Origin: an uncultured Ruminococcus sp.
GTDB taxonomy: Bacteria; Bacillota; Clostridia; Oscillospirales; CAG-272
Assembly (NCBI GenBank): GCA_902778145.1
Contig: CACYWW010000028.1
Span: 1 to 59,251, forward strand
Direction of reading: 5' to 3'
Length of the DNA stretch: 59,251 nt
Shown: in pieces, positions 1 through 59,251 of the stretch
Layout: every line of letters begins with the position of its first letter
How positions within the stretch are numbered: the stretch's first letter is position 1
Position numbers and translations under genes: made by a program
The notes under the pieces: model-generated
Databases searched by the model: none
The model's input: the letters and a program-made list of their open reading frames with translations, nothing else
What the model was told of the DNA's origin: nothing

Positions 1-97
1 TCCTTTGTTGCTTGGATTATTACTTGAATTGAACCGCCGTATGCCGAACGGCACGTACGGTGGTGTGAGAGGTACTACTTGTTAGCGCCTACTCGAT
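1..97 (+). mobile_element. 3' end of a group II intron (domains V and VI)
   Basis: Bases 33-64 form a domain V hairpin of bacterial group II introns: CCGTATGCC, loop GAAC, then GGCACGTACGG with the two-base CG bulge. Bases 67-94 form domain VI: GAGAGG pairs with CCTACTC, leaving A91 bulged as the branch-point adenosine, seven bases before the end of CTCGAT at 97. The intron therefore reads on the plus strand and ends at 97, directly against the stop codon of the minus-strand gene that ends at 98. Its reverse transcriptase and the rest of the ribozyme lie outside the window. The structure is seen; the family is established; the exact splice site (97) is inferred. Confidence 0.85.
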
Positions 98-1600
98 TCA
101 GCTGACCTTCGCTATTGCTTTTTCGTTGATCTTTACGGGGTAGGTCGTCTTGAATTCCTCGACCTTCGCTTCAAGTCTCGCCTCGCGGATGTCGTTGTCG
201 GCGCTTACGAGCCACGCGGCTCTGCCTTCCGCCTCGAACCGGAACGTCACGATGCCCTCGTCGCCGATCTTGAAGTATTCGACGTCGCCCGCCTTGCGGT
301 CGGCTGAGAACAGCCAGGCGTCAGCCTCGTCATATTTGCTGTCGCTGTAGCCGAGCTTCGTGGATTCCTTGTAGCTGCCGCCCGAGACCGTGATCTTGTC
401 GGTGGAGGAGGAAGCCGCCAGAGCGTCGAACGAATCGGCTGTCTTTTCGCCCTTGTTGTATTCGGCGATCATGTTCTTTACGAACTCTTCCGCCGCGTCC
501 TTGTTATCGGTGAAGTAGGAATACGGGACGTACAGGTAATGCATGGAAACGGTCTTCGTTTCGTCTCTGTGAGCGCTTGCGACGATCTGATATACGGTCG
601 CGGATTCATCCGCGTCTATCATCTTCACGGCGTTGTCAGCGGCGGGAGTGTCGGCGAAGATCCATTTGTCAGCCTCGGAGTCCGAGCTCTTGTGACGCTC
701 GGTGAGCACCTCTTTCTTTACGGATTCCTCGGTGATGTCCTCGATCGCTTTCGCGGCCTTGTCGATCTCTTCCTGATTCTTTTCCTCGGCTTCTTCAAGT
801 GCCTTCTTGTTCTGTTCGGCTACGCTCTTCTTGTATTCGGTGACGACCTTTATGAAATCCTCGCCGCCTTCAACGCGGTCGAATATCTCCTTCGCCTTGT
901 CCTTCGCGGCGGTTATCGCCGCCGTCTTCGCGTCGTCGTCAGCGTCTTTGTCATATTCCGCTTTGACGGTGAAGGAATAGTAATCGGCTGTCAGATAATC
1001 GTTTTTGTTGTCTTCATACTGCTTCGTGTATTCCTCGTCGGTTATCGTGAAGCTGTCGTTGAGCTTCTGCGCGTAAGCCGACGCTATCGTCTGAAGCTCG
1101 ATCGTCTTTCTGACGTCGCCCTTCTTTACGCCCTTGCCGCCGTACATCAAAGCGATGGTGGAGGCGAGGTTGTAGTTCTGGGACTTGCCGTACTCCTCAA
1201 GAGATTTCATCGTATCGTCTATCTGAGCCTTCTGATCGGGGGTAAGCTCAAAGCCGTCCGCCTTTGCCGCCTCGTACAGTACGAGCGCCTCGGAGAGCGT
1301 GCTCTGCGCCGAAGTCTTGCAGTACTCTATCGGAATGGTGGAGCTGCTTCCGTATGAGCTCTGATAGTTGTTGTAGATGAGATGGGTCATATAAGTGAAC
1401 TGAGCGTTGTTGAGCTTGTAATGCTCCGTGCTCATTGCTGTCTGAGAGTGCAGCGAGATGTAATCAGCGAGACCTGTGGGCTGAAGCACCGCCACGAGCA
1501 GACCGGCGACGAGACATACGATGATGACGACCGTCAGCACCTTGTACCATACGTCGCTCTTTGAAGTTGCGTTCTTCGGTTTTACTTTCGTTTTTGCCAT
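98..1600 (-). CDS. membrane-anchored SurA/PrsA-like foldase-type protein
   Basis: A 500-residue protein with a short basic N-terminus, one membrane segment at about residues 20-42 and a large extracellular part. The region from about residue 55 to 190 is helical and has the look of a SurA N-terminal chaperone domain (an NAQFTYM start, then long amphipathic helices). It is followed by an acidic/lysine-rich coiled-coil stretch at about 220-300 and two related blocks around EADKWIF and EADAWLF. No clear parvulin active site was recognised, so peptidyl-prolyl isomerase activity is not claimed. It probably helps fold secreted proteins at the outer face of the membrane. Its stop codon touches the end of a group II intron, so its own terminator may have been displaced. 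The upstream region carries a perfect palindrome at 1682-1695. Confidence 0.6.
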   Translation of the reverse strand: MAKTKVKPKNATSKSDVWYKVLTVVIIVCLVAGLLVAVLQPTGLADYISLHSQTAMSTEHYKLNNAQFTYMTHLIYNNYQSSYGSSSTIPIEYCKTSAQSTLSEALVLYEAAKADGFELTPDQKAQIDDTMKSLEEYGKSQNYNLASTIALMYGGKGVKKGDVRKTIELQTIASAYAQKLNDSFTITDEEYTKQYEDNKNDYLTADYYSFTVKAEYDKDADDDAKTAAITAAKDKAKEIFDRVEGGEDFIKVVTEYKKSVAEQNKKALEEAEEKNQEEIDKAAKAIEDITEESVKKEVLTERHKSSDSEADKWIFADTPAADNAVKMIDADESATVYQIVASAHRDETKTVSMHYLYVPYSYFTDNKDAAEEFVKNMIAEYNKGEKTADSFDALAASSSTDKITVSGGSYKESTKLGYSDSKYDEADAWLFSADRKAGDVEYFKIGDEGIVTFRFEAEGRAAWLVSADNDIREARLEAKVEEFKTTYPVKINEKAIAKVS

Positions 1601-1681
1601 TGTGTTGATCCAGACCTTCCTTGTTTATAAAAAGACTTTCGACATCAAGCCTTTATATGATTTGACTTGCTCGTATCAGTA

Positions 1682-1695
1682 TATCACATGTGATA
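1682..1695. promoter_or_regulatory. perfect 14-base palindrome, possible operator
   Basis: TATCACATGTGATA is a perfect inverted repeat in the 139-base gap upstream of the foldase-like gene. On the minus strand it overlaps a possible -10 element (TATACT), so a dimeric repressor or activator bound here would control that gene. The -35 match is poor. What binds is unknown; the half-site TGTGA resembles those of the CRP/FNR family, but this is only a resemblance. Confidence 0.4.
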
Positions 1696-1739
1696 AAGCT
1701 ACTAAAGAACAATTTTTAAAAAAAATGTTAATTTACGCG

Positions 1740-2894
1740 TTATTTGTACTGTTTTATAAGGTTTTTTACCCCGCTCTCCAGCCCGGCGAGCAGTTTTTCC
1801 GCGTCCTCCTCAGTGTTTTCACGGAAAAGACTGATACGGATCGTACAGTCCGCCTCGCGCGCGGACAGCCCCATCGCGGTCATCGGACGTGATATGCCCG
1901 GGTGATGTGATGAGCAGGCGGATCCGCTCGAGACGAACACGCCGGAGGACGAAAGATAATGAAGCATTATCTCGCTCCGTATCCCGGGAAGCACCGCCGG
2001 GATTATGTGCGGCACGCGGGACGCGGGCAGAACGGGCTTTATCCCGATCCGGACGAGCCCTTCCGTGATCATCGCGGAGAGCTTTATGACCTTTTCAACG
2101 TCAGCGTCGAAGTGTTCCGCCCCGTATGACGCGGCGGCGGCAAAGGCGGCGATGCCGGCGGTGTTCTCGGTGCCGGAACGGAGCCCGCCCTCCTGACCTC
2201 CGCCGTACAGAACGGGCGAGAGCGAATGTGAGCGGACGACCCTGTCACGGACGAAAAGTGCGCCGACGCCCTTCGGACCGCCTATCTTGTGCGCGGACAG
2301 CGTCATCATATCGACGCCGCTCTTTGATACGTCGACCGGACATTTCATGAATGCCTGCGTCGCGTCCGTGTGAAAAAGCGTGCGCGGCGATCTTTCCTTC
2401 ACCGCGCGGCAGAGCGCCGGGATATCGTATAAGGCGCCGGTCTCGTTGTTGACCGTCATTATGCTGACGAGAAAGGTGTCGTCGGTCATGAGAGAGAGGA
2501 GCTTTTCAAGGTCGATCTCACCGTCCCTCGTCGGCACCGTTTTCACCGTGAAACCGCGGCGCCCGAGTTCTTCCGCGGCGGAATAGACCGACGGATGCTC
2601 CGAATCGGATATGATCACGGTGCCGCCCGCGTTCGTCTTTTTTGCGTAAGCCGTGCCGAAAAGCGCGAGCGCGTTCGATTCGGTGCCGCAGCCGGTGAAG
2701 ACGAGAGAGTCGGACTGTGCCGCGCCTATCGCTTTGAGTACGGCTTTTCTTGATGAGGTCACGAGCTTTTCCGCCTCGAGGCCTGCGGAGTGGAGCGACG
2801 ACGGGTTCGCGTATATGTTCAGTGCCGAAGAAAAAGCCGCAGCGGCTGCATCACACAGCCGCGTTGTTGCCGCATTGTCAAAATAAGAAGCCAT
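1740..2894 (-). CDS. cysteine desulfurase (NifS/IscS family)
   Basis: A 384-residue PLP enzyme that removes sulfur from cysteine as a protein-bound persulfide for Fe-S cluster or thiolated tRNA synthesis. The family landmarks are in place: N-terminal YFDNAATT, H100 (SEHPSV) stacking on PLP, the PLP lysine K203 in SAHKIGGPKG, and the sulfur-carrying C327 in SSGSACSS. Length is normal for the family. It is the last gene of a three-gene operon; its ATG overlaps the preceding stop by one base (TAATG). No IscU/NifU or MnmA gene is adjacent, so its sulfur acceptor cannot be told from here. The company of two surface lipoprotein genes is odd. Confidence 0.93.
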   Translation of the reverse strand: MASYFDNAATTRLCDAAAAAFSSALNIYANPSSLHSAGLEAEKLVTSSRKAVLKAIGAAQSDSLVFTGCGTESNALALFGTAYAKKTNAGGTVIISDSEHPSVYSAAEELGRRGFTVKTVPTRDGEIDLEKLLSLMTDDTFLVSIMTVNNETGALYDIPALCRAVKERSPRTLFHTDATQAFMKCPVDVSKSGVDMMTLSAHKIGGPKGVGALFVRDRVVRSHSLSPVLYGGGQEGGLRSGTENTAGIAAFAAAASYGAEHFDADVEKVIKLSAMITEGLVRIGIKPVLPASRVPHIIPAVLPGIRSEIMLHYLSSSGVFVSSGSACSSHHPGISRPMTAMGLSAREADCTIRISLFRENTEEDAEKLLAGLESGVKNLIKQYK

Positions 2895-3493
2895 TATCCG
2901 AGAGTCCCCGTCTGAAATACGAATTCGCTTATGATGTTCTCGAACTGACCGCTGTAGGTCTCCGCCTTGTCGGACGGTGCGGTATACGTCAGCATATAAG
3001 CGAACATGCGCTCTTTTATACAGATCACCATGTCGAAATTATAGGATACGCCGGAAAGCGTCGCCGTGTATTTGCATCTTACCGCGGGCAGACCGTTCAG
3101 CAGCGTGGCGGATGGCCCGGAGATCAGCGCGTATCCCGGAAGATACGACTGAAGCTCGGATACGTAGCCCGCCCAGTAATTCTCGGCGAATATAACGCCG
3201 TCGGATCTGCCGCCCTTGTCGTCGGGCAGATCGAACACCGCGCTGTTCGTCACGGTGTAGCGCGCACAGGTGACGTTCGGTTTGTCCGATGAATTCTCGA
3301 GCGTGGGTACGTACGCCGCCGTGATGCCGTCCTGTCCCGCGACCGTCCAGTCGTTCGGGACGTACATATAGTAATCGCACGGAGGCACGGTCGAGGCGAG
3401 TTTCATGCCGGAGGGCGCGTCCGTTTTTGTCTTCGTGCACGCACAGAGTCCGAGCGCGCAGATGATCAGGATGATCGATACTGTTTTTTTCAT
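2894..3493 (-). CDS. secreted lipoprotein of unknown function
   Basis: A 199-residue lipoprotein: hydrophobic leader ending in LGLCAC, so the mature protein starts at a lipid-modified cysteine at about residue 18-19. The mature part begins with a short T/K/D linker, then a region (YYMYVPNDWTVAGQDG) like the start of small mixed alpha/beta PsbP-type domains, then about 130 residues of predicted beta-rich fold. No catalytic motif was recognised. The start codon directly abuts the stop of the CotH gene, so it is translationally tied to it. Confidence 0.6.
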   Translation of the reverse strand: MKKTVSIILIICALGLCACTKTKTDAPSGMKLASTVPPCDYYMYVPNDWTVAGQDGITAAYVPTLENSSDKPNVTCARYTVTNSAVFDLPDDKGGRSDGVIFAENYWAGYVSELQSYLPGYALISGPSATLLNGLPAVRCKYTATLSGVSYNFDMVICIKERMFAYMLTYTAPSDKAETYSGQFENIISEFVFQTGTLG

Positions 3494-4774
3494 TTATTTT
3501 TCCTGTGTTGATAATTCGGATGCGATGAAAGCGCATCTCCGCTTGATGAAACCGTAAAGCGTGTTTTCGCCGTCGGAGAATTCCGCCTGATAGAGCGCGT
3601 CGTCGTAGAAGCGCTTCGTGTCGGAGGAGACAGCGGGATCTATGAAGGTTTTGAGCTGCGGGAGCTTTTCAAGCATCGACGCGAGCTCTTCGCCGCACGA
3701 TCTGACGTATGACAGATATTTCGCCGACAGCTCCGCGTCCTCGAGCAGCTTTCCGACAAGCGGTCTGTCCGCAGCCTCAACGCCGAAATACGGAGCGGTG
3801 ACGGAGAACTTTATCATTTCGCTGTCTATCTGATATTCGGTCTTTCTGAGAGATCTGTCGGTCCCGAATGACATCTTGAGATCCCACGGGATGATCGAGA
3901 GCCTGCCGTCTGATCTCTCGTACAGGTAGAAGTTTTCCGCCTTCTCGCCGAGATAGGATTCCTGACCGCAGATCACGTCGATGACGGCGGCGTAGCGCAG
4001 GACGGATTCCGTATCGAGCACGGCGTCAATGCCGTCTCCCGTACTCAGGGCATTGTAAAGCGCGGTGAGCTTTGAGAAGGACGTGTCCTTGCCGTTTTCG
4101 AGCGAGAACGTCGAGGTGTCGGCGTCGACGAACGCGGAGCCCTTGTCGGCTTCGTAAAGATTGCCGTCGTTGTCGCCGAACGAGCGCTTGAGGAAGCTGT
4201 CGTCGATGCCCTCGACCGCGAGATACAGCCCGTAATACTCGCCGTTTACCGTGAGCTTCGCGAACGTCGCCAACGGCGCGTGGACGCCCTCGGTGCGGGC
4301 GAAGAGCGAGTACGCCAGGTATTCGCGTACGCACGACGGGTCATATGAGATGTTGTTGAGATACAGCTCGTCAAGTCCGTTCAGCTTCTGACCCTTTGTG
4401 AACTTGTTGAATTTTATCTTGAAGGAGTATCTGTTGTTTCCCGCCTCGGCCACGTACGACGTGTTGCCGCGCGCTTTTATACCGGCTTTTTCAACGGTGT
4501 CGCCGTTGCATCTGACGTCAGCCTCGCAGTAGACGCCGGCATCCGCGTGGTCGATCACGGTGGAGAGCTCCGCCTCGCCGAGAGTGAGCTCTATTTCCGC
4601 GAGTCCGTCGAAAAGACCGTTGTAGGAGCCGGTCGAAACGCCGATCCCGGCGGGACCCTCGGAGGGGGTGTTCTGCGTCACCTCGTCCGTACCGGTCTCC
4701 TTGCCCTTGCAGGAGGGGAGCGCCAGTACAAGTGCCGCGGCAAATACCGCCGTCAGTTTTTTTATCATATCCAT
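3494..4774 (-). CDS. CotH-type protein kinase lipoprotein
   Basis: A 426-residue lipoprotein (lipobox ALPSC at about residue 22, then a T/E/P linker). It belongs to the CotH family, known in Bacillus as an atypical kinase that phosphorylates spore coat proteins. Landmarks: the early KARGNTSY segment, RYSFKIKFNKF, a VREYLAYSLFAR helix, the VNGEYYGLYLAVEGID block, and the late IIPWDLKMSFG motif carrying the metal-binding Asp. In gut Clostridia such proteins are exported and often linked to surface complexes, so a coat role is not implied. It is first in an operon with a lipoprotein gene and a cysteine desulfurase gene. A promoter lies at 4833-4861. Confidence 0.85.
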   Translation of the reverse strand: MDMIKKLTAVFAAALVLALPSCKGKETGTDEVTQNTPSEGPAGIGVSTGSYNGLFDGLAEIELTLGEAELSTVIDHADAGVYCEADVRCNGDTVEKAGIKARGNTSYVAEAGNNRYSFKIKFNKFTKGQKLNGLDELYLNNISYDPSCVREYLAYSLFARTEGVHAPLATFAKLTVNGEYYGLYLAVEGIDDSFLKRSFGDNDGNLYEADKGSAFVDADTSTFSLENGKDTSFSKLTALYNALSTGDGIDAVLDTESVLRYAAVIDVICGQESYLGEKAENFYLYERSDGRLSIIPWDLKMSFGTDRSLRKTEYQIDSEMIKFSVTAPYFGVEAADRPLVGKLLEDAELSAKYLSYVRSCGEELASMLEKLPQLKTFIDPAVSSDTKRFYDDALYQAEFSDGENTLYGFIKRRCAFIASELSTQEK

Positions 4775-4832
4775 CTTAACATTATTCCTTTCGGGAAGCT
4801 CCGGAAACGGGGCGTCTTTTCAATATAAAACA

Positions 4833-4861
4833 ATCATATCAACCTATTTTTAAAAAATCAA
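4833..4861 (-). promoter_or_regulatory. sigma-A type promoter for the CotH operon
   Basis: On the minus strand TTGATT (4856-4861) and TATGAT (4833-4838) are 17 bases apart, about 60 bases upstream of the CotH start. Confidence 0.6.
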
Positions 4862-4942
4862 CCCGCAAAACGTCAAATTGTTATATTGTAGGATATGTTT
4901 TTACAAATTGTTAATCAGTCCCGACGTGCGGGAGAGGCGATA

Positions 4943-5284
4943 TGCCGACTGTTCTTAAGGACAGTCGGCAGTTATGAGTTCCGCTTGCGCGGCACATGAT
5001 GAGCGCTTTCGCGCATGATGAACGGCTTCGCCGAATGATGAGCGCCTTCGGCGCATGAAGCGGAACTCATTTCATCATTTTGCGGTGAAACCGCAAATCA
5101 TCATGGCGACCGAAGGGAGGCTCATCATTTGCCCGTCAGGGCAATCATCATTCTTTTTGACGTTTGGCACACAAACGTCCTGCTTGCAGAGATATGCGAC
5201 AAAATACCGGCTGAAATAAGGATTTTGTTCCTTACTTCAGCCGGTTTTCATTACTTCAGCCGGTTTTCATTAACTGTCCTTAAG
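4943..5284. repeat. hairpin-chain repeat element with 12-base terminal inverted repeat
   Basis: A non-coding element of about 340 bases made almost entirely of short hairpins. CTTAAGGACAGT (4954-4965) recurs inverted at 5273-5284. An 11-base outer stem, ATGAGTTCCGC (4974-4984) with GCGGAACTCAT (5060-5070), encloses hairpins such as GCGCTTTCGCGC separated by ATGATGA. After the outer stem the separators switch to the complement TCATCAT, with hairpins TTGCGGTGAAACCGCAA and TGCCCGTCAGGGCA. The first arm can also pair locally (CCGC-TTGC-GCGG), so two folds compete. Then come GACGTTTGGCACACAAACGTC, a long hairpin at about 5208-5245, and a 19-base sequence repeated in tandem (5232-5250, 5251-5269). 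No gene is present. The same design recurs beside the S23-like gene at 49,200. Confidence 0.75.
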
Positions 5285-5395
5285 AGTACCTCACATATAC
5301 GCGTATTTTTTTTGCGTTTTTGTGTAACCGTGCGCATATACGCCGATATTAACTATAAAATAAAAATATCTAATAAAGAATATACCCGTTTTTCC

Positions 5396-5424
5396 TTGAC
5401 TTTCACACGGAAATCTGTTATACT
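5396..5424 (+). promoter_or_regulatory. sigma-A type promoter
   Basis: TTGACT (5396-5401) and TATACT (5419-5424) with a 17-base spacer, 30 bases before the ATG at 5455. It follows an AT-rich stretch (5285-5395) with no other feature. Confidence 0.8.
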
Positions 5425-5454
5425 GTAACGGAAAAACGGAAAAGAGGTCGGAAA

Positions 5455-6405
5455 ATGAGGAAAAAAGGGATTTTGTGCGCCGTGCTCGCGGCGTCGGCGG
5501 CGCTTTCCGCGTCATGTGCGGGACCCGTTCCGGATACGGGCGTGAGCGGCGATACGACCGTTGCCGGCAGCGTCTCCGTCACGGAGGATGATACGTCGGC
5601 CGCGGCCACGGAAAGCGAGACCGAGCCTGTCACGGTACCCGATACCGAGCCTGTGATCGATACTTCTTCCGTCGCTTACCTTCTTTCGTCCGGCGCCGAG
5701 CTCGAATACAAGGCGAAGCAGAAGGTGTTCCGCAGCCCCGAGACCGTGGGCGGCGTGAATTACAGACAGCTGCAGGGCGGCTGCACCGACGGCGAATATA
5801 TGTATTTCGCGATGAACGATACGAAGGAAGAGGGCAGCCGGTCGATAATATACAAGATCCCGTTGGGGAAGAGCACGCCCGTCGCACAGAGCGAGCCGCT
5901 GCCTACGGATCACAGCAACGACATGACTTATGACAGCGTCAACGGCCGTCTCGTCGTCTGCCATAACGCGCCGAATAAAAAGATGCTCAGCTTCGTGGAT
6001 CCGGAGACGCTTACCGTCACGGGGACTCACGAGCTCCCGTTCAAGGCCTACTGCATACAGTACGCGGCGGAGCGTGACAGATACGTCGTGGGAGTGGCGG
6101 GGACGATGGACGTCGCGATACTCGACCGCGATTTCAACGAGCTTCAGCGGCTCAAGGGAGAAAAGACCGGGTATACGAAGCAGGGCTGCGACGCTGATGA
6201 AAACTACATTTATTTCATACAATACAACAAAAACTGCGTGGTCATACACGACTGGGAATACAACAGGGTCGCGGTGATCGACGTTCCCGTAACGGGATGC
6301 GAGCCGGAAAATATGTTCCACGTCGGCAACGATTTCTATATCGGCTGTGCCGCAGGCGGTCTCAAGGTGTATCAGATAACCCTGCGGGAGAAGGCCGGAC
6401 AATGA
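5455..6405 (+). CDS. secreted lipoprotein with beta-propeller-like repeats
   Basis: A 316-residue exported protein. The leader (residues 1-22) ends in LSASC, a lipobox, and is followed by a 45-residue T/S/E/P linker. The rest contains repeated strands such as DGEYMYFAMND, YDSVNGRLVVCHN, AERDRYVVGVAG, DENYIYFIQYN and VGNDFYIGCA, about 40 residues apart, as in a beta-propeller. It may bind a surface ligand or partner; no catalytic residues were recognised. It resembles in design the propeller-like protein at 12421-13587. It has its own promoter and may read into the following permease gene, 34 bases downstream. Confidence 0.55.
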   Translation: MRKKGILCAVLAASAALSASCAGPVPDTGVSGDTTVAGSVSVTEDDTSAAATESETEPVTVPDTEPVIDTSSVAYLLSSGAELEYKAKQKVFRSPETVGGVNYRQLQGGCTDGEYMYFAMNDTKEEGSRSIIYKIPLGKSTPVAQSEPLPTDHSNDMTYDSVNGRLVVCHNAPNKKMLSFVDPETLTVTGTHELPFKAYCIQYAAERDRYVVGVAGTMDVAILDRDFNELQRLKGEKTGYTKQGCDADENYIYFIQYNKNCVVIHDWEYNRVAVIDVPVTGCEPENMFHVGNDFYIGCAAGGLKVYQITLREKAGQ

Positions 6406-6439
6406 CGCGCGTTTACGGTAATGACGAAAGGATGGGTTT

Positions 6440-7624
6440 ATGAGCACCGAAAAAAAACGTGACTTTCTGATAAAAATCGCATACGCGGTCGTTATCATAC
6501 TCCTTGTGTATTTCTTTTTTAAATATATTATCAAGTGGATAATGCCGTTCTTCATCGCTTTTTTAATCTCGGCTCTGCTTTATCCGCTCATAAAGTTCTT
6601 TTCACGCAAGCTGAAGGTCAAAAAGAACAACAAGCCGGTGGCGGCGGTAATAACGGCGCTGTTCTTCTGCACGGTCGGCGTGCTCGCCTGGTTCATCATA
6701 TACAGGCTCGTCGTCGCGATAGGCGGATTCATAGCGTCGCTGCCGGAATTCGTGAAGAATACGATAATACCGAGTCTCACCGTCGCGTATGAGAAGATAC
6801 GCGCGCTGCTCGCCAACCTCAATATCGAGCTTGACGCGGGATCCACCACGTTCTTCGACTCGATACAGGGCGGAATAAGGAGCCTCGTTTCGAACATACT
6901 CCCGTCGTTCTCGGTGATAACGAGCATCCCGGGCATGCTCATCACGGTGCTGATCATGATAATCTCGACGTTCTTCATTTCAATGGACTTCGAGCGGATC
7001 ACGTCGTTCTGCCTGTCACAGTTACCGCACAAGGCGGCTGATTTTGTGATCATGATAAAGGATTACACGATAAAGATACTGTTCAAGTATATCAGATCTT
7101 ACGCACTGATCCTTTCGATAACGTTTGCCGAGCTTATGATCGGATTCGGCATAATGCATTTCATAACGGGATTGCAGAACATTTTCCTGCTCGCGCTGCT
7201 TATTGCGGTCTTCGATATACTGCCGATAGTCGGAACGGGTACGATACTCATCCCGTGGGCGATCATCTCGCTGATCATAGGCGACTACGCGTCGGCAATA
7301 TGCCTGCTCGTCATCTACGCGGTGATAACGGTCGTGCGACAGTTCATCGAGCCGAAGATAGTCGGTCAGCAGGTCGGTCTGCATCCGGTGGCGACGATTC
7401 TCGCGATGATCGTCGGATCGAGACTGTTCGGAGGTCTCGGACTTCTCGGCGTGCCGGTAGCGCTCGCGATAATAAAGGACCTGAACGACCACGGTAAGAT
7501 CCACGTGTTCAAGCCGATCAGAAAATTCGGCGACGACGCGGGGGAAGACGCGCCTCCGGACAGCGGTGAAAAAGCCGGAGACGATGCGCCGCCCGACGAT
7601 GACGGCGATATACAAAATATGTAA
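6440..7624 (+). CDS. AI-2E family membrane transporter
   Basis: A 394-residue integral membrane protein of the AI-2E/PerM/YtvI family, which includes exporters of small molecules and Na+/H+ antiporter-like members. There are two N-terminal membrane segments (about 12-55), two more at about 70-95, a soluble loop at about 100-150, and a C-terminal membrane block with the family stretch FDILPIVGTGTILIPWA and the late motif RQFIEPKIVGQQVGLHP. The tail is acidic and rich in D, P and G (about 370-394), with a short repeat GDDAPPD. Substrate cannot be told from the sequence. It heads the run of genes containing fakA, fakB and plsX. Confidence 0.85.
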   Translation: MSTEKKRDFLIKIAYAVVIILLVYFFFKYIIKWIMPFFIAFLISALLYPLIKFFSRKLKVKKNNKPVAAVITALFFCTVGVLAWFIIYRLVVAIGGFIASLPEFVKNTIIPSLTVAYEKIRALLANLNIELDAGSTTFFDSIQGGIRSLVSNILPSFSVITSIPGMLITVLIMIISTFFISMDFERITSFCLSQLPHKAADFVIMIKDYTIKILFKYIRSYALILSITFAELMIGFGIMHFITGLQNIFLLALLIAVFDILPIVGTGTILIPWAIISLIIGDYASAICLLVIYAVITVVRQFIEPKIVGQQVGLHPVATILAMIVGSRLFGGLGLLGVPVALAIIKDLNDHGKIHVFKPIRKFGDDAGEDAPPDSGEKAGDDAPPDDDGDIQNM

Positions 7625-7655
7625 TATATCCAGATAAATGAGAGAGGACAGAAAT

Positions 7656-9305
7656 ATGGACAGGCTGATAGACGGCGCGCTTTTTGAAAACATGGTGAAG
7701 GGCGGCGCCGAGAATCTGTATGCAAACAAGAGCGTAGTCAACGATCTGAACGTTTTCCCGATACCGGACGGCGATACGGGCGACAATATGTATATGACGA
7801 TCGATTCCGGCGCTTCGGCTCCGGACGACGGTAAGAAGAGCCTCGGCGGAGTCGCCGCGCGTATAGCGCACGGTATGCTCCTGGGCGCCAGGGGAAACTC
7901 CGGCGTCATACTTTCACGTATTTTCGCGGGCATCGCGGCAGGACTCAGAGATCTTGAGGACGCGGACGTCTGCACGTTCGGAAAAGCGCTTCAGAGAGGG
8001 TCGACCGAGGCATACAGCGCCGTTTCCGTACCGGTAGAGGGCACTATACTCACCGTTTTCCGTGACGCGGTGACATACGCGGGAGACAGAATTGAGGAAG
8101 GTTCCACCCTCGACACATATTTTACTGATCTTATATCGGAGCTCCGCAGCTCGCTTGAGCGCACGCCGGAGCTTCTTGACGTTCTCAAGGAAGCCGGAGT
8201 CGTCGATTCCGGCGGAGCGGGCCTCGTCTACATTGTGGAGGGCATGCGTATGGCGATAGACGGCGGAGAGATCGTCAGATCATCGCACGACGGCGGCGCG
8301 GCAAAAAAGCATATCGACGTCAGCACCTTTACCGAGGATTCCGAGCTTGAATTCGGCTACTGCACGGAATTTCTGATGAGACTGCAGAGATCGAAGACAG
8401 ATATAGACAAATTCGATATAAACGAGTTCACCGAATTCTTGAAGAGCATGGGAGACTCCGTCGTATCGTTCCGCGACGGGACGATCGTGAAGGTCCACGT
8501 CCACACGATGACGCCCGGGCAGGTCCTGAATGAATGTCAGAAATACGGAGAATTCCTCACGCTGAAGATAGAGAACATGATGCTTCAGCACAATGAGACC
8601 ATTATAGACAACAGGACGGAATTCCACGTTGAGAAGCCGCGCAGGAAATTCGGCACCGTCGTCGTCGCCGCGGGAGAGGGGCTGAAGGAGACGTTCCGTT
8701 CGCTCGGCGCCGACGCCGTGGTCGACGGCGGACAGAGCATGAACCCGTCGTCCGGCGACTTCATCCGGGCGTTCGACACCGTCAACGCCGACACGATACT
8801 CGTGTTCCCAAACAACGGCAACGTCATCCTCGCGGCGAAGCAGGCGGCGAAGATGTACGACAAAGCGGATATCCGCGTTATCCCGACTCATACTGTCGGC
8901 GAGGGGTATTCCGCGCTCTCGATGCTCGACGTTGACGGAAAGACGCCCGACGAGGCGGTCGAGGAGGCGAAAACGTACGCGGACGGCGTGTTTACGGGCT
9001 TCGTATCCCCCGCCGGCAGAAACACCGAGATGAACGGCGTCACGATAATCGAGGGTGATTACATAGGGTATTCGGACGATATCGTCTATTCCGATTCAGC
9101 CGACAAATGCGAGGCGGCGGAGATCCTCTGCGATAAGCTCGACGCCGGTTCGTTCGACGTCATCCTCCTGTTCTCCGGCAAAACGGCGACGGAGGAAGAG
9201 GCGCAGAGGCTGTACGGGATCCTGCAGTCTAAATATGAGGACGCGGAAATCATCATGATAGACGGCGGACAGCCGCTCCATGACTTTATTATAGTACTTG
9301 AATAA
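7656..9305 (+). CDS. fakA: fatty acid kinase catalytic subunit FakA (DAK2/YloV family)
   Basis: A 549-residue protein of the DAK2-domain fusion family. The N-terminal kinase domain shows the metal/ATP motif IPDGDTGDN with D38, D40 and D43, and further glycine loops at GARGNSGVIL and VDSGGAGL. A middle domain and a C-terminal DegV-like domain (from about 340) follow. With a fatty-acid-bound FakB it makes acyl phosphate from free fatty acid. The ATG at 7656 is chosen because AGAGAGGA lies 8-9 bases upstream; an in-frame ATG at 7638 has no such site. The fakB-type gene follows after 14 bases and plsX, which uses the same acyl phosphate pool, lies downstream. Confidence 0.88.
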   Translation: MDRLIDGALFENMVKGGAENLYANKSVVNDLNVFPIPDGDTGDNMYMTIDSGASAPDDGKKSLGGVAARIAHGMLLGARGNSGVILSRIFAGIAAGLRDLEDADVCTFGKALQRGSTEAYSAVSVPVEGTILTVFRDAVTYAGDRIEEGSTLDTYFTDLISELRSSLERTPELLDVLKEAGVVDSGGAGLVYIVEGMRMAIDGGEIVRSSHDGGAAKKHIDVSTFTEDSELEFGYCTEFLMRLQRSKTDIDKFDINEFTEFLKSMGDSVVSFRDGTIVKVHVHTMTPGQVLNECQKYGEFLTLKIENMMLQHNETIIDNRTEFHVEKPRRKFGTVVVAAGEGLKETFRSLGADAVVDGGQSMNPSSGDFIRAFDTVNADTILVFPNNGNVILAAKQAAKMYDKADIRVIPTHTVGEGYSALSMLDVDGKTPDEAVEEAKTYADGVFTGFVSPAGRNTEMNGVTIIEGDYIGYSDDIVYSDSADKCEAAEILCDKLDAGSFDVILLFSGKTATEEEAQRLYGILQSKYEDAEIIMIDGGQPLHDFIIVLE

Positions 9306-9319
9306 CGGAGGACACGCAA

Positions 9320-10192
9320 ATGTTAGTTCTTTTCACAGACACGGACACCGACCTTACCCCGGAAAAAGCCAAACAGTACGATTATCACCTTATCAGCATG
9401 CCGTACAGCATAGACGGAAAGACCATCTATCCTTATGAGGACTTCGACGTATTCGAAGCAAAGAAATTCTACAATATGCTGAGAGACGGCACGCTGCCGA
9501 CGACCAGCGCCGTCACCGAGGCGAAGTATATCGAGTATTTCGAGCCGGTATTCGCCGCGGGCGACGATATACTTTACGTCCATTTCTCACGCGCGATGTC
9601 GATGACGTTCGACAATATGGACGCGGCAGTCGCTGAGCTTCACGAAAAGTATCCGGAAAGAAAGTTCTATGAGATAGATACGAAGGGCATCACGATAGCG
9701 AGCCTCATAATCGTCGACGAGATCGGTCAGATGTACAAGGCCGGCAAGACCGCCGAGGAGATGATCGCGTGGGCGGAGAAGGAGGTCGATCATTTCTCGA
9801 CGTACTTTTACGCGAACGACCTGAAGTTCTTCAAGCGCAGCGGCAGAGTCAGCGGTATAACCGCCGCCATGGGTACTCTGATCGGCGTGCGCCCGATCAT
9901 ACATATGAATCACGAAGGAAAAATGGTCAGCATCGGCAAGGAGCGCGGCAAAAAGAACGCCATCAGGCGTCTTCTGCAGTACACCGTCGACCGCGGCGAC
10001 GACGTGCTCTCTCATAAGATATTCATAGCTCATACGGACGCCGACGATGACGTCGCAGAGCTTATATCGCTTTTGCATGAAAAATACGGGGACGGCGTGA
10101 ATATAGAGGTCGTCGTCGCCAACCCGACGGCGGGCAGCCATTGCGGGCCCGACTGCGTCGGCATAGCGTTCCATTCTTCGGGAAGGGAATGA
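9320..10192 (+). CDS. DegV family fatty-acid-binding protein (FakB-type)
   Basis: A 290-residue DegV family protein, length normal. Family landmarks are an N-terminal TDTDTDLTPE, the TTSAVTEA loop that lines the carboxylate pocket, HFSRAMSMTFDNM, and the central LKFFKRSGRVSG motif. DegV/FakB proteins hold a fatty acid in a hydrophobic tunnel and present its carboxylate to FakA. Position directly after fakA supports that role. Chain-length or saturation preference cannot be read by eye. Confidence 0.87.
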   Translation: MLVLFTDTDTDLTPEKAKQYDYHLISMPYSIDGKTIYPYEDFDVFEAKKFYNMLRDGTLPTTSAVTEAKYIEYFEPVFAAGDDILYVHFSRAMSMTFDNMDAAVAELHEKYPERKFYEIDTKGITIASLIIVDEIGQMYKAGKTAEEMIAWAEKEVDHFSTYFYANDLKFFKRSGRVSGITAAMGTLIGVRPIIHMNHEGKMVSIGKERGKKNAIRRLLQYTVDRGDDVLSHKIFIAHTDADDDVAELISLLHEKYGDGVNIEVVVANPTAGSHCGPDCVGIAFHSSGRE

Positions 10193-10199
10193 ACGCCCG

Positions 10200-11324
10200 A
10201 TGATCACCGTATGTGAAGTCAGAACGAAAAAGCAGCAAAAGGAATTCCTTGATTTCCCGCTGAAGCTGTATAAGGACGTTCCTTACTTTTGCCCGCCGCT
10301 TTACGGCGACGAGAAGAAGATATTCAGAGACGATTACGTCTACAACGACCAGTGCGACACCGTTTATTACAACGCATATAAGGACGGCGTCATCGCGGGA
10401 AGGATCTCCGGGATACTGCAGAAGGCGCACAACAAAAAGACGGGCGAGAAAAGAGTAAGGTTCACGAGGTTCGATTCGATCGACGATCAGCAGGTCGCTG
10501 ACGCTCTGTTCGATGCCGTCGAGGAATGGGCGCTATCCAAAGGGATGGATACTGTCTTCGGGCCCATGGGCTTTTCGGATCTTGAGCGCGAGGGGCTTCT
10601 GATCGAGGGCTTCGATCAGATGTCGACGTTCGAGGAGCAGTACAATTACGATTATTATCAGCGTCTCATTGAGAACAAGGGCTACGTCAAGGAGGTCGAC
10701 TGGAACGAGAGCCGGATCTATCTGCCCGAAATGTGGGACGAGAAGCTGGAGAAGTATTGCAGGCTTATAATGAAGCGGTATAATCTCCGTATCGGTTCGG
10801 CGAAGAACATCAACGACTTTCTCGACAGATACGCGGACCCGTTCTTCGATCTGCTCGACAGGTCATACGAGCACATTTACGGCACCGTCCCGTTCACCGA
10901 GGGGATGAAGAAAATGATGATAGCGAATTTCAAGCTGATCATCGATCTGCATCACGTCGCGGTCGTGCTGAACGAAAAGGATGAGCTCGTATGTCTTGGC
11001 ATCTGTTTCCCATCGATATCCGAGGCGATAAGACCGTCGGACGGTCATCTGACGCCCGCGGCGCTTCTCAGACTGCTGAAGGCGCTGAAAAAACCGCGCG
11101 TGCTCGATCTCGGGCTTGTCGGGGTCTCACCGGAGTACGCGAACCGCGGTATAGGCGCGCTTGCCTCGCTGTTCGTGATGAAGATGCTCCGCGATGACGG
11201 TATAGAATACGCGGAGACGAACCTCAATCTTGAGGACAATTACGCCATACAGAACATGTGGGGAAGATTCAGACGCGTCATACACAAGAGAAGACGCGCG
11301 TTTGTAAAGAAAATAGGTGGCTGA
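10200..11324 (+). CDS. GNAT-like acetyltransferase family protein
   Basis: A 374-residue soluble protein. The N-terminal part (about 1-140) looks like a degenerate acetyltransferase fold (YFCPPLYGDEKKIF, AGRISGI, RFDSIDDQQVADALFDAVEEWA, GMDTVFGPMGFSD). The C-terminal half contains a second GNAT-like motif around GLVGVSPEYANRGIGALA, which resembles the acetyl-CoA pyrophosphate loop. Its substrate is unknown. It sits 7 bases after the fakB-type gene and its stop is next to the plsX start, so a link to lipid synthesis is inferred from position only. Confidence 0.6.
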   Translation: MITVCEVRTKKQQKEFLDFPLKLYKDVPYFCPPLYGDEKKIFRDDYVYNDQCDTVYYNAYKDGVIAGRISGILQKAHNKKTGEKRVRFTRFDSIDDQQVADALFDAVEEWALSKGMDTVFGPMGFSDLEREGLLIEGFDQMSTFEEQYNYDYYQRLIENKGYVKEVDWNESRIYLPEMWDEKLEKYCRLIMKRYNLRIGSAKNINDFLDRYADPFFDLLDRSYEHIYGTVPFTEGMKKMMIANFKLIIDLHHVAVVLNEKDELVCLGICFPSISEAIRPSDGHLTPAALLRLLKALKKPRVLDLGLVGVSPEYANRGIGALASLFVMKMLRDDGIEYAETNLNLEDNYAIQNMWGRFRRVIHKRRRAFVKKIGG

Positions 11325-11325
11325 T

Positions 11326-12339
11326 ATGATCAAGGTCGTGATGGATTGCTTCGGCGGGGACGGCAGCCCTCGCGCGAACGCAGACGGTGCAATCGCCGCG
11401 CTCGGGAAGAACGCGGATCTTTATATGATCCTTTCGGGTGACGAAGCTCAGATAAAGGAAGCGCTTTCCGGCAAAAAATACCCGGCGGAGCGCCTTGAGA
11501 TCCTCCACGCGCCGACCGTGATCGGCTGTGACGAGAAGCCCACCGAGGCGATAAGAGCAAAACGCGACAGCAGCATGATGGCGGCAGCAGAGCTGCTCCG
11601 TACGGACGAAACAGTCGCCGGAATGGTGTCCGTCGGCTCGACCGGCGCACTCATAGCTGCGACGACCCTGCGTGTCGGACGGCTGCCCGGAGTGATGCGT
11701 CCCGCGTTCTGCCCGATCCTCCCGACGATGACGGGCGGTATAGTCGGTATCTGCGACAGCGGCGCCGTGGTCGACTGCAGCCCCGAGATGCTGAAGCAGT
11801 TCGCCGTTATGGGCAGCGTATATCTTCAGAGTGCCTTCGGAATAGAGTCGCCGCGCGCGGCTCTGCTCAATATAGGTACGGAGAGCGAAAAGGGAGACAA
11901 GCTGAGAAAAGAGACTTATCCGCTTCTCGAGCAGCTTGAAGGCGTGAATTTCGTCGGCAATATGGAGAGCAGGGATCTGCTCACCGGCAAATACGATCTC
12001 ATAGTCTGCGACGGATTTTCCGGAAACGTTCTGATAAAGACGACGGAAGGCGCTTGTCTTGAAATGCTGAAGATGCTGAAAAAGAACATTTACTCAAGCT
12101 GGAAATACAAGCTCGGCGCACTTCTGCAGAAAAAGATGTTCTCGCAGATAAAGGAATTCATGAATTATCAGAACTACGGCGGTTCCGTAATCCTCGGTGC
12201 GAGAAAGACCGTTGTGAAGGGACACGGAAGCAGCGACGCCCGCGCGATAGAGGTCTGTATCGATCAGGTCTGCCGGGCTGAGAACGCCCGGATGAACGAG
12301 AAGATCTCGGAAGCCCTGAGTGGTCATACCGCGTCCTGA
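11326..12339 (+). CDS. plsX: phosphate acyltransferase PlsX
   Basis: A 337-residue enzyme that interconverts acyl-ACP and acyl phosphate, the acyl donor for PlsY. Landmarks: MDCFGGDGSP at the N-terminus, SVGSTGALIAATTLRVGRLPGVMRPAFCPILPT (shown here only as a family signature; residues about 103-135), LLNIGTE, and NFVGNMESRDLL. The ATG at 11326 has AGGTGG 5 bases upstream; the in-frame GTG at 11317 would overlap the ribosome site. It starts one base after the stop of the acetyltransferase-like gene. With FakA/FakB upstream and plsY at 45583, the acyl-phosphate route is nearly complete in this window. No acpP or fab genes follow. Confidence 0.95.
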   Translation: MIKVVMDCFGGDGSPRANADGAIAALGKNADLYMILSGDEAQIKEALSGKKYPAERLEILHAPTVIGCDEKPTEAIRAKRDSSMMAAAELLRTDETVAGMVSVGSTGALIAATTLRVGRLPGVMRPAFCPILPTMTGGIVGICDSGAVVDCSPEMLKQFAVMGSVYLQSAFGIESPRAALLNIGTESEKGDKLRKETYPLLEQLEGVNFVGNMESRDLLTGKYDLIVCDGFSGNVLIKTTEGACLEMLKMLKKNIYSSWKYKLGALLQKKMFSQIKEFMNYQNYGGSVILGARKTVVKGHGSSDARAIEVCIDQVCRAENARMNEKISEALSGHTAS

Positions 12340-12364
12340 AAAAAAGAATATTTAAAAAAACCTA

Positions 12365-12393
12365 TTGACAAACATAAAAAAATGTGAGATAAT
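12365..12393 (+). promoter_or_regulatory. sigma-A type promoter
   Basis: TTGACA (12365-12370) and GATAAT (12388-12393), 17-base spacer, followed by AAGGAGGAAGGAC just before the ATG at 12421. Confidence 0.75.
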
Positions 12394-12420
12394 AACAGCA
12401 ATCTCATAAGGAGGAAGGAC

Positions 12421-13587
12421 ATGAAAAAATTTTTAGCATTAGCAGTATGCGCGGTCATGATCGCTCTGTCGGCTGTCTCCGTATTCGCGACGGTCGAGGA
12501 CAACATCAAAGCCGCAAAACTTGAGCTCGGCGCGGAGTTCGCTCCCGCCGATATCAACAACGCCATCGAGATGCGCGGATTCACCGCGTCGCCCGACGGA
12601 AAGTACGTCTACGGCGGATTCCTGCAGGGCGGCAGATACGTAGTCAGATTCAATACGTCTGACAACTCCCAGGCGGGAAGCTACAAGCCCGAATCTTCGG
12701 ATAACGAGCTTTACTGCAAGGGTCTCGCGGTCGACGACAGAGGATATCTGTACGTCGGTATCACCCACAACGGCCAGGGCGACATCACCGTCGCGGCGGT
12801 CGACAAGGATATGAAGGAAGTCGGCAAGCTCGTTGAAGATCTCGGCTCCAAAACCGGCATCAACGGCGTTGCGGTACAGAAGATAGGTGAAAAATACTAT
12901 CTGTACGCGGTCACCGCTTACAACGTAGACGGCGTTCGCCGTTACGATGTAACGGATCCGACAAAGATCACGCTCGACACTACGTTCGCGAATAACGGCG
13001 TTATGGATTACAGCGCCGTGACCGGCGGCACCGGCGACCCGAGCTACATAGCGGTCGACACCGACGGTTATATCTACCTCACCTACCTGAAGACCGGATC
13101 CGGCAAGGGCAGCCACGTCGGCAAGATCTCCGCTGACGGCAAGTCTCTCGTAAAGGAAGCGGAAGTAACACAGGCTTACGGTATCTGCGAGGCGGGCGAT
13201 TACGTTTTCACGGCGACTTACAACAAAGCCGATTCCTGCGTAAAGGTACTTAAGAAAGCCGACCTGTCCGAGGTCGCGACGCTCAAATACGCGGCTCAGG
13301 CGAACAACCTGTCCGACGTTGCGTTCGGCGGCGATACGCTGTTCGTGGGCGACCACGGCAACAACACCGAAAACGGCGGCGCTTACTACAAGGCAGCCAT
13401 CAAGCTTAACGAAGAAGCTCCCGTAACCGATGCTCCCGCGACGGACGCTCCCGCGACCGACGCGCCGACGACCGACGCTCCCTCTCAGCCTTCCAACCCG
13501 AACACGTCCGACGCTGTTATCATAGCGATAGCCGCCGTCGCGTGCGTGGCGCTTGCAGGCACCGTGATCTCGAAGAAGATCAAATAA
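12421..13587 (+). CDS. secreted, C-terminally anchored beta-propeller-like protein
   Basis: A 388-residue exported protein. Residues 1-22 are a signal peptide ending in VFA. The body (about 40-325) contains propeller-like repeats (SPDGKYVYGGF, VDDRGYLYVGI, IGEKYYLYAV, VDTDGYIYLTY, EAGDYVFTATY, FGGDTLFVGDHGN). A linker with repeated TDAPA units (about 335-358) leads to NPNTSD, a hydrophobic segment and a KKIK tail. That end is like a wall-sorting or membrane-anchor signal, but the LPXTG motif is not canonical, so simple membrane anchoring is equally possible. It is monocistronic, with its own promoter and a good terminator. Confidence 0.65.
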   Translation: MKKFLALAVCAVMIALSAVSVFATVEDNIKAAKLELGAEFAPADINNAIEMRGFTASPDGKYVYGGFLQGGRYVVRFNTSDNSQAGSYKPESSDNELYCKGLAVDDRGYLYVGITHNGQGDITVAAVDKDMKEVGKLVEDLGSKTGINGVAVQKIGEKYYLYAVTAYNVDGVRRYDVTDPTKITLDTTFANNGVMDYSAVTGGTGDPSYIAVDTDGYIYLTYLKTGSGKGSHVGKISADGKSLVKEAEVTQAYGICEAGDYVFTATYNKADSCVKVLKKADLSEVATLKYAAQANNLSDVAFGGDTLFVGDHGNNTENGGAYYKAAIKLNEEAPVTDAPATDAPATDAPTTDAPSQPSNPNTSDAVIIAIAAVACVALAGTVISKKIK

Positions 13588-13605
13588 GATAAAACAAAAT
13601 AAAGA

Positions 13606-13634
13606 CCGCATCCGGCAAACGGATGCGGTTTTCT
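13606..13634. terminator. intrinsic terminator, probably bidirectional
   Basis: CCGCATCCG, loop GCAAA, CGGATGCGG, then TTTTCTT. It separates the convergent propeller-protein gene and the V-ATPase operon; the AAAG-rich left flank gives a partial U tract on the minus strand too. Confidence 0.85.
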
Positions 13635-13637
13635 TAT

Positions 13638-14261
13638 TTACCTTGCGTTTATAACGTCCTTGATCTTCATGAGCCGCGTGATGTTCTGCCGCTCGTTGTC
13701 CTCGAGCTTCATCGTGATGAACTTGATGTTCCTCTCCATCTCCGGGATCATGACGTGCTCGAGCGCGTTGACGCGGCGCCGCGTTTTTTCGATCTCCGCG
13801 GCGAGCATATCGCACGTCTTCTCGCATTCCGCCAGCTGCAAAAGCGTCGGGAACAGCTTTACCATGGAAAGCGTGGCGGCGTCAAGCTCATATGAAGTGT
13901 CGGCGAAGCCGTAGGGCAGAGAACCGGCGAGCGATCCGTCGGCGTGGAGCACCGGGACCTGAACGCTCATTATGTTGCCCGCGCCTCCCGTCACGCCGAT
14001 CTCGCCGGCGGGGAGGAGCAGCGCTTCGGCGAGCTCCTTTTCACCCATCGCGGACGAGGCGGAGCGGAACTGACGCGCCGCGGCGGCAAGCTCGGATTCG
14101 ACCGTTTCACGGAGCTTCCGGTTGAGCCGGATCTGCTCCATGAATTTCTTCGTCATCCCGTTCTGCTTATCCTTGAGGAGCTTGTGACCGCGAGAGGCGG
14201 TCTTCAGACGCCTTTTCAGACGCGTGAGCTCCATCCTTGTCGGATTAATCTGCTTTGCCAT
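13638..14261 (-). CDS. atpD: V/A-type ATPase subunit D
   Basis: A 207-residue central-stalk subunit that turns inside the A3B3 head. The start INPTRMELTRLKRRLKTASRGHKLLKDKQNGM is the family signature (residues about 5-37), followed by a long coiled coil and a C-terminal helix rich in R/N (about 165-195). Last gene of the V-ATPase operon, 3 bases after subunit B. The operon ends at the terminator at 13606-13634. Confidence 0.93.
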   Translation of the reverse strand: MAKQINPTRMELTRLKRRLKTASRGHKLLKDKQNGMTKKFMEQIRLNRKLRETVESELAAAARQFRSASSAMGEKELAEALLLPAGEIGVTGGAGNIMSVQVPVLHADGSLAGSLPYGFADTSYELDAATLSMVKLFPTLLQLAECEKTCDMLAAEIEKTRRRVNALEHVMIPEMERNIKFITMKLEDNERQNITRLMKIKDVINAR

Positions 14262-14264
14262 ATT

Positions 14265-15647
14265 TTATTCCTGCTCTTTTTTCGGAAGATATTTCTCTAT
14301 ATATTCTTCCTTTATACGTTTGAGCTCCGTTCTCGGGAGCATCGACAAAAGCTCCCAGCCGACCGTGAGCGTTTCCTCAATCGATCTGTCTGTATGATAA
14401 CCCTGCGAAACGTACCGCTTTTCAAATTCCTCGGCGAATTTCGCGTAAATGCGGTCGACCTCGGAAAGCGCCGATTCGCCGAGTATGGTGGACAGCTCAC
14501 GCGCGTCCTTGCCGCGGGCGTAGGCGGCGAACAGCTGGTTCATGTTGCCGGAGTGATCCTCACGCGTGCGTCCGGCGCCGATGCCCTTGTTTTTCAGACG
14601 CGAAAGCGACGGAAGAACGTCTATCGGCGGCTGAACGCCTTTTCTGTAAAGTTCGCGGGAGAGGATTATCTGACCCTCGGTGATATATCCGGTAAGGTCC
14701 GGGATAGGGTGGGTCTTGTCGTCCTCGGGCATCGTCAGTATCGGTATCTGAGTTATGGAGCCGGGCTTGCCCTTTATCTTGCCCGCCCTCTCGTACATGG
14801 TCGCGAGGTCGGTATAGAGATATCCGGGGTATCCGCGGCGTCCGGGGACTTCCTTCCGCGCCGCGCTGATCTCACGCAGGGCTTCGGCGTAGTTCGTTAT
14901 ATCGCTCATTATCACGAGGACGTGCATACCGAGGTCGTACGCGAGATACTCCGCACACGTTATCGCCATACGCGGAGTGGATATACGCTCGACCGCCGGG
15001 TCGTTCGCGAGGTTTATGAACATTACGGAACGGTCTATCGCACCGGTCCTTCTGAAATCCTGAATAAAGAACTCGGATTCCTCGAACGTGATGCCGATCG
15101 CCGCGAAAACGACGGCAAATTTGTCGTCGGTGCCGAGCACCTTCGCCTGCCTCGCTATCTGCGCGGCAAGCTCGGCGTGAGGAAGGCCGGAGCCTGAGAA
15201 AACGGGGAGCTTTTGTCCGCGGACGAGGGTGTTTAACCCGTCTATCGCGGAAATGCCGGTCTGTATGAACTCGGACGGGAAGTCTCTCGCCGCCGGGTTC
15301 ATCGGAAGACCGTTTATATCCATGTGCTTTTCGGGGATGATCCTGTCGCCGCCGTCTATCGGTTCGCCCATGCCGTCAAAGACTCTGCCGAGCATATCGG
15401 CGGAAACGCCGAGCTCCACTCCGTGACCGAGCAGCTTTGCGCGCGCGTCCGATATCTTCAGACCTTCCGACGGCTCGAAGAGCTGTACGAGCGCCTTATC
15501 CCTGTTGACCTCGAGGACCTTGCCGTATCTGATCTCTCCCGTCGCCTGCTTTATCTGAACGAGCTCGTCGTACGTGGCGCCCTCCGCCTTTTCAATGAGC
15601 ATCAGAGGTCCTACGACTTCTTTTATCGTTTTGAATTCCTTATTCAT
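14265..15647 (-). CDS. atpB: V/A-type ATPase subunit B (regulatory)
   Basis: A 460-residue non-catalytic head subunit. It has the alpha/beta ATPase fold with [17 protein letters not shown] where a P-loop would be, i.e. the lysine/threonine of Walker A is absent as expected for [28 protein letters not shown] is the family block at about residues 255-282. It overlaps subunit A by 8 bases, so the two are translationally coupled in the 1:1 ratio of the hexamer. Confidence 0.95.
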
Positions 15648-17427
15648 CTGTCACAGCCTCCTCCATCAGCGCGGTGAACTGAGCATCCATGTCCGCGCCG
15701 ATCTGCGAAAACGTTTCCTCACGGACGCTCTCGTCCGTGTATTTCATCCTCGCTATCTTTTCGCAAACGGGCATCTTTTCTATCTGCTCGAACGGCACGC
15801 CGACCTCGAGCGCGTTCTTTCCGGCTTCGTACCAGTTGTGTATCGCGGTGAGCATGAGGTACATCTTCCGCGGCGTGGTATAGGAGTCGGTGGGATCGAG
15901 CGCGTCCTGCTGCAGATAGTCCTCGCGGATCATCTGCGCGGCGGCGAGCGTCAGCCTGTCGCCCGCTCCGAGCGAGTCGATACCGACGAGCTGTACGATC
16001 TCGTTGAGATCCGCCTCCTCCTGAAGCATGGCCTTCGTCTTCGCGACGAGTCCGGGCCATTCGGGGGAGATCTCCTTCACATAGTGTTCGCGCAGCTTCG
16101 GTTCATAGAGCGAATAGCTCTTGAGCCAGTCTATCGCGGGGAAGTGACGCTTGTACGCGAGCTCGGACGAAAGTCCCCAGAATACCTTGACGATACGCAG
16201 AGTCGCCTGAGATACGGGCTCTGATGTATCGCCTCCGGGAGGCGATACGGCGCCTATAGCCGTTACCGCGCCTTCGCGGTCGTCGGAGCCCAGGCATCTG
16301 ACGTAACCCGCACGTTCATAGAATTCCGCGAGACGGGAGGAAAGATACGCGGGGTAGCCCTCCTCGCCGGGCATTTCCTCAAGTCTGCCGGACATCTCGC
16401 GCAGAGCCTCCGCCCAGCGCGACGTGGAGTCGGCTATTATCGCCACCTTGTAGCCCATATCGCGGAAGTATTCCGCTATCGTGATGCCGGTGTAGATCGA
16501 CGCCTCGCGCGCCGCGACCGGCATATCCGACGTGTTCGCTATGAGGACGGTCCGCTTCATCAGCGAAAGACCGGTCTTCGGGTCGATTATCTCCGGAAAT
16601 TCGTTCATGACGTCGGTCATCTCGTTTCCGCGCTCGCCGCAGCCTATGTAGATGACTATATCCGCGTCAGCCCATTTCGCCAGCTGATGCTGAACGACGG
16701 TCTTTCCGGAGCCGAACGGACCCGGTATCGCGGCGACGCCGCCGCGCGCTATCGGGAAAAGAGTGTCGACGTTGCGCTGACCCGTAACCATCGGCTCGTC
16801 CGGTGAGAGCTTTTCTTTACACGGTCTGCCGCGGCGTACCGGCCAGTACTGGATCATATCGAGATCCTTTTCGCTGCCGTTTTCGTCCATCAGCTTGACT
16901 ATCGGTGTGTCGACCGTGAAATCGCCCTCTCTTATGTTGAGTATCGTACCCTTTACGTCGGGCGGTACCATTATTTTATGGAGCACCGCTTCCGTTTCCT
17001 GCACCGTACCGAGGATATCGCCGCCGATCACGTTCTCGCCGACCTTCGCGCACGGCGTGAAATGCCATTTCTTTTTGCGGTCGAGCGACGGAACGGACGC
17101 GCCTCTGTGTATACGGTCGCCGTAAAGACTGTAAAGCTCGCCGAGCGGACGCTCGATACCGTCGAACATCGATTCGACCATGCCCGGGCCGAGCTCCGCG
17201 GAAAGCGGCATGCCCGTCAGATATACGGGAGCGCCGGCTCCGATGCCCGCCGTATCCTCATAGACCTGTATCGACGCCACGTCGCCCCTCAGCTCTATGA
17301 TCTCGCCGATCAGGCGGTCTCTGCCCACGCGTACAACATCGTACATATGGACGTCCGCCATGCCGGACGCGGTTATCAGCGGCCCCGACACCTTTACGAC
17401 TTTTCCTGTTTTTTCTGTATTTTCCAT
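15640..17427 (-). CDS. atpA: V/A-type ATPase catalytic subunit A
   Basis: A 595-residue catalytic subunit that hydrolyses or makes ATP. Walker A is [12 protein letters not shown] (about residue 232), and the long non-homologous insert between about 115 and 190 typical of A subunits is present (KKKWHFTPC...VPPDVKGTI). Walker B lies at about 320 ([19 protein letters not shown], family block). It lies 20 bases after subunit F and overlaps B. Confidence 0.96.
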
Positions 17428-17447
17428 TGTGCAAGCCTTTCGTTTTG

Positions 17448-17768
17448 TTATATAAGATCGCTGCCTATGGCTTTTTTGATATTCGCGGCTATGCGTTCTT
17501 TTGAGTAAGATCCGTCCGACGTCTCGTCGGGGACCGGGATCACTATCGGATAAGGATCCGTGAGATATTTTTTGAGAGCGTTCTCACAGCCTTTGTAAAG
17601 CGATTCAACGGTGAAGATTATGCCGTAGCCTTCGCCGTAAAGCTTTGATATGAGCTTCGGCACGGCTGACGGATCGTCCGTATCGAATACGGCAACGCCC
17701 GCGGCGCCGTACAGCGCTGTGACGGCTTTGCTGCCTATGACGGCGGCTTTCAGTTTTCTTTCTGTCAT
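17448..17768 (-). CDS. atpF: V/A-type ATPase subunit F
   Basis: A 106-residue central-stalk subunit with a Rossmann-like fold ([41 protein letters not shown]). Its ATG overlaps the subunit C stop (ATGA). Identification rests on size, the opening beta-alpha motif and position. Confidence 0.9.
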
Positions 17769-18673
17769 TGCACGCCTCCCTGAAAAGCTTCTCTCACGGC
17801 TCTCGCCTCGGCGGTCTTTTTCCTGAAGTATAAAAACACGGGCGCGGGACTGTCGGTCTCGTATCTGTACGGTTCAAGCTTCGATCTTACGTAGCCGTCG
17901 AGCACGTCCGACGCCGATGAAAGCGATATCTTCGCCTGATCCGCCGCCTCGGCGAAAGCGTCGTGCACGTCGAGTCCGAGCGTGAACTGACGCAGATCTT
18001 CCTCGCGCGTTTCGTAAGCGCGCGTGAATATTTCAGCGGGGGCTTTGCCGCCCGGGAGTATCAGCTTTGAAAAAGTTTCCGGGTCAAGACCCGTGTTTAT
18101 CGCGCGGAAATACGCGAGCAGGTTCTTTCCGTCCGTTTCCGCCGCGATAAAGTCGCGTACGGGCAAAGGCGCCTCCGACGCCTCGTCCGCTATCTGCGCG
18201 CTGAACGCGCGGTCGACCTCCGTGCTTATGCCGAAGGGCGTGCCGAGAGTCCCGTCGTCATACGCCGGATCCAGCGCCGCGGCGATCTTTTCCGAGATCA
18301 GGGAAAATTCCCCGCCGCGGCAGCATGCCGCCATTATCTCCGTGTCGATCAGAGTGTTGTCGTAGAGATACGGCGCGGGATCGGCTCCGTTTATACCGCA
18401 CTTGAGCATGACCTTCAGATTGTGCGCGTCATACGGAAGGATCAGCAGCCTGTAAAGGTTTTCAGGCAGCGCACCGATCACGAAGGCGCGAAGAGAGGAG
18501 AGCTCATTGTCCGTCATCTCCGCGACGGTCTTTCCGTCGCCTCCGTAGCCCGACTGTGAGAGATAACGCACGGCGTCGCTTCTGTCCGCGGACACGCGTG
18601 AAAGCGTCTCGCGGTCGAGTATCGATGTTTCCTTTGCCGCGATGTAAGCGACGGTGTATGAGTAATCAAACAT
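17765..18673 (-). CDS. atpC: V/A-type ATPase subunit C (socket subunit)
   Basis: A 302-residue helical subunit that joins the central stalk to the membrane ring. It opens with FDYSYTVAYIAAKETSILDRETL and contains LPENLYRLLILPYDAHNLKVMLK, both typical. The ATG at 18673 is chosen: it gives an 8-base overlap with subunit E and the family N-terminus; an upstream in-frame start would add an unrelated basic extension. Confidence 0.9.
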   Translation of the reverse strand: MFDYSYTVAYIAAKETSILDRETLSRVSADRSDAVRYLSQSGYGGDGKTVAEMTDNELSSLRAFVIGALPENLYRLLILPYDAHNLKVMLKCGINGADPAPYLYDNTLIDTEIMAACCRGGEFSLISEKIAAALDPAYDDGTLGTPFGISTEVDRAFSAQIADEASEAPLPVRDFIAAETDGKNLLAYFRAINTGLDPETFSKLILPGGKAPAEIFTRAYETREEDLRQFTLGLDVHDAFAEAADQAKISLSSASDVLDGYVRSKLEPYRYETDSPAPVFLYFRKKTAEARAVREAFQGGVQ

Positions 18674-19280
18674 TTCCGTTACCGTCGGCGGAGAACATAA
18701 TCCTGTCCGCCTCCGCCTCATATTTTTCACGCAGCTCCGCAAAAACGGAGTCGAGCGTGCAATCCGTGTCCGCTTCCGGGGACGACATGTAGATGCCGCC
18801 CTTTATATGCTCGTCCTCCGAAAGCTCAGCGACGACGGTCCTGCCGTCAGCCGTGTTCACGGTGAGGACGCCGTTGTCGAAAAGCGGCAGATCCTTCTTC
18901 GATACGCGTGCGGTGATCTTGTCGGCTGGCGCGTATTTTGCGGCGAGCTTTTCTATGTACGAGCGTCTTTTGTCATCCGGAAGCGCCAGCATATCGGAAT
19001 AAGCCTGACCGAACGCCAGGTCGAGAAGCTCGCGCCTTGTGTGCAGACGTGCCTTTCTCGCGGCGAGTCCGGAGGTAAGATGCGCGATCTTTTTTATCTG
19101 CTCGCATCTCGCCTGAGACTCTTTTAAGATTGCGTCCTTTTCGGCGTTCACGCGATCGAAAATGAGCTTTTCGTTTTCACCCGCGCGGCGCAGTATATCG
19201 TTTGTGATCTGTTCCGCCTCGTTTTCGGCGGTCTTCATGATCTTATCTATCAGTGCCTGTGAAGACATAGCGTTCACCAT
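18666..19280 (-). CDS. atpE: V/A-type ATPase subunit E (peripheral stalk)
   Basis: A 204-residue peripheral-stalk subunit: a long N-terminal coiled coil (about 1-85, ENEAEQITNDILRRAGENEK) and a C-terminal globular domain (VNTADGRTVVAELSEDEHIKGGIYM). The start overlaps the subunit K stop (TGATG). An alternative ATG lies 12 bases downstream (MSSQALID) and cannot be excluded. Confidence 0.9.
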   Translation of the reverse strand: MVNAMSSQALIDKIMKTAENEAEQITNDILRRAGENEKLIFDRVNAEKDAILKESQARCEQIKKIAHLTSGLAARKARLHTRRELLDLAFGQAYSDMLALPDDKRRSYIEKLAAKYAPADKITARVSKKDLPLFDNGVLTVNTADGRTVVAELSEDEHIKGGIYMSSPEADTDCTLDSVFAELREKYEAEADRIMFSADGNGNV

Positions 19281-19759
19281 CAGACGACGTGCGTTATCGG
19301 CGCCATGAATACGATGAGGAGCGTTGCAACGAGCGCGAATATCGCGTAAAGCTCAACGAGAGCGGTCATCTGCATACCCTTTGTCTGAGCGTCGGGCTGC
19401 TTCGCCGTCATGAGTATAGCCGCCGCAGCGGTCTTGCCCTGATATATGCCGGAGAAAAGACCGACAACCGCTATCGGTATGGAGGCGAACATGAGCGCTA
19501 TACCGGTCTCTTTCGTAAGTGTGCCTATGGAACCGTCGAACAGACCGGCTCTCAGAACTATGACTATCGCGGAAACGAGTCCGTACATACCCTGCGTTGC
19601 CGGAAGCGCCTGAAGGACGAACAGCTTGCTGAACAGCTCGGGCTTTTCCGCCGTAACACCTGCCGCGGCCTTACCTGCCGCCTGAACGCCGTAGGATGAA
19701 CCGATACCGGCGAGAGTTGCCGCGAGAGCGGCGCCTAAGATCGCATAAATCATTCCCAT
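19280..19759 (-). CDS. atpK: V/A-type ATPase rotor subunit K, sodium-type residues
   Basis: A 159-residue proteolipid with four membrane segments, made of two homologous hairpins. The ion site of the sodium-pumping NtpK of Enterococcus hirae is formed by L61, T64, Q65, Q110 and E139; here the matching residues L52, T55, Q56 (in LPATQG), Q107 (in GIYQGK) and E136 (in LVELY) are all present with the same spacing. This suggests Na+ rather than H+ coupling (inference). Only one of the two hairpins carries the carboxylate, as in NtpK. Confidence 0.93.
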   Translation of the reverse strand: MGMIYAILGAALAATLAGIGSSYGVQAAGKAAAGVTAEKPELFSKLFVLQALPATQGMYGLVSAIVIVLRAGLFDGSIGTLTKETGIALMFASIPIAVVGLFSGIYQGKTAAAAILMTAKQPDAQTKGMQMTALVELYAIFALVATLLIVFMAPITHVV

Positions 19760-19774
19760 TTTATTTTGTTCCTT

Positions 19775-21673
19775 TCAACCTTTCAAATCATCGTTGTTTT
19801 GTGTTATCTGCGTGTATTTGTTCTTTCTTTCGAGGGGGCGGAAGTGGATCCCGTTGCCCTCGTAAAATTTACTGAAGAATTCTATGAACTGAAGTCTTCC
19901 GGTATGGACGTAGGCGCCGAGTATCGACAGCGCCGTGTTCAGCCCGTGACCCAGAAGATATATCGGTATCGCCGCCACCCTGTTCAGCACCGGGACCGGG
20001 ATACCGGAGGCTACCATGTTCGCCACCACGTTCATTACCATACCGATCAGACCGGAGGCGAGCGCGAGCGCGAATATCCTCAGATATGAGAGTATATCCG
20101 ACAGGTAGTTCGTAATGCCGGTGAGAGATGAAATGCCTCCGGTGATCTTGCCGAAGACCGTCTTTTTCGCGTGTCCGCCGAGGATCACTATCACGGCGAC
20201 CGACGCGATCGCCATTATCACTCCGATCTTTCTCGTCTGCGAAAGCGCGAGCAGGCCGCAGCCGGTGATCAGCGTCATCCACGCTATCTGATCAGTCAGG
20301 GCGTCGAGCCATTTGCCGGCTTTTATGTTCATGACGGCTTTTATCGTGATGCCGGTGAACATATGCAGCACGCCGACGATCAGCACGAGGATCATCGCCC
20401 CGAGTATATTGTCGAGCGGGGAGAACAGCACCGGATGCCACGTCTCGCCGAAATACGAACCGTACATCACGCCCCAGAACACAGCCGGTATGCTCGAGTA
20501 CATCATTACGTTGAGCAGCTTGGCGGATTCGCCGGTCGGCTTTTTCACGAGCTTGATAACGAGAAGGATGAGACCTATGAGTATCCCGTACCCGACGTCT
20601 CCGATTATCATGCCGAATATCATGAAATACCACGGCGCCATGAACGGGTTGGGGTCTATGTCGTTTTTGCCGGGTGGGGAATAGGAGTTCGTGATCGTCG
20701 AATACTGATCGATCACGTACGGATCCCGGGTCACCGACGGTACCTCGTCATCCTCACGCGGATCCTCGAACGATATCCCGAATACGTCTGTCGCCGCGCG
20801 TACCGCCTCGGTGACCTCCTCGGTCTTGTCGGCGCATACCCAGCCGGTAAGCACCACGGTGCTCTCCGTCTGCTCGGCGGGAATCTCAGCCCTGTCCGCG
20901 CGCGCTTTTTCTTTATCGTAGAAAAGCTCGACTGACGGCGCGTTCTCCGCCTCCTCCTTCAGCTGCGCCTGAAGCGACTCTGATAAGAACAGAAGCTGTT
21001 CTTTCTTCTCCTCTGTCCTTTTCAACGCTTCCGCCGCCGTGCCTGACTTGTACGGAAGCGTCAGACTTTCAAATCCGTTCTCCTCAAGCTCGCGGACCGC
21101 CTCGTCCCGATCCTCGCGGAAGACGCTTGCGTAAAAGTATCTCTGACCCGCGACGTCGTTGAACGCGGTGTATTCAAAACCGTATTTTTCACTTATCGCG
21201 TCGAGCGGGCGGACTGTTTTCGTTTTTGCGGGATACGGGATCCTGCCCAGCAGAAGCGCGGTGTATTTCGTTCCCGAAAGCTCCTCTGCGTCGAGGTCGA
21301 GCCCGGAAAACTCCGAGATCGCCGCCGCTTCCTCGTCGCACTGTTTTATCCTCACCTGTACGGAGCTGTACTTTTCGTAAAGCTCCACAGCCTTTATTAC
21401 GCGCGTTTTTTCCTCAACGTCCTCGGCGGAGAACTGAGATTCCGTGTATGTGTGAGGCGGTGAAAGCATGCCGCTCTTTTTGCGGTATCTCGAATACGCT
21501 TTCAGCGCCGTTTCGGCTTCTTCCTCGAGAAGCGGAGCCGTCAGCGTGCGCACCTGCCGTGTGTTTTCGGACTTTATGGGCATGAACTGCCCGCATCTCT
21601 GAAGCTCCTCGGTAACGCGGTCGAGCTTATCCCGCATGAACGCGACAGTCGCCCGTTTCATCGGGACTATCAT
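19775..21673 (-). CDS. atpI: V/A-type ATPase subunit I (membrane stator)
   Basis: A 632-residue stator subunit: soluble N-terminal half (about 1-320, with coiled coil) and a C-terminal half with seven or eight membrane segments. Landmarks are FMAPWYFMIFGMIIGDVGYG, VFWGVMYGSYFG, LSYLRIFALALASGLIG with the conserved Arg of the ion half-channel, and LLGHGLNTALSILGAYVHTGRLQFIEFFSKFYEGNG (about 580-615). The ATG at 21673 overlaps the preceding stop (ATGA); the longer reading frame upstream lies inside the H gene and is not used. Confidence 0.95.
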   Translation of the reverse strand: MIVPMKRATVAFMRDKLDRVTEELQRCGQFMPIKSENTRQVRTLTAPLLEEEAETALKAYSRYRKKSGMLSPPHTYTESQFSAEDVEEKTRVIKAVELYEKYSSVQVRIKQCDEEAAAISEFSGLDLDAEELSGTKYTALLLGRIPYPAKTKTVRPLDAISEKYGFEYTAFNDVAGQRYFYASVFREDRDEAVRELEENGFESLTLPYKSGTAAEALKRTEEKKEQLLFLSESLQAQLKEEAENAPSVELFYDKEKARADRAEIPAEQTESTVVLTGWVCADKTEEVTEAVRAATDVFGISFEDPREDDEVPSVTRDPYVIDQYSTITNSYSPPGKNDIDPNPFMAPWYFMIFGMIIGDVGYGILIGLILLVIKLVKKPTGESAKLLNVMMYSSIPAVFWGVMYGSYFGETWHPVLFSPLDNILGAMILVLIVGVLHMFTGITIKAVMNIKAGKWLDALTDQIAWMTLITGCGLLALSQTRKIGVIMAIASVAVIVILGGHAKKTVFGKITGGISSLTGITNYLSDILSYLRIFALALASGLIGMVMNVVANMVASGIPVPVLNRVAAIPIYLLGHGLNTALSILGAYVHTGRLQFIEFFSKFYEGNGIHFRPLERKNKYTQITQNNDDLKG

Positions 21674-21978
21674 ATTTCCAACGCTCCCTTGAAGATCAGC
21701 CCGACGGCTTCCTTGAGTTTTCCCATGCCGTCTTCCTTGAGCTTCGCACACTCGAGCTCGGACGCTTTCTTTGCTTCGGCTGTTATGGATTCCGCCTCCG
21801 CTTTTGCGTCAGCCTCGGCTTTCGCCGCCTGAGCCGCCGCGTCCGATTTGATCAGGGCTGCTTTTTTCTTTGCTTCCGCGTCTATCATCTCGGCATCGGC
21901 CCTTGCGGCCGCCTTCGCGTCGTCCTTTAGCTTCTGCGCCTTTTTTTCGGCTTCCTTTATCTCGTCTATGATCGCCAT
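21670..21978 (-). CDS. V/A-type ATPase subunit H/G-like (peripheral stalk)
   Basis: A 102-residue, nearly all-helical A/K/E-rich protein, a coiled coil from about 5 to 85. It is the usual partner of subunit E in the peripheral stalk and is the first gene of the operon. The ATG at 21978 has AGGAG 9 bases upstream; a TTG two codons earlier (21984) is in frame but badly spaced. Confidence 0.85.
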   Translation of the reverse strand: MAIIDEIKEAEKKAQKLKDDAKAAARADAEMIDAEAKKKAALIKSDAAAQAAKAEADAKAEAESITAEAKKASELECAKLKEDGMGKLKEAVGLIFKGALEI

Positions 21979-22010
21979 CTTCAACGCTCCTTTCTGAAAT
22001 AATATAGTTT

Positions 22011-22039
22011 ATTTTACCTTATACAGCCACGAAAAACAA
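22011..22039 (-). promoter_or_regulatory. candidate promoter of the V-ATPase operon
   Basis: Minus-strand TTGTTT (22034-22039) and TAAAAT (22011-22016), 17-base spacer, about 35 bases from the H start. The rest of the gap to 22244 is AT-rich and holds no gene; a second AT-rich -10 (TATATT) closer to the gene is possible. Confidence 0.5.
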
Positions 22040-22244
22040 TGGAAAAAAAATTAAGATTTATTAAGGAGCCTTAAGAATTTTTTATAATTTTTAATATTTA
22101 AATTTTCTGTAAATTCTGACGAAAAAGCGAAACAAAAGCGCGAAAAAAAGCGTCTATATATATGAGGCAATACGAGCGGATAACAAAGGATCCCGTATTT
22201 TACGCGTACATATTTTGACCGATAATATTTTATTCTATCCGGGA

Positions 22245-22273
22245 TTGACATTTAATATCATCTGTTTTATAAT
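22245..22273 (+). promoter_or_regulatory. consensus sigma-A promoter
   Basis: TTGACA (22245-22250) and TATAAT (22268-22273) with a 17-base spacer: a perfect consensus, driving the transglutaminase-dockerin and cohesin-like pair. Confidence 0.92.
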
Positions 22274-22312
22274 TGTATACGGATAGGTGTGATCACTGAT
22301 CGGATGGTGTTT

Positions 22313-23722
22313 ATGAGCAATAAAAAGAGAATCGTTTCAGCGGCTCTCGTCATCATCATCGTTATACTTTCATTCCCGGTCAGCGCCGCCGGCTCGCCCG
22401 CGTACAACACGCTGGCGGAGCAGGAGCCGGTATTTCAGCGCGAGCTGACGCTTTCGGGACTTGAGGAATATTATTACAGGGCGACGACGGACGAGCTGCT
22501 TGATCCTTCCGAGAACAATTACACATACGGCGAAGTCTCAGTCGGAGGAGTCGCCGAGCTTTGTCACGTCTATATGCGGACGTTTCTGATCAACGATCTT
22601 TCGGATCTGTCGGTGAACGACCTTGAAGCGCTTGCAAAACGCATCGTCAGCTTCGTGAAAGCGTCCGCGTCCGAAAAATACCTGAAATGCATAGCAAAAA
22701 CGTATAACGCCCGGATCTCCGGCGTCACACAGCGTGAGGACGGACGCGTTGATTCCGTCACCGTCAAGATCTTCATCGCCTGCGGTGAGAAAACGGAGGA
22801 CAGGGCGGCGCTGAAAAGCGGATATATCGCCGGCCTCGTCTCGTCTCTGCGCCCGCTCGACGACGGCGAGAGGTTCCTCCGGATGAACGAGCTCATACTC
22901 GACGGCAGATTCAGATACGATATGAGTTACCGTCACAGATGCAGCGCCGTCGCGCTCGTCGCCGACGGCATGGGAGTCTGTGAGGAATACGCCGGCTTCA
23001 CGTCGCTTCTGCTCGACGCGCTCGGATATGAGAATTACATAATAACGGGGACCGTCGGATCCATCCCGCATATGTGGAATCTCGTCAGGGTCGACGGCAG
23101 GCTCTATCATCTCGATATACTGCATGACGGACCGGTGGATGAAAACGGCGTCCACACGTCGGCTGAGCGCACGTTCCTGCTCGTTTCCGAAAAGACCGTG
23201 ATGGCGACTCATACGCCGGCGGAGCAGTACGCGCATCTGTCGTCTCAGGCGGAGAACGACTACGTTTTCGACGGTTATCCGGAGTCGATACCGGAAACGG
23301 TCGAGGGATACGGCGACAGATACCTGTCGCCCGCGAAGCTCATGACAGCCGCCGCCTTATCGGAAATGCTCGGATGCGCCGGTTTTCTGACGTTTGCCCG
23401 CGGTGACGCGGCGCTTGCGCCGGAGGATATCGTCGGCACCGGCTGCACCGTCAGCCTTTACGTCAACGGACGGCTGCTTGATTCCTGCGGCGTGTCCGTG
23501 AAGGGCGACGTCAACGGCGACGGGGACGTGACGGACGCTGACGCAGAATCGCTCGCGTCGGCGCTGCTGTCCGCGGATCCCGGCGCGCTCAAGGGCGTTT
23601 TCGCCTCGTCGGCTGATTCGGACGGAAGCGGCTCGGTCACGATAACGGACCTTATAATACTCGAAGATCAGCTGAGAGAAGCTGCAAACGAAAATAACGG
23701 TGCGGAGGAGATCCTTCCTTGA
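22313..23722 (+). CDS. secreted transglutaminase-like protein with C-terminal dockerin
   Basis: A 469-residue exported protein. Signal peptide about 1-26 (ending VSAAG). The transglutaminase/protease-like core has C223 (GVCEEYAG), H253 (PHMWNLV) and D268 (YHLDI) as a Cys-His-Asp triad. Residues about 397-457 are a type I dockerin: two calcium loops DVNGDGDVTDAD and DSDGSGSVTITD with Asp/Asn/Ser at positions 1, 3, 5 and 12, separated by about 27 residues. It would dock onto a cohesin; the next gene encodes a cohesin-like protein, and the two genes overlap. The ATG at 22313 (GGATGGTG upstream) is preferred over a GTG at 22289. Confidence 0.85.
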   Translation: MSNKKRIVSAALVIIIVILSFPVSAAGSPAYNTLAEQEPVFQRELTLSGLEEYYYRATTDELLDPSENNYTYGEVSVGGVAELCHVYMRTFLINDLSDLSVNDLEALAKRIVSFVKASASEKYLKCIAKTYNARISGVTQREDGRVDSVTVKIFIACGEKTEDRAALKSGYIAGLVSSLRPLDDGERFLRMNELILDGRFRYDMSYRHRCSAVALVADGMGVCEEYAGFTSLLLDALGYENYIITGTVGSIPHMWNLVRVDGRLYHLDILHDGPVDENGVHTSAERTFLLVSEKTVMATHTPAEQYAHLSSQAENDYVFDGYPESIPETVEGYGDRYLSPAKLMTAAALSEMLGCAGFLTFARGDAALAPEDIVGTGCTVSLYVNGRLLDSCGVSVKGDVNGDGDVTDADAESLASALLSADPGALKGVFASSADSDGSGSVTITDLIILEDQLREAANENNGAEEILP

Positions 23723-24606
23723 AAAAATTCAGAACCGCGCGGATCGCGCTCGTATGTGTCATTCTGATCATAACTTCATTGCCGCTTCGCGCGAACGCCG
23801 ACCTTTCGGCGATCCTGCTGGTAGACGGCTCGAATACGGTAACAACCGAAGAGTTTTCGCTAACGGTACAGATCGAGGGCGAGGACATGCGCGGCGGCGC
23901 CGCAAGGCTCATGTACGATTCCGCGCAGCTGCGTGTCGTATCTGTCACGTCCCGCGAAAGCGAAAATATGTCGGTACGTCATTCGGAGGAGAACGGCGTC
24001 GTGAGCTTTTTATTCACGACTGTCGAAAAAATGTCCGGGACTCTGGATCTTTTTGACGTTGTTTTCGCCGTCATAGACGGTCAGGAGGGAGAAACGGTCA
24101 CGATAGATATGATCGACAGATCGGCGTCTGACGGTGAGCGGGAGGTCGTGCCGCTGTACACGCAGTTCATCGCCGTGTTCGCCGCGACGATGCATACGGA
24201 AACGCCGGGGATACAGACCGAGACGACGGTACCGGAGACAACGGCTCCGGAAACGACGACGGCGGAGCCTGAGACAGAGCCGGAACCTGTGACCGAAACG
24301 ACCGAGGCGGAAACGGTGCCGGTGCCGGAAACGGAAACGACCGCGCCGCCCACGCCCGGGACGGAAACCGAAACAGAGCCCGGGACCGATGCTCCCGATA
24401 CCGGCAGAGTCACGAACGCGTCAACGACGGCGGAGCCTCCTGCGACGGAGACCGGCGCGGAGACCGCGGATGACGGCGGCGGAGACAAGCGCCCCGTGTA
24501 TCTCACCGTCATGATCATAGCCGCCGCCCTGCTTCTGACGGGCGCCGCGGTATTCACGGCCATATATCTGATCGAACGGCATAAGAATAAGATGAGAAAC
24601 GAATGA
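23719..24606 (+). CDS. membrane-anchored cohesin-like protein
   Basis: A 295-residue exported protein. Signal peptide about 1-27; residues about 30-150 look like a cohesin: YDSAQLRVVSV (the usual YDP..L strand), a late GTLDLFDVVFAV strand and GQEGETVTIDM. An 80-residue T/E/P linker leads to a membrane helix at about 263-286 and a basic tail, so it faces outward. The start is TTG at 23719, supported by GGAGGAG 8 bases upstream and overlap with the dockerin gene stop (TTGA). Cohesin identity is by motif reading only and is less sure than the dockerin. Confidence 0.65.
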   Translation: MKKFRTARIALVCVILIITSLPLRANADLSAILLVDGSNTVTTEEFSLTVQIEGEDMRGGAARLMYDSAQLRVVSVTSRESENMSVRHSEENGVVSFLFTTVEKMSGTLDLFDVVFAVIDGQEGETVTIDMIDRSASDGEREVVPLYTQFIAVFAATMHTETPGIQTETTVPETTAPETTTAEPETEPEPVTETTEAETVPVPETETTAPPTPGTETETEPGTDAPDTGRVTNASTTAEPPATETGAETADDGGGDKRPVYLTVMIIAAALLLTGAAVFTAIYLIERHKNKMRNE

Positions 24607-24607
24607 G

Positions 24608-24639
24608 AAAAACGGTTGACCGGACGGTCAGCCGTTTTT
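24608..24639 (+). terminator. intrinsic terminator
   Basis: AAAAACGGTTGACC, loop GGAC, GGTCAGCCGTTTTT: a 14-pair stem with one G-T pair, two bases after the cohesin-like gene. The A-rich left side lets it work from both sides. Confidence 0.8.
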
Positions 24640-24656
24640 AAACTGTATTATAGATA

Positions 24657-24765
24657 CCGTGGAGCGGCAATTCAGCTGCGAAGCAATTCAGCTGAAAGAC
24701 AGTCGGAAAGCTGAATTCGGCTGACGCCGGGCTGAATTCCGGCGGACGAGCCGGATTCGAGAAGA
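24657..24765. repeat. small hairpin-chain repeat
   Basis: A 110-base non-coding stretch between a terminator and the end of the esterase gene. AATTCAGC occurs twice in the first half and its complement GCTGAATT twice in the second half, between short G/C hairpins. This is the same design (separator then complementary separator) as the elements at 4943 and 49025, but shorter and with a different separator. Confidence 0.5.
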
Positions 24766-26370
24766 TCAGTTGATCTTTGTGTTGAATGCCGCGGCGGGGA
24801 TGCCGGTGCCGCTGTACAGGCCGGCGTTTTCCTCCGTCAGCACGTTTTCGTAGCCGTATGAGATATACGAGGTCTTGACGTTCTCCGGGATGGTCACGCG
24901 GACGGTATCGGGGGATATCACCGTCGCCTCGGCGGCGGTCTTTTTTGATTTGTTGCCGAACGCGAAGCCGGCGACGCCATTCTCGCCGAGCGAGACGAGT
25001 CCGCCTCCGACGTGTTCGAACTTCACATCATACGCTTTTCCGTCGTCGGTTTTCGTGTAAGAGACCGGGACAGGTGGGAGGACCGCGTCCGTGTCGCCCT
25101 TTCCGTAAACGACCGCGAGCACGGCATCTGCTATACGCTCGCCGAGCTCCTGCTTTCTCGGGGAATGGAGCGGATCGGAATATCCCGCGGGCGAGCCGAG
25201 ATCATACGACGTGATCAGGGTGCAGTTCGCGATCGTTTCCGATGCTTCAAGCTGCTTTGTGCGCGTTTCGTAAACGTAAGGGAAATTACTCAGACTTGCG
25301 TTGGTATAGCTTGACAGTTGCACCATGAAGAGGGGAAAACCGATCCCCGTCCTTTCGCGCAGATCGTCCGTGTACGCCTTGACATATTCGTCGAATTTCG
25401 AGGAGGTGGACGACATGATCGATTCGCTCTCGCCCTGGAAGAACACGAGACCCTTGAAGCTTATCCCGATGAGCGGGTTCATCATTCCGTTGAAGAAGCC
25501 GCCGGGCCCGACCTTCAGCGAGCTTTTGAGCTTGCATTTATATGCGGCCTCCTTTGACATGAGCTCCTGTATCTGCGCACCGTTCGCCGCCGTACAGATC
25601 ATACCTACGGGAACGCCGTTCTCTTTGTAAAGGTGACGGGCGAAGAACAGCCCGAGCGCGGAGAATTCCGTCGCCGCAGCACTGTTCTGGCGTTTCCAAC
25701 GGCAGGAGGGGTCGCCGAGATCAGTGAGCGGTTCCTTGACCGAATCCGGATGGGCGACGTAGTAATCCGCAGACTGCATCAGAAGACGTACGCCGTCGTT
25801 TTCGTCAAACTCCGGGACAGATGAGAGCCCGGCTCTTATGAAGCTGAGCTGTACCTGCGCGTTCGACTGACCGCCTATTATCCAGACGTCGCCGATCAGC
25901 ACGTCGTCGAACGACACGGAATTGCCCCGGTCGTCCTCTATCAGCAGCGTGACGGGATCCGACGACGCGGGACGCGGCTTGAAGTGAAGCTCGAATTTTC
26001 CGTCATCAACGGTCGAAAACGCCGTTGAATCGCCGAGAGTGCCGCGTACGACCGCGCCGTCTCTGTTTGAATAGCCGAACACGTTTATCACGCTGTCGCG
26101 CTGGAGCACCATGTGCGAGCCGAACGTGCGCGGCACGGTGAGCGTCGCGTCCGGATCGTTTACGACGTTGAATTCCGGCTCCGTTTCCGGTTCCGTTTCG
26201 GGCTCGGTCTCGGACTCCGTGACATCGTCTGTCGTCACGTTTTCAGCGGTATCCGAGCCGGTCGCGGTGCCCGCGGCTTCAGTCGCCGTATCGGACGGTT
26301 TTTCCGAACACGATGACAGAAGCGTTATGACGGCGGACACCGCGATCAGTATGCTGATTATCTTTTTCAT
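24766..26370 (-). CDS. sialate O-acetylesterase-like lipoprotein (SGNH family)
   Basis: A 534-residue lipoprotein: leader ending LLSSC (Cys about 21), then a T/E/P linker with repeated ETEPE. The catalytic domain has FGSHMVLQRD, the nucleophile serine in IIGGQSN, the glycine/asparagine sites in TAANGAQIQEL and VFFQGESES, and the D-x-x-H pair in SDPLHSPRKQELGERIADA. Such enzymes remove acetyl groups from sialic acids or plant xylans. It follows a leaderless paralogue by 4 bases, probably one operon. Confidence 0.8.
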   Translation of the reverse strand: MKKIISILIAVSAVITLLSSCSEKPSDTATEAAGTATGSDTAENVTTDDVTESETEPETEPETEPEFNVVNDPDATLTVPRTFGSHMVLQRDSVINVFGYSNRDGAVVRGTLGDSTAFSTVDDGKFELHFKPRPASSDPVTLLIEDDRGNSVSFDDVLIGDVWIIGGQSNAQVQLSFIRAGLSSVPEFDENDGVRLLMQSADYYVAHPDSVKEPLTDLGDPSCRWKRQNSAAATEFSALGLFFARHLYKENGVPVGMICTAANGAQIQELMSKEAAYKCKLKSSLKVGPGGFFNGMMNPLIGISFKGLVFFQGESESIMSSTSSKFDEYVKAYTDDLRERTGIGFPLFMVQLSSYTNASLSNFPYVYETRTKQLEASETIANCTLITSYDLGSPAGYSDPLHSPRKQELGERIADAVLAVVYGKGDTDAVLPPVPVSYTKTDDGKAYDVKFEHVGGGLVSLGENGVAGFAFGNKSKKTAAEATVISPDTVRVTIPENVKTSYISYGYENVLTEENAGLYSGTGIPAAAFNTKIN

Positions 26371-26374
26371 ATAT

Positions 26375-27826
26375 CTACTCCGTAACTTTTATTCTGAAAG
26401 CGGGACAGGGAAGTCCGCCGCGCTTGATGAGCTGTGCGTTTTCACACGTTATCTCGCTGTAATACGCGTAGTTCAGATACGACGGATCGGCGCCGTCCGG
26501 GATTTTTACGCACACCGTGTCCGCGGATATAATATCCGCCGCGGCGGGGATCTGAGCGTCGATCGTGCCGAAGGAAAAGCCGTTCACCCCGGCGCCGCCG
26601 CTTCCGCTTTCAAGTCCGCGCGAGACGTCCGAGAACCTTACGTAAACGTATCCTCCCGACATTACCGCGCTGACCGGCTTCGGCGATTCAGCGTCGGACA
26701 GTGAGCCTGTGCCGTAGTATTTCGCGAGGATCAGAGCGGATACGCGATCCGCGAGGGCTTTTTTGTAAGGCGAATGCGCGAAGTCGCCCCAGTCGTCGGG
26801 GGAGCCGAGATCCATCGAAACGGTAAGCGAGCTGTCGGGGATCCCTGACAACGCGTCGAACTGCTCGAGTCTGACCGTCTCAAGGAACGGGAAATACTGT
26901 TTTCCCTCTTTTCTGTATGACGAGATCTGCACATTGCAGAACGGAAAATCAAAGCCGAAACGCTCCCTCTCGTCCTCGACGAGGCGGCAGAGGTCACGCC
27001 GGTATCTTTCCGAAAGCTCGCGCACACAGCCCTCGCTCTCGCCCTGGAAGAACACCATCCCCTTGAATTTCAGCCCGATGAACGGGTTTATGAGCGTGTT
27101 GTAATAACCGCACTGCGGGACGTTTGCGCCGTAGTCGTAGCCGAGCTCACGGGCAAGCTCCGCCGGGATCAGCTCCCTGATGCACGCGCCGCCCGCGGAC
27201 ATGTTGATCACGCCCGTCGGGATGCCTGTCTTCAGCATCAGCTCTTCTCCCGTGAAATAACCGAGCGCGGAGAAGGAGAGGCAGCTCTCAGCGTCGGGCA
27301 GACGCCAGCGCCAGTCCGGATTTACAACGTCGGCCTGAGGGCAAGAACACAGCTCCTGATGCTGATAAGGGTACGCCTGCGTCTGCATGAACAGGCGGAG
27401 CTCGCGCCGCTCGTCAAATACCGCCGGTATCGTTTCAGGCGCGCAGAAGCGGAGATTCAGCTCTCCGTTAGACTGACCGCCGATCACCCATACGTCGCCC
27501 GTGAGTATATCCTCAAACACGGTCTCATGGCCTCTGCCGTCGCGCACGGTCATCGTCTTCGGCTCGTGCGAGGCTTTGCGTGCGGAGAACGTGAGGCGGA
27601 ATCTGCCGTCCTTTACGACGGATGAAGCCGTCTCGCCGTCGAATTCACCGGTGACGGTATCGCCGTCTTCATCGGAAAAGCCCCATACGTTTATTTCCCG
27701 GTCTCTCTGAAGCACCATATGAGACGAGAAAACGCCGGAAACCTTGAATCCGCGTGTCACAGGCGACGCCGTTATGTCCGCAGCGGTCTTTTTTTCGTTC
27801 GTCGGCATTGCCGCGTTCGTTTGCAT
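26375..27826 (-). CDS. sialate O-acetylesterase-like protein without signal peptide
   Basis: A 483-residue paralogue of the following lipoprotein with the same landmarks: FSSHMVLQRDREINVWGF, VIGGQSN (nucleophile), MSAGGACIREL, VFFQGESEG and the D-x-x-H pair in WGDFAHSPYKKALADR. No leader or lipobox is seen, so it should stay in the cytoplasm unless exported by another route. The ATG at 27826 is used: AAAGGA lies about 10 bases upstream, and an upstream in-frame start would begin within the promoter region. Confidence 0.78.
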   Translation of the reverse strand: MQTNAAMPTNEKKTAADITASPVTRGFKVSGVFSSHMVLQRDREINVWGFSDEDGDTVTGEFDGETASSVVKDGRFRLTFSARKASHEPKTMTVRDGRGHETVFEDILTGDVWVIGGQSNGELNLRFCAPETIPAVFDERRELRLFMQTQAYPYQHQELCSCPQADVVNPDWRWRLPDAESCLSFSALGYFTGEELMLKTGIPTGVINMSAGGACIRELIPAELARELGYDYGANVPQCGYYNTLINPFIGLKFKGMVFFQGESEGCVRELSERYRRDLCRLVEDERERFGFDFPFCNVQISSYRKEGKQYFPFLETVRLEQFDALSGIPDSSLTVSMDLGSPDDWGDFAHSPYKKALADRVSALILAKYYGTGSLSDAESPKPVSAVMSGGYVYVRFSDVSRGLESGSGGAGVNGFSFGTIDAQIPAAADIISADTVCVKIPDGADPSYLNYAYYSEITCENAQLIKRGGLPCPAFRIKVTE

Positions 27827-27850
27827 AGTATCACCGTCCTTTACCCGGAC

Positions 27851-27879
27851 ATTATACACTTTTTATAAAAATATGTCAA
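27851..27879 (-). promoter_or_regulatory. consensus promoter for the esterase pair
   Basis: Minus-strand TTGACA (27874-27879) and TATAAT (27851-27856), 17-base spacer. It is back to back with the promoter of the CARF nuclease gene. Confidence 0.88.
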
Positions 27880-27888
27880 GGTGTTCTG

Positions 27889-27917
27889 TTGACTTTTGAC
27901 GCCGTTTGTATTAAAAT
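27889..27917 (+). promoter_or_regulatory. promoter for the CARF nuclease gene
   Basis: TTGACT (27889-27894) and TAAAAT (27912-27917), 17-base spacer, 28 bases before the ATG. Confidence 0.7.
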
Positions 27918-27944
27918 GATGATATAAAACAGAGAGAGGTCGTT

Positions 27945-29144
27945 ATGGCAAGGATCCTTATTGAGTTTTTCGGAGACGAGAGCGCGGAGAACACGGCTCC
28001 GCTGCTTTACGGTAAATATGACCGCGTCATATATTTCAGCTTCGGCGGTGAGGAGCCCGGAAGCCGTCAGAGAGAGGTGCTTGAGGAGCTCATCCCGCGG
28101 AAATTCGGCGCGGAGGTCGTTTTCCTCACCGTGCAGAACAAGACGCTCGGCGCCGCGTACAGGAATTTCAGCGAGCTGTGGCGCGAGGGGGACGAATACG
28201 TTTTCGATCTGACGGGCGGATCTCAGCTTTTTTCCGCCGCCGTCGGCATATTCGTAAGCGCCGCGGAAAAGCCGGGCGTTTCCGTCGCCGTGCTCGACAT
28301 AGCCGAAGGGACGGAGTACGTTCAGTATCCGGAATACGCGGAAAAGTCAGCGGAATATAAGTTCGGGGTGGACGAGCTGATAAGCCTTTGCGGCGGCAGG
28401 GTCATATCGAAGTCGAAGACGTACGCGGAGATAAGCGGAAAAAGTCAGCTCAGATCCGAGATCGTCCGTATGTGGGACGCTGTCAAGAGCATCCCGTCCG
28501 ACTGGAACAGGTTCTGCAGCATGACGAACTACCGCGACGGCAGCCGCGTAAAGAAAAAGCTCAGCCGCGCGGACGATAAAAAGACCGTCGAGCGGCTCAT
28601 AGGCATGCTCAGACGGAGGGATATAATAAGAAACGACAGGCTGTATATAGACGAGCGCGGCAGGACTTATCTCGAATACGATCTCTCCCCGCGCGCGAAG
28701 ACCGTTGAGATGTACGAGAAAAGCGGTACGGTGCTCGAGCTTTACACGTGCCTCGCCGCCGGAGAGTGCGGATCGTTTTCGGAGGTGTGCTCCGGCGTGG
28801 TGCTCGATCTTGACGGGCTGATAACGAAGAAACGCGGCGACCCCGTGAACGAGATAGACGTCATGGCGGTGTACAGGAACAGACCCGTTCTCATAAGCTG
28901 CAAGAACTGCAAGCCGACGAAGGAGCATCTTTACGAGATACTGACGATGGCGGAGCAGTACGGCGGAAAATACGCGATCCCGGCGCTCGTGTGCTCGGAG
29001 CCGGCGTTCGAGCCGGTGCGGGAGAGGGCGTCGGAAATGGGCGTCATCCTGATAGACAACGTATACGACACGCCGCTGAAGAAGCTGAAGGATATTCTCG
29101 TCCGGTACTTTCCCTCGGATCGCCGGGCAAATGACGAAATATAA
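27945..29144 (+). CDS. Card1/Can2-like CARF-domain nuclease (DUF1887 family)
   Basis: A 399-residue protein. Residues about 1-140 look like a CARF domain: alternating strands and helices with the ligand loop DLTGGSQLF (88-96), which in this family binds cyclic tetra-adenylate. A winged-helix-like middle (about 165-245) is followed by a PD-(D/E)xK nuclease domain: E265 (GTVLELY), D305 (NEIDVMAVY) and S318-C-K320 (LISCKN), then QYGGKYA. Characterised relatives (Card1/Can2) cut DNA and/or RNA when activated by type III CRISPR signalling. No cas genes, Cas10 or array lie in the window, and it has its own promoter, so it is an orphan here. Length and domain order are normal. Confidence 0.85.
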   Translation: MARILIEFFGDESAENTAPLLYGKYDRVIYFSFGGEEPGSRQREVLEELIPRKFGAEVVFLTVQNKTLGAAYRNFSELWREGDEYVFDLTGGSQLFSAAVGIFVSAAEKPGVSVAVLDIAEGTEYVQYPEYAEKSAEYKFGVDELISLCGGRVISKSKTYAEISGKSQLRSEIVRMWDAVKSIPSDWNRFCSMTNYRDGSRVKKKLSRADDKKTVERLIGMLRRRDIIRNDRLYIDERGRTYLEYDLSPRAKTVEMYEKSGTVLELYTCLAAGECGSFSEVCSGVVLDLDGLITKKRGDPVNEIDVMAVYRNRPVLISCKNCKPTKEHLYEILTMAEQYGGKYAIPALVCSEPAFEPVRERASEMGVILIDNVYDTPLKKLKDILVRYFPSDRRANDEI

Positions 29145-29178
29145 TCATATTTAATTTACATAATTAGCAAAAAAAAGC

Positions 29179-29207
29179 TTGACAGGCGGCGTGCTTTGTG
29201 ATATAAT
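29179..29207 (+). promoter_or_regulatory. consensus sigma-A promoter
   Basis: TTGACA (29179-29184) and TATAAT (29202-29207), 17-base spacer, for the two small membrane protein genes. Confidence 0.9.
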
Positions 29208-29235
29208 GGTAAAAACGTTATTGGAGGTATCAAAC

Positions 29236-29727
29236 TTGGCTATTGAGAAAAGACAAATTATCTATGGATCGGTGCTCTGCGCATCTGCTTGGGTCATCTA
29301 CGGTCTGAACTTCTATTCGACCGTCGGTCACAGCGATCTGAAAGTCTGGTTTACCTGTGTCGCGGCGGCTGTGCTTGCGGCGGCTCTGATCGCCGGGCTG
29401 ATCGTTGCCGTAAAGCGCGGAGAGCTTAAGGAGCTTGCCGTAACGACGGGTATTTCCGCCGCCGTGATTCTCAATGCGGTGTTCTGGAGCATACTTCCGA
29501 TCCTTTTCGTCTGTGCCGGCGATAAATTGAAAGCGTACTTAAGCATCCCGACACTGTTCATCCTGACGGGAGTGCCGGCCGTGTGCATCCTTGCGCTGCT
29601 CGCAGCTTCGGCGGTCAGACGCTTATCCGGTAAAGGATCCGGAAAAACGCTTTTCTTCATCGCCCTTGCGGCGGAGGCTGTCATGATCACACTGAGCGTT
29701 TTCTTTCCGAGAACAGTTACAATATAA
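29236..29727 (+). CDS. small integral membrane protein, unknown
   Basis: A 163-residue protein with about five hydrophobic segments (near residues 10-25, 38-58, 68-88, 100-122 and 138-157). No family was recognised. The start is TTG at 29236, supported by GGAGG 8 bases upstream and a promoter whose -10 lies at 29202-29207; a longer reading frame would begin inside the promoter. Followed after 13 bases by another small membrane protein gene. Confidence 0.65.
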   Translation: MAIEKRQIIYGSVLCASAWVIYGLNFYSTVGHSDLKVWFTCVAAAVLAAALIAGLIVAVKRGELKELAVTTGISAAVILNAVFWSILPILFVCAGDKLKAYLSIPTLFILTGVPAVCILALLAASAVRRLSGKGSGKTLFFIALAAEAVMITLSVFFPRTVTI

Positions 29728-29740
29728 GGGGGACCGCAAA

Positions 29741-30043
29741 ATGAAAAAAGTGTTCAAAGGCGTCTTCACGGTGCTGACGGTGATCGCGTTTGCAGCGTAT
29801 CTGCTCTTTTTATGGCTTACGGTCCTGCAGTTCCAGTTGAAATTAGTGCCTCAAAGCGGACTTGTCGTGAGCGATATATTCCTGTCTGTCTGCACGGCGG
29901 TCGTCGCCGTCATCGGTTTCATTATGCTTTACAGGATAGTGAAAAAGGAGAAGATCGGCATCCCGCTTACGGTCTCCGCGTACGCTGCGATGATCCTGCA
30001 CTACGTCGTCTCGAACCTCGTGTATCAGATGATTTCAGAGTGA
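29741..30043 (+). CDS. small integral membrane protein, unknown
   Basis: A 100-residue protein with three hydrophobic segments (about 8-30, 40-60 and 70-95). No family was recognised. Good AGGGGG ribosome site. Same operon as the preceding membrane protein gene. Confidence 0.65.
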   Translation: MKKVFKGVFTVLTVIAFAAYLLFLWLTVLQFQLKLVPQSGLVVSDIFLSVCTAVVAVIGFIMLYRIVKKEKIGIPLTVSAYAAMILHYVVSNLVYQMISE

Positions 30044-30048
30044 AGACA

Positions 30049-30164
30049 AACTCCCTCAGTCATCCGGGAAGCTTCCCGGATGACAGCTCCCCCGAAGGAG
30101 GAGCCTTGTTTTGCCTCCCTCTTTGAGGGAGGTGTCACGACCCCCGGTCGTGACGGAAGGAGTT
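30049..30164. repeat. 116-base palindromic repeat with imperfect terminal inverted repeats
   Basis: AACTCCCTCAGTCA at the left end matches the complement of the right end (AACTCCTTCCGTCA). Inside are ordered hairpins: CATCCGGG/CCCGGATG, CTCC/GGAG, CCTCCCTC/GAGGGAGG and TCACGACC/GGTCGTGA. It is non-coding and lies at a convergent gene boundary, where it could also act as a bidirectional terminator. It looks like a small non-autonomous element of the kind scattered in gut Bacillota. Confidence 0.65.
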
Positions 30165-30178
30165 AAATAAGTCGTTTC

Positions 30179-30991
30179 TTATACCCGCACCGTTTCTTTG
30201 AGAAACGCGGCGGCGTTGTTGTAAAGTATATCCTCGCGCTCCTTTTCCGTGAGGCGCAGGCTCATGAACCTCGGAAGCTCCGTTTCCGGAAGCATGACGG
30301 GGTAATCGGTGCCGAACATCACGCGCGATACGCCGAGCCTCGATATCATCAGCTCCGCGCGCTCGCGGGTCATCGCCCACAGGGCGGAGGAGGTGTCGAA
30401 AAAGATCCGGTCGCCGCCCGTCAGGTATTCGAGCGCCTCGTCGCTCGCCTTGTATCCGCCGAAATGCGCGGCGGCGACGGTCAGCCGCGGAAACAGCTTC
30501 ATGATCCTCGCCAGCTTGTCGGGGGAGGAGAAGCGGTACTGCGGCCGGTCGTCCCCCATGTGGAAATACACGGGGAAGCGGTTCTCCGCCTCCTCGTAAA
30601 GCGGAAAGAGGCGCGGATCGTCTATGTTGACGCCCTGTATGTCCGGGTGAAGCTTAATGCCGGACAGTCCTTTTTCAATACAGAAATCGATCTCCGCCTT
30701 CATATCGCCGCACGGGTGTATCCCGCCGAACGCGTAAGCCTCAAAGCCGTCGGCTCTGCCGCGCTCCATAGCCGCGGCGACGGATTCATTCACGCGGCGG
30801 ATCTGATGGGCGTTCGTCGCGACGCAGAGCAGAAGAAAGCCGTTCACGCCGCATTTGCGGTCGTTATCCGTCATATTTCCGTACGTCCCGTCGCCCTCCG
30901 GGACGAAATCGTAGAATTTTCCGAGCGCGTCGACGGCGCGCTCCGCTATTTTGTCGGGGTAAACGTGTGTGTGTACGTCAAATATCTTCAT
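30179..30991 (-). CDS. amidohydrolase-family metal-dependent hydrolase
   Basis: A 270-residue TIM-barrel protein. FDVHTHVYPDKIAERA at the N-terminus has the metal-binding HxH; further metal/active-site candidates are H in LHPDIQGV, H in VAAAHFGG and D in FGTDYPVM. The family includes decarboxylases and TatD-like enzymes; the substrate cannot be told. It overlaps the sugar isomerase gene by 14 bases and is last in a T-box-led operon. Confidence 0.8.
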   Translation of the reverse strand: MKIFDVHTHVYPDKIAERAVDALGKFYDFVPEGDGTYGNMTDNDRKCGVNGFLLLCVATNAHQIRRVNESVAAAMERGRADGFEAYAFGGIHPCGDMKAEIDFCIEKGLSGIKLHPDIQGVNIDDPRLFPLYEEAENRFPVYFHMGDDRPQYRFSSPDKLARIMKLFPRLTVAAAHFGGYKASDEALEYLTGGDRIFFDTSSALWAMTRERAELMISRLGVSRVMFGTDYPVMLPETELPRFMSLRLTEKEREDILYNNAAAFLKETVRV

Positions 30992-31790
30992 CAAGCGACC
31001 TCATGTAATCGGCGTAGCTGTGGAACGCTATGCCCGAGCCCTCGAGCTCCGGCACCCAGCGCTTCACCCATTCGTATGAATAAAAGCCGTCGTACCCTGC
31101 CGCGTCAAGCTCGCGCTTGACCTCCTCCACCGGCACGTCTCCGTAGCCCATAAGCGCGTATTTGACGGCGCCGTTTTCGACGTAGGAGTCCTTGACGTGG
31201 ACGTGCTTCACGTATTTTCCTATGTTCTTCGCGGTCTCGGCGGGTGTCTCGCGGAAAAACCTGTACGGATGGTGTATGTCCCAGATCACGCCCATGTTCG
31301 GACGGTCCGCCGCCTCGAGCAGCTTTTTCATATCCGACGACTTGGCAAGGATCCCGTTCGTCTCGATCAGGAGCGTCACGCCGTACGGAGCCGTCATGTC
31401 ACAGAATCTGCCGTACTGCTCCGCAAGCTCGGCGACCGTAGTCTCATACTGCGGCTCCGGCGTCTTCTCACCCATTATACGCACGTATTTCACGCCGAGC
31501 TTCTCCGCGAGCTGAGCGTACGCGAGGATCTCGAACTCCGCGAGCGGGATCTGAGACGGATCGGAAAGATACGCCGCCGTCGTGAACAGGGGTATCGAAA
31601 GCCCGGCGTCCTCCATGGTCTTCTTTGTTTTTTCTATATTCTCGTGGCTGAAGATGCTCATTTTCGGCGCGAACATCTCACGCCCTATGCCGCGTATCTC
31701 CACGCCGTCGTAGCCGAGATCGCGCGCGGTCGCGTATATGTCGTTCCACTGCCATTCGGGGCAGCCGAGCGTTGAAAACGATAGTTTCAT
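30978..31790 (-). CDS. sugar phosphate isomerase/epimerase (xylose isomerase-like TIM barrel)
   Basis: A 270-residue protein with the usual opening LSFSTLGCPEW, a GYDGVEIRG segment, the metal-binding Glu in LLIETNG, and GVIWDIHHPYRF and HVHVKDSY carrying further metal ligands. The substrate is unknown. It follows the acyl-CoA ligase gene by 10 bases and overlaps the hydrolase gene, so the three share a transcript. Confidence 0.85.
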   Translation of the reverse strand: MKLSFSTLGCPEWQWNDIYATARDLGYDGVEIRGIGREMFAPKMSIFSHENIEKTKKTMEDAGLSIPLFTTAAYLSDPSQIPLAEFEILAYAQLAEKLGVKYVRIMGEKTPEPQYETTVAELAEQYGRFCDMTAPYGVTLLIETNGILAKSSDMKKLLEAADRPNMGVIWDIHHPYRFFRETPAETAKNIGKYVKHVHVKDSYVENGAVKYALMGYGDVPVEEVKRELDAAGYDGFYSYEWVKRWVPELEGSGIAFHSYADYMRSLDEDI

Positions 31791-31800
31791 AATATCCTCC

Positions 31801-33465
31801 TTATGCCGTCACGATCGACGCGGCGTCCTGAAGACCGAGCTTCTCGGTCGCCTCGTCGCGGAGCTTGAATTTCTGTATCTTGCCGGCGGCGTTCATCGGA
31901 AAGCTGTCGGTAAGGATCACGTATTTCGGTACCTTGTGCCGCGCCATATTCGCGCGGACGGCGTCCTTTACCGCGTCCTCCGTGAGATCGAAGCCCTCCT
32001 TCGGTATCACGAACGCGCATATCTCCTCGCCGTACTGAGCGTCCGGCACGCCGACGACCTGCACGTCGCGCACGCCCTCGCATGTGTAGAGGAAATCCTC
32101 TATCTCTTTCGGGTAGATGTTCTCGCCGCCGCGGATTATCATGTCCTTGATACGCCCGGTTATCTTATAGTAGCCGTCCGGCATCCTGCACGCAAGGTCT
32201 CCCGTGTGGAGCCAGCCGTCCTTGTCTATCGCCTGAGCCGTCGCCTCCGGCATTTTGTAGTAGCCCTTCATGATATTGTAGCCGCGGGCGCAGAATTCGC
32301 CGTTCCGGCCGTCGGGCAGCTCCTCTCCGGTCTCCGGGTCGACGATCTTCGTCTCTATATGCGGCAGAGCGCGGCCGACGGAGTTCACCCTGTGCTCGAG
32401 CGTCTCGTCCGTCGTCGTCATCGTACAGCCGGGCGACGCCTCCGTCTGACCGTACGTTATCGTGATCTCGCGCATACCCATCTCGTTTATGACGCGCTTC
32501 ATCATCTCAACGGGGCAGGGCGAGCCCGCCATGATCCCGGTGCGCAGATTGAATTTGAATTCGTGAAATCTCGGGTGCTGCAGCATCGCTATATACATCG
32601 TCGGCACGCCGTGGACCGCGGTGCATTTTTCGGCGTCGAGCGCCTCGAGCACCTCTATCGGGCGGTAGTAGTTTATCGGGACCATGCTGCTGCCGTGCGT
32701 GATGCACGCCATTATCGCAAGCACGAGCCCGAAGCAGTGGAAGAACGGCACGGGTATGCAGAGCCTGTCCTCCGTCGTGAATTTCATGCAGTCGCCGATC
32801 GATTTTCCGTTGTTCAGTATATTGTGGTGCGTCAGCATGACGCCCTTCGGAAATCCCGTGGTACCGGACGTATACTGTATATTGATCACGTCTGACGGCG
32901 AGCACAGCGCTTTCGCGTGGGACAGCTCCTCGTCGGAGACCCCGTCGGCAAGCGCGATGAAACTGTCCCACGGGATCATCCCCGGCTCGTTCACGTCCGG
33001 GTCGATCGTTATGATCCTGCGGAGCACGGGGAGCCTGCGCGATCTTATATCGCCGTCCGTGGCGGCGAGCCCGGGCAGAAGCCGCTTCATTATACTCACG
33101 TAATCCGTGTCCTTGAAACCGCGGCACATCACGAGGCAGGCGCTGTCGGACTGCTTTAAAAGATATTCGGCCTCGTAGATCTTGTAATTCGTGTTCACGG
33201 TCACAAACACCGCGCCGATCTTTGACGCGGCGAAAAGCATGACGATCCACTGCGGGTAGTTCGTCGCCCACATCGCTATGTGATCGCCTTTTTTGAACCC
33301 CAGCGCGAGCAGGGCTTTTGCCGCGCGGTCGCATTCCGCGTCAAGCTCGCCGTACGTCCTTTCGTAATCGAATCCGCTGTGATACTTCACGGCGGGCTGA
33401 TCCGGTATCGTTTTTGCCAGATATTCGATCTGTCCGCTTATGGTCCTTTCAATAAAATCCGACAT
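31801..33465 (-). CDS. AMP-binding acyl-CoA synthetase
   Basis: A 554-residue adenylate-forming enzyme that makes acyl-CoA from a carboxylic acid, ATP and CoA. Landmarks: YTSGTTGFPKG (P-loop-like, about residue 193), the YGQTEASPG block (about 340), TGDLACRMPDGYY and the late KIQKFKLR segment with the catalytic lysine. It is of the medium/long-chain type; chain preference is unknown. GGAGG lies 4 bases before the ATG, which follows directly on a T-box leader. T-box control of an acyl-CoA ligase is unusual. Confidence 0.92.
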   Translation of the reverse strand: MSDFIERTISGQIEYLAKTIPDQPAVKYHSGFDYERTYGELDAECDRAAKALLALGFKKGDHIAMWATNYPQWIVMLFAASKIGAVFVTVNTNYKIYEAEYLLKQSDSACLVMCRGFKDTDYVSIMKRLLPGLAATDGDIRSRRLPVLRRIITIDPDVNEPGMIPWDSFIALADGVSDEELSHAKALCSPSDVINIQYTSGTTGFPKGVMLTHHNILNNGKSIGDCMKFTTEDRLCIPVPFFHCFGLVLAIMACITHGSSMVPINYYRPIEVLEALDAEKCTAVHGVPTMYIAMLQHPRFHEFKFNLRTGIMAGSPCPVEMMKRVINEMGMREITITYGQTEASPGCTMTTTDETLEHRVNSVGRALPHIETKIVDPETGEELPDGRNGEFCARGYNIMKGYYKMPEATAQAIDKDGWLHTGDLACRMPDGYYKITGRIKDMIIRGGENIYPKEIEDFLYTCEGVRDVQVVGVPDAQYGEEICAFVIPKEGFDLTEDAVKDAVRANMARHKVPKYVILTDSFPMNAAGKIQKFKLRDEATEKLGLQDAASIVTA

Positions 33466-33475
33466 ATCGCCTCCG

Positions 33476-33735
33476 AAAAAACAAGCCCCGGATATCTCTA
33501 CGATATCCGGGGCGGAATAACATTATCCCGCGGTACCACCCGCATTTATAACTCTGCCGCTTTATACGGCGTACCTCTGTAACGGGAGGTCCCGTCGGCG
33601 CTTAATCGACATACGCTTTAGGCGCCGCGGCTCGGGAGCGAGCTTCGACTTTGCCGTGATACGCGCTCTCAGCGAATGCGCGCTCTCTGTGGATGCGGCG
33701 GCAGCGTCTACTTTTCTCCGTCTGTGCTTTTCTGT
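33476..33735 (-). promoter_or_regulatory. T-box leader with terminator
   Basis: Read on the minus strand, the leader has AGTA and AGAGAG motifs of stem I, GCGGGTGGTACCGCG (antiterminator/T-box proper, 33528-33542), then a terminator CCCCGGATATC, loop, GATATCCGGGG and a T tract (33476-33512). The T-box base that pairs with the tRNA discriminator is T, i.e. it expects A73. The specifier lies in GAAGCTCGC; GCT (Ala, after GAA) and CTC (Leu, followed by a purine) both fit and cannot be separated by eye. Uncharged tRNA would let the acyl-CoA ligase operon be transcribed. Confidence 0.88.
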
Positions 33736-33736
33736 G

Positions 33737-33765
33737 ATTTTATCATCCCGGAAGATTTTTGTCAA
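33737..33765 (-). promoter_or_regulatory. promoter of the T-box operon
   Basis: Minus-strand TTGACA (33760-33765) and TAAAAT (33737-33742), 17-base spacer. Confidence 0.85.
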
Positions 33766-33786
33766 GCCATTTTTTGTGAACAATCG

Positions 33787-35103
33787 TCAACCGACGAATT
33801 CGGCGTAGATCGCGCGTATCGCCCGCTCGAAGTCCTCCTCGTCTATGCCGATTATGATGTTCAGCTCGTCCGAGCCCTGGTCTATCATCTTGACGTTTAT
33901 ATCCGCCTCGGCGACGGCCTTGAAGACCTTGGCGGCGATACCTTTGGATTTGACCATCGCGCGTCCGACGACCGCGATCAGCGCGATCCCGTCCTCAACG
34001 CTTATGCTGTCGGGATTCGCCTCCTGCTGTATGCCGTTCAGTATATAATCGAGCTTACCGGTGAGCTCCGAGTTCTTGACGATGATGCTCATCGTGTCGA
34101 TACCGGACGGAAGGTGCTCGAAGCTGACGTTCTTTTTCTCCAGCACGCCGAGCACGCGGCGGCCGAAGCCGACCTCCACGTTCATCAGATCCTTCGATAT
34201 GTTGATAGCCGTGAAGCCCTTTCTGCCGGCGATGCCGGTTATGACGTTCTTCGTGTCGTATTCCGGCGTCTCGGCGACTATCATCGTACCTCTGTCCTCC
34301 GGACGGTCGGTGTTCTTGATGTTGATCGGGATGCCGGCTATCTGTACCGGGAATATCGCGTCCTCGTGCAGCACCGTCGCCCCCATGTAGGAAAGCTCGC
34401 GCAGCTCGCGGTACGTTATCGTCGTTATTATCTTCGGATCGTCAACGATACGCGGATCGGCCATCAGGAAACCCGATACGTCCGTCCAGTTCTCGTACAG
34501 CTCCGCGTTCACCGCGCGCGCTATGATCGAGCCGGTTATGTCGGAGCCCCCGCGTGAGAACGTCTTGATCGTGCCGTTCGGCATCGCGCCGTAAAAGCCG
34601 GGGAAAACAGCGTGCGAGTGGCGTTTGAGCCTCGCCGTCAGCACGTCGTTCGTGTACTCCGAGTTGAACGTGCCGTCGTTGTTGAAGAATATCACCTCGC
34701 GCGCGTCGATAAAGTCGTAGTGCAGGTACGCGGCGAGGATCTTCGCGTTCAGGTATTCGCCGCGGGATGCCGCGTAGTCGCGCCCGGTCATGTTGTACAT
34801 GCCGTTCCTGATCTTAGTGAATTCGCGTTCAAGGCTTATCGAAAGCCCGAGCTCGTCGATTATGGTATTGTATCTGCCGGCGATCTCTTCAAAGAGCGCG
34901 TCGATGTTCTCGCCCGCCTCCGCCTTCTCGTAGCAGAGGTAAAACATATCGGTTATCTTGAAATCGCCCTTGAAGCGCTTGCCCGGCGCCGATACGACGA
35001 CGTATCTTCTGTCACTGTTGCGGCGTATTATCTGCGCCACCTGTCTGAATTTGTCGGCGTCAGCCATGGAGGTGCCGCCGAATTTCGTTACGATCGTTCC
35101 CAT
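33787..35103 (-). CDS. aspartate kinase
   Basis: A 438-residue enzyme that phosphorylates aspartate, the first step to lysine, threonine and methionine. TKFGGTSMAD (lysine/ATP site) opens the protein; FSRGGSDITG (about 187-196) is the second signature. Two ACT-type regulatory repeats fill residues about 300-438, so it is probably feedback-inhibited. It follows the unknown gene at 35559 by 12 bases and is not linked to other amino acid genes here. Confidence 0.94.
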   Translation of the reverse strand: MGTIVTKFGGTSMADADKFRQVAQIIRRNSDRRYVVVSAPGKRFKGDFKITDMFYLCYEKAEAGENIDALFEEIAGRYNTIIDELGLSISLEREFTKIRNGMYNMTGRDYAASRGEYLNAKILAAYLHYDFIDAREVIFFNNDGTFNSEYTNDVLTARLKRHSHAVFPGFYGAMPNGTIKTFSRGGSDITGSIIARAVNAELYENWTDVSGFLMADPRIVDDPKIITTITYRELRELSYMGATVLHEDAIFPVQIAGIPINIKNTDRPEDRGTMIVAETPEYDTKNVITGIAGRKGFTAINISKDLMNVEVGFGRRVLGVLEKKNVSFEHLPSGIDTMSIIVKNSELTGKLDYILNGIQQEANPDSISVEDGIALIAVVGRAMVKSKGIAAKVFKAVAEADINVKMIDQGSDELNIIIGIDEEDFERAIRAIYAEFVG

Positions 35104-35115
35104 TTGAAGACCCTT

Positions 35116-35559
35116 TCAGTTATCTTTATTGTCCCGGTGCACTCCGAGCATCAGGGCGAGCGCCTTTTTCTCATCCGGAAAGCTGCCGAACGTGAGGCGC
35201 ACGTCACCCGACTGTCCGCAGAGCACGGGCGATCTTTCGGCGTCGAGCTCGGAGGTGAAATACGAGGTGTGAAACGGCTCTCCGTCGACAAGTATATATA
35301 TTTTTTCGCAGTCCCCGGGCTCGGCGGCGGCGGGCATCTTCAGTGTGAGGCAGACGGTATCTCCGTCAAGCCGCGCCGCGTCAAAGCCGAAATCCTCCGC
35401 GGAGCCGGAAAACTCCTCCCCCTCCTGCGCGTACGCCGAGGCGCAGAGCTTATACAGAAGAGAGCTCTTCTGCAGCATCAGTACCGAAACGAAATCGCCG
35501 CCGCGCCGGTCGAGCAGATATGGGAGCATTATGTGTTCAAATACGTACCTTGGTTTCAT
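35116..35559 (-). CDS. unknown protein upstream of aspartate kinase
   Basis: A 147-residue soluble protein, mixed alpha/beta, with two cysteines and no signal. No family was recognised. The ATG at 35559 is only 4 bases from the -10 element at 35563-35568, so either the message is leaderless, the real start is a later ATG (10 codons in, MLPYLL), or the promoter is not used. Confidence 0.5.
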   Translation of the reverse strand: MKPRYVFEHIMLPYLLDRRGGDFVSVLMLQKSSLLYKLCASAYAQEGEEFSGSAEDFGFDAARLDGDTVCLTLKMPAAAEPGDCEKIYILVDGEPFHTSYFTSELDAERSPVLCGQSGDVRLTFGSFPDEKKALALMLGVHRDNKDN

Positions 35560-35562
35560 TAT

Positions 35563-35592
35563 ATCATATTACCGTTATCCGTTCGTTGTCAA
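35563..35592 (-). promoter_or_regulatory. candidate promoter
   Basis: Minus-strand TTGACA (35587-35592) and TATGAT (35563-35568), 18-base spacer. The first start codon lies at 35559. Confidence 0.55.
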
Positions 35593-35708
35593 CATATAAT
35601 AACACAAATCGGGGAGAATGTCAATGTATGTTTTGAAGTTAGTTTTTGTATTTTGAAGGATAATTCCCGTCAAATTGCAAAAAAGAAGGCTGATTTCACA
35701 AAATTCCG

Positions 35709-35737
35709 TTGACAAAGCCGCGGCGCGGTGTTATTAT
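35709..35737 (+). promoter_or_regulatory. sigma-A type promoter
   Basis: TTGACA (35709-35714) and TATTAT (35732-35737), 17-base spacer, for the second CotH lipoprotein gene. The 35593-35708 stretch has nothing else recognisable. Confidence 0.8.
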
Positions 35738-35776
35738 TAAAGTGCCCGCGGGCAAATAAAGAAGGGTAATACTGAA

Positions 35777-37615
35777 ATGAAAATAAAACTCCTGTGCCTC
35801 GTGCTTTGTCTTTTCACGGTCCTTTCGTGCGGCTGCGGTAAAAACGGCGGCGATACGACCGATGAGGCAGCGGATCCCGTGACGGTCACCGAAAGCCTGA
35901 CCGACGCGGAAACGGAGCCTGTGAAAGAGGACACGCGCATCTCAGCCGTATTCTCCGTGAAGGGCGGCGTTTACGACAAAGCGCAGACGCTTGAGCTGTC
36001 TCTGCCGGAAAACGCGCCGGACGGCGCTTATATCGCGTACACGGACGACTGCTCCGAGCCTGACGGAAAAAGCAAAAAATACGAAACGCCCGTCACGGTG
36101 TGCGACGGGAAAACGTCGGTCATACGCGCCGCGTGCTTCTCGGCTGACGGCGGATATCTCGGATATATCAAAACGGCGACTTATATAAACGCGAAAGCCG
36201 ACAGGTTTTCCACGTACGTCGTTTCCATAGTGACGGAAAAGAGCAATCTTTACGGCAAGAACGGCATTATAGACAATCCGCACAACTCCGGCAAAGAATG
36301 GGAACGTCCCTGCCACGTCGAGATAATCACGCCCTCTGGCGAGCGCGTCGTCTCGCAGGACGCGGGGCTCCGTATATTCGGCGGAAGCTCGAGAGGGCTG
36401 CCGCAGAAATCGTTCCGTCTGATCGCCCGTAAGGACGGGTATTACGACGAAATGAAATACAACGGAAAGGGCAGCTTTGAGTATCCTTTCTTTGAAGGCA
36501 GAAGGATCGTCGCGGGCGAAGGCGCGGGACAGACGCTCGGAAAATACGACAGGCTCGTCCTCCGCAACGGCGGAAACGATTCGATCCAGGCGACAGCCGC
36601 GGATCCCGAAAAAATGACGCTCACGCGCGACGCCGCGGCGAACTGTTTCATGGCTGAAACGGCGCCCGAGGTCGCGTATCAGCTCTCGGCGTTCGCCGTG
36701 GTCTATCTGAACGGCGAATACTACGGCATCCTCGATATGAAAGAGGACATAAACGACGATTACATGAAAAACGTCTACGGGCTCGACAAAAAGTCCGTGA
36801 CCGTGATAAAATCCGAGCTCGATACGGGCCGTCACTGCGACAAGCATGACAACGGCGGTCAGTGCCGCTTCGACGACGTCTGGTTCTACTACGAGGTCGA
36901 CGAGGGGGAGGACTCCGAGCTTGACGGGTATCTTGCAATGTGCCGCGCGTCGCGTGAGGCGCTCTCGGGCGACAAGGCGGCGATGGAAGCCGGATACAAG
37001 GCGCTGTCGGAGAAGCTCGACGTCGATAATTTCATGAAATACTGCGCGGTGAGCCTTTACACCTGCAACACGGACTGGCCGCACAACAACGTGAGAGTGT
37101 GGCGTTATACGGGTGAGAAGATCACAGATAACGTCTACTCGGACGGCAAGTGGCGCTTCACCGCGAGAGACATGGATTTCACGTTCGGACGGTATGAATG
37201 CCTCATTCTGCCGGAGATATACACTCAGGCGGACACTGATACGATAAAGTTCACTTTAGGCAATTTTTATCACGGCGCGTACGATCCGGAGGATAATTAC
37301 CCCGATTCGCTCTATGTGCAGAGCATGCTCGCGCTCTGTCTTCATAACGACGGCTTCAGAGAGAATTTTCTGAAGTTCTGTGAATCGCTGTGCTCGGAGC
37401 GGAGCGAAAAGGCGCTTGAGACGATAATGGACTCGCTTTCCGGTCAGATCAGGGGCGAGATAAAATATCACACAGAACGGTGGAAGGGCACGATAAGCCG
37501 TTCGTATTCGCTCAACGTGTGGAAAAAGAACGTAAAGGACATGAAGAAGTGGGCGCAGGAAAGACCCGCCGCCTTCTCCTCCATGCTCGGACAGATAAAT
37601 ACCTATTTCAGATAA
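35777..37615 (+). CDS. CotH-type kinase lipoprotein with N-terminal beta domain
   Basis: A 612-residue lipoprotein (LSCGC lipobox at about 19-21; T/E linker). Residues about 55-135 look like a chitobiase C-terminal type domain (GVYDKAQTLELSLP, AYIAYTDDCSEPDG, VIRAACFSADG). The rest is a CotH kinase domain: GLRIFGGSSRGLPQKSFRL, KYDRLVLRNGGNDS, VYLNGEYYGILDMKEDIND, the DNFMKYCAVSLYTCNTDWPHNNVRVWRY region (about 413-440) and RDMDFTFG. It differs in architecture from the CotH protein at 3494-4774. It is followed by an F420-ligase-like gene after 14 bases. Confidence 0.85.
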   Translation: MKIKLLCLVLCLFTVLSCGCGKNGGDTTDEAADPVTVTESLTDAETEPVKEDTRISAVFSVKGGVYDKAQTLELSLPENAPDGAYIAYTDDCSEPDGKSKKYETPVTVCDGKTSVIRAACFSADGGYLGYIKTATYINAKADRFSTYVVSIVTEKSNLYGKNGIIDNPHNSGKEWERPCHVEIITPSGERVVSQDAGLRIFGGSSRGLPQKSFRLIARKDGYYDEMKYNGKGSFEYPFFEGRRIVAGEGAGQTLGKYDRLVLRNGGNDSIQATAADPEKMTLTRDAAANCFMAETAPEVAYQLSAFAVVYLNGEYYGILDMKEDINDDYMKNVYGLDKKSVTVIKSELDTGRHCDKHDNGGQCRFDDVWFYYEVDEGEDSELDGYLAMCRASREALSGDKAAMEAGYKALSEKLDVDNFMKYCAVSLYTCNTDWPHNNVRVWRYTGEKITDNVYSDGKWRFTARDMDFTFGRYECLILPEIYTQADTDTIKFTLGNFYHGAYDPEDNYPDSLYVQSMLALCLHNDGFRENFLKFCESLCSERSEKALETIMDSLSGQIRGEIKYHTERWKGTISRSYSLNVWKKNVKDMKKWAQERPAAFSSMLGQINTYFR

Positions 37616-37629
37616 GAGAGGATCAGAAA

Positions 37630-38823
37630 ATGGAAAGACTTGTTGGTACGGTCTCCAGGGGCGTGAGAGCTCCGATAATCAGAAAGGGCGACGACATAGC
37701 GCAGATCGTCGTTGACTCCGTGCTCGTCGCGGCAGCCTCCGAGGGCTTTTCCCTACGCGACCGCGACGTCATAGCGGTGACGGAAGCAGTCGTCGGACGC
37801 GCGCAGGGCAACTACGCGACGACCGATCAGATAGCGAAGGACGTTGCCGCTAAATTTCCCGGCGGCGAGATCGGACTCATATTCCCGATTCTTTCGCGCA
37901 ACCGCTTCGCGATATGCCTGCGCGGCATAGCGAAGGGCGTGAAGAAAATAACGCTTATGCTTTCATATCCGTCGGACGAGGTCGGAAACCACCTGTTTGA
38001 CGACGAAACGCTCGACGAGGCGGACGTCGATCCTTACAGAGACGTGCTTGACGAGAAGAAATACAGAGAGCTTTTCGGATACGTGAAGCATCCGTTCACC
38101 GGCGTCGATTACGTGGAGTATTATAAGCAGCTCATATCCGACTGCGGATGCGAATGCGAGGTCATATTCGCAAACGACTGCCGCGCGATACTCGACTATC
38201 AGAAGAACGTGATCAACTGCGATATACATACAAGACACAGAACGAAGAAAAAGCTCGTGAAGGCAGGCGCCGAAAAGGTCGTCGGACTTGACGAGATACT
38301 CACCGCCCCGGTGGACGGCTCGGGATACAACGAAAATTACGGTCTGCTCGGCTCGAACAAGGCGACGGAGGACACGGTAAAGCTGTTCCCGCGCGACTGC
38401 ATGCCGATAGTGCTGAACGTACAGCGTCAGATACTTGAAAAGACCGGGAAGCACGTGGAGGTCATGGTCTACGGCGACGGCGCGTTCAAGGATCCCGTCG
38501 GAAAGATCTGGGAGCTTGCGGACCCGGTCGTATCCCCCGCTTACACGCCCGGACTCGAGGGTCAGCCGAACGAGGTCAAGCTGAAATACCTCGCGGACAA
38601 CAACTTCGCTCACCTCAAGGGCGATGAGCTCAAAGCGGCTATCGCCGATTATATCAGAAAAAAGGATTCCGACCTTGTCGGAAAGATGGTGTCACAGGGA
38701 ACGACGCCGCGCCGCCTCACGGACCTGATCGGTTCGCTCTGCGATCTCACCTCCGGCTCGGGCGACAAAGGCACGCCGATAATCCTCGTACAGGGTTATT
38801 TCGACAATATGACGGCAGAATAA
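37630..38823 (+). CDS. coenzyme F420-0:L-glutamate ligase family protein
   Basis: A 397-residue protein. The N-terminal region (VGTVSRGVRAPIIRKGDDIAQ, DVIAVTEAVVGRAQGNY) matches CofE-type gamma-glutamyl ligases, which add glutamate with GTP. No other F420 genes are present, and such homologues are common in Clostridia that lack F420, so the substrate is open. The ATG at 37630 is used: GAGAGGATC lies upstream and the preceding 50 codons of open frame overlap the CotH gene. A terminator follows directly. Confidence 0.8.
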   Translation: MERLVGTVSRGVRAPIIRKGDDIAQIVVDSVLVAAASEGFSLRDRDVIAVTEAVVGRAQGNYATTDQIAKDVAAKFPGGEIGLIFPILSRNRFAICLRGIAKGVKKITLMLSYPSDEVGNHLFDDETLDEADVDPYRDVLDEKKYRELFGYVKHPFTGVDYVEYYKQLISDCGCECEVIFANDCRAILDYQKNVINCDIHTRHRTKKKLVKAGAEKVVGLDEILTAPVDGSGYNENYGLLGSNKATEDTVKLFPRDCMPIVLNVQRQILEKTGKHVEVMVYGDGAFKDPVGKIWELADPVVSPAYTPGLEGQPNEVKLKYLADNNFAHLKGDELKAAIADYIRKKDSDLVGKMVSQGTTPRRLTDLIGSLCDLTSGSGDKGTPIILVQGYFDNMTAE

Positions 38824-38829
38824 AAAACG

Positions 38830-38859
38830 CCTGCGAAGCTCTTGCTTCGCAGGATTTTT
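38830..38859 (+). terminator. intrinsic terminator
   Basis: CCTGCGAAG, loop CTCTTG, CTTCGCAGG, then ATTTTTA; lies between convergent genes. Confidence 0.85.
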
Positions 38860-38862
38860 ACG

Positions 38863-39750
38863 TCAGTCTTTTCTGATCATCATCGAGCCGCCGCCGAATT
38901 TGATGAGCCCGTCCTCACAGACAAGCTCGTCCCAGCTTGACTGCACCTCGCCGAAGACCTCTCTGTGCTGCTTCGTATCGTAGTAATACTTTCCGTCAAC
39001 ACACTTCCATTCCGTGCGCTGAGCGCAGAAGTATCCGTCGCGCGCGGCGAGTATCTCGCCTGATTCCACGGCTTCCTTTATCATTTCATCCGACACGCCG
39101 GCGGGGATCTTCATCCATTGATCCACGGTGTGATCCGGAGTGAATTCCACCTTTAAAGTGAAGGAATTGAGAGCACTGTCGTCGACGTCTTCACCCGCGG
39201 CGCGTTTCGCCTCAAGATCCGCCCTGACCTCGTCCGCGGTGAACAGATTGAAGCTTCCGTTTACGAACGCAAGCGCCTTGACGACGGAATACGTGCCGAC
39301 TATATCGTCGCCCTCTCCGCCCTCGGCGTCACCGATTTCGACGGGCTCCGTGACGACGCCGTCGGATTCCTTTTTGAGCGCTATCGCGAGAAAACCGATC
39401 GAAAATACAAGGTGCGTCCCTTCGGATACCTGGAGCGTCTCCGCCGCTTCACGGAACGAGCCCTCCGGCAGATCTATAAAATCACCGAGCTCGTATTTGT
39501 ATTTGAACATATCCGTCTGACACCACGTGCCGGAAAACTCCCTGCCCTTGGACGTGTCCGTGAGCTTCACGCCGCCGTCCTCAAAAAACTCGAACGTCAG
39601 CGCCGTGAAATCCGAGCCGTCGTCGCTCTTGAATTCCGCGGCGGGAATGTGTGCGAGATCGTTCGAAAAGCCGTTTACGATGTAGTCCGTGCGCCATTTG
39701 CCCACTATGAATTTTTTGCCTTTCAGGATGTCTCTTTCATCAAGTTCCAT
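38863..39750 (-). CDS. unknown protein, beta-rich
   Basis: A 295-residue soluble protein without signal. Two blocks with similar lipocalin-like strand patterns can be seen (FTALTFEFFEDGGVKL.. about 55-70, and SFTLKVEFTPDHTV about 200-215). No family was recognised. The ATG at 39750 is used because CCGGAGG lies 7 bases upstream. Confidence 0.55.
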   Translation of the reverse strand: MELDERDILKGKKFIVGKWRTDYIVNGFSNDLAHIPAAEFKSDDGSDFTALTFEFFEDGGVKLTDTSKGREFSGTWCQTDMFKYKYELGDFIDLPEGSFREAAETLQVSEGTHLVFSIGFLAIALKKESDGVVTEPVEIGDAEGGEGDDIVGTYSVVKALAFVNGSFNLFTADEVRADLEAKRAAGEDVDDSALNSFTLKVEFTPDHTVDQWMKIPAGVSDEMIKEAVESGEILAARDGYFCAQRTEWKCVDGKYYYDTKQHREVFGEVQSSWDELVCEDGLIKFGGGSMMIRKD

Positions 39751-39792
39751 GATCTGCCTCCGGATCTCACTTATCATGAGTTACTTTATTCC

Positions 39793-39821
39793 ATTATAAC
39801 ACGGGTCGGGGAAAAAGTCAA
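39793..39821 (-). promoter_or_regulatory. sigma-A type promoter
   Basis: Minus-strand TTGACT (39816-39821) and TATAAT (39793-39798), 17-base spacer, for the unknown gene ending at 38863. Confidence 0.85.
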
Positions 39822-39867
39822 CAGTAAAATCCGGGCGGTGACTTTTGTAAATTATGACGATCCGTAC

Positions 39868-39896
39868 TTGAAATACGGAAAAAGATGTGGTATACT
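39868..39896 (+). promoter_or_regulatory. sigma-A type promoter
   Basis: TTGAAA (39868-39873) and TATACT (39891-39896), 17-base spacer, 30 bases before the ATG at 39926. Confidence 0.75.
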
Positions 39897-39925
39897 TTCA
39901 ACAGACGAAAAAAGGAGTGTGCCGA

Positions 39926-40591
39926 ATGAAATACGGAGAATCTGTGTTTGACGTGCTGTATCTGATACTGACGGTCACGGTCGGCGTGATCATATTGATC
40001 AAGGCGAGAAACGGAAACGAAAAACTCATGGGCGCCGCGGCGGTGATCCTCGGCTGCGGAGACGCCTTCCATCTTGTGCCGAGAGTCCTCAACTATTTCA
40101 TTGACGCCGACTTTACCGCGGCGCTCGGTGCAGGCAAGCTGATCACCTCCGTGACGATGACGCTGTTTTATATCCTCGTATATCATATCGGACGCTCATA
40201 CTTCGGACTCGGCAAAAACAGGACGCTGACCGCCGCGGTATACGCGCTGTCCGCTCTGCGTATCGCGCTCTGCCTTTTCCCACAGAACCACTGGCTCCAA
40301 AACGAAAGCGGCATGACGTGGGGCATTATAAGAAACGTTCCGTTCGCCGCGCTCGGCGTGATCGTGATCATCCTGTATTTCAGAAACAGAAAGACGGCAA
40401 AGCGCTTTGCGCCGATGTGGATCCTGATGCTCCTGTCGTTCGCCTTCTATATCCCGGTCGCCGTCTTCGCGGGCGTTGTACCGATGCTCGGCATGCTGAT
40501 GCTGCCGAAGACCGTCTGCTACGTTCTGATCGTTCTGATCTTTGCGGCTGCCGTCACCAAAGACGCGCCGATGCCCGAGGAGGTCGTGTGA
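39926..40591 (+). CDS. seven-helix membrane protein, unknown
   Basis: A 221-residue protein with about seven hydrophobic segments spread over its whole length, e.g. VLYLILTVTVGVIILI, AVILGCGDAFHLVP, MTLFYILVYHIG and MLLSFAFYIPVAVFAG. No family was recognised. AAAGGAG precedes the ATG at 39926 by 9 bases. The next gene starts one base after its stop. Confidence 0.65.
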   Translation: MKYGESVFDVLYLILTVTVGVIILIKARNGNEKLMGAAAVILGCGDAFHLVPRVLNYFIDADFTAALGAGKLITSVTMTLFYILVYHIGRSYFGLGKNRTLTAAVYALSALRIALCLFPQNHWLQNESGMTWGIIRNVPFAALGVIVIILYFRNRKTAKRFAPMWILMLLSFAFYIPVAVFAGVVPMLGMLMLPKTVCYVLIVLIFAAAVTKDAPMPEEVV

Positions 40592-40592
40592 T

Positions 40593-40901
40593 ATGCCGTC
40601 CGACAAAGGATATCTCGATTTCATCCTCGATCAGCTGTCGCCGCTTGACGGCGTCACATACAGAGCGATGATGGGCGAATATATCATATATTACAACGGA
40701 AAACCTGTCGGCGGTATATATGACGACAGATTTCTTATAAAGCCCACGGGATCGGCAAAGCGTCTTTTGCCGGACGCGGCGCTTGAGGCGCCGTATGAAG
40801 GCGGGAAGCCGATGATATCGGTCGACCGCGTCGACGAGGGCGCGTTTTTATGCGAGCTTGTGCGCTCCGTTGAAAGAGATCTTCCGAATGGAAAAAAATG
40901 A
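40593..40901 (+). CDS. TfoX/Sxy N-terminal domain protein
   Basis: A 102-residue small domain: YRAMMGEYIIYYNGKPVGGIYDDRFLIKPT matches the TfoX N-terminal domain (residues about 22-52). In Haemophilus and E. coli the full-length family controls competence; stand-alone copies in Bacillota have no known role. Coupled to the preceding gene (TGATATG). Confidence 0.75.
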   Translation: MPSDKGYLDFILDQLSPLDGVTYRAMMGEYIIYYNGKPVGGIYDDRFLIKPTGSAKRLLPDAALEAPYEGGKPMISVDRVDEGAFLCELVRSVERDLPNGKK

Positions 40902-40910
40902 GGTGAACAC

Positions 40911-41129
40911 ATGAAAACAACGCTTCTTGTCATATTCATAGTATGCGTGAGCCTGTGCGTTTTGTCGTTTCTGATCTCGCTGTTCTTTAACCACGGGTAC
41001 TATAACCTGATGGACGGCAGTCATGAGCAATACGCGAGGCTTCGCCGTCTGGCTACAGTGTTCTTGATATCGGGTATCGTTCTCGCGGTCATCTCCGCTG
41101 TGTGTCTTATCATTCGCTTCAAGCTGTAA
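40911..41129 (+). CDS. small membrane protein, unknown
   Basis: A 72-residue protein with two hydrophobic helices (about 4-25 and 44-68). AGGTG lies 6 bases upstream. Same run of genes as the TfoX-like and AAA genes. Confidence 0.55.
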   Translation: MKTTLLVIFIVCVSLCVLSFLISLFFNHGYYNLMDGSHEQYARLRRLATVFLISGIVLAVISAVCLIIRFKL

Positions 41130-41141
41130 GTATAATCGGAT

Positions 41142-42026
41142 ATGATCTGGCTTACAAGGTTCGATCTTCCCGGAGAGGACAGGGAAACGGAATACAAGCT
41201 CGGCGGCAGCGCGGAGCTTGACTGGTCGTGCTATTCAGGCTCGGGCTACCCGTTCGGGGTATTTCCGCAGAAGCTTTTTGAACGCGTGACGTTTGATTCG
41301 CCCGTCGTGATCTTCTGCGGCGAAAACGGATCGGGCAAATCAACTCTTTTGAACGTGATAGCGGAAAAGCTCGGTATAAAACGGATGACGTCGTTCAACA
41401 GATCGCCGAATTTCGGCAATTTCGTTTCGATGTGCCGCGCAGAGCTGCGCAAAGAACCGAAATTCGCGGAGATCATAACGAGTGACAGCGTGTTCGATTT
41501 TCTGCTCGACGTCCGCGCCGTGAACGATGGTCTGAGATCGAGCAGGGAGACCGCTTTTGAAACGTACAACGAACAAAAAAGATTCCTTCGGACCGAAGGC
41601 TATACGATGAAAACGCTCGACGATTACGACGAACTGAAAAAGTATAACGAGATCCGCCGCACGTCGATGCCGGAATATGCGAGACGGCGCGTCGGAGCGG
41701 ACGTTATAATGCATTCGAACGGCGAAAGCGCGCTTGATATATTCGAGAGGGCTATTAAGGAAAACGCGCTTTATCTGCTCGACGAGCCGGAAAACAGCCT
41801 GTCGGCGTCGCATCAAAGGGAGCTTGCGGAATATATTTCCGATTCAGCGAGGTTTTACGGCTGTCAGTTTATTATATCGTCGCACTCCCCGTTTCTGCTT
41901 TCGCTTAAAGGGGCGGAAATATACGATCTCGACGCGCGGCCGGTGACGGTGAGAAAATGGACGGAGCTCGAATGTATCAGGGAATACGCAAGGATATTCA
42001 AAGACGCCGGTATCGATACGGATTGA
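41142..42026 (+). CDS. ABC/SMC-type AAA ATPase, stand-alone
   Basis: A 294-residue soluble ATPase. Walker A is CGENGSGKST (about 62-71), the signature-like SNGES lies at about 194, Walker B is LYLLDEPENSLS (about 210) and SSHSPF gives the switch histidine (about 247). Such single ATPases of the predicted-ATPase family (OLD/RecF-like) occur in housekeeping and defence settings. No nuclease or toxin partner is adjacent, so a defence role is not supported. Confidence 0.78.
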   Translation: MIWLTRFDLPGEDRETEYKLGGSAELDWSCYSGSGYPFGVFPQKLFERVTFDSPVVIFCGENGSGKSTLLNVIAEKLGIKRMTSFNRSPNFGNFVSMCRAELRKEPKFAEIITSDSVFDFLLDVRAVNDGLRSSRETAFETYNEQKRFLRTEGYTMKTLDDYDELKKYNEIRRTSMPEYARRRVGADVIMHSNGESALDIFERAIKENALYLLDEPENSLSASHQRELAEYISDSARFYGCQFIISSHSPFLLSLKGAEIYDLDARPVTVRKWTELECIREYARIFKDAGIDTD

Positions 42027-42050
42027 CGCGGCGGGATAAGTGAAGGCAAT

Positions 42051-42686
42051 ATGAGATTTTATATTTTAAGACACGGAGAGACGGCGCTTAACGCGAAGCG
42101 CGTGATGCAGGGCAGGCTTGACGAGCCGCTTGACGAAAAGGGAGCTGAGCTCGCCGCGATCACCGGAAGAGCGATGAAGGGAATAAAGTTCGAACGCTGT
42201 ATCTCGAGCCCGCTGAAAAGAGCGTCGCAGACCGCGAAGATCATCCTGCGGGAGAGCGGAAACGGAATCGGCGTTGAATACGACGAAAGACTGCTTGAAA
42301 TAGACTTCGGAGAGCTTGAAGGAAAAAGCCTCTCCGATATGGGAGAGGCGGGGAGACTGTTCTTTTCGGATCCGTTTTCATGTCCGCGGTTCCCGCGAGG
42401 AGAGAGCGTATCGGACGTCTGCCGGCGTACGCAGAGCCTTCTGCGGGAGCTGATCGATGAGGACGACGGAAAAACGTATCTTTTGAGCACTCACGGCTGC
42501 GCCGCAAGGGCGATCGTCAATTTTCTTTTCCCGGATCCGGACGACTTCTGGCGCGGACACGCGCCGTATAACTGCTCTTTTACCGTTGTTGACGCGGAGA
42601 AGGGCAGAGCGGTCATTACGGAGCTTGACCGCGTGTATTATGACAAAAGCCTGATCGTCGACCATTACAAAGAATCCAATCAATAA
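42051..42686 (+). CDS. histidine phosphatase family protein
   Basis: A 211-residue phosphoglycerate-mutase-like phosphatase. LRHGETALN carries the catalytic His (H9), SPLKRASQTAKI the Arg, and LSTHGCAARAIVN the second His. Similar enzymes act on alpha-ribazole phosphate or other small phosphates; the substrate is unknown. Confidence 0.85.
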   Translation: MRFYILRHGETALNAKRVMQGRLDEPLDEKGAELAAITGRAMKGIKFERCISSPLKRASQTAKIILRESGNGIGVEYDERLLEIDFGELEGKSLSDMGEAGRLFFSDPFSCPRFPRGESVSDVCRRTQSLLRELIDEDDGKTYLLSTHGCAARAIVNFLFPDPDDFWRGHAPYNCSFTVVDAEKGRAVITELDRVYYDKSLIVDHYKESNQ

Positions 42687-42888
42687 AACCGCCCCGTAAG
42701 GAGCGGTTTCGCGCATCAAAAAGCATAAGTGGAATTCTTGATTCATCATTCTTAACTCTGTTGAACTCCTTCCGGCGCTCCGCGCCATGGAGGCAACAGA
42801 TCCTTCGCCGCGCTCAGGATGACAGCGTATTTATCATTCAGCATTTATAATTTCTAATTCCGTTTTATCTTATTTACGAAAACCGGGT
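42687..42888. other. intergenic region with weak terminator and repeat remnant
   Basis: No gene. AAACCGCC, GTAA loop, AGCGGTTT at 42688-42709 is a probable weak terminator. 42797-42825 (GATCC...GGATGACAG) is a copy of a repeat that recurs inverted at 59003-59030. The rest is AT-rich. Confidence 0.5.
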
Positions 42889-42916
42889 TGACTTTTTCTT
42901 TAATATCGTTATAATA
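42889..42916 (+). promoter_or_regulatory. sigma-A type promoter
   Basis: TTGACT (42889-42894) and TATAAT (42911-42916), 16-base spacer, for the DUF512-der-plsY run. Confidence 0.85.
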
Positions 42917-42945
42917 ATAAGATAACGATACGCAAGGAGAGGGAA

Positions 42946-44253
42946 ATGGTTACGGTCAGCTCTGTGACGCGCGGATCGCCGGCGGATAAAGCCGGGATGG
43001 AGCCGGGCGATATACTGTTGTCGATAAACGGGCACGATATAAACGACGTACTCGATTACCGATTTTACATGACCGAATCCGTTCTGTCCGTCCTCGTCCA
43101 CAGGGGTCCCGAGCTTCTGACTGTGACGCTGGAGAAGGACGAGTACGACGATCCCGGGCTTGAGTTCGAAACGTATCTGATGGACAAAAAGCAGCGGTGC
43201 AGAAACGCCTGCATCTTCTGTTTCATAGACCAGATGCCGCCCGGCTGCCGTGAATCTCTGTACTTCAAGGACGACGACGACAGGCTCTCGTTTCTGCAGG
43301 GCAACTACATCACGACGACGAACCTGTCGGACCGTGAGATAGACCGCGTGTGTCAGATGCACCTTTCGCCGATCAATATTTCCGTCCATACGACGGAACC
43401 GGAGCTGCGCGTTTTCATGATGAAGAACAAAAACGCGGGAAAGGTGATGGAAATAATGCGCCGCTTTGCCGACGCCGGCATCACGATGAACGGGCAGATC
43501 GTCCTCTGCAAGAACATAAACGACGGCAAGCATCTCGACCGCAGTCTTACGGATCTTGAAACGCTCTACCCGGCGATGCAGAGTGTGTCGATAGTGCCGT
43601 GCGGACTTACCGCGCACAGGGAAAATCTGTATCATATAGAGCCGTTCACGCCGGAGGACTGCCGCGCGGTGATAAAGCAGATAGAAAGTTTTTCTTCAAA
43701 ATGCCTGAAAAAGCACGGGAGCCGCATTTTCTTCGCGGCTGACGAATTCTATCTGAAGGGCGGCGTGAAGCTGCATAAGGCGTCTTATTACGAGGGCTAT
43801 CCGCAGTATGAAAACGGCGTCGGCATGGTCGCGTGCATGTACGACGAACTGCCGTACGAGATAAAAGGCATCGACTGCGATCTTTCCGGCAGAAAAGCCA
43901 CGCTGATAACCGGAGAGGCGGCGTATCCCGTCATTTGCGATATGGCGGATATGATAAATAAAAAAACCGGCGCGGAGCTTGTTGTAAAGAAGATAAAAAA
44001 CAACTTTTTCGGAGGCGGCGTCACCGTGTCCGGCCTCGTTGTCGGATCCGACATAACAGTTCAGCTTAACGGAGAGGACAAAGGAGAATGTGTTTTCATC
44101 CCGTCCGTGATGCTCCGTTCGGGCGAGAACGTGTTTTTGGACGATATGACCGTCGGAGAACTATCGGAGAAGCTCGGCGTCCCGGTCCATCCCGTGCCGT
44201 CTGACGCTGCCGCGGCTCATGAGATATGCGAAATACTTGAAAAGGGTCAGTAA
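42946..44253 (+). CDS. DUF512 family PDZ/radical-SAM-like protein
   Basis: A 435-residue protein. Residues about 1-70 are a PDZ-like domain (SPADKAGMEPGDILLSINGHDI). RCRNACIFCFID (about 84-95) has the CxxxCxxC spacing of a radical SAM cluster site, and DUF512 follows. The family is conserved in Clostridia next to der, as here (2-base gap), but its function is unknown. Confidence 0.88.
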   Translation: MVTVSSVTRGSPADKAGMEPGDILLSINGHDINDVLDYRFYMTESVLSVLVHRGPELLTVTLEKDEYDDPGLEFETYLMDKKQRCRNACIFCFIDQMPPGCRESLYFKDDDDRLSFLQGNYITTTNLSDREIDRVCQMHLSPINISVHTTEPELRVFMMKNKNAGKVMEIMRRFADAGITMNGQIVLCKNINDGKHLDRSLTDLETLYPAMQSVSIVPCGLTAHRENLYHIEPFTPEDCRAVIKQIESFSSKCLKKHGSRIFFAADEFYLKGGVKLHKASYYEGYPQYENGVGMVACMYDELPYEIKGIDCDLSGRKATLITGEAAYPVICDMADMINKKTGAELVVKKIKNNFFGGGVTVSGLVVGSDITVQLNGEDKGECVFIPSVMLRSGENVFLDDMTVGELSEKLGVPVHPVPSDAAAAHEICEILEKGQ

Positions 44254-44255
44254 AA

Positions 44256-45578
44256 ATGTCAAAACCGATAATTGCAATAGTAGGAAGACCGAACGTCGGT
44301 AAAAGCACGCTGTTCAACAAGCTCGCGGGCGAGCGGATAGCGATAGTCGACGATACTCCCGGCGTGACGCGCGACCGTATCTATACCGAGGTCGAGTGGA
44401 ACGGCAGGACTCTGCTCATCACGGATACGGGCGGCATAGAACCGAAGACCGACAACGCCATACTGAAGCACATGCGCGCTCAGGCAGAGACGGCGATCGA
44501 GATGGCTGACGTAGTCGTTTTCATGGTGGACTCGCGCGCGGGACTCACCGCCGACGACGTACAGATAGCGCGTATGCTGCAGAAGGCGAAAAAACCGGTC
44601 GTCGTAGCCGTGAACAAGATCGACTCCGTGGGCAATCTCCCGATGGAATATTACGAATTCTACGAGCTTGGCTTTCCGGACGATCCGATCCCGCTGTCGT
44701 CCGTCTCAGGGACCGGTACCGGCGATCTGCTTGACGCGGTGCTTGAAAAATGTCCCGAGGACGACGGAGTCGTGACCGAGGACGACAGTATAAAGGTCGC
44801 CGTCATCGGCAAGCCGAACGCCGGAAAATCCTCGATCGTGAACAGGATAATCGGGCAGAACAGGATGATAGTATCGGAGATCCCCGGTACAACGCGCGAC
44901 GCGGTGGACGCGGAGGTCGAAAACGAATTCGGAAAATATACCTTCATCGATACTGCCGGTATCAGGCGTCAGTCGAAGATATCGGACAATATAGAGCGTT
45001 ACAGCGTACTGCGCGCGAAGGCGGCGGTTGATCGCGCCGACGTTTGTCTTATCATGATCGACGCGTCCGAGGGCATAACCGAGCAGGACGAGCGCATCGC
45101 CGGTATCGCTCACGAGGCGGGCAAGGCTTCGATCATCGTAGTCAACAAATGGGACAAGATCGACAAGGACAACTCCACCGTCAAGGAATTCACCGATAAG
45201 ATCAACACGGCGCTCTCCTATATGACGTACGCGCCGATAATATTCGTTTCGGCGCTTACCGGACAGAGGCTCAACAAGCTTTTCGAGCATATAAACTACG
45301 TCTACGGTCAGGCGACGTTCCGCGCCACCACGGGGATGCTGAACGACCTGCTGAACGACGCGACGACGCGCGTGCAGCCGCCGTCCGACAAGGGCAGACG
45401 TCTGAAGATCTACTATATGACCCAGACGGCGATACAGCCGACGACGTTCGTCATCTTCTGCAACAACGCTAAGCTGTTCCATTTTTCATATCAGAGATAT
45501 ATCGAAAACCGCCTGCGTGAGACCTTCGGCTTCCGCGGCGTGCCGATAAAACTTATCATAAGAGAACGCGGAGAATGA
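44256..45578 (+). CDS. der: ribosome biogenesis GTPase Der
   Basis: A 440-residue protein with two GTPase domains in tandem: GRPNVGKST (about 10-18) with DTGG, and GKPNAGKSS (about 185-193) with DTAG, each followed by NKxD (NKID, NKWD). The C-terminal KH-like domain is present. It acts in 50S subunit assembly. Length is normal. Confidence 0.97.
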   Translation: MSKPIIAIVGRPNVGKSTLFNKLAGERIAIVDDTPGVTRDRIYTEVEWNGRTLLITDTGGIEPKTDNAILKHMRAQAETAIEMADVVVFMVDSRAGLTADDVQIARMLQKAKKPVVVAVNKIDSVGNLPMEYYEFYELGFPDDPIPLSSVSGTGTGDLLDAVLEKCPEDDGVVTEDDSIKVAVIGKPNAGKSSIVNRIIGQNRMIVSEIPGTTRDAVDAEVENEFGKYTFIDTAGIRRQSKISDNIERYSVLRAKAAVDRADVCLIMIDASEGITEQDERIAGIAHEAGKASIIVVNKWDKIDKDNSTVKEFTDKINTALSYMTYAPIIFVSALTGQRLNKLFEHINYVYGQATFRATTGMLNDLLNDATTRVQPPSDKGRRLKIYYMTQTAIQPTTFVIFCNNAKLFHFSYQRYIENRLRETFGFRGVPIKLIIRERGE

Positions 45579-45582
45579 TAAA

Positions 45583-46824
45583 ATGAACATTATTTCCGGT
45601 TTCGCTGTAGGCGATATTTTGAAATACGGTCTGCTCGATCTCTACGACAGACGCGGCACGGTGCTTCTGATCGTGTCAGTTATCCTGCTTCTCATCGCCG
45701 GATATCTGATAGGCGGTATAAACACGTCGATACTCTATTCGAAGCTGAGATACGGCAAGGATATAAGGGAGAGCGGCAGCGGCAACGCGGGGCTGACAAA
45801 TATGCTCCGCACGTACGGCAAGGGCGCGGCGGCGGTAACGCTTTTCGGTGATGCAGCAAAGACGGCGATCTGCTGCCTCATCGGCGCGATCGTCCTCGGG
45901 AAGACCGGTGCTTTCATCTGCGGATACGGCGCGGTGATCGGTCACATCTGGCCGGTCTGGTTCAAATTCCGCGGCGGCAAGGGCGTGCTTGCGCTGGCGA
46001 CGGTCATACTCATCTGTTCGCCCGTTACGTTTCTGATCTGCATAACGGTCTTCTTCATAATCGTGGCGTTCACGAAATATATCTCGCTCGGCTCCGTCAT
46101 ATGCGCTCTGCTTATGCCGGTCGTCCTTGCGCGTATAATGGGAACGGCGAATCTTGTCATCATCCCGACTGTCATCATATGCCTGATCATCGTCTGGAAG
46201 CACCGCTCGAACATAAAGCGCCTGCGTGAGGGCAACGAGAACAAGATCCATCTCGGAAAAAACAACACGTTTCTGCCGAACAGAATACTCATACCCATCG
46301 CGGTACTGCTCGCCGGCGCGTCGGTACTCACCGTCGCACTTTCGTTCAGACGCAGCTACGCGGTGTCGTACGACGGCTCGAAGCTGACGGCCGAGCAGAT
46401 GAGGATACTCTTCATCGACGAAAAGATAAAGACGTTCGGGGGCGGTGAGATGAGCGATGAAAAGGATGATGAGATCATGGAGGCGGCGAAGAAAAGAGCC
46501 GCGCGGATAATGATACTCGGATCCGCCGCACAGTCCGAGAGCCGCGCGATATCGGACGGCGGCAAAAAGACGGCTGAATCGTTCTTCACCGACACTCAGT
46601 CGCTCTACGGCTACCGTGAGGGCGAAAAGACGGAGATATACGTGAGCCGCGTTTACGGAAGCAATGTATTGCCGTCGGACGTGATCTCGATCCTGTATGA
46701 TGAGATATATGCCGACGAATACGAAGCGGCGGCCCCGGACAAAGCCACGCGTCTGCTTGAGGAGGAGTCCGGAAAAGTGGACTTTGCCCGGAAGGTCATT
46801 TCCGGGATCATTAAGGAATACTGA
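45583..46824 (+). CDS. plsY: glycerol-3-phosphate acyltransferase PlsY with C-terminal extension
   Basis: A 413-residue protein; PlsY alone is about 200 residues. Residues about 30-225 are PlsY with its three active-site loops: SGSGNAGLTNMLRTYG, GHIWPVWFKFRGGKGV and the late NIKRLREGNENKI. It transfers acyl from acyl phosphate to glycerol-3-phosphate. From about 235 a further membrane helix (ILIPIAVLLAGASVLTVAL) leads to about 145 extra residues, acidic and helical, resembling the SurA N-terminal region (KLTAEQMRILFIDEKIK). No frameshift or stop separates the parts. Confidence 0.85.
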   Translation: MNIISGFAVGDILKYGLLDLYDRRGTVLLIVSVILLLIAGYLIGGINTSILYSKLRYGKDIRESGSGNAGLTNMLRTYGKGAAAVTLFGDAAKTAICCLIGAIVLGKTGAFICGYGAVIGHIWPVWFKFRGGKGVLALATVILICSPVTFLICITVFFIIVAFTKYISLGSVICALLMPVVLARIMGTANLVIIPTVIICLIIVWKHRSNIKRLREGNENKIHLGKNNTFLPNRILIPIAVLLAGASVLTVALSFRRSYAVSYDGSKLTAEQMRILFIDEKIKTFGGGEMSDEKDDEIMEAAKKRAARIMILGSAAQSESRAISDGGKKTAESFFTDTQSLYGYREGEKTEIYVSRVYGSNVLPSDVISILYDEIYADEYEAAAPDKATRLLEEESGKVDFARKVISGIIKEY

Positions 46825-46831
46825 GGTCTTC

Positions 46832-47617
46832 ATGGCAAGGATAATTCTCGTAACGTCGTTCAAGGGCGGCGTCGGAAAATCGACCGTGAGCGCAAATCTC
46901 GCGGCAAAGCTTGCGAGAGCCGGCAAAAAAGTGCTTTTGTGCGATCTTGACTTCGACCTCGGAACGCTCGATCTGATCACAGGCAGCGAGGACCGTATGC
47001 TTTTCGATATCTGCGACGCGGCGTTCGGAAGGCGCGAGTTAGACGACTGCGCCGTCACGTTCCCGTCGATCCCCGGACTTTATCTGCTCGGAGCCCCGTT
47101 CAGATGCGATGACGAGATAGTCCCGGAGGATTTCGCGGAAAGGATCAGATCTCTGTGCGGCGGGTTTGACTTCGTCATACTCGACACGCCGGGCGCCGAT
47201 TCCGTGACGCTCGCCGTCGCACGCAGCTGCGCGGATGAGGCGGTGGTCGTCGCGACTCACAATCCCGCGTCCGTGCGCGGCGCCGAAAAGACGGCTCAGA
47301 TGCTCCGCGACAAAGGGATCGGCTGCAGACTGCTTATAAACTGCTTCGACGCTCGCTCCGTGAGCGAGGACAAGCGCACGGGCATGCTGTCGATGATAGA
47401 CGCGACGAAGACGCCGCTGCTCGGCGTCATACCGTACGACAGAGCGCTGATGTTCGCGCAGGAAAAGGGAGTGCTTGCGGAGGGCGACGCGTTCATATCG
47501 TCGAAGGCGTTCGAAAATACGGCTCAGCGGCTGATCGCCGGCCGGTCCGGCGGACGTCAGGTGCCCATACTCAGCGGAGTGCGCGGAGTCAGAAGAAAAA
47601 AGGTCTTGACAAAATAA
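46832..47617 (+). CDS. MinD/ParA-like ATPase
   Basis: A 261-residue deviant-Walker ATPase. SFKGGVGKST (about 8-17) is the Walker A with the extra lysine; LCDLDFDLGTLD and VILDTPGAD follow. The MinD-type C-terminal membrane helix is not clear. MinC and MinE genes are not adjacent, so a septum role is not claimed. The ATG at 46832 is used; the preceding frame is inside plsY. The next promoter's -35 lies in its last codons. Confidence 0.85.
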   Translation: MARIILVTSFKGGVGKSTVSANLAAKLARAGKKVLLCDLDFDLGTLDLITGSEDRMLFDICDAAFGRRELDDCAVTFPSIPGLYLLGAPFRCDDEIVPEDFAERIRSLCGGFDFVILDTPGADSVTLAVARSCADEAVVVATHNPASVRGAEKTAQMLRDKGIGCRLLINCFDARSVSEDKRTGMLSMIDATKTPLLGVIPYDRALMFAQEKGVLAEGDAFISSKAFENTAQRLIAGRSGGRQVPILSGVRGVRRKKVLTK

Positions 47618-47634
47618 TCAAAATCGTGTAAAAT
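47606..47634 (+). promoter_or_regulatory. sigma-A type promoter
   Basis: TTGACA (47606-47611) and TAAAAT (47629-47634), 17-base spacer, overlapping the end of the MinD-like gene; drives the methylglyoxal synthase homologue. Confidence 0.82.
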
Positions 47635-47661
47635 CATAAAAAAAAGAAAGGCGGGAAGGTT

Positions 47662-48099
47662 ATGGAAATAGCGCTCATAGCCCACGACAAGAAAAAGGAG
47701 CTCATGACTCAGCTTTGTATCGCTTATTGCGGCATCCTGAGCAAACACAACCTTTGTGCCACAAGCATAACCGGTAAATATATATCCGACGCCACAGGCC
47801 TGAAGATCGAGCGCCTGCTTTCCGGCACGCACGGAGGAGAGCAGCAGATACTGTCGCGTATAGCGTATGATGAGATAGATATATTGCTTTATTTCAGGGA
47901 TACGACCGACGGTCTCCCAATGTCGGACGAGGAGGCGGATCTCATCCGTATGTGCGATATACACAACGTTCCGCTCGCCACCAACATAGCGACAGCCGAG
48001 ATACTCATCCGCGCGCTTGACAGCGGAGATCTTGACTGGCGTGAGATCGTCAACCCTCGTTCGGAATATAACCAGAAAAAGAAGAAAACGTCGCTCTGA
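47662..48099 (+). CDS. methylglyoxal synthase homologue with altered active-site motifs
   Basis: A 145-residue protein of the MgsA family, which turns dihydroxyacetone phosphate into methylglyoxal. The frame IALIAHDKKKELM...ATSITG, and CDIHNVPLATNIATAEILIRAL near the end, match Bacillus MgsA. The catalytic segment is changed: GTHGGEQQ stands where GPLGGDQQ is usual (so the base Asp is Glu), and FRDTTDG where FRDPL is usual. The second Asp is kept. It may be an active variant, a low-activity one, or have another role. Confidence 0.82.
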   Translation: MEIALIAHDKKKELMTQLCIAYCGILSKHNLCATSITGKYISDATGLKIERLLSGTHGGEQQILSRIAYDEIDILLYFRDTTDGLPMSDEEADLIRMCDIHNVPLATNIATAEILIRALDSGDLDWREIVNPRSEYNQKKKKTSL

Positions 48100-48701
48100 T
48101 GAAAAAAAGCACGATATATATGATCCTCGCAGCCGTCCTCGTCCTGTTCGCGTCGCTTACCGTCGTATACCGCACGGCGCATCCGGACAGGATCTTGCCG
48201 GCTCAGGAGTATACGGAGCTGAAGGCGAGAAGACTGACCGGGAACTATATCCCGGCGGCGGAGGAGCTTGACATAGACGCAAGCCGCCGCGGCTCGTCGT
48301 TCTACGCGGTGATGATAGAATATCCGACCCGTGAGCTTGAAAAAAGCGAAGGCGTCACCGCGCGCTTCATTTTCCTTGACGTTATGAATAAATGCGTCTG
48401 CGCAAAAAGCAGCGGAGCGTCTGAAAGCTCTGAAAGGCTGCCGGGAAGTATCGCGTATGACACGGTACAGACGGCGTCCGGATTTTTCGGCGACGGTTTT
48501 GCCGAGGCGACGGATCAGGACTACGGCATACCGGACTACGGTACGGTAAAGCTGTATCTGCGCCGCGGAGACGGCGTGTATTTCAGATCTTATCCCGAGG
48601 CGGAATTTCCGTCGGATATTTTCGGCGGGCACGGCGGCCTCGCGGGATTCAGCTCGTATATCGAGGAGCTGATGAGCTCGGAAAAGGAGCAGGATAAATA
48701 A
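48099..48701 (+). CDS. secreted or membrane-anchored protein, unknown
   Basis: A 200-residue protein with an N-terminal hydrophobic segment (about 6-24) that is a signal anchor or signal peptide; the rest is soluble with two cysteines in KCVCAK. No family was recognised. It overlaps the methylglyoxal synthase gene (TGATG). Confidence 0.6.
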   Translation: MKKSTIYMILAAVLVLFASLTVVYRTAHPDRILPAQEYTELKARRLTGNYIPAAEELDIDASRRGSSFYAVMIEYPTRELEKSEGVTARFIFLDVMNKCVCAKSSGASESSERLPGSIAYDTVQTASGFFGDGFAEATDQDYGIPDYGTVKLYLRRGDGVYFRSYPEAEFPSDIFGGHGGLAGFSSYIEELMSSEKEQDK

Positions 48702-48720
48702 ACAAATTTCAAAAAACAAC

Positions 48721-48749
48721 TTGACATTTCGCTTAAAATGTGGTATCAT
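48721..48749 (+). promoter_or_regulatory. tRNA promoter
   Basis: TTGACA (48721-48726) and TATCAT (48744-48749), 17-base spacer, 22 bases before the first tRNA-Ser. Confidence 0.85.
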
Positions 48750-48771
48750 AACAACCGCGATATCAAACTAT

Positions 48772-48861
48772 GGAGAGATGTCCGAGTGGTTTAAGGAGCT
48801 GGTCTTGAAAACCAGTGACTCGCTTTGCGGGCCGTGGGTTCGAATCCCACTCTCTCCGCCA
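48772..48861 (+). tRNA. tRNA-Ser (UGA)
   Basis: GGAGAGA acceptor pairs with TCTCTCC; the anticodon loop CTTGAAA gives UGA; a long variable arm typical of serine tRNA; T arm GGTTCGAATCC; discriminator G and encoded CCA. Confidence 0.95.
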
Positions 48862-48895
48862 ACCGGACCCTCAACCGAATAAAAGAGCTGCACAC

Positions 48896-48986
48896 GGAGA
48901 AGTACTCAAGCCGGTGAAGAGGCGCCCCTGCTAAGGGTGTAGGGCGGGAAACCGTCGCGAGAGTTCGAATCTCTCCTTCTCCGCCA
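48896..48986 (+). tRNA. tRNA-Ser (GCU)
   Basis: GGAGAAG acceptor pairs with CTTCTCC; anticodon loop CTGCTAA gives GCU; long variable arm; T loop TTCGAAT; encoded CCA ending at 48986. It shares the transcript with the UGA tRNA and is followed directly by a terminator. Confidence 0.95.
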
Positions 48987-48987
48987 G

Positions 48988-49017
48988 AAAAAGCCTCGTC
49001 GAAAGACGAGGCTTTTT
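48988..49017 (+). terminator. terminator of the tRNA genes (copy 1 of a repeated terminator)
   Basis: AAAAAGCCTCGTC, GAAA, GACGAGGCTTTTT. The sequence around it, from AGAAAAAG to TTTTTCAACTAA (48986-49024), is almost the same as 52017-52054 on the other side of the cassette. Confidence 0.9.
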
Positions 49018-49022
49018 CAACT

Positions 49023-49197
49023 AAATCCACCCTATCGGGTGGGTGAAATCGCTTTCGCGATGAAATCCCACTTCGTGGGATGAAATCCGCCTCGACGGCG
49101 GATGGGTGGATTTGATTTCATCGTGAGCGAAGCGAACGATTTCATCCGAGGACTGCAGTCCGAGGATTTCACCGCGCCAACGGCGCGATTTCATTAA
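49023..49197. repeat. hairpin chain in front of the S23-like gene
   Basis: An outer 10-base stem, AAATCCACCC (49023-49032) with GGGTGGATTT (49104-49113), encloses three hairpins: ATCGC-TTTC-GCGAT, ATCCCACTTCGTGGGAT and ATCCGCC-TCGAC-GGCGGAT, spaced by GATGAAAT-type linkers. After it the linkers become the complement (GATTTCATC), around hairpins such as GAGGACTGCAGTCC and GCGCCAACGGCGC. As at 4943, the first arm can instead pair locally (CCACCC-TATC-GGGTGG). It ends just before the four-helix-bundle reading frame. Confidence 0.8.
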
Positions 49198-49215
49198 AAA
49201 ACGAGAGGTTTTATC

Positions 49216-49488
49216 ACGGCTGATAATAAACTCGCTGATCTTTCAACCGAATTTGCGGTTCAAATTCTGAAACTCACCGACAGCATTAAAGGTCACTATT
49301 CCCTCGCAAATCAGCTTGAACGGAGCGGTACGAGCATCGGCGCGAATATCCGTGAAGCACAGTACGCCCACGGCAAACCGGACTTTATCGCAAAACTGCA
49401 AATCGCGCTCATATTCAATGAAGACAACTACTATCTGATGGCATACAGCAGTAGACACCCAGAGGGCACGGCCAGCTATATTATTTAA
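49216..49488 (+). pseudogene. decayed S23-type four-helix-bundle protein gene
   Basis: An open frame of 90 codons reading DNKLADLSTEFAVQILKLTD, a strong match by eye to the four-helix-bundle (S23/IVP, TIGR02436-type) proteins, up to LQIAL at about residue 65. Relatives usually start with ATG-GCT-GAT; here the codon is ACG (49216-49218), and no other good start exists. After LQIAL the sequence changes abruptly (IFNEDNYYLM...) and stops; the usual remaining 45-50 residues are lost. It is therefore a truncated, probably untranslated remnant at the left end of the two-gene cargo. Confidence 0.72.
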
Positions 49489-49529
49489 AATGTTTAATCT
49501 GCGCTTATGGCGCAAGAAGGAGGATCACA

Positions 49530-51047
49530 ATGGCTGAACAAACGGTTTTTTCCGAGATGTGGAAAGCGTATCGTGGCGTCATTCTTCATAGCATTGTGAC
49601 CTCGTTCGGCCTCGACTTTATTGTGCGAGATCAGCACGGTGGCGACGTTGATACCATACATGGTGTCAGGGAAACAGGACAATTTAAAAACGCGCGGAAC
49701 GCAGCAGCATACGAAGCTCGAGGCGAATACGATCGCGTTGCATACCATCATAATGATGCCTACGATAGCACCGTTCGTGCTGCAAGAGACAGCCATGCAT
49801 TCTTTGATGACGCATACGTCCCGGGCAATAGGATTTATTACGGAAAAGCCTCCGGCCTTGGCACAGATAGGAAGGCAAACCTCGATCACGTGATTGCTGC
49901 ACATGAAATACACGAGGATCGCGGACGTGTGCTCGCTGGTAAAGACGGCGTAGAGTTGGCGAATACCGCATCCAACTTACAGTTTACCAATGAACACCTA
50001 AATAAGAGCATGGGAGACATGACCATTGAGGAATACATTCAATGGCGCGAAGATCGTGGAGAACCACTCCCTGACGACGTTGTCGCCCAGATGCGTGAGA
50101 AAGACTCCGCTGCACGGAAAGAATACGAACGCAGCATTGCAGAAGCGTATTATTCAAGCGATCGCTTTATTATTGATGCCGGAGTAGCAGCAGCGAAGTG
50201 CGGTCTGAAAATGGGCGCACGGCAAGCGATTGGTTTTGTGTTTATTGAGATTTGGTGTGCTTGTGAAGACGAAATAAAGACACTGCCTTCCGGCGTGTCT
50301 TTCAGCGATTGCATGAAAGCCGTAGCAACCGGAATCCAGAAGGGCTTTGAGAATGCCAAAGCAAAGTACAGGGATCTGCTGGCACAATTCGAGCAGGGCT
50401 TTGTTGCAGGAGCGATGGCGAGCCTTACGACAACGCTGATCAACATCTTCATCACCACCGACAAGAACATGGTGCGCTATATCCGGCAGGGATATACTAC
50501 GGTTGTGCAGGTCGGCAACATCCTGTTCATCAATCCGAATGACTTGCTACTCGGTGACCAGTTGAAAACAGCAATGGTGGCTTTGACAACCGGAGCCAGC
50601 GTAATTGCGGGAACAGCTGTAGGTAACCAGATTGCAAAGACACCGCTCGGCAAAGATGAGCACGTGGGTGTATTCGTACAGAATTTCTGCGCTTCGCTCG
50701 TTAGCGGGCTGATCTCATGCACATTGCTGATCATGATCGACCGGAGCGAATTCATTCGCAAAGTAGTCGAGCGGCTGAATGCCTATGGATCTGTGGAACA
50801 TGAAATAAGGGAAACGTCGGAAACGTTCACTGCTCTCGCTGCTGAGATTGCACAGTATGATATGACCGAGTTTACGGATCAAGTCACGAAGCTCGATGGA
50901 TTCACGCGACAGATGCTCAAGGCCAATGACGATGAGCTACATGAACTGCTGCTTGACACATTTGAGGAATTTGGCATTCCGCTTCCGTGGAATGGTGATT
51001 TCGATGACTTCATGGGCAACCCGGATAATTGCCTCGTGTTTGATTGA
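49530..51047 (+). CDS. membrane-associated HNH-type nuclease-like protein, cargo gene 1
   Basis: A 505-residue protein without recognised name. Residues about 100-165 have an HNH-like core: LDHVIAAHEIH (D119, H120), then NTASNL (N149) and TNEHLNKSMG (N154, H156, N158, K159), the DH...N...H/N order of the beta-beta-alpha metal nucleases. Before it lies a conserved-looking DQHGGDVDTIHGVR segment. Hydrophobic stretches at about 228-246, 288-308, 346-366 and 384-404 suggest membrane insertion. The tail is acidic. AAGGAGG lies 7 bases before the ATG. The next gene follows after 14 bases. Codon choice looks more AT-rich than the neighbours, suggesting transfer. The nuclease reading is by motif only. 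Confidence 0.6.
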   Translation: MAEQTVFSEMWKAYRGVILHSIVTSFGLDFIVRDQHGGDVDTIHGVRETGQFKNARNAAAYEARGEYDRVAYHHNDAYDSTVRAARDSHAFFDDAYVPGNRIYYGKASGLGTDRKANLDHVIAAHEIHEDRGRVLAGKDGVELANTASNLQFTNEHLNKSMGDMTIEEYIQWREDRGEPLPDDVVAQMREKDSAARKEYERSIAEAYYSSDRFIIDAGVAAAKCGLKMGARQAIGFVFIEIWCACEDEIKTLPSGVSFSDCMKAVATGIQKGFENAKAKYRDLLAQFEQGFVAGAMASLTTTLINIFITTDKNMVRYIRQGYTTVVQVGNILFINPNDLLLGDQLKTAMVALTTGASVIAGTAVGNQIAKTPLGKDEHVGVFVQNFCASLVSGLISCTLLIMIDRSEFIRKVVERLNAYGSVEHEIRETSETFTALAAEIAQYDMTEFTDQVTKLDGFTRQMLKANDDELHELLLDTFEEFGIPLPWNGDFDDFMGNPDNCLVFD

Positions 51048-51061
51048 GGGAGGGATTTCTT

Positions 51062-51961
51062 ATGATAATGCGGATCATACGATGGATCATTAGTTTCTTC
51101 ACGCGGCATAAGAAGGGCGTGATCGTTGGTGCTGCGGCAATAGGTGGTGCAGGTGCTGGAGCGGGAATATTTAACGCGCATAAGGCTAAGAAAATAAACC
51201 GTCAGGCGCTTGATATTCAGCAGAACGCACTTGAAAGACATGAGCAGGCCTATCAGGAAACGCAGGCAGTATTAGCGTTACTTGGCGAAGTGGAAAAGGA
51301 TGCAATCGACAGCTTCGTACATTTCGCAGACACGATGGAGCGGATACAGGGCCGACCGAAATTTAAGTCGAATATCTTCTCTACAGTAAAGCTGCCAAAC
51401 TATGAACCGGAAAAAATCAAAAACCTGTCCGCCGAAGTCCGAATGGCAATCGACGGTGTTGTCGGTGCTGGCGTAGGAGGATTGGCTGGCTTAGCGGCGT
51501 TCGGTGCTGGAGCTGGTGCCCTCGTCGCAGCGCCAGCGATGGCCTTAGGTGGTGTAGTTCTCTGCGTCAAAGGTTTTGGTCTGAAGAAAAAGGCCATAGA
51601 GAACAAGCGCCAAGCGAAACAGATGGAAAAGAGCGTTGACGAAATCGTAGCTTTCTATGCTGAGCTGAGAAAAGCGGCAGATTCGTTCAGAGGAAGCGTG
51701 ACTGCTGTTTATAGCAGATATGCAGAATGCCTGCAGCGCGTGGAAGATACACTCACAACAAAAACCGTCTGGAAACAGTTCTCTCGTGAAGAGAAGAAAA
51801 ATGTGGAGAATACCGTTTTGCTTGCTCGGTTGCTCTATGAAATGACCCAGACGAAGATTGTGGTCAGGCAGGAAAAAGAGGATAAGCTCGAAACCGTTAA
51901 CACGGCAGAGATAGCCAAGCTGCAGAAGCAGGCAACCAAGCTGCTGGGAGAGACTGCGTAG
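51062..51961 (+). CDS. glycine-zipper/coiled-coil membrane protein, cargo gene 2
   Basis: A 299-residue protein. A short N-terminal amphipathic/basic part is followed by a Gly/Ala helix (about 18-36, GVIVGAAAIGGAGAGAG), a coiled coil (about 40-95), a second long Gly/Ala hydrophobic region (about 130-170, GVVGAGVGGLAGLAAFGAGAGA), and a further coiled coil to the end. Such glycine zippers occur in membrane-permeabilising proteins. The start ATG at 51062 has GGGAGGG 8 bases upstream; a TTG at 51044 would overlap the preceding stop. Function unknown; it is likely a partner of the HNH-like protein. Confidence 0.6.
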   Translation: MIMRIIRWIISFFTRHKKGVIVGAAAIGGAGAGAGIFNAHKAKKINRQALDIQQNALERHEQAYQETQAVLALLGEVEKDAIDSFVHFADTMERIQGRPKFKSNIFSTVKLPNYEPEKIKNLSAEVRMAIDGVVGAGVGGLAGLAAFGAGAGALVAAPAMALGGVVLCVKGFGLKKKAIENKRQAKQMEKSVDEIVAFYAELRKAADSFRGSVTAVYSRYAECLQRVEDTLTTKTVWKQFSREEKKNVENTVLLARLLYEMTQTKIVVRQEKEDKLETVNTAEIAKLQKQATKLLGETA

Positions 51962-52017
51962 ACGTTACGTTTGTGTGTTCTTACCTCGAAAAATGTACGT
52001 TTGTACGCTCTTACACA

Positions 52018-52047
52018 GAAAAAGCCTCGCGCAAGACGAGGCTTTTT
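52018..52047 (+). terminator. terminator, copy 2 of the repeated terminator
   Basis: AAAAAGCCTCG, CGCAAGA, CGAGGCTTTTT. It ends the two-gene cargo and is almost identical, with flanks, to the tRNA terminator at 48986-49024. Confidence 0.88.
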
Positions 52048-52054
52048 CAACTAA

Positions 52055-52204
52055 GTGTTCCGCTCTCGCGGAACGTGAAGTGTGCTCGCGCGTGATAGGG
52101 GTTCCCCGAAGCGAGCTTGCGAGCGTTGGGGGTTCGCGGATGCGAACGATTTCATCTGAGCATCGCGAGGATTTCACCGCGGCACTGCCGCAATTTCACT
52201 TTTG
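52055..52204. repeat. second hairpin chain, right side of the cassette
   Basis: GTTCCGC-TCTC-GCGGAAC and further hairpins spaced by GTGAAGTG-type linkers, then GATTTCATC, GATTTCACC and ATTTCACT linkers around GCGGCACTGCCGC. The second half matches the left chain (49130-49197) in order and linker sequence. No four-helix-bundle gene follows it. Confidence 0.75.
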
Positions 52205-52300
52205 CATTTTCGTTCGTTTAGGACGCAAACCATCCCGTAAACTCTGCTAACAGGTTTGTCAGCCTGTTTATTCCGTTTTGCATATTCGTTCGGTAAGCAC

Positions 52301-52333
52301 AGAAAAAGCACTTGCGAAAGCAAGTGCTTTTTC
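52301..52333 (+). terminator. third terminator of the same form
   Basis: AAAAAGCACTTGC, GAAA, GCAAGTGCTTTTT inside AGAAAAAG...TTTTTCAA, the same frame as the copies at 48986 and 52017 but with a different stem. It lies in a repeat-rich stretch (TTTGCATTTTCGTTCG at about 52201 recurs as TTTGCATATTCGTTCG). Confidence 0.7.
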
Positions 52334-52469
52334 AATGAAGTCGCCCCTTGCGGGGCTGATAAAGGAACGAAGACGCTCCTGCGGAGCTGATGAGGAACGG
52401 GGCATCCCGGGGCATCGGTCTGACGGCTTTACAGTGAGTGCGCAAAGGTTTTTCGGAAGCCTTTTTTAT
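52334..52469. other. non-coding stretch with short hairpins
   Basis: GCCCC-TTGC-GGGGC, GCTCC-TGC-GGAGC and GGGGCATCCC hairpins with TGATGAGG-type linkers, probably a worn hairpin chain. AAAGG...CCTTTTTT near 52445 may end the ECF operon transcript. No gene. Confidence 0.45.
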
Positions 52470-53156
52470 TTACAATCCGTATTTATCTTTGATCCTCCGG
52501 AGCTTTCTGCCGAAGGGAGGGGCGAGCAGGAAGAGATAGAGGGCGTTTGAGACCGCGTACGATATCATGAAGAACAGGGCGTAATAAAGCGCCGTGAGGT
52601 ATTCGTGAAGATCGAGCGTGCCGACGGATGAGGTGACGGTCCATATATCCATGAACATTGAATAGAATATACCGGACAGCGCGCCGTATGCAATCAGTGC
52701 GGCGCGGCTTTTTTCAAGCAGCGGGGAGAAGACGCCTGCAAAAAAGCCGGTGAGTCCGAGCGCGACCATCTGCATCGGCGTCCAGGGCCCGTTTCCGAAC
52801 CAGAAATTGGAAATGAGCGCCGAAGTGCTGCCGACGAGAAATCCGGTCTCGGGACCGGCGTAAAGTCCGGCGATGATTATCATCGCCGACATCGGCTTCA
52901 GAAGCGGGATGAATCTGCCGGTCACCGAAAGCGCTGTGAAGACGGCGCCGAGTATCAGTCTTCTCGATCCTATACGTCTGCGGTCGAAGCCGGCGGCGAA
53001 CAGGAGCAGCGTTAAAAGCGCCACGATGACCGTTATGACGACGTATTTCCGTCCGTCAGTCGCAAACAGGGCGCACAGCATGGCGGACGCGGTGAGCACG
53101 ATCGGGACACCGATCCGCAGAGCCTTCCGCGTTTTTTCGTTTTCTATGACTCTCAT
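52470..53156 (-). CDS. ECF transporter S component, CbrT-like
   Basis: A 228-residue membrane protein with about six segments; LILGAVFTALSVTGRFIPLLKPMSA, AGPETGFLVGSTSALISNFWFGNGPWTPMQM and LTGFFAGVFS are the type of motifs in cobalamin/cobalt-precursor S components (residues about 58-140). It binds the vitamin and toggles within the ECF complex. The ATG at 53156 overlaps the ATPase stop (ATGA). Cobalamin as substrate is inferred from the riboswitch and neighbours. Confidence 0.82.
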   Translation of the reverse strand: MRVIENEKTRKALRIGVPIVLTASAMLCALFATDGRKYVVITVIVALLTLLLFAAGFDRRRIGSRRLILGAVFTALSVTGRFIPLLKPMSAMIIIAGLYAGPETGFLVGSTSALISNFWFGNGPWTPMQMVALGLTGFFAGVFSPLLEKSRAALIAYGALSGIFYSMFMDIWTVTSSVGTLDLHEYLTALYYALFFMISYAVSNALYLFLLAPPFGRKLRRIKDKYGL

Positions 53157-54697
53157 ATGACGGCGCCTCCGCTCATTCTGCACAGATCGGTCGTATAAAA
53201 CGCGTTGCCGCGCATGAAATCGCGCACGTCCCCGGTACACACTATGCCTCCCGAAAACATCATACTGCACGTGTCGGCACACATGGCGGCAAGCTCTGTA
53301 TCGTGCGAAACGGTGACGACCGCGACGCCTTTTCCGGCAAGTCCGCGCAGCACGTTTGCGAAGACCTCTTTTGCCGCCGCGTCCATTCCTTTTGTGGGTT
53401 CGTCGAGCAAAAGCAGCCGCGGAGACGTCGCGAGCACACGGCAAAGCGCCGCTATCTGAAGCTCTCCGCCCGAAAGATCATACGGATGACGCGGCAAAAG
53501 ACCGCTTATGTCATAAGGCAGAGAAGACAGATCTGCTCTTTTGAAGCTTTCGCCGACCGTATCGTGCGTGAACACCGACACGGCGTCCTGACAAAGCATG
53601 CTGAGATTGCCGCTGTAAAGCTCGCCGTTTTTATAAGAGGAAAGCTTCCTTCCGAAAACGCGAACGGAGCCCGAGTAGGGACGCTCGATACCGGCGGCGC
53701 AGTTAAGAAGCGTCGTCTTGCCGCAGCCGTTGCCGCCGAAGATGAAACGTATCTCGCCCTCGCGGACTGTCAGGTCGACGCCCTTCAGAATATCCTGAGA
53801 TCCGCGTCCGTACCTGAAATAAAGCCCGGAGCATTCAAGCGCCGGATCTCCGTACTCCTTCACGGGAGCCTTATCACGGCTGTCGTACGTGAAAAGACCG
53901 CGCCCTTCCTTTACGGTCAGCGGACATTCGCCTTTTCCGCCGTTTTTCCAATGCTCGCGCACGGGAGCCGGCATATCCGAAAGGACTTTTTCCGACGGCA
54001 TTTGCGAAAGAACGTCGCGCGGCGCACCGAAGGCGGTCATTCTCCCGTCCTCGATAAACATGAGTCTGTCCGAGTACCTAAGGAGCCCGGACGTGCTGTG
54101 CTCGGCGATCATAACGGTGACGCCGAGCTCTTCGTTTATCCGGTGCAGCATCGAAATGAAATCCGCCGACGCCACCGGGTCGAGACGCGACGTCGGTTCG
54201 TCGAGCAGAAGCAGCCCGGGTGAGGTCACGAGCGCCGACGCGAGCGCGAGAAGCTGCTTCTGACCGCCGGAAAGCTCGTCCGTCCGCTTGCCGAGCAGAT
54301 CGGAAAACCCGAACAGATCGCTGATCTCGGCGACACGTCTGAACGCCTTTTCCCGGCTGTATCCGAGGCTTTCCGCGCCGAAGAACAGCTCGCCGCCGAC
54401 GCGGTCGGAAACGATCTGCTCCTCCGGACGCTGCACAACACAGCCGATCCGCTCGGCGCTCTGACGGTCCGTAAGGGAGGATAGCGGCACTCCGTCGAAA
54501 AGTACGGTGCCTTTCAGCGTCCCCGCGGGCGAAAGCTCGCGCTTTATGAGCCGCAGAAGCGTGCTTTTTCCGCCGCCCGTCGGGCCGCAGATCGTGACGA
54601 ACTGACCGGCATCGACCGAAAAGCTGACGTTTTCAAGCGCCGGGTCCGCCGCGTTTTTATATGTGAAACTCAGATCTTTGACTGTAAGTATTTCCAT
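53153..54697 (-). CDS. ECF transporter ATPase, fused EcfA-EcfA'
   Basis: A 514-residue protein with two ABC ATPase domains in one chain. Domain 1: GPTGGGKST, LSGGQKQ, LLLLDEPTSRLD. Domain 2: GGNGCGKTT, LSGGELQ, LLLLDEPTKGMD. In many species the two ATPases are separate genes. It powers the EcfT/S complex. It overlaps the EcfT gene by 28 bases. Confidence 0.93.
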   Translation of the reverse strand: MEILTVKDLSFTYKNAADPALENVSFSVDAGQFVTICGPTGGGKSTLLRLIKRELSPAGTLKGTVLFDGVPLSSLTDRQSAERIGCVVQRPEEQIVSDRVGGELFFGAESLGYSREKAFRRVAEISDLFGFSDLLGKRTDELSGGQKQLLALASALVTSPGLLLLDEPTSRLDPVASADFISMLHRINEELGVTVMIAEHSTSGLLRYSDRLMFIEDGRMTAFGAPRDVLSQMPSEKVLSDMPAPVREHWKNGGKGECPLTVKEGRGLFTYDSRDKAPVKEYGDPALECSGLYFRYGRGSQDILKGVDLTVREGEIRFIFGGNGCGKTTLLNCAAGIERPYSGSVRVFGRKLSSYKNGELYSGNLSMLCQDAVSVFTHDTVGESFKRADLSSLPYDISGLLPRHPYDLSGGELQIAALCRVLATSPRLLLLDEPTKGMDAAAKEVFANVLRGLAGKGVAVVTVSHDTELAAMCADTCSMMFSGGIVCTGDVRDFMRGNAFYTTDLCRMSGGAVI

Positions 54698-55542
54698 TTT
54701 ATCCTGTCCGTTATTTCAAAAATCAAGGGCAAAAACACGAGCAGCGTATATGACGCGGCAGATACCGCGAAGGCGGTGCCGGTCTCCGGCAATACGATCA
54801 CCGGGTAGTACATGAATGAGAGCCTCGAAAACGCCGCAGGCACCGCGGCTCCCGCCGTCAGAGCCGCCGAAAGCAGAAGAAATACAAGGTCTGACGGCCT
54901 GAATCCGAAAAACGAGAAAAACGTCCGTTTCCCGGTCCCGTATCCGCGGCACGCCATTGAATCGGCGGCGATGATCCCGTTCTCGAGCGCCCACGTCGAA
55001 AGAGCGGAGAAGACGCGCACGCCCGATCTCAGTCTTTCGGGGATGCTTCTGCCGCCCTCGGCGCCGATCACCTTCTGCTGCGCGGAGATCAGCCTCGCCT
55101 GACGCAGGTACAGCGGCGCGAACCTGAGCACCGCGGAGACTGTCATCGCGGCGGACGCGGAGAACGGAGAAAGCAGATAAAGCAGCTTTTCCGAATCGAG
55201 CAGCCGTGTGAACGTGAAGAACAGGAACATGACGGAGAGGATCATCGCGGCAGAATTGAGTCCGTATATTATCGATTCGAGCGTGATCGGGTCGTTTCCG
55301 ATGAAGATCAGCGGCGTTGCGCCTTTTTTTGATACGAGCGGGTTGACGATGAACGTCAGTACGAAGACGACTGAAAACGACAGCGCGACCCGCGCCCTGC
55401 CGCGCATGAAAACGAACATCACGATCGAGGCGGCGAGCGTCACCGCCGTGTGATACGGGTTGTTGAACAGCGCCGCCAAAACCGTTACCGATATGAAGTA
55501 GAAAAGGGCGGGGAAGGGGTTGCATTTATCGAACCAGATCAT
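54670..55542 (-). CDS. ecfT: ECF transporter membrane coupling protein EcfT
   Basis: A 290-residue membrane protein. N-terminal DKCNPFPALFYFISV and the later ADSMACRGYGTGKRT block (the Ala-Arg-Gly coupling motif that touches the ATPases, about 202-215) are family marks. The ATG at 55542 follows the previous stop by two bases (TGAATATG). EcfT genes are often general; here a dedicated module is formed with the S and A genes. Confidence 0.9.
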   Translation of the reverse strand: MIWFDKCNPFPALFYFISVTVLAALFNNPYHTAVTLAASIVMFVFMRGRARVALSFSVVFVLTFIVNPLVSKKGATPLIFIGNDPITLESIIYGLNSAAMILSVMFLFFTFTRLLDSEKLLYLLSPFSASAAMTVSAVLRFAPLYLRQARLISAQQKVIGAEGGRSIPERLRSGVRVFSALSTWALENGIIAADSMACRGYGTGKRTFFSFFGFRPSDLVFLLLSAALTAGAAVPAAFSRLSFMYYPVIVLPETGTAFAVSAASYTLLVFLPLIFEITDRIKWKYLQSKI

Positions 55543-55544
55543 AT

Positions 55545-56987
55545 TCAATCTCCGAGATAACTGACGTCCGGCACGTAGATCCATTCGACGACGTCTCCGT
55601 CGCTCAGCCTGTAAGCGCCTGCTCCGACGGACGGAGCCTTGCCGTTTACGCGGTAGCCCCAGCCGGACGTCGGACCGAACGACGCCTCGTACAGATCTCC
55701 GATGCCGGTTATATACGGTGAAACAGCGGAGCCGGCGTTTATGACGGTCAGACCGTTCTGACGGCAGGCTCTTATCAGAACTGAATACGCCGTGTCGCCG
55801 TCCTGTATGCCGACCGTCACGGGCTTTATCATCTCCCTGTCGGAGACAAGCGAGCAGTCGACCGAGAAAGTGACGTGTCCGGTGACCTTTATGTCGTCAG
55901 ATGATGAGAAATAATCTTTTCCGGTCCTGACGCCGGAAACCGCGAGAAATACCGCGACGGCAGCCGTTATCACCGCGACGATCACGTAATCCCATACGCG
56001 TTTTTTACGCATGAACGCAAATATGACGCACACGACGGCGCCCGCCGCGATCACGGCGATCACAAGGACAGCGGTAAGGCTCAGACCGGCTTTTTCCGAC
56101 TGTTCCGATATATCGACGGTTTTCGACGGCGCGTCGACGACGTAGAACGGCGTCATGCGGTCCATGTTCACGAGCGCACAGTACGCCTGCGCGGTCGCCG
56201 TGGCGTTCTCGCCGCTGCCGAGTATATGCTCGAACCTGCCGTTTTCCAGCCTGTATGACAGGAGCGCGTCATACACCGAATTCCCGTTTTTGATGAACCG
56301 TCCGTCCTTTTCGGGATCTATGCCGAGGGACGTCAGCGCTATTATCGCCTGCGCACAGTTTTCGCAGTTCTCGCTGTTGAAGTAGCGGAACGCTCCCGTA
56401 TCGCTCTGACGCGACGATATGAAGGCGAGGCCTTCTTCGATCGCGGCGGCGATCACGGGGTCCTTTTTATAAGGCGCGAGCGCCTGTATCGCCATTGACG
56501 TCATGTCGATATCCGGGGTCGTCCCGACTGTCGGGAACCCGCTTCCCTCGACGCGGCGCGAAAGAAGACGCTCTATATGCTCGTCCGCTGTCATACCCGT
56601 ATCGTAGCCTATGTTCTTGAGGTGAAGGGAGAAGACGAGCGCCGACGTGCTCTGAGCCTCGGCTATCCTGTCGTGTCCTATGTCGTCGTATATGCTGCCG
56701 CGTACTCCGCAGGCGTACACTGTCAGCGCGTATTTCATCGCCGTCACCGTGTTCACCGGCATTTCCTTTGAGGCGATGAGCCGTCCGAAAGCGGTGAGAT
56801 CGGCATCGGGATCGTATTTGCGGATCGCGATCGCGGCAAAGCAGCCGGATTCCGGATCGTCGGCGAGCCTTTTTTCAAGTTCGGACAGACCGTCGGCATA
56901 CCACGGACGCTCCGTATTAACAGATATCCCCGCGGCAACGGGGATAAGCGTTATTGCCGCGAGGATAATGACGAGAAGTTTTTTCAA
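55545..56987 (-). CDS. transcobalamin-like surface protein with alpha/alpha repeats and DUF4430
   Basis: A 480-residue exported protein. After a signal peptide (about 1-20), residues about 30-300 form repeated helical units with QSTSALVFSLHLKNIGYD, DIDMTSMAIQALAPY, ENCAQAIIALTSLG and ATATAQAYCALVN, the alpha/alpha-barrel pattern of prenyltransferase and intrinsic-factor proteins. Two membrane helices (about 303-325 and 335-350) and a C-terminal DUF4430 domain (GWGYRVNGKAPSVGAGAYRLSDGD, about 440-463) follow. Intrinsic factor and transcobalamin have the same two domains. The TTG start at 56987 overlaps the previous stop (TTGA); the ribosome site is poor. Confidence 0.78.
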   Translation of the reverse strand: MKKLLVIILAAITLIPVAAGISVNTERPWYADGLSELEKRLADDPESGCFAAIAIRKYDPDADLTAFGRLIASKEMPVNTVTAMKYALTVYACGVRGSIYDDIGHDRIAEAQSTSALVFSLHLKNIGYDTGMTADEHIERLLSRRVEGSGFPTVGTTPDIDMTSMAIQALAPYKKDPVIAAAIEEGLAFISSRQSDTGAFRYFNSENCENCAQAIIALTSLGIDPEKDGRFIKNGNSVYDALLSYRLENGRFEHILGSGENATATAQAYCALVNMDRMTPFYVVDAPSKTVDISEQSEKAGLSLTAVLVIAVIAAGAVVCVIFAFMRKKRVWDYVIVAVITAAVAVFLAVSGVRTGKDYFSSSDDIKVTGHVTFSVDCSLVSDREMIKPVTVGIQDGDTAYSVLIRACRQNGLTVINAGSAVSPYITGIGDLYEASFGPTSGWGYRVNGKAPSVGAGAYRLSDGDVVEWIYVPDVSYLGD

Positions 56988-57862
56988 TTTGCGCCGTTTT
57001 TCTTTTTGCCTCTTGCTATCACGCCTACGCAGACGAGAGCAATGACGATAACGGCTATGACGATCCATACGGTGGAGGACGATCTGCCGGAACCGCTGCC
57101 GGAGGCGCCGGTCGTTACGTCGCCGGTCGCTGCGGGAGCGGCGGTCGTACCATCGGTATCAGCCTCGGTAGTGGCGGGAGCGGTAACGGAAGAAACGAGT
57201 ACCGGCGGAACAAGGACGACGCCTTCCTTATGAGCGCTTATGAGAGCGGAAGCGTCGGGAAGAGTCACGGTCGCTTTTCCTTCCGCGTCGGTCCTGACTC
57301 CGAGATCCTTGCCGTCCGCGGTGATGTCGGCGCCTTCGAGCGCGGAGAACACCGGAGCGTAATTCTCATCGAGGCCGGAAACGTATTTGAGGGTGAGCGT
57401 TATCTCCTTGCCGCCCTGATCGGAAACGGTCTTCTGATCGAAGAAGGAGTAGGCGTCGGAATAAGCGGTGGTGTCGGAGTAAACGTAAGCGTAGAGCGAA
57501 TCGCCCGCTTTGACCTCGTCGGCGAGGCTGGAAGCCATCTGATCGTTGAGGTAGAAACCGTAGCCGCCGCCGTTCTCGATGCCCCAGAGCTTTGTGATGG
57601 ACAGACCGTAGTCTCCGTTCACGGACGCGAAGCCGTCTTTGCAGTCGGTCTCGTGGATCGCTATGAGAAGGTCGTTTATCGTTGTCTTTCCGTCTTCGTC
57701 CTTATCGGTCACGTCGACCTCTTTCATCGCGGCGACGACGGTTTTTCCGTCTGATATCGTGACGTACGCTTTTCCGGGAGCTTCTTCCGCAAAGCAGGTG
57801 AGAAGCGAACCGAGTATAACGGCTATCAGCGTGACGGCTGTGATCATCCTGATTTTTTTCAT
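56984..57862 (-). CDS. DUF4430-like, membrane-anchored surface protein
   Basis: A 292-residue exported protein: signal peptide about 1-26, a DUF4430-like domain (VVAAMKEVDVTDKDEDGKTTINDLL, WGIENGGGYGFYLNDQMASSL, VKAGDSLYAYVYSD; about 35-125), a beta domain, a T/A/P linker, and a membrane helix (about 263-283) with a KKK tail. It is first in the B12 locus, behind the riboswitch terminator; AAAGGACTTAAG precedes the ATG. It may bind or relay cobalamin at the surface (inference). Confidence 0.78.
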   Translation of the reverse strand: MKKIRMITAVTLIAVILGSLLTCFAEEAPGKAYVTISDGKTVVAAMKEVDVTDKDEDGKTTINDLLIAIHETDCKDGFASVNGDYGLSITKLWGIENGGGYGFYLNDQMASSLADEVKAGDSLYAYVYSDTTAYSDAYSFFDQKTVSDQGGKEITLTLKYVSGLDENYAPVFSALEGADITADGKDLGVRTDAEGKATVTLPDASALISAHKEGVVLVPPVLVSSVTAPATTEADTDGTTAAPAATGDVTTGASGSGSGRSSSTVWIVIAVIVIALVCVGVIARGKKKNGAN

Positions 57863-57883
57863 TTTTCTTAAGTCCTTTCTGTA

Positions 57884-58100
57884 ATAAAAAACACAGCCTG
57901 AGGCTGTGTTTCCGACAAAATTCTGCGCGGCAAAAGAAAGCGGTGCTTTCCCCGCCGCCAAAACATACTCCCCGCCTCACGGGAAATGCTTTGATATCAA
58001 GCTCCGCCAAGCATTCCGACTGTAACGGTAATTGACGTTGCGGCACGGTTTTCACGGCACTTTCCTCGACCCGGCATAAAGCCCGCCGATCTGACGGCGC
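57884..58100 (-). promoter_or_regulatory. cobalamin riboswitch, class II (env8-like), with terminator
   Basis: Read on the minus strand, about 58090 to 58000 contains GGAAAGTG, CGTGAAA, a spacer, TACCGTTACA and GTCGGAATGC in that order, the conserved core of Cbl-II (env8-type, hydroxo/methylcobalamin) aptamers, including the short P6 side and GAATGC junction. A hairpin CCCGTGAGGCGGG follows. ACACAGCC-TCA-GGCTGTGT with a T run (57884-57909) is a terminator just before the first gene. Binding cobalamin should end transcription of the uptake operon. Confidence 0.87.
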
Positions 58101-58191
58101 CCGCGGCGTAAAGCCGCTTCGGGGGACGGAGCTTCTCTGTTTTTAACAAAAGGAGTCCCTAACGGTCAGCCGGAAGGAACTCGGTTTGTCA

Positions 58192-58374
58192 TCAGTCTTC
58201 GACCTTTATTATCTGCTTGCCGTCGTAATAACCGCAAGCTCTGCACACTCTGTGGCTCAGGTTGTACTCGCCGCACTTGGGGCATTTGGTCATGCCGGGC
58301 ATATCGAGCTTCCAGACGTTGGAGCGTCTTCTGTCACGTCTTGCCTTGCTGACTTTTCTCTTCGGTACTGCCAT
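58192..58374 (-). CDS. rpmF: 50S ribosomal protein L32
   Basis: A 60-residue protein: [18 protein letters not shown] opening and the four-cysteine zinc site [20 protein letters not shown]. It is downstream of the DUF177 gene, the usual bacterial order. Confidence 0.97.
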
Positions 58375-58388
58375 TTATCCGCACCTCC

Positions 58389-58874
58389 TTATAAAGTGTC
58401 TTTTTCTTCTTTTTCGCTGTGTTCGCAGCTTTCGGTATTCAGATCCGCACCGCACACGGGACACAATCCCCTGCAGTCTTCCTTGCAGAGCGGCTTCGAC
58501 GGGAAGCTGATGGAAAGCTCCTCGTACACGGGTCCGTCAAGCTCGATCTCACGGTCGGAATAAACGATATATCCCTCATCTTCGGCTCTCTCCGCGTCCT
58601 TGGAGGCGATGAGACGCAGGCTGCAGGTGCAGACTGTGTTCATCTCTTTGCCGCAGCGCGCACAGTGAGTGGCACAGCGCAGGGAAGCGTCAAGCGAGAT
58701 CTCGTAGTATCCGGATATATCGGTGAGTTTTCCGCTCACCGTGACATCGCCGTCCGGCGCCATATCAAGCCCCTTGAAACGGCTTTCGAGGGTCTCCGCC
58801 GGAACGTTTTCCGTGAACGTAAAAGGGAGTTCTTTCACTTCACCGTTCAATATGGGCGTAAGATCGATCTTCAT
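58389..58874 (-). CDS. DUF177 (YceD) family protein
   Basis: A 161-residue protein. CATHCARCGKEMNTVC and the late CKEDCRGLCPVCGADLN cysteine pairs are typical of DUF177, the usual partner of rpmF; it is linked to 23S rRNA processing in bacteria and plants. The ATG at 58874 has GGAGACGG upstream; a longer frame would start inside the promoter at 58950. Confidence 0.9.
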   Translation of the reverse strand: MKIDLTPILNGEVKELPFTFTENVPAETLESRFKGLDMAPDGDVTVSGKLTDISGYYEISLDASLRCATHCARCGKEMNTVCTCSLRLIASKDAERAEDEGYIVYSDREIELDGPVYEELSISFPSKPLCKEDCRGLCPVCGADLNTESCEHSEKEEKDTL

Positions 58875-58926
58875 ATCCGTCTCCGAAAATAATGATATGC
58901 ATGCGCCGGCACAAGCCGTACAAGTT

Positions 58927-58955
58927 ATTATACAATCAACTCCCGTAAATGTCAA
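58927..58955 (-). promoter_or_regulatory. consensus promoter of DUF177-rpmF
   Basis: Minus-strand TTGACA (58950-58955) and TATAAT (58927-58932), 17-base spacer, about 50 bases before the start codon. Confidence 0.93.
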
Positions 58956-59251
58956 GAGGCGGGGAAAGAAAAATTAAAATTTTTTGTGAACGAAAAAACA
59001 CCCTGTCATCCCGGGCACAGTGAAGGATCCGGTCCGAATTCAAACGCGGTGATCGGTGATCAACGGGTCTTGCCGATGAAGTCCGCACCTCGACCGTTCG
59101 TGCCCTGCGGCCTCAACGCCGGGGGAGCCCCACCCCTCAAAACTCCCCCTATCCCCCTCTTACCCCTCCCTCAGAAGTATCTGAGGGGGCGCGGCCGGAA
59201 AGCCGGCCTTACATCCGGTTTGCGGTGCCCAAAAAATCTGCGCCGAGCAAA
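58956..59251. other. non-coding end of window with repeat copies
   Basis: No gene. 59003-59030 (CTGTCATCC...GGATCC) is the inverted copy of the repeat at 42797. CCCTCAG-AAGTAT-CTGAGGG near 59170 and GGCCGG-AAAG-CCGGCC near 59191 are hairpins. The rest is C-rich. Confidence 0.5.

Follow-up and report, generated by a model that had tools for sequence, protein, structure and literature searches.

The region behind tRNA-Ser(GCU) in an uncultured Ruminococcus sp. is very probably an array of mobile units, here called S23 cassettes, whose insertion sites in uncultured gut bacteria lie immediately 3' of tRNA genes. The window, meaning the whole stretch of 59,251 nt that was analysed (contig CACYWW010000028.1), holds decayed copies, and movement of the cassettes is inferred here from sequence comparison. 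A cassette with its own terminator is observed inserted at the 3' end of tRNA-Pro(GGG) in the same genome, and comparisons elsewhere indicate insertion at the 3' ends of tRNA or tmRNA genes or at a copied tRNA tail. The cassette has a left end, made of the terminator and a ladder of hairpins, and in this genus a right end as well. No published description of such a unit was found in a search that covered mainly open-access PMC articles and few subscription papers or preprints.

Three consecutive units behind tRNA-Ser(GCU)

Both tRNA-Ser genes of the window were found by ARAGORN. The target, tRNA-Ser(GCU), occupies 48896..48986 on the forward strand, as do all features described below, and the insertion point lies right after its CCA (48984-48986). 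The gene order mgsA, a 200-aa gene and two tRNA-Ser genes is kept in 7/10 relatives' stretches, in one of which the second tRNA-Ser is labelled tRNA-Ile. Three units follow tRNA-Ser(GCU) on its 3' side, at 48987-52017, 52018-52301 and 52302 to about 52420. Unit 1 (3031 bp) comprises a left end, an S23 remnant, two cargo genes and a right end; its left edge was taken, following the tRNA-Pro unit, as the first base beyond CCA, and its right edge as the base preceding the next GAAAAAG, both limits being by analogy. Unit 2, with limits likewise by analogy, is gene-less as read and consists of a terminator, a degenerate chain and a right end terminating in GGTAAGCACA. Unit 3 is a remnant with a terminator (52302-52333, absent from the earlier note's list) and the beginning of an AATGAAG-type chain, its end being approximate.

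The terminator of unit 1 (48987..49018) has a perfect 14-bp stem. In its 3' part it agrees with the terminator of unit 2 (52018-52048) at 24/25 nt, and the 14 nt of the 5' part are the same in both, in line with the near-identical terminators described in the earlier note. That note had proposed a single mobile cassette lying between the two. A mobile cassette with terminator and chain stands, but the second terminator opens unit 2, and the region is therefore an array rather than one cassette. The left boundary also moves, since the unit's own terminator follows the last base of the tRNA without a gap. The end of the unit 1 terminator supplied a 16-nt pattern, which has 17 matches at ≤1 mismatch in the genome of the window, 11 of them exact (10 besides the window's), and 24 matches at ≤2 mismatches compared with 7 for the pattern reversed. 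The idea that the second terminator is a hybrid of two types was dropped as evidence because a one-base insertion explains it equally well.

The hairpin ladder of unit 1 (49019..49194) carries TGAAATC at 49044, 49061 and 49081 and GATTTCA at 49114, 49138, 49165 and 49187. This is the general layout: a short word in 2-5 copies, followed by 2-5 copies of its reverse complement, with hairpins in between. The hairpin chains claimed from the sequence were borne out by folding, in which chain 1 reached -104.8 kcal/mol compared with a mean of -70.2 kcal/mol for 200 dinucleotide shuffles (z -7.9) and chain 2 gave a weaker signal (z -3.1).

Downstream of the ladder lies the S23-like remnant (49216..49410), likewise recognised in the earlier note and matched here by PF05635 (E 3.7e-13, 50.1 bits, cut-off 33.8) and TIGR02436 (E 1.9e-14, 53.8 bits, cut-off 24). 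With the intact relative L076 as reference, its ATG start has become ACG and the C-terminal part is gone. A 25-codon fragment fused to it (49411..49485) was considered, from its motif, as perhaps the end of a WYL regulator, a reading set aside because the BLASTP match is not significant (E 0.028). The window copy is evidently decayed, with its S23 start lost, its C-terminus cut and its right end diverged.

The right end of unit 1 (51966..52017), an additional part beyond the cassette of the earlier note, contains TACGTTTGT.. twice, ends in CTTACACA and belongs to repeat family D4 (79%). The sequence ATGTACGTTTG occurs once in the window, in this right end, and lies within repeat 2 of relatives' right ends, a match given without a chance estimate. 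Within the genus the right end consists of short direct repeats, and its final repeat has 12 copies in 5/12 genomes (control 0). Two findings count against the model: the window's right ends are absent from those 12 copies at ≤3 mismatches, and only those 5/12 genus genomes hold the right end at all. Carriage by phages was rejected on the right-end search alone, which found the right end in 0/14 S23 loci of a viral collection. One unit of 352 bp has both ends and no gene; its genes may have been lost after insertion. This gene-less copy is comparable to dispersed hairpin elements of the REP/MITE type, whereas most sampled units lie behind RNA genes and complete units carry S23.

Empty and filled sites behind tRNA genes

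The clearest evidence for movement comes from tRNA-Pro(GGG), the only site at which the empty and filled states are both fully clean. In three sister species (G007, G005 and G010) its ACCA is followed directly by AATACAGC, while in the window's genome (G000) a unit of 543 bp ending in CACGCTCA stands between ACCA and AATACAGC. Joined across this unit, the flanks are identical to G007 at 136/140 positions. No unit lies directly 3' of tRNA-Pro in 6/7 readable sites (107 nt were read in G006, and one fragment, L315, was left out). The unit has S23 as its sole gene, holds no integrase gene and abuts native sequence, and neither of its ends carries a second copy of the tRNA 3' tail. The empty site with a clean junction that the earlier note had looked for is present at this sister locus; at tRNA-Ser(GCU) itself none was found in six readable relatives, of which two have units of this terminator-chain type followed by different genes and four have other sequence. 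A comparison of G005 with G006 at tRNA-Ser(GCU) was not counted as a clean added terminator-chain unit because the old terminator lacks its 10-nt left arm.

Near-identical units are also found at different tRNAs, and their match begins exactly at CCA. The units behind tRNA-Gln (L159) and tRNA-Lys (L160) are 95.9% identical over 978 bp starting at CCA and have nothing in common upstream of it. In addition, the tRNA-Tyr unit of G010 and the tRNA-Val unit of G000 share the 3' part of S23 and the cargo at 93.4% over 1035 bp; the syntenic flanks of these units are 74.1% and 77.7% identical between the two genomes, and the best other match longer than 600 bp reaches 82.7%. Not every joint has CA: the tRNA-Tyr unit of G010 has TA, and three tRNA-His genes lack an encoded CCA. 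The pattern used to search for unit starts had CA built in, so CA in the units found with it is no independent evidence, whereas the tRNA-Pro joint is.

These sites bear directly on the possibility of classical tyrosine-integrase islands that have lost the integrase and whose far end repeats the tRNA 3' tail. The 3' ends of tRNA genes are common integrase targets, and in G007 the gene for a phage-type integrase (PF00589, E 1.1e-16) adjoins tRNA-Ser(GCU). Tail copies do occur at other places, one of them past the tRNA-Pro unit, where it is also present in the empty G007 site. The ends of the tRNA-Pro unit itself have none, which refutes this explanation for that unit, and as the near-identical Gln and Lys units share nothing upstream of CCA, a single att core within the tRNA is insufficient. 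We regard such islands as very unlikely here. ICEs, prophages and satellites with a tyrosine integrase resemble S23 cassettes in targeting the tRNA 3' end; the cassettes differ in that they have no internal integrase or tail duplication and that one unit fits different tRNAs. The earlier note was right that tRNA-end duplication is lacking, and its statement that no transposase or integrase lies inside agrees with the families matched in unit 1 of the window.

It is scarcely credible that the ladders are instead immobile, as conserved regulatory RNAs on the 3' side of tRNA genes that gene conversion has spread. In all nine genus genomes read, a terminator and at least the beginning of a chain do lie behind tRNA-His (two were read for about 75 and 115 nt), but there are at least five words among them, with different genes beyond, and both the clean empty site at tRNA-Pro and the presence of passenger genes speak against this account.

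S23 loci and ladders beyond the window

S23 is the first gene in the sampled units, which were located via S23. The word of the ladder and the S23 subfamily are co-inherited in 73/76 cases, counted on 7 word groups assembled by hand from the strict two-way ladder test. The earlier note had suggested an S23-like protein from elsewhere in the genome; S23 is instead part of the cassette, and the window copy is dead.

Among related gut MAGs, the best 80 of 588 S23 relatives were sampled and 6 with <150 nt upstream were left out, giving 74 loci that are biased to close relatives because they come from the best 80. The strict ladder test was passed by 63/74 of these, and a tRNA or tmRNA gene lies upstream in 52/74 (downstream control 1/71), with an encoded CCA end in 52/52. 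The strict test was passed by 17/24 of the genus and window loci. A class-wide draw, which combined 30 returned loci with 40 others ranked high in score among the matches listed and is hence uneven within S23, gave 27/70 by the strict test and 25/70 by a word test, with a tRNA upstream in 11/70 and downstream in 5/70. Over all loci the strict test was passed by 107/168, including at least two duplicates (L074/L163 and L080/L197), compared with 8/169 and 4/168 controls. We quote the strict test because the looser word test (68/74 in the related sample) also accepts one-way repeats, as in L172, L183, L237 and L250. The association of ladder and tRNA belongs to one S23 branch only. Units with CTAAAT words mostly have no upstream tRNA, two unit starts in L288 fall inside S23 genes, and one in G000:C16 has no recognisable tRNA upstream.

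The covariance model of Rfam Gut-1 (RF01706) matches chain 1 at 49018-49091 with 68.7 bits (gathering score 50). Among 20 loci chosen by hand, the gathering score was exceeded by 10/12 with TGAAAT-type words and 1/8 with other words, and from these matches Gut-1 RNA is evidently the ladder of one word group. The available part of its published account treats Gut-1 as a probable stand-alone noncoding RNA known from environmental sequences only and has no mobile unit (PMC2864571), whereas here it forms the ladder of one.

In an alignment of 10 ladders, 95.2% of cells were paired and double changes occurred in 11/54 pairs, a result reached by 0/500 shuffles, although covariation was counted on the very alignment from which the structure came and one of five covariation measures was matched by 54/500 shuffles. 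The double changes sit in side hairpins, with one among 30 spine pairs. Alternatively, the word/anti-word array could serve as a site for a protein that binds double-stranded DNA.

Passenger genes and possible mobility

The two-gene cargo reported for unit 1 was recovered as two open reading frames. Cargo gene 1 (49530..51047, 505 aa) is a candidate defence protein of type PDC-M40B (PADLOC, E 1.5e-30), and its relatives occur in 68 plasmid records, the best of them at 37%, and in 7 phage records at about 24%. Cargo gene 2 (51062..51961, 299 aa; alternative start at 51044) matches PDC-M09A (PADLOC, E 4.6e-6) and is 26% identical to the gene two positions past the cargo gene 1 relative on CP103805, where a WYL gene precedes that relative. 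Unit 1 carried a candidate anti-phage gene pair and no longer has a working S23. In a review of 68 hand-chosen units, a passenger gene often lies 3' of S23, in some units overlapping its stop codon. The scan took in 36 of the 61 cargo ORFs, and those distant from S23 may be host genes. Passenger kinds include GNAT, methyltransferase and nucleotidyltransferase genes.

These three kinds of gene are often seen in integrons. An integron-like system, in which an integron-kind tyrosine recombinase treats the tRNA end like attI and the ladder like a folded attC, would account for single passengers of this sort, and integron gene cassettes resemble S23 cassettes further in their tandem arrays at one proximal site and their folded ends. 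Some tyrosine recombinase match was present in every genome searched. Nevertheless, the integron integrase model (TIGR02249) passed its cut-off in 0/19 genomes, with weak matches in 19/19 and in 14/14 controls, and the units sit at a tRNA end and bring their own S23 and terminator. We consider this explanation unlikely.

S23 resembles Avd, the partner of the reverse transcriptase in DGRs. It is conceivable, though highly improbable, that the cassettes are retro-elements whose RNA is joined to the tRNA transcript and reverse transcribed, with S23 acting like Avd. The targets are structural RNA genes, and one reverse transcriptase was found in 7/9 genus genomes searched, including the window's own. 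However, PF00078 matched in 8/19 unit-bearing genomes and had no match in the other 11, which include all five well-complete ones.

For the S23 cassette itself, we propose that the ladder in single-stranded DNA or RNA would fold so that word/anti-word stems form a spine bearing side hairpins, and that the S23 protein would recognise the ladder of its own family. A putative recombinase or transposase acting in trans would recognise the right end, common to cassettes with different words, and would link the two ends of the cassette at the tRNA end, in many cases with CA left at each joint. Newer units would enter between the tRNA and older units. Insertion would be nearly harmless because the tRNA and its termination remain intact. 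A relative of S23 with a solved structure is a pentamer. Tentatively, and as a reading we hold to be possible rather than expected, the cassettes may form a class of mobile element of their own whose mobility protein is the S23 four-helix pentamer. The pentamer would bind its family's ladder, while strand exchange by the host or in trans, directed by the T-arm common to tRNAs and tmRNA, would put cassettes where structural RNA genes end.

The closest known parallel is the intervening sequence (IVS) of 23S rRNA with an S23 ORF, for which a mobile origin has been proposed (PMC4990558) and which RNase III cuts out of the rRNA precursor. Both are small elements with one S23-family gene at a structural RNA gene. 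In contrast to the IVS, S23 cassettes sit behind tRNA or tmRNA genes, the window unit behind tRNA-Ser, rather than inside 23S rRNA, and have a word-repeat ladder, passengers, right-end repeats, several copies and arrays.

In this region, plain annotation would list only repeats and a small unknown gene. Two orphan families, Gut-1 RNA and the S23 proteins, gain a common context in one moving unit, and the old question of S23 and IVS mobility becomes directly testable now that a unit has been defined together with its two ends, an empty site and a copy that lacks genes. The cassettes would also be a route by which gut Clostridia gather single passenger genes, including candidate defence genes, at tRNA ends, where integrases are the usual explanation. 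If S23 is indeed a mobility protein, these cassettes would have relics or relatives in Gut-1 RNAs and in the IVS elements of 23S rRNA.

The array behind tRNA-Ser(GCU) and its own genome

Behind tRNA-Ser(GCU) (48896-48986), which follows tRNA-Ser(UGA) (48772-48861; both ARAGORN), we found an array of three units (unit 1, 48987-52017; unit 2, 52018-52301; unit 3, 52302 to about 52420). A complete unit, or S23 cassette, consists of a terminator, a hairpin ladder, a gene for a small PF05635 protein (S23), often cargo genes, and a right end. In the window, a perfect terminator starts at 48987, directly behind the CCA, and is followed by hairpin chain 1, an S23-like frame with the start codon ACG (49216-49485), two ORFs (505 and about 299 codons), an almost identical second terminator at 52018 and chain 2; a third terminator of like design at 52302 leads into the beginning of a further chain. 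Chain 1 folds with z = -7.9 and chain 2 with z = -3.1. A match to the Rfam RNA Gut-1 (RF01706) lies in chain 1 (49018-49091, 68.7 bits); an excerpt of PMC2864571 introduces Gut-1 as a probable noncoding RNA from environmental sequences only.

Other features of these regions were recorded. In a sister species (G007), a phage-type tyrosine integrase gene (PF00589; L110:10584-11762, contig C7) adjoins tRNA-Ser(GCU). A single changed base gives the orthologue of this tRNA in genome G005 (L114:1172-1262) the anticodon GAU, and ARAGORN names it tRNA-Ile; this may be an assembly error. Rfam also matched a group II intron where the contig begins (32-97, forward strand) and a T-box leader (33505-33733, reverse strand, 102.5 bits).

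The source genome (G000; 2.42 Mb, 84 contigs, 88% complete) carries 17 copies, each with one mismatch or none, of a 16-nt terminator-end pattern. Eight lie directly behind a tRNA (Gln(UUG), Leu(UAG), Gln(CUG), Arg(CCU), Ser(GCU), Pro(GGG), His(GUG) and Tyr(GUA)), two behind tail copies of tRNA or tmRNA, and five are the second or third unit within an array; one (contig C16) has no recognisable tRNA before it and one (C9) is the start of a different type of chain. The chains behind tRNA-Pro, tRNA-His and tRNA-Val(GAC) each lead into an intact S23 gene. Gut-1 has 63 matches in this genome at E <=1, 13 of them above the gathering score, and none above that score in the control genomes. A second dispersed chain type (loci L001-L006, L008 and L009) has an opening hairpin like GCCGACTGTTCT..AGGACAGTCGGC and the ladder beginning of the first type, and closes with GACGTTTGGCACACAAACGTC where read to the end. 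All eight copies match Gut-1 above the cut-off; no tRNA was noticed within 90 nt before them, and several lie at contig ends.

The ladder, its S23 partner and their distribution

PF05635 is present in nine of the 12 genus genomes, and with an alignment of their S23 proteins (A1) we searched species genomes for S23 loci. Of 588 relatives the best 80 were taken, for the most part gut or rumen MAGs labelled Clostridia, Oscillospiraceae, Ruminococcaceae or Clostridiales, and the 74 loci with at least 150 nt upstream were counted. Our strict ladder test asks that the 330 nt before S23 contain a 6-mer (the word) two or more times and then its reverse complement (the anti-word) two or more times. Within this best-80 sample it was passed by 63/74 loci; a tRNA or tmRNA lay within 1200 nt upstream in 52/74, always on the same strand, and downstream in 1/71. 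Each of the 52 upstream RNA genes of the sample encodes its terminal CCA; for 36 of them the distance to the S23 match is 216-278 nt. One terminator sequence stands behind tRNA-Tyr in locus L152 and tRNA-Ala in L156, and the terminator therefore belongs to the unit. Over all loci, duplicates included, 107/168 passed the strict test, against 8/169 downstream and 4/168 shuffled control stretches.

A class-wide draw gives a soberer picture than this sample of related loci: S23 occurs in 81 of 291 genomes, 27 of 70 loci pass the strict test, and a tRNA or tmRNA lies upstream in 11 and downstream in five. The motif SGTSIGAN is found in all 11 class-draw loci with an upstream tRNA or tmRNA. Among S23 genes of the SIPxNIAEG type in the draw, none has a tRNA upstream, and ladder tests are passed only here and there (L229, L237). 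Four SIP-type copies with equal scores lie far apart in a one-contig class genome (G233:C1), and are perhaps intervening sequences (IVS) in rRNA operons.

About a dozen words are in use (ATGATG, GTGATG, ATGAAG, GTGAAG, TGAAAT, CTAAAT, TGATAT and rarer ones), usually as three or four words plus four anti-words. For ten ATGATG-type ladders, RNAalifold pairs word 1 with the last anti-word, word 2 with the last but one, and onward, with side hairpins protruding on both sides and 95.2% of cells paired. Both-side changes occur in 11/54 pairs; 0/500 shuffles reached these values, and 54/500 equalled the number of further pair types, in a comparison that favours the structure because the structure came from the alignment also used for scoring. 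Ten of the 11 double-change pairs are in side hairpins, and the spine is nearly invariant inside one word family. S23 and ladder word go together: mean S23 identity is 0.80 inside a word group versus 0.59 between groups (reached by 0/1000 shuffles), and in 73 of 76 cases an S23 shares its word with the nearest S23 below 95% identity. Gut-1 scores above gathering on the ladder in 10/12 loci with TGAAAT-type words versus 1/8 with other words.

Empty site, shared units and apparent exchange

Sequence comparison indicates that S23 cassettes move. At tRNA-Pro(GGG) the site is empty in G007, G005 and G010, reading ACCA|AATACAGC, and no unit lies directly behind this tRNA in G002, G004 or G006 (the last readable for 107 nt). 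In the source genome, 543 bp separate the tRNA from AATACAGC; this unit (C42:16630-17172) comprises a terminator, a shortened chain, S23 and a right end, and its flanks once joined are identical to G007 at 136/140 positions. G005 does have a unit on a tail copy of tRNA-Pro(GGG) about 160 nt further on. In different MAGs, units behind tRNA-Gln (L159) and tRNA-Lys (L160, whose S23 carries a stop) are 95.9% identical over 978 bp, a match that begins exactly at CCA and is limited on the right by a contig end.

The tRNA-Tyr unit of G010 and the tRNA-Val unit of G000 share the 3' part of S23 and the cargo at 93.4% over 1035 bp; in syntenic flanks of 2833 and 1309 bp these genomes are 74.1% and 77.7% identical, and their best other match over 600 bp stands at 82.7%. 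Since the left end and 5' part of S23 in the G010 unit are of the window type (77.4%), units apparently also swap cargo when they recombine within S23. Behind tRNA-His, nine genus genomes have at least five words, with different genes further on: GTGAAG, AATGAAG (three genomes), TGATAT, TGAAAT/GAAATC (G009, G010) and a TTTCAC-type remnant (G011), G006 being too short.

A second small repeat type also occurs at tRNA ends (L115, L118, L112, L330 on G001:C76, L061:901-1470, and the tRNA-Pro loci L309, L311, L313 and L314). Several copies have an inverted tRNA-tail piece near the beginning and a direct tail copy, sometimes in tandem, at the far end. S23 cassettes also use these tail copies as landing sites. 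At L288 (G269:C53) two unit starts, some 370 nt from each other, fall within S23 genes, which looks like the insertion of one unit into another followed by repetition.

Cargo, right end and relation to known elements

In 61 of 68 chosen units an ORF of 55 codons or more starts no further than 260 nt from the S23 stop, overlapping it by one base in 13 of the 61. Among the 36 cargo proteins scanned, GNAT acetyltransferases are matched by five, methyltransferases by four, nucleotidyltransferases by three and other families singly; models for defence or candidate defence genes also match several of them. For the first window cargo gene, PADLOC gives PDC-M40B (1.5e-30), and 68 plasmid records contain relatives. 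On CP103805, a plasmid of C. difficile, a WYL regulator comes first, then a gene 1 relative, YkgJ and a gene 2 relative (26%); on a Klebsiella plasmid YkgJ stands beside the gene 1 relative, and no adjoining gene is named as a gene 2 relative. The window pair is a candidate defence system.

Comparison of ends gave the right-end sequence GCATCTRAATTGAYCGYCACNCTCA, with 12 copies at up to three mismatches in five of the 12 genus genomes, and none for the reversed control pattern under the same conditions. By eye, two more repeats of about 21 nt each precede 8/12 copies, and a terminator-like hairpin follows 10/12, as the next unit's left end or an apparent native terminator; in two the hairpin is truncated. 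None of the 12 copies (up to three mismatches) is a right end of the window; unit 1 ends in two 28-nt repeats, and ATGTACGTTTG, which in relatives belongs to right-end repeat 2, occurs once in the window, in unit 1. One right end is common to units with different words. A 352-bp unit behind tRNA-Ala(CGC) in G010 has both ends and no recognisable gene, which suggests a trans-acting enzyme; it may instead have lost its genes after insertion. In our reading, S23 would recognise the ladder, and an enzyme common to the units would recognise the right end.

No integron integrase scored above the cut-off in the 19 unit-bearing genomes; the weak matches, seen in all 14 controls too, are other tyrosine recombinases, and the incomplete source genome has one place with such a match. 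Reverse transcriptase occurs in 8/19 unit-bearing genomes, in 0/5 well-complete ones, and in 7/9 genomes searched within the genus. S23 relatives of solved structure at E <=0.01 are 2rld and 2gsc. Excerpts of PMC4990558 describe a Xanthomonas S23 protein as a homopentamer of four-helix bundles, mention older proposals that the IVS is a mobile element whose ORF serves mobility, and call IVS function and origin unclear. The listings of our literature searches, mainly of open-access papers, gave no description of the unit. Defining features of integrons are lacking, as are defining features of IVS and of integrase islands, and we therefore file the S23 unit as a new kind, working somewhat like integron cassettes.
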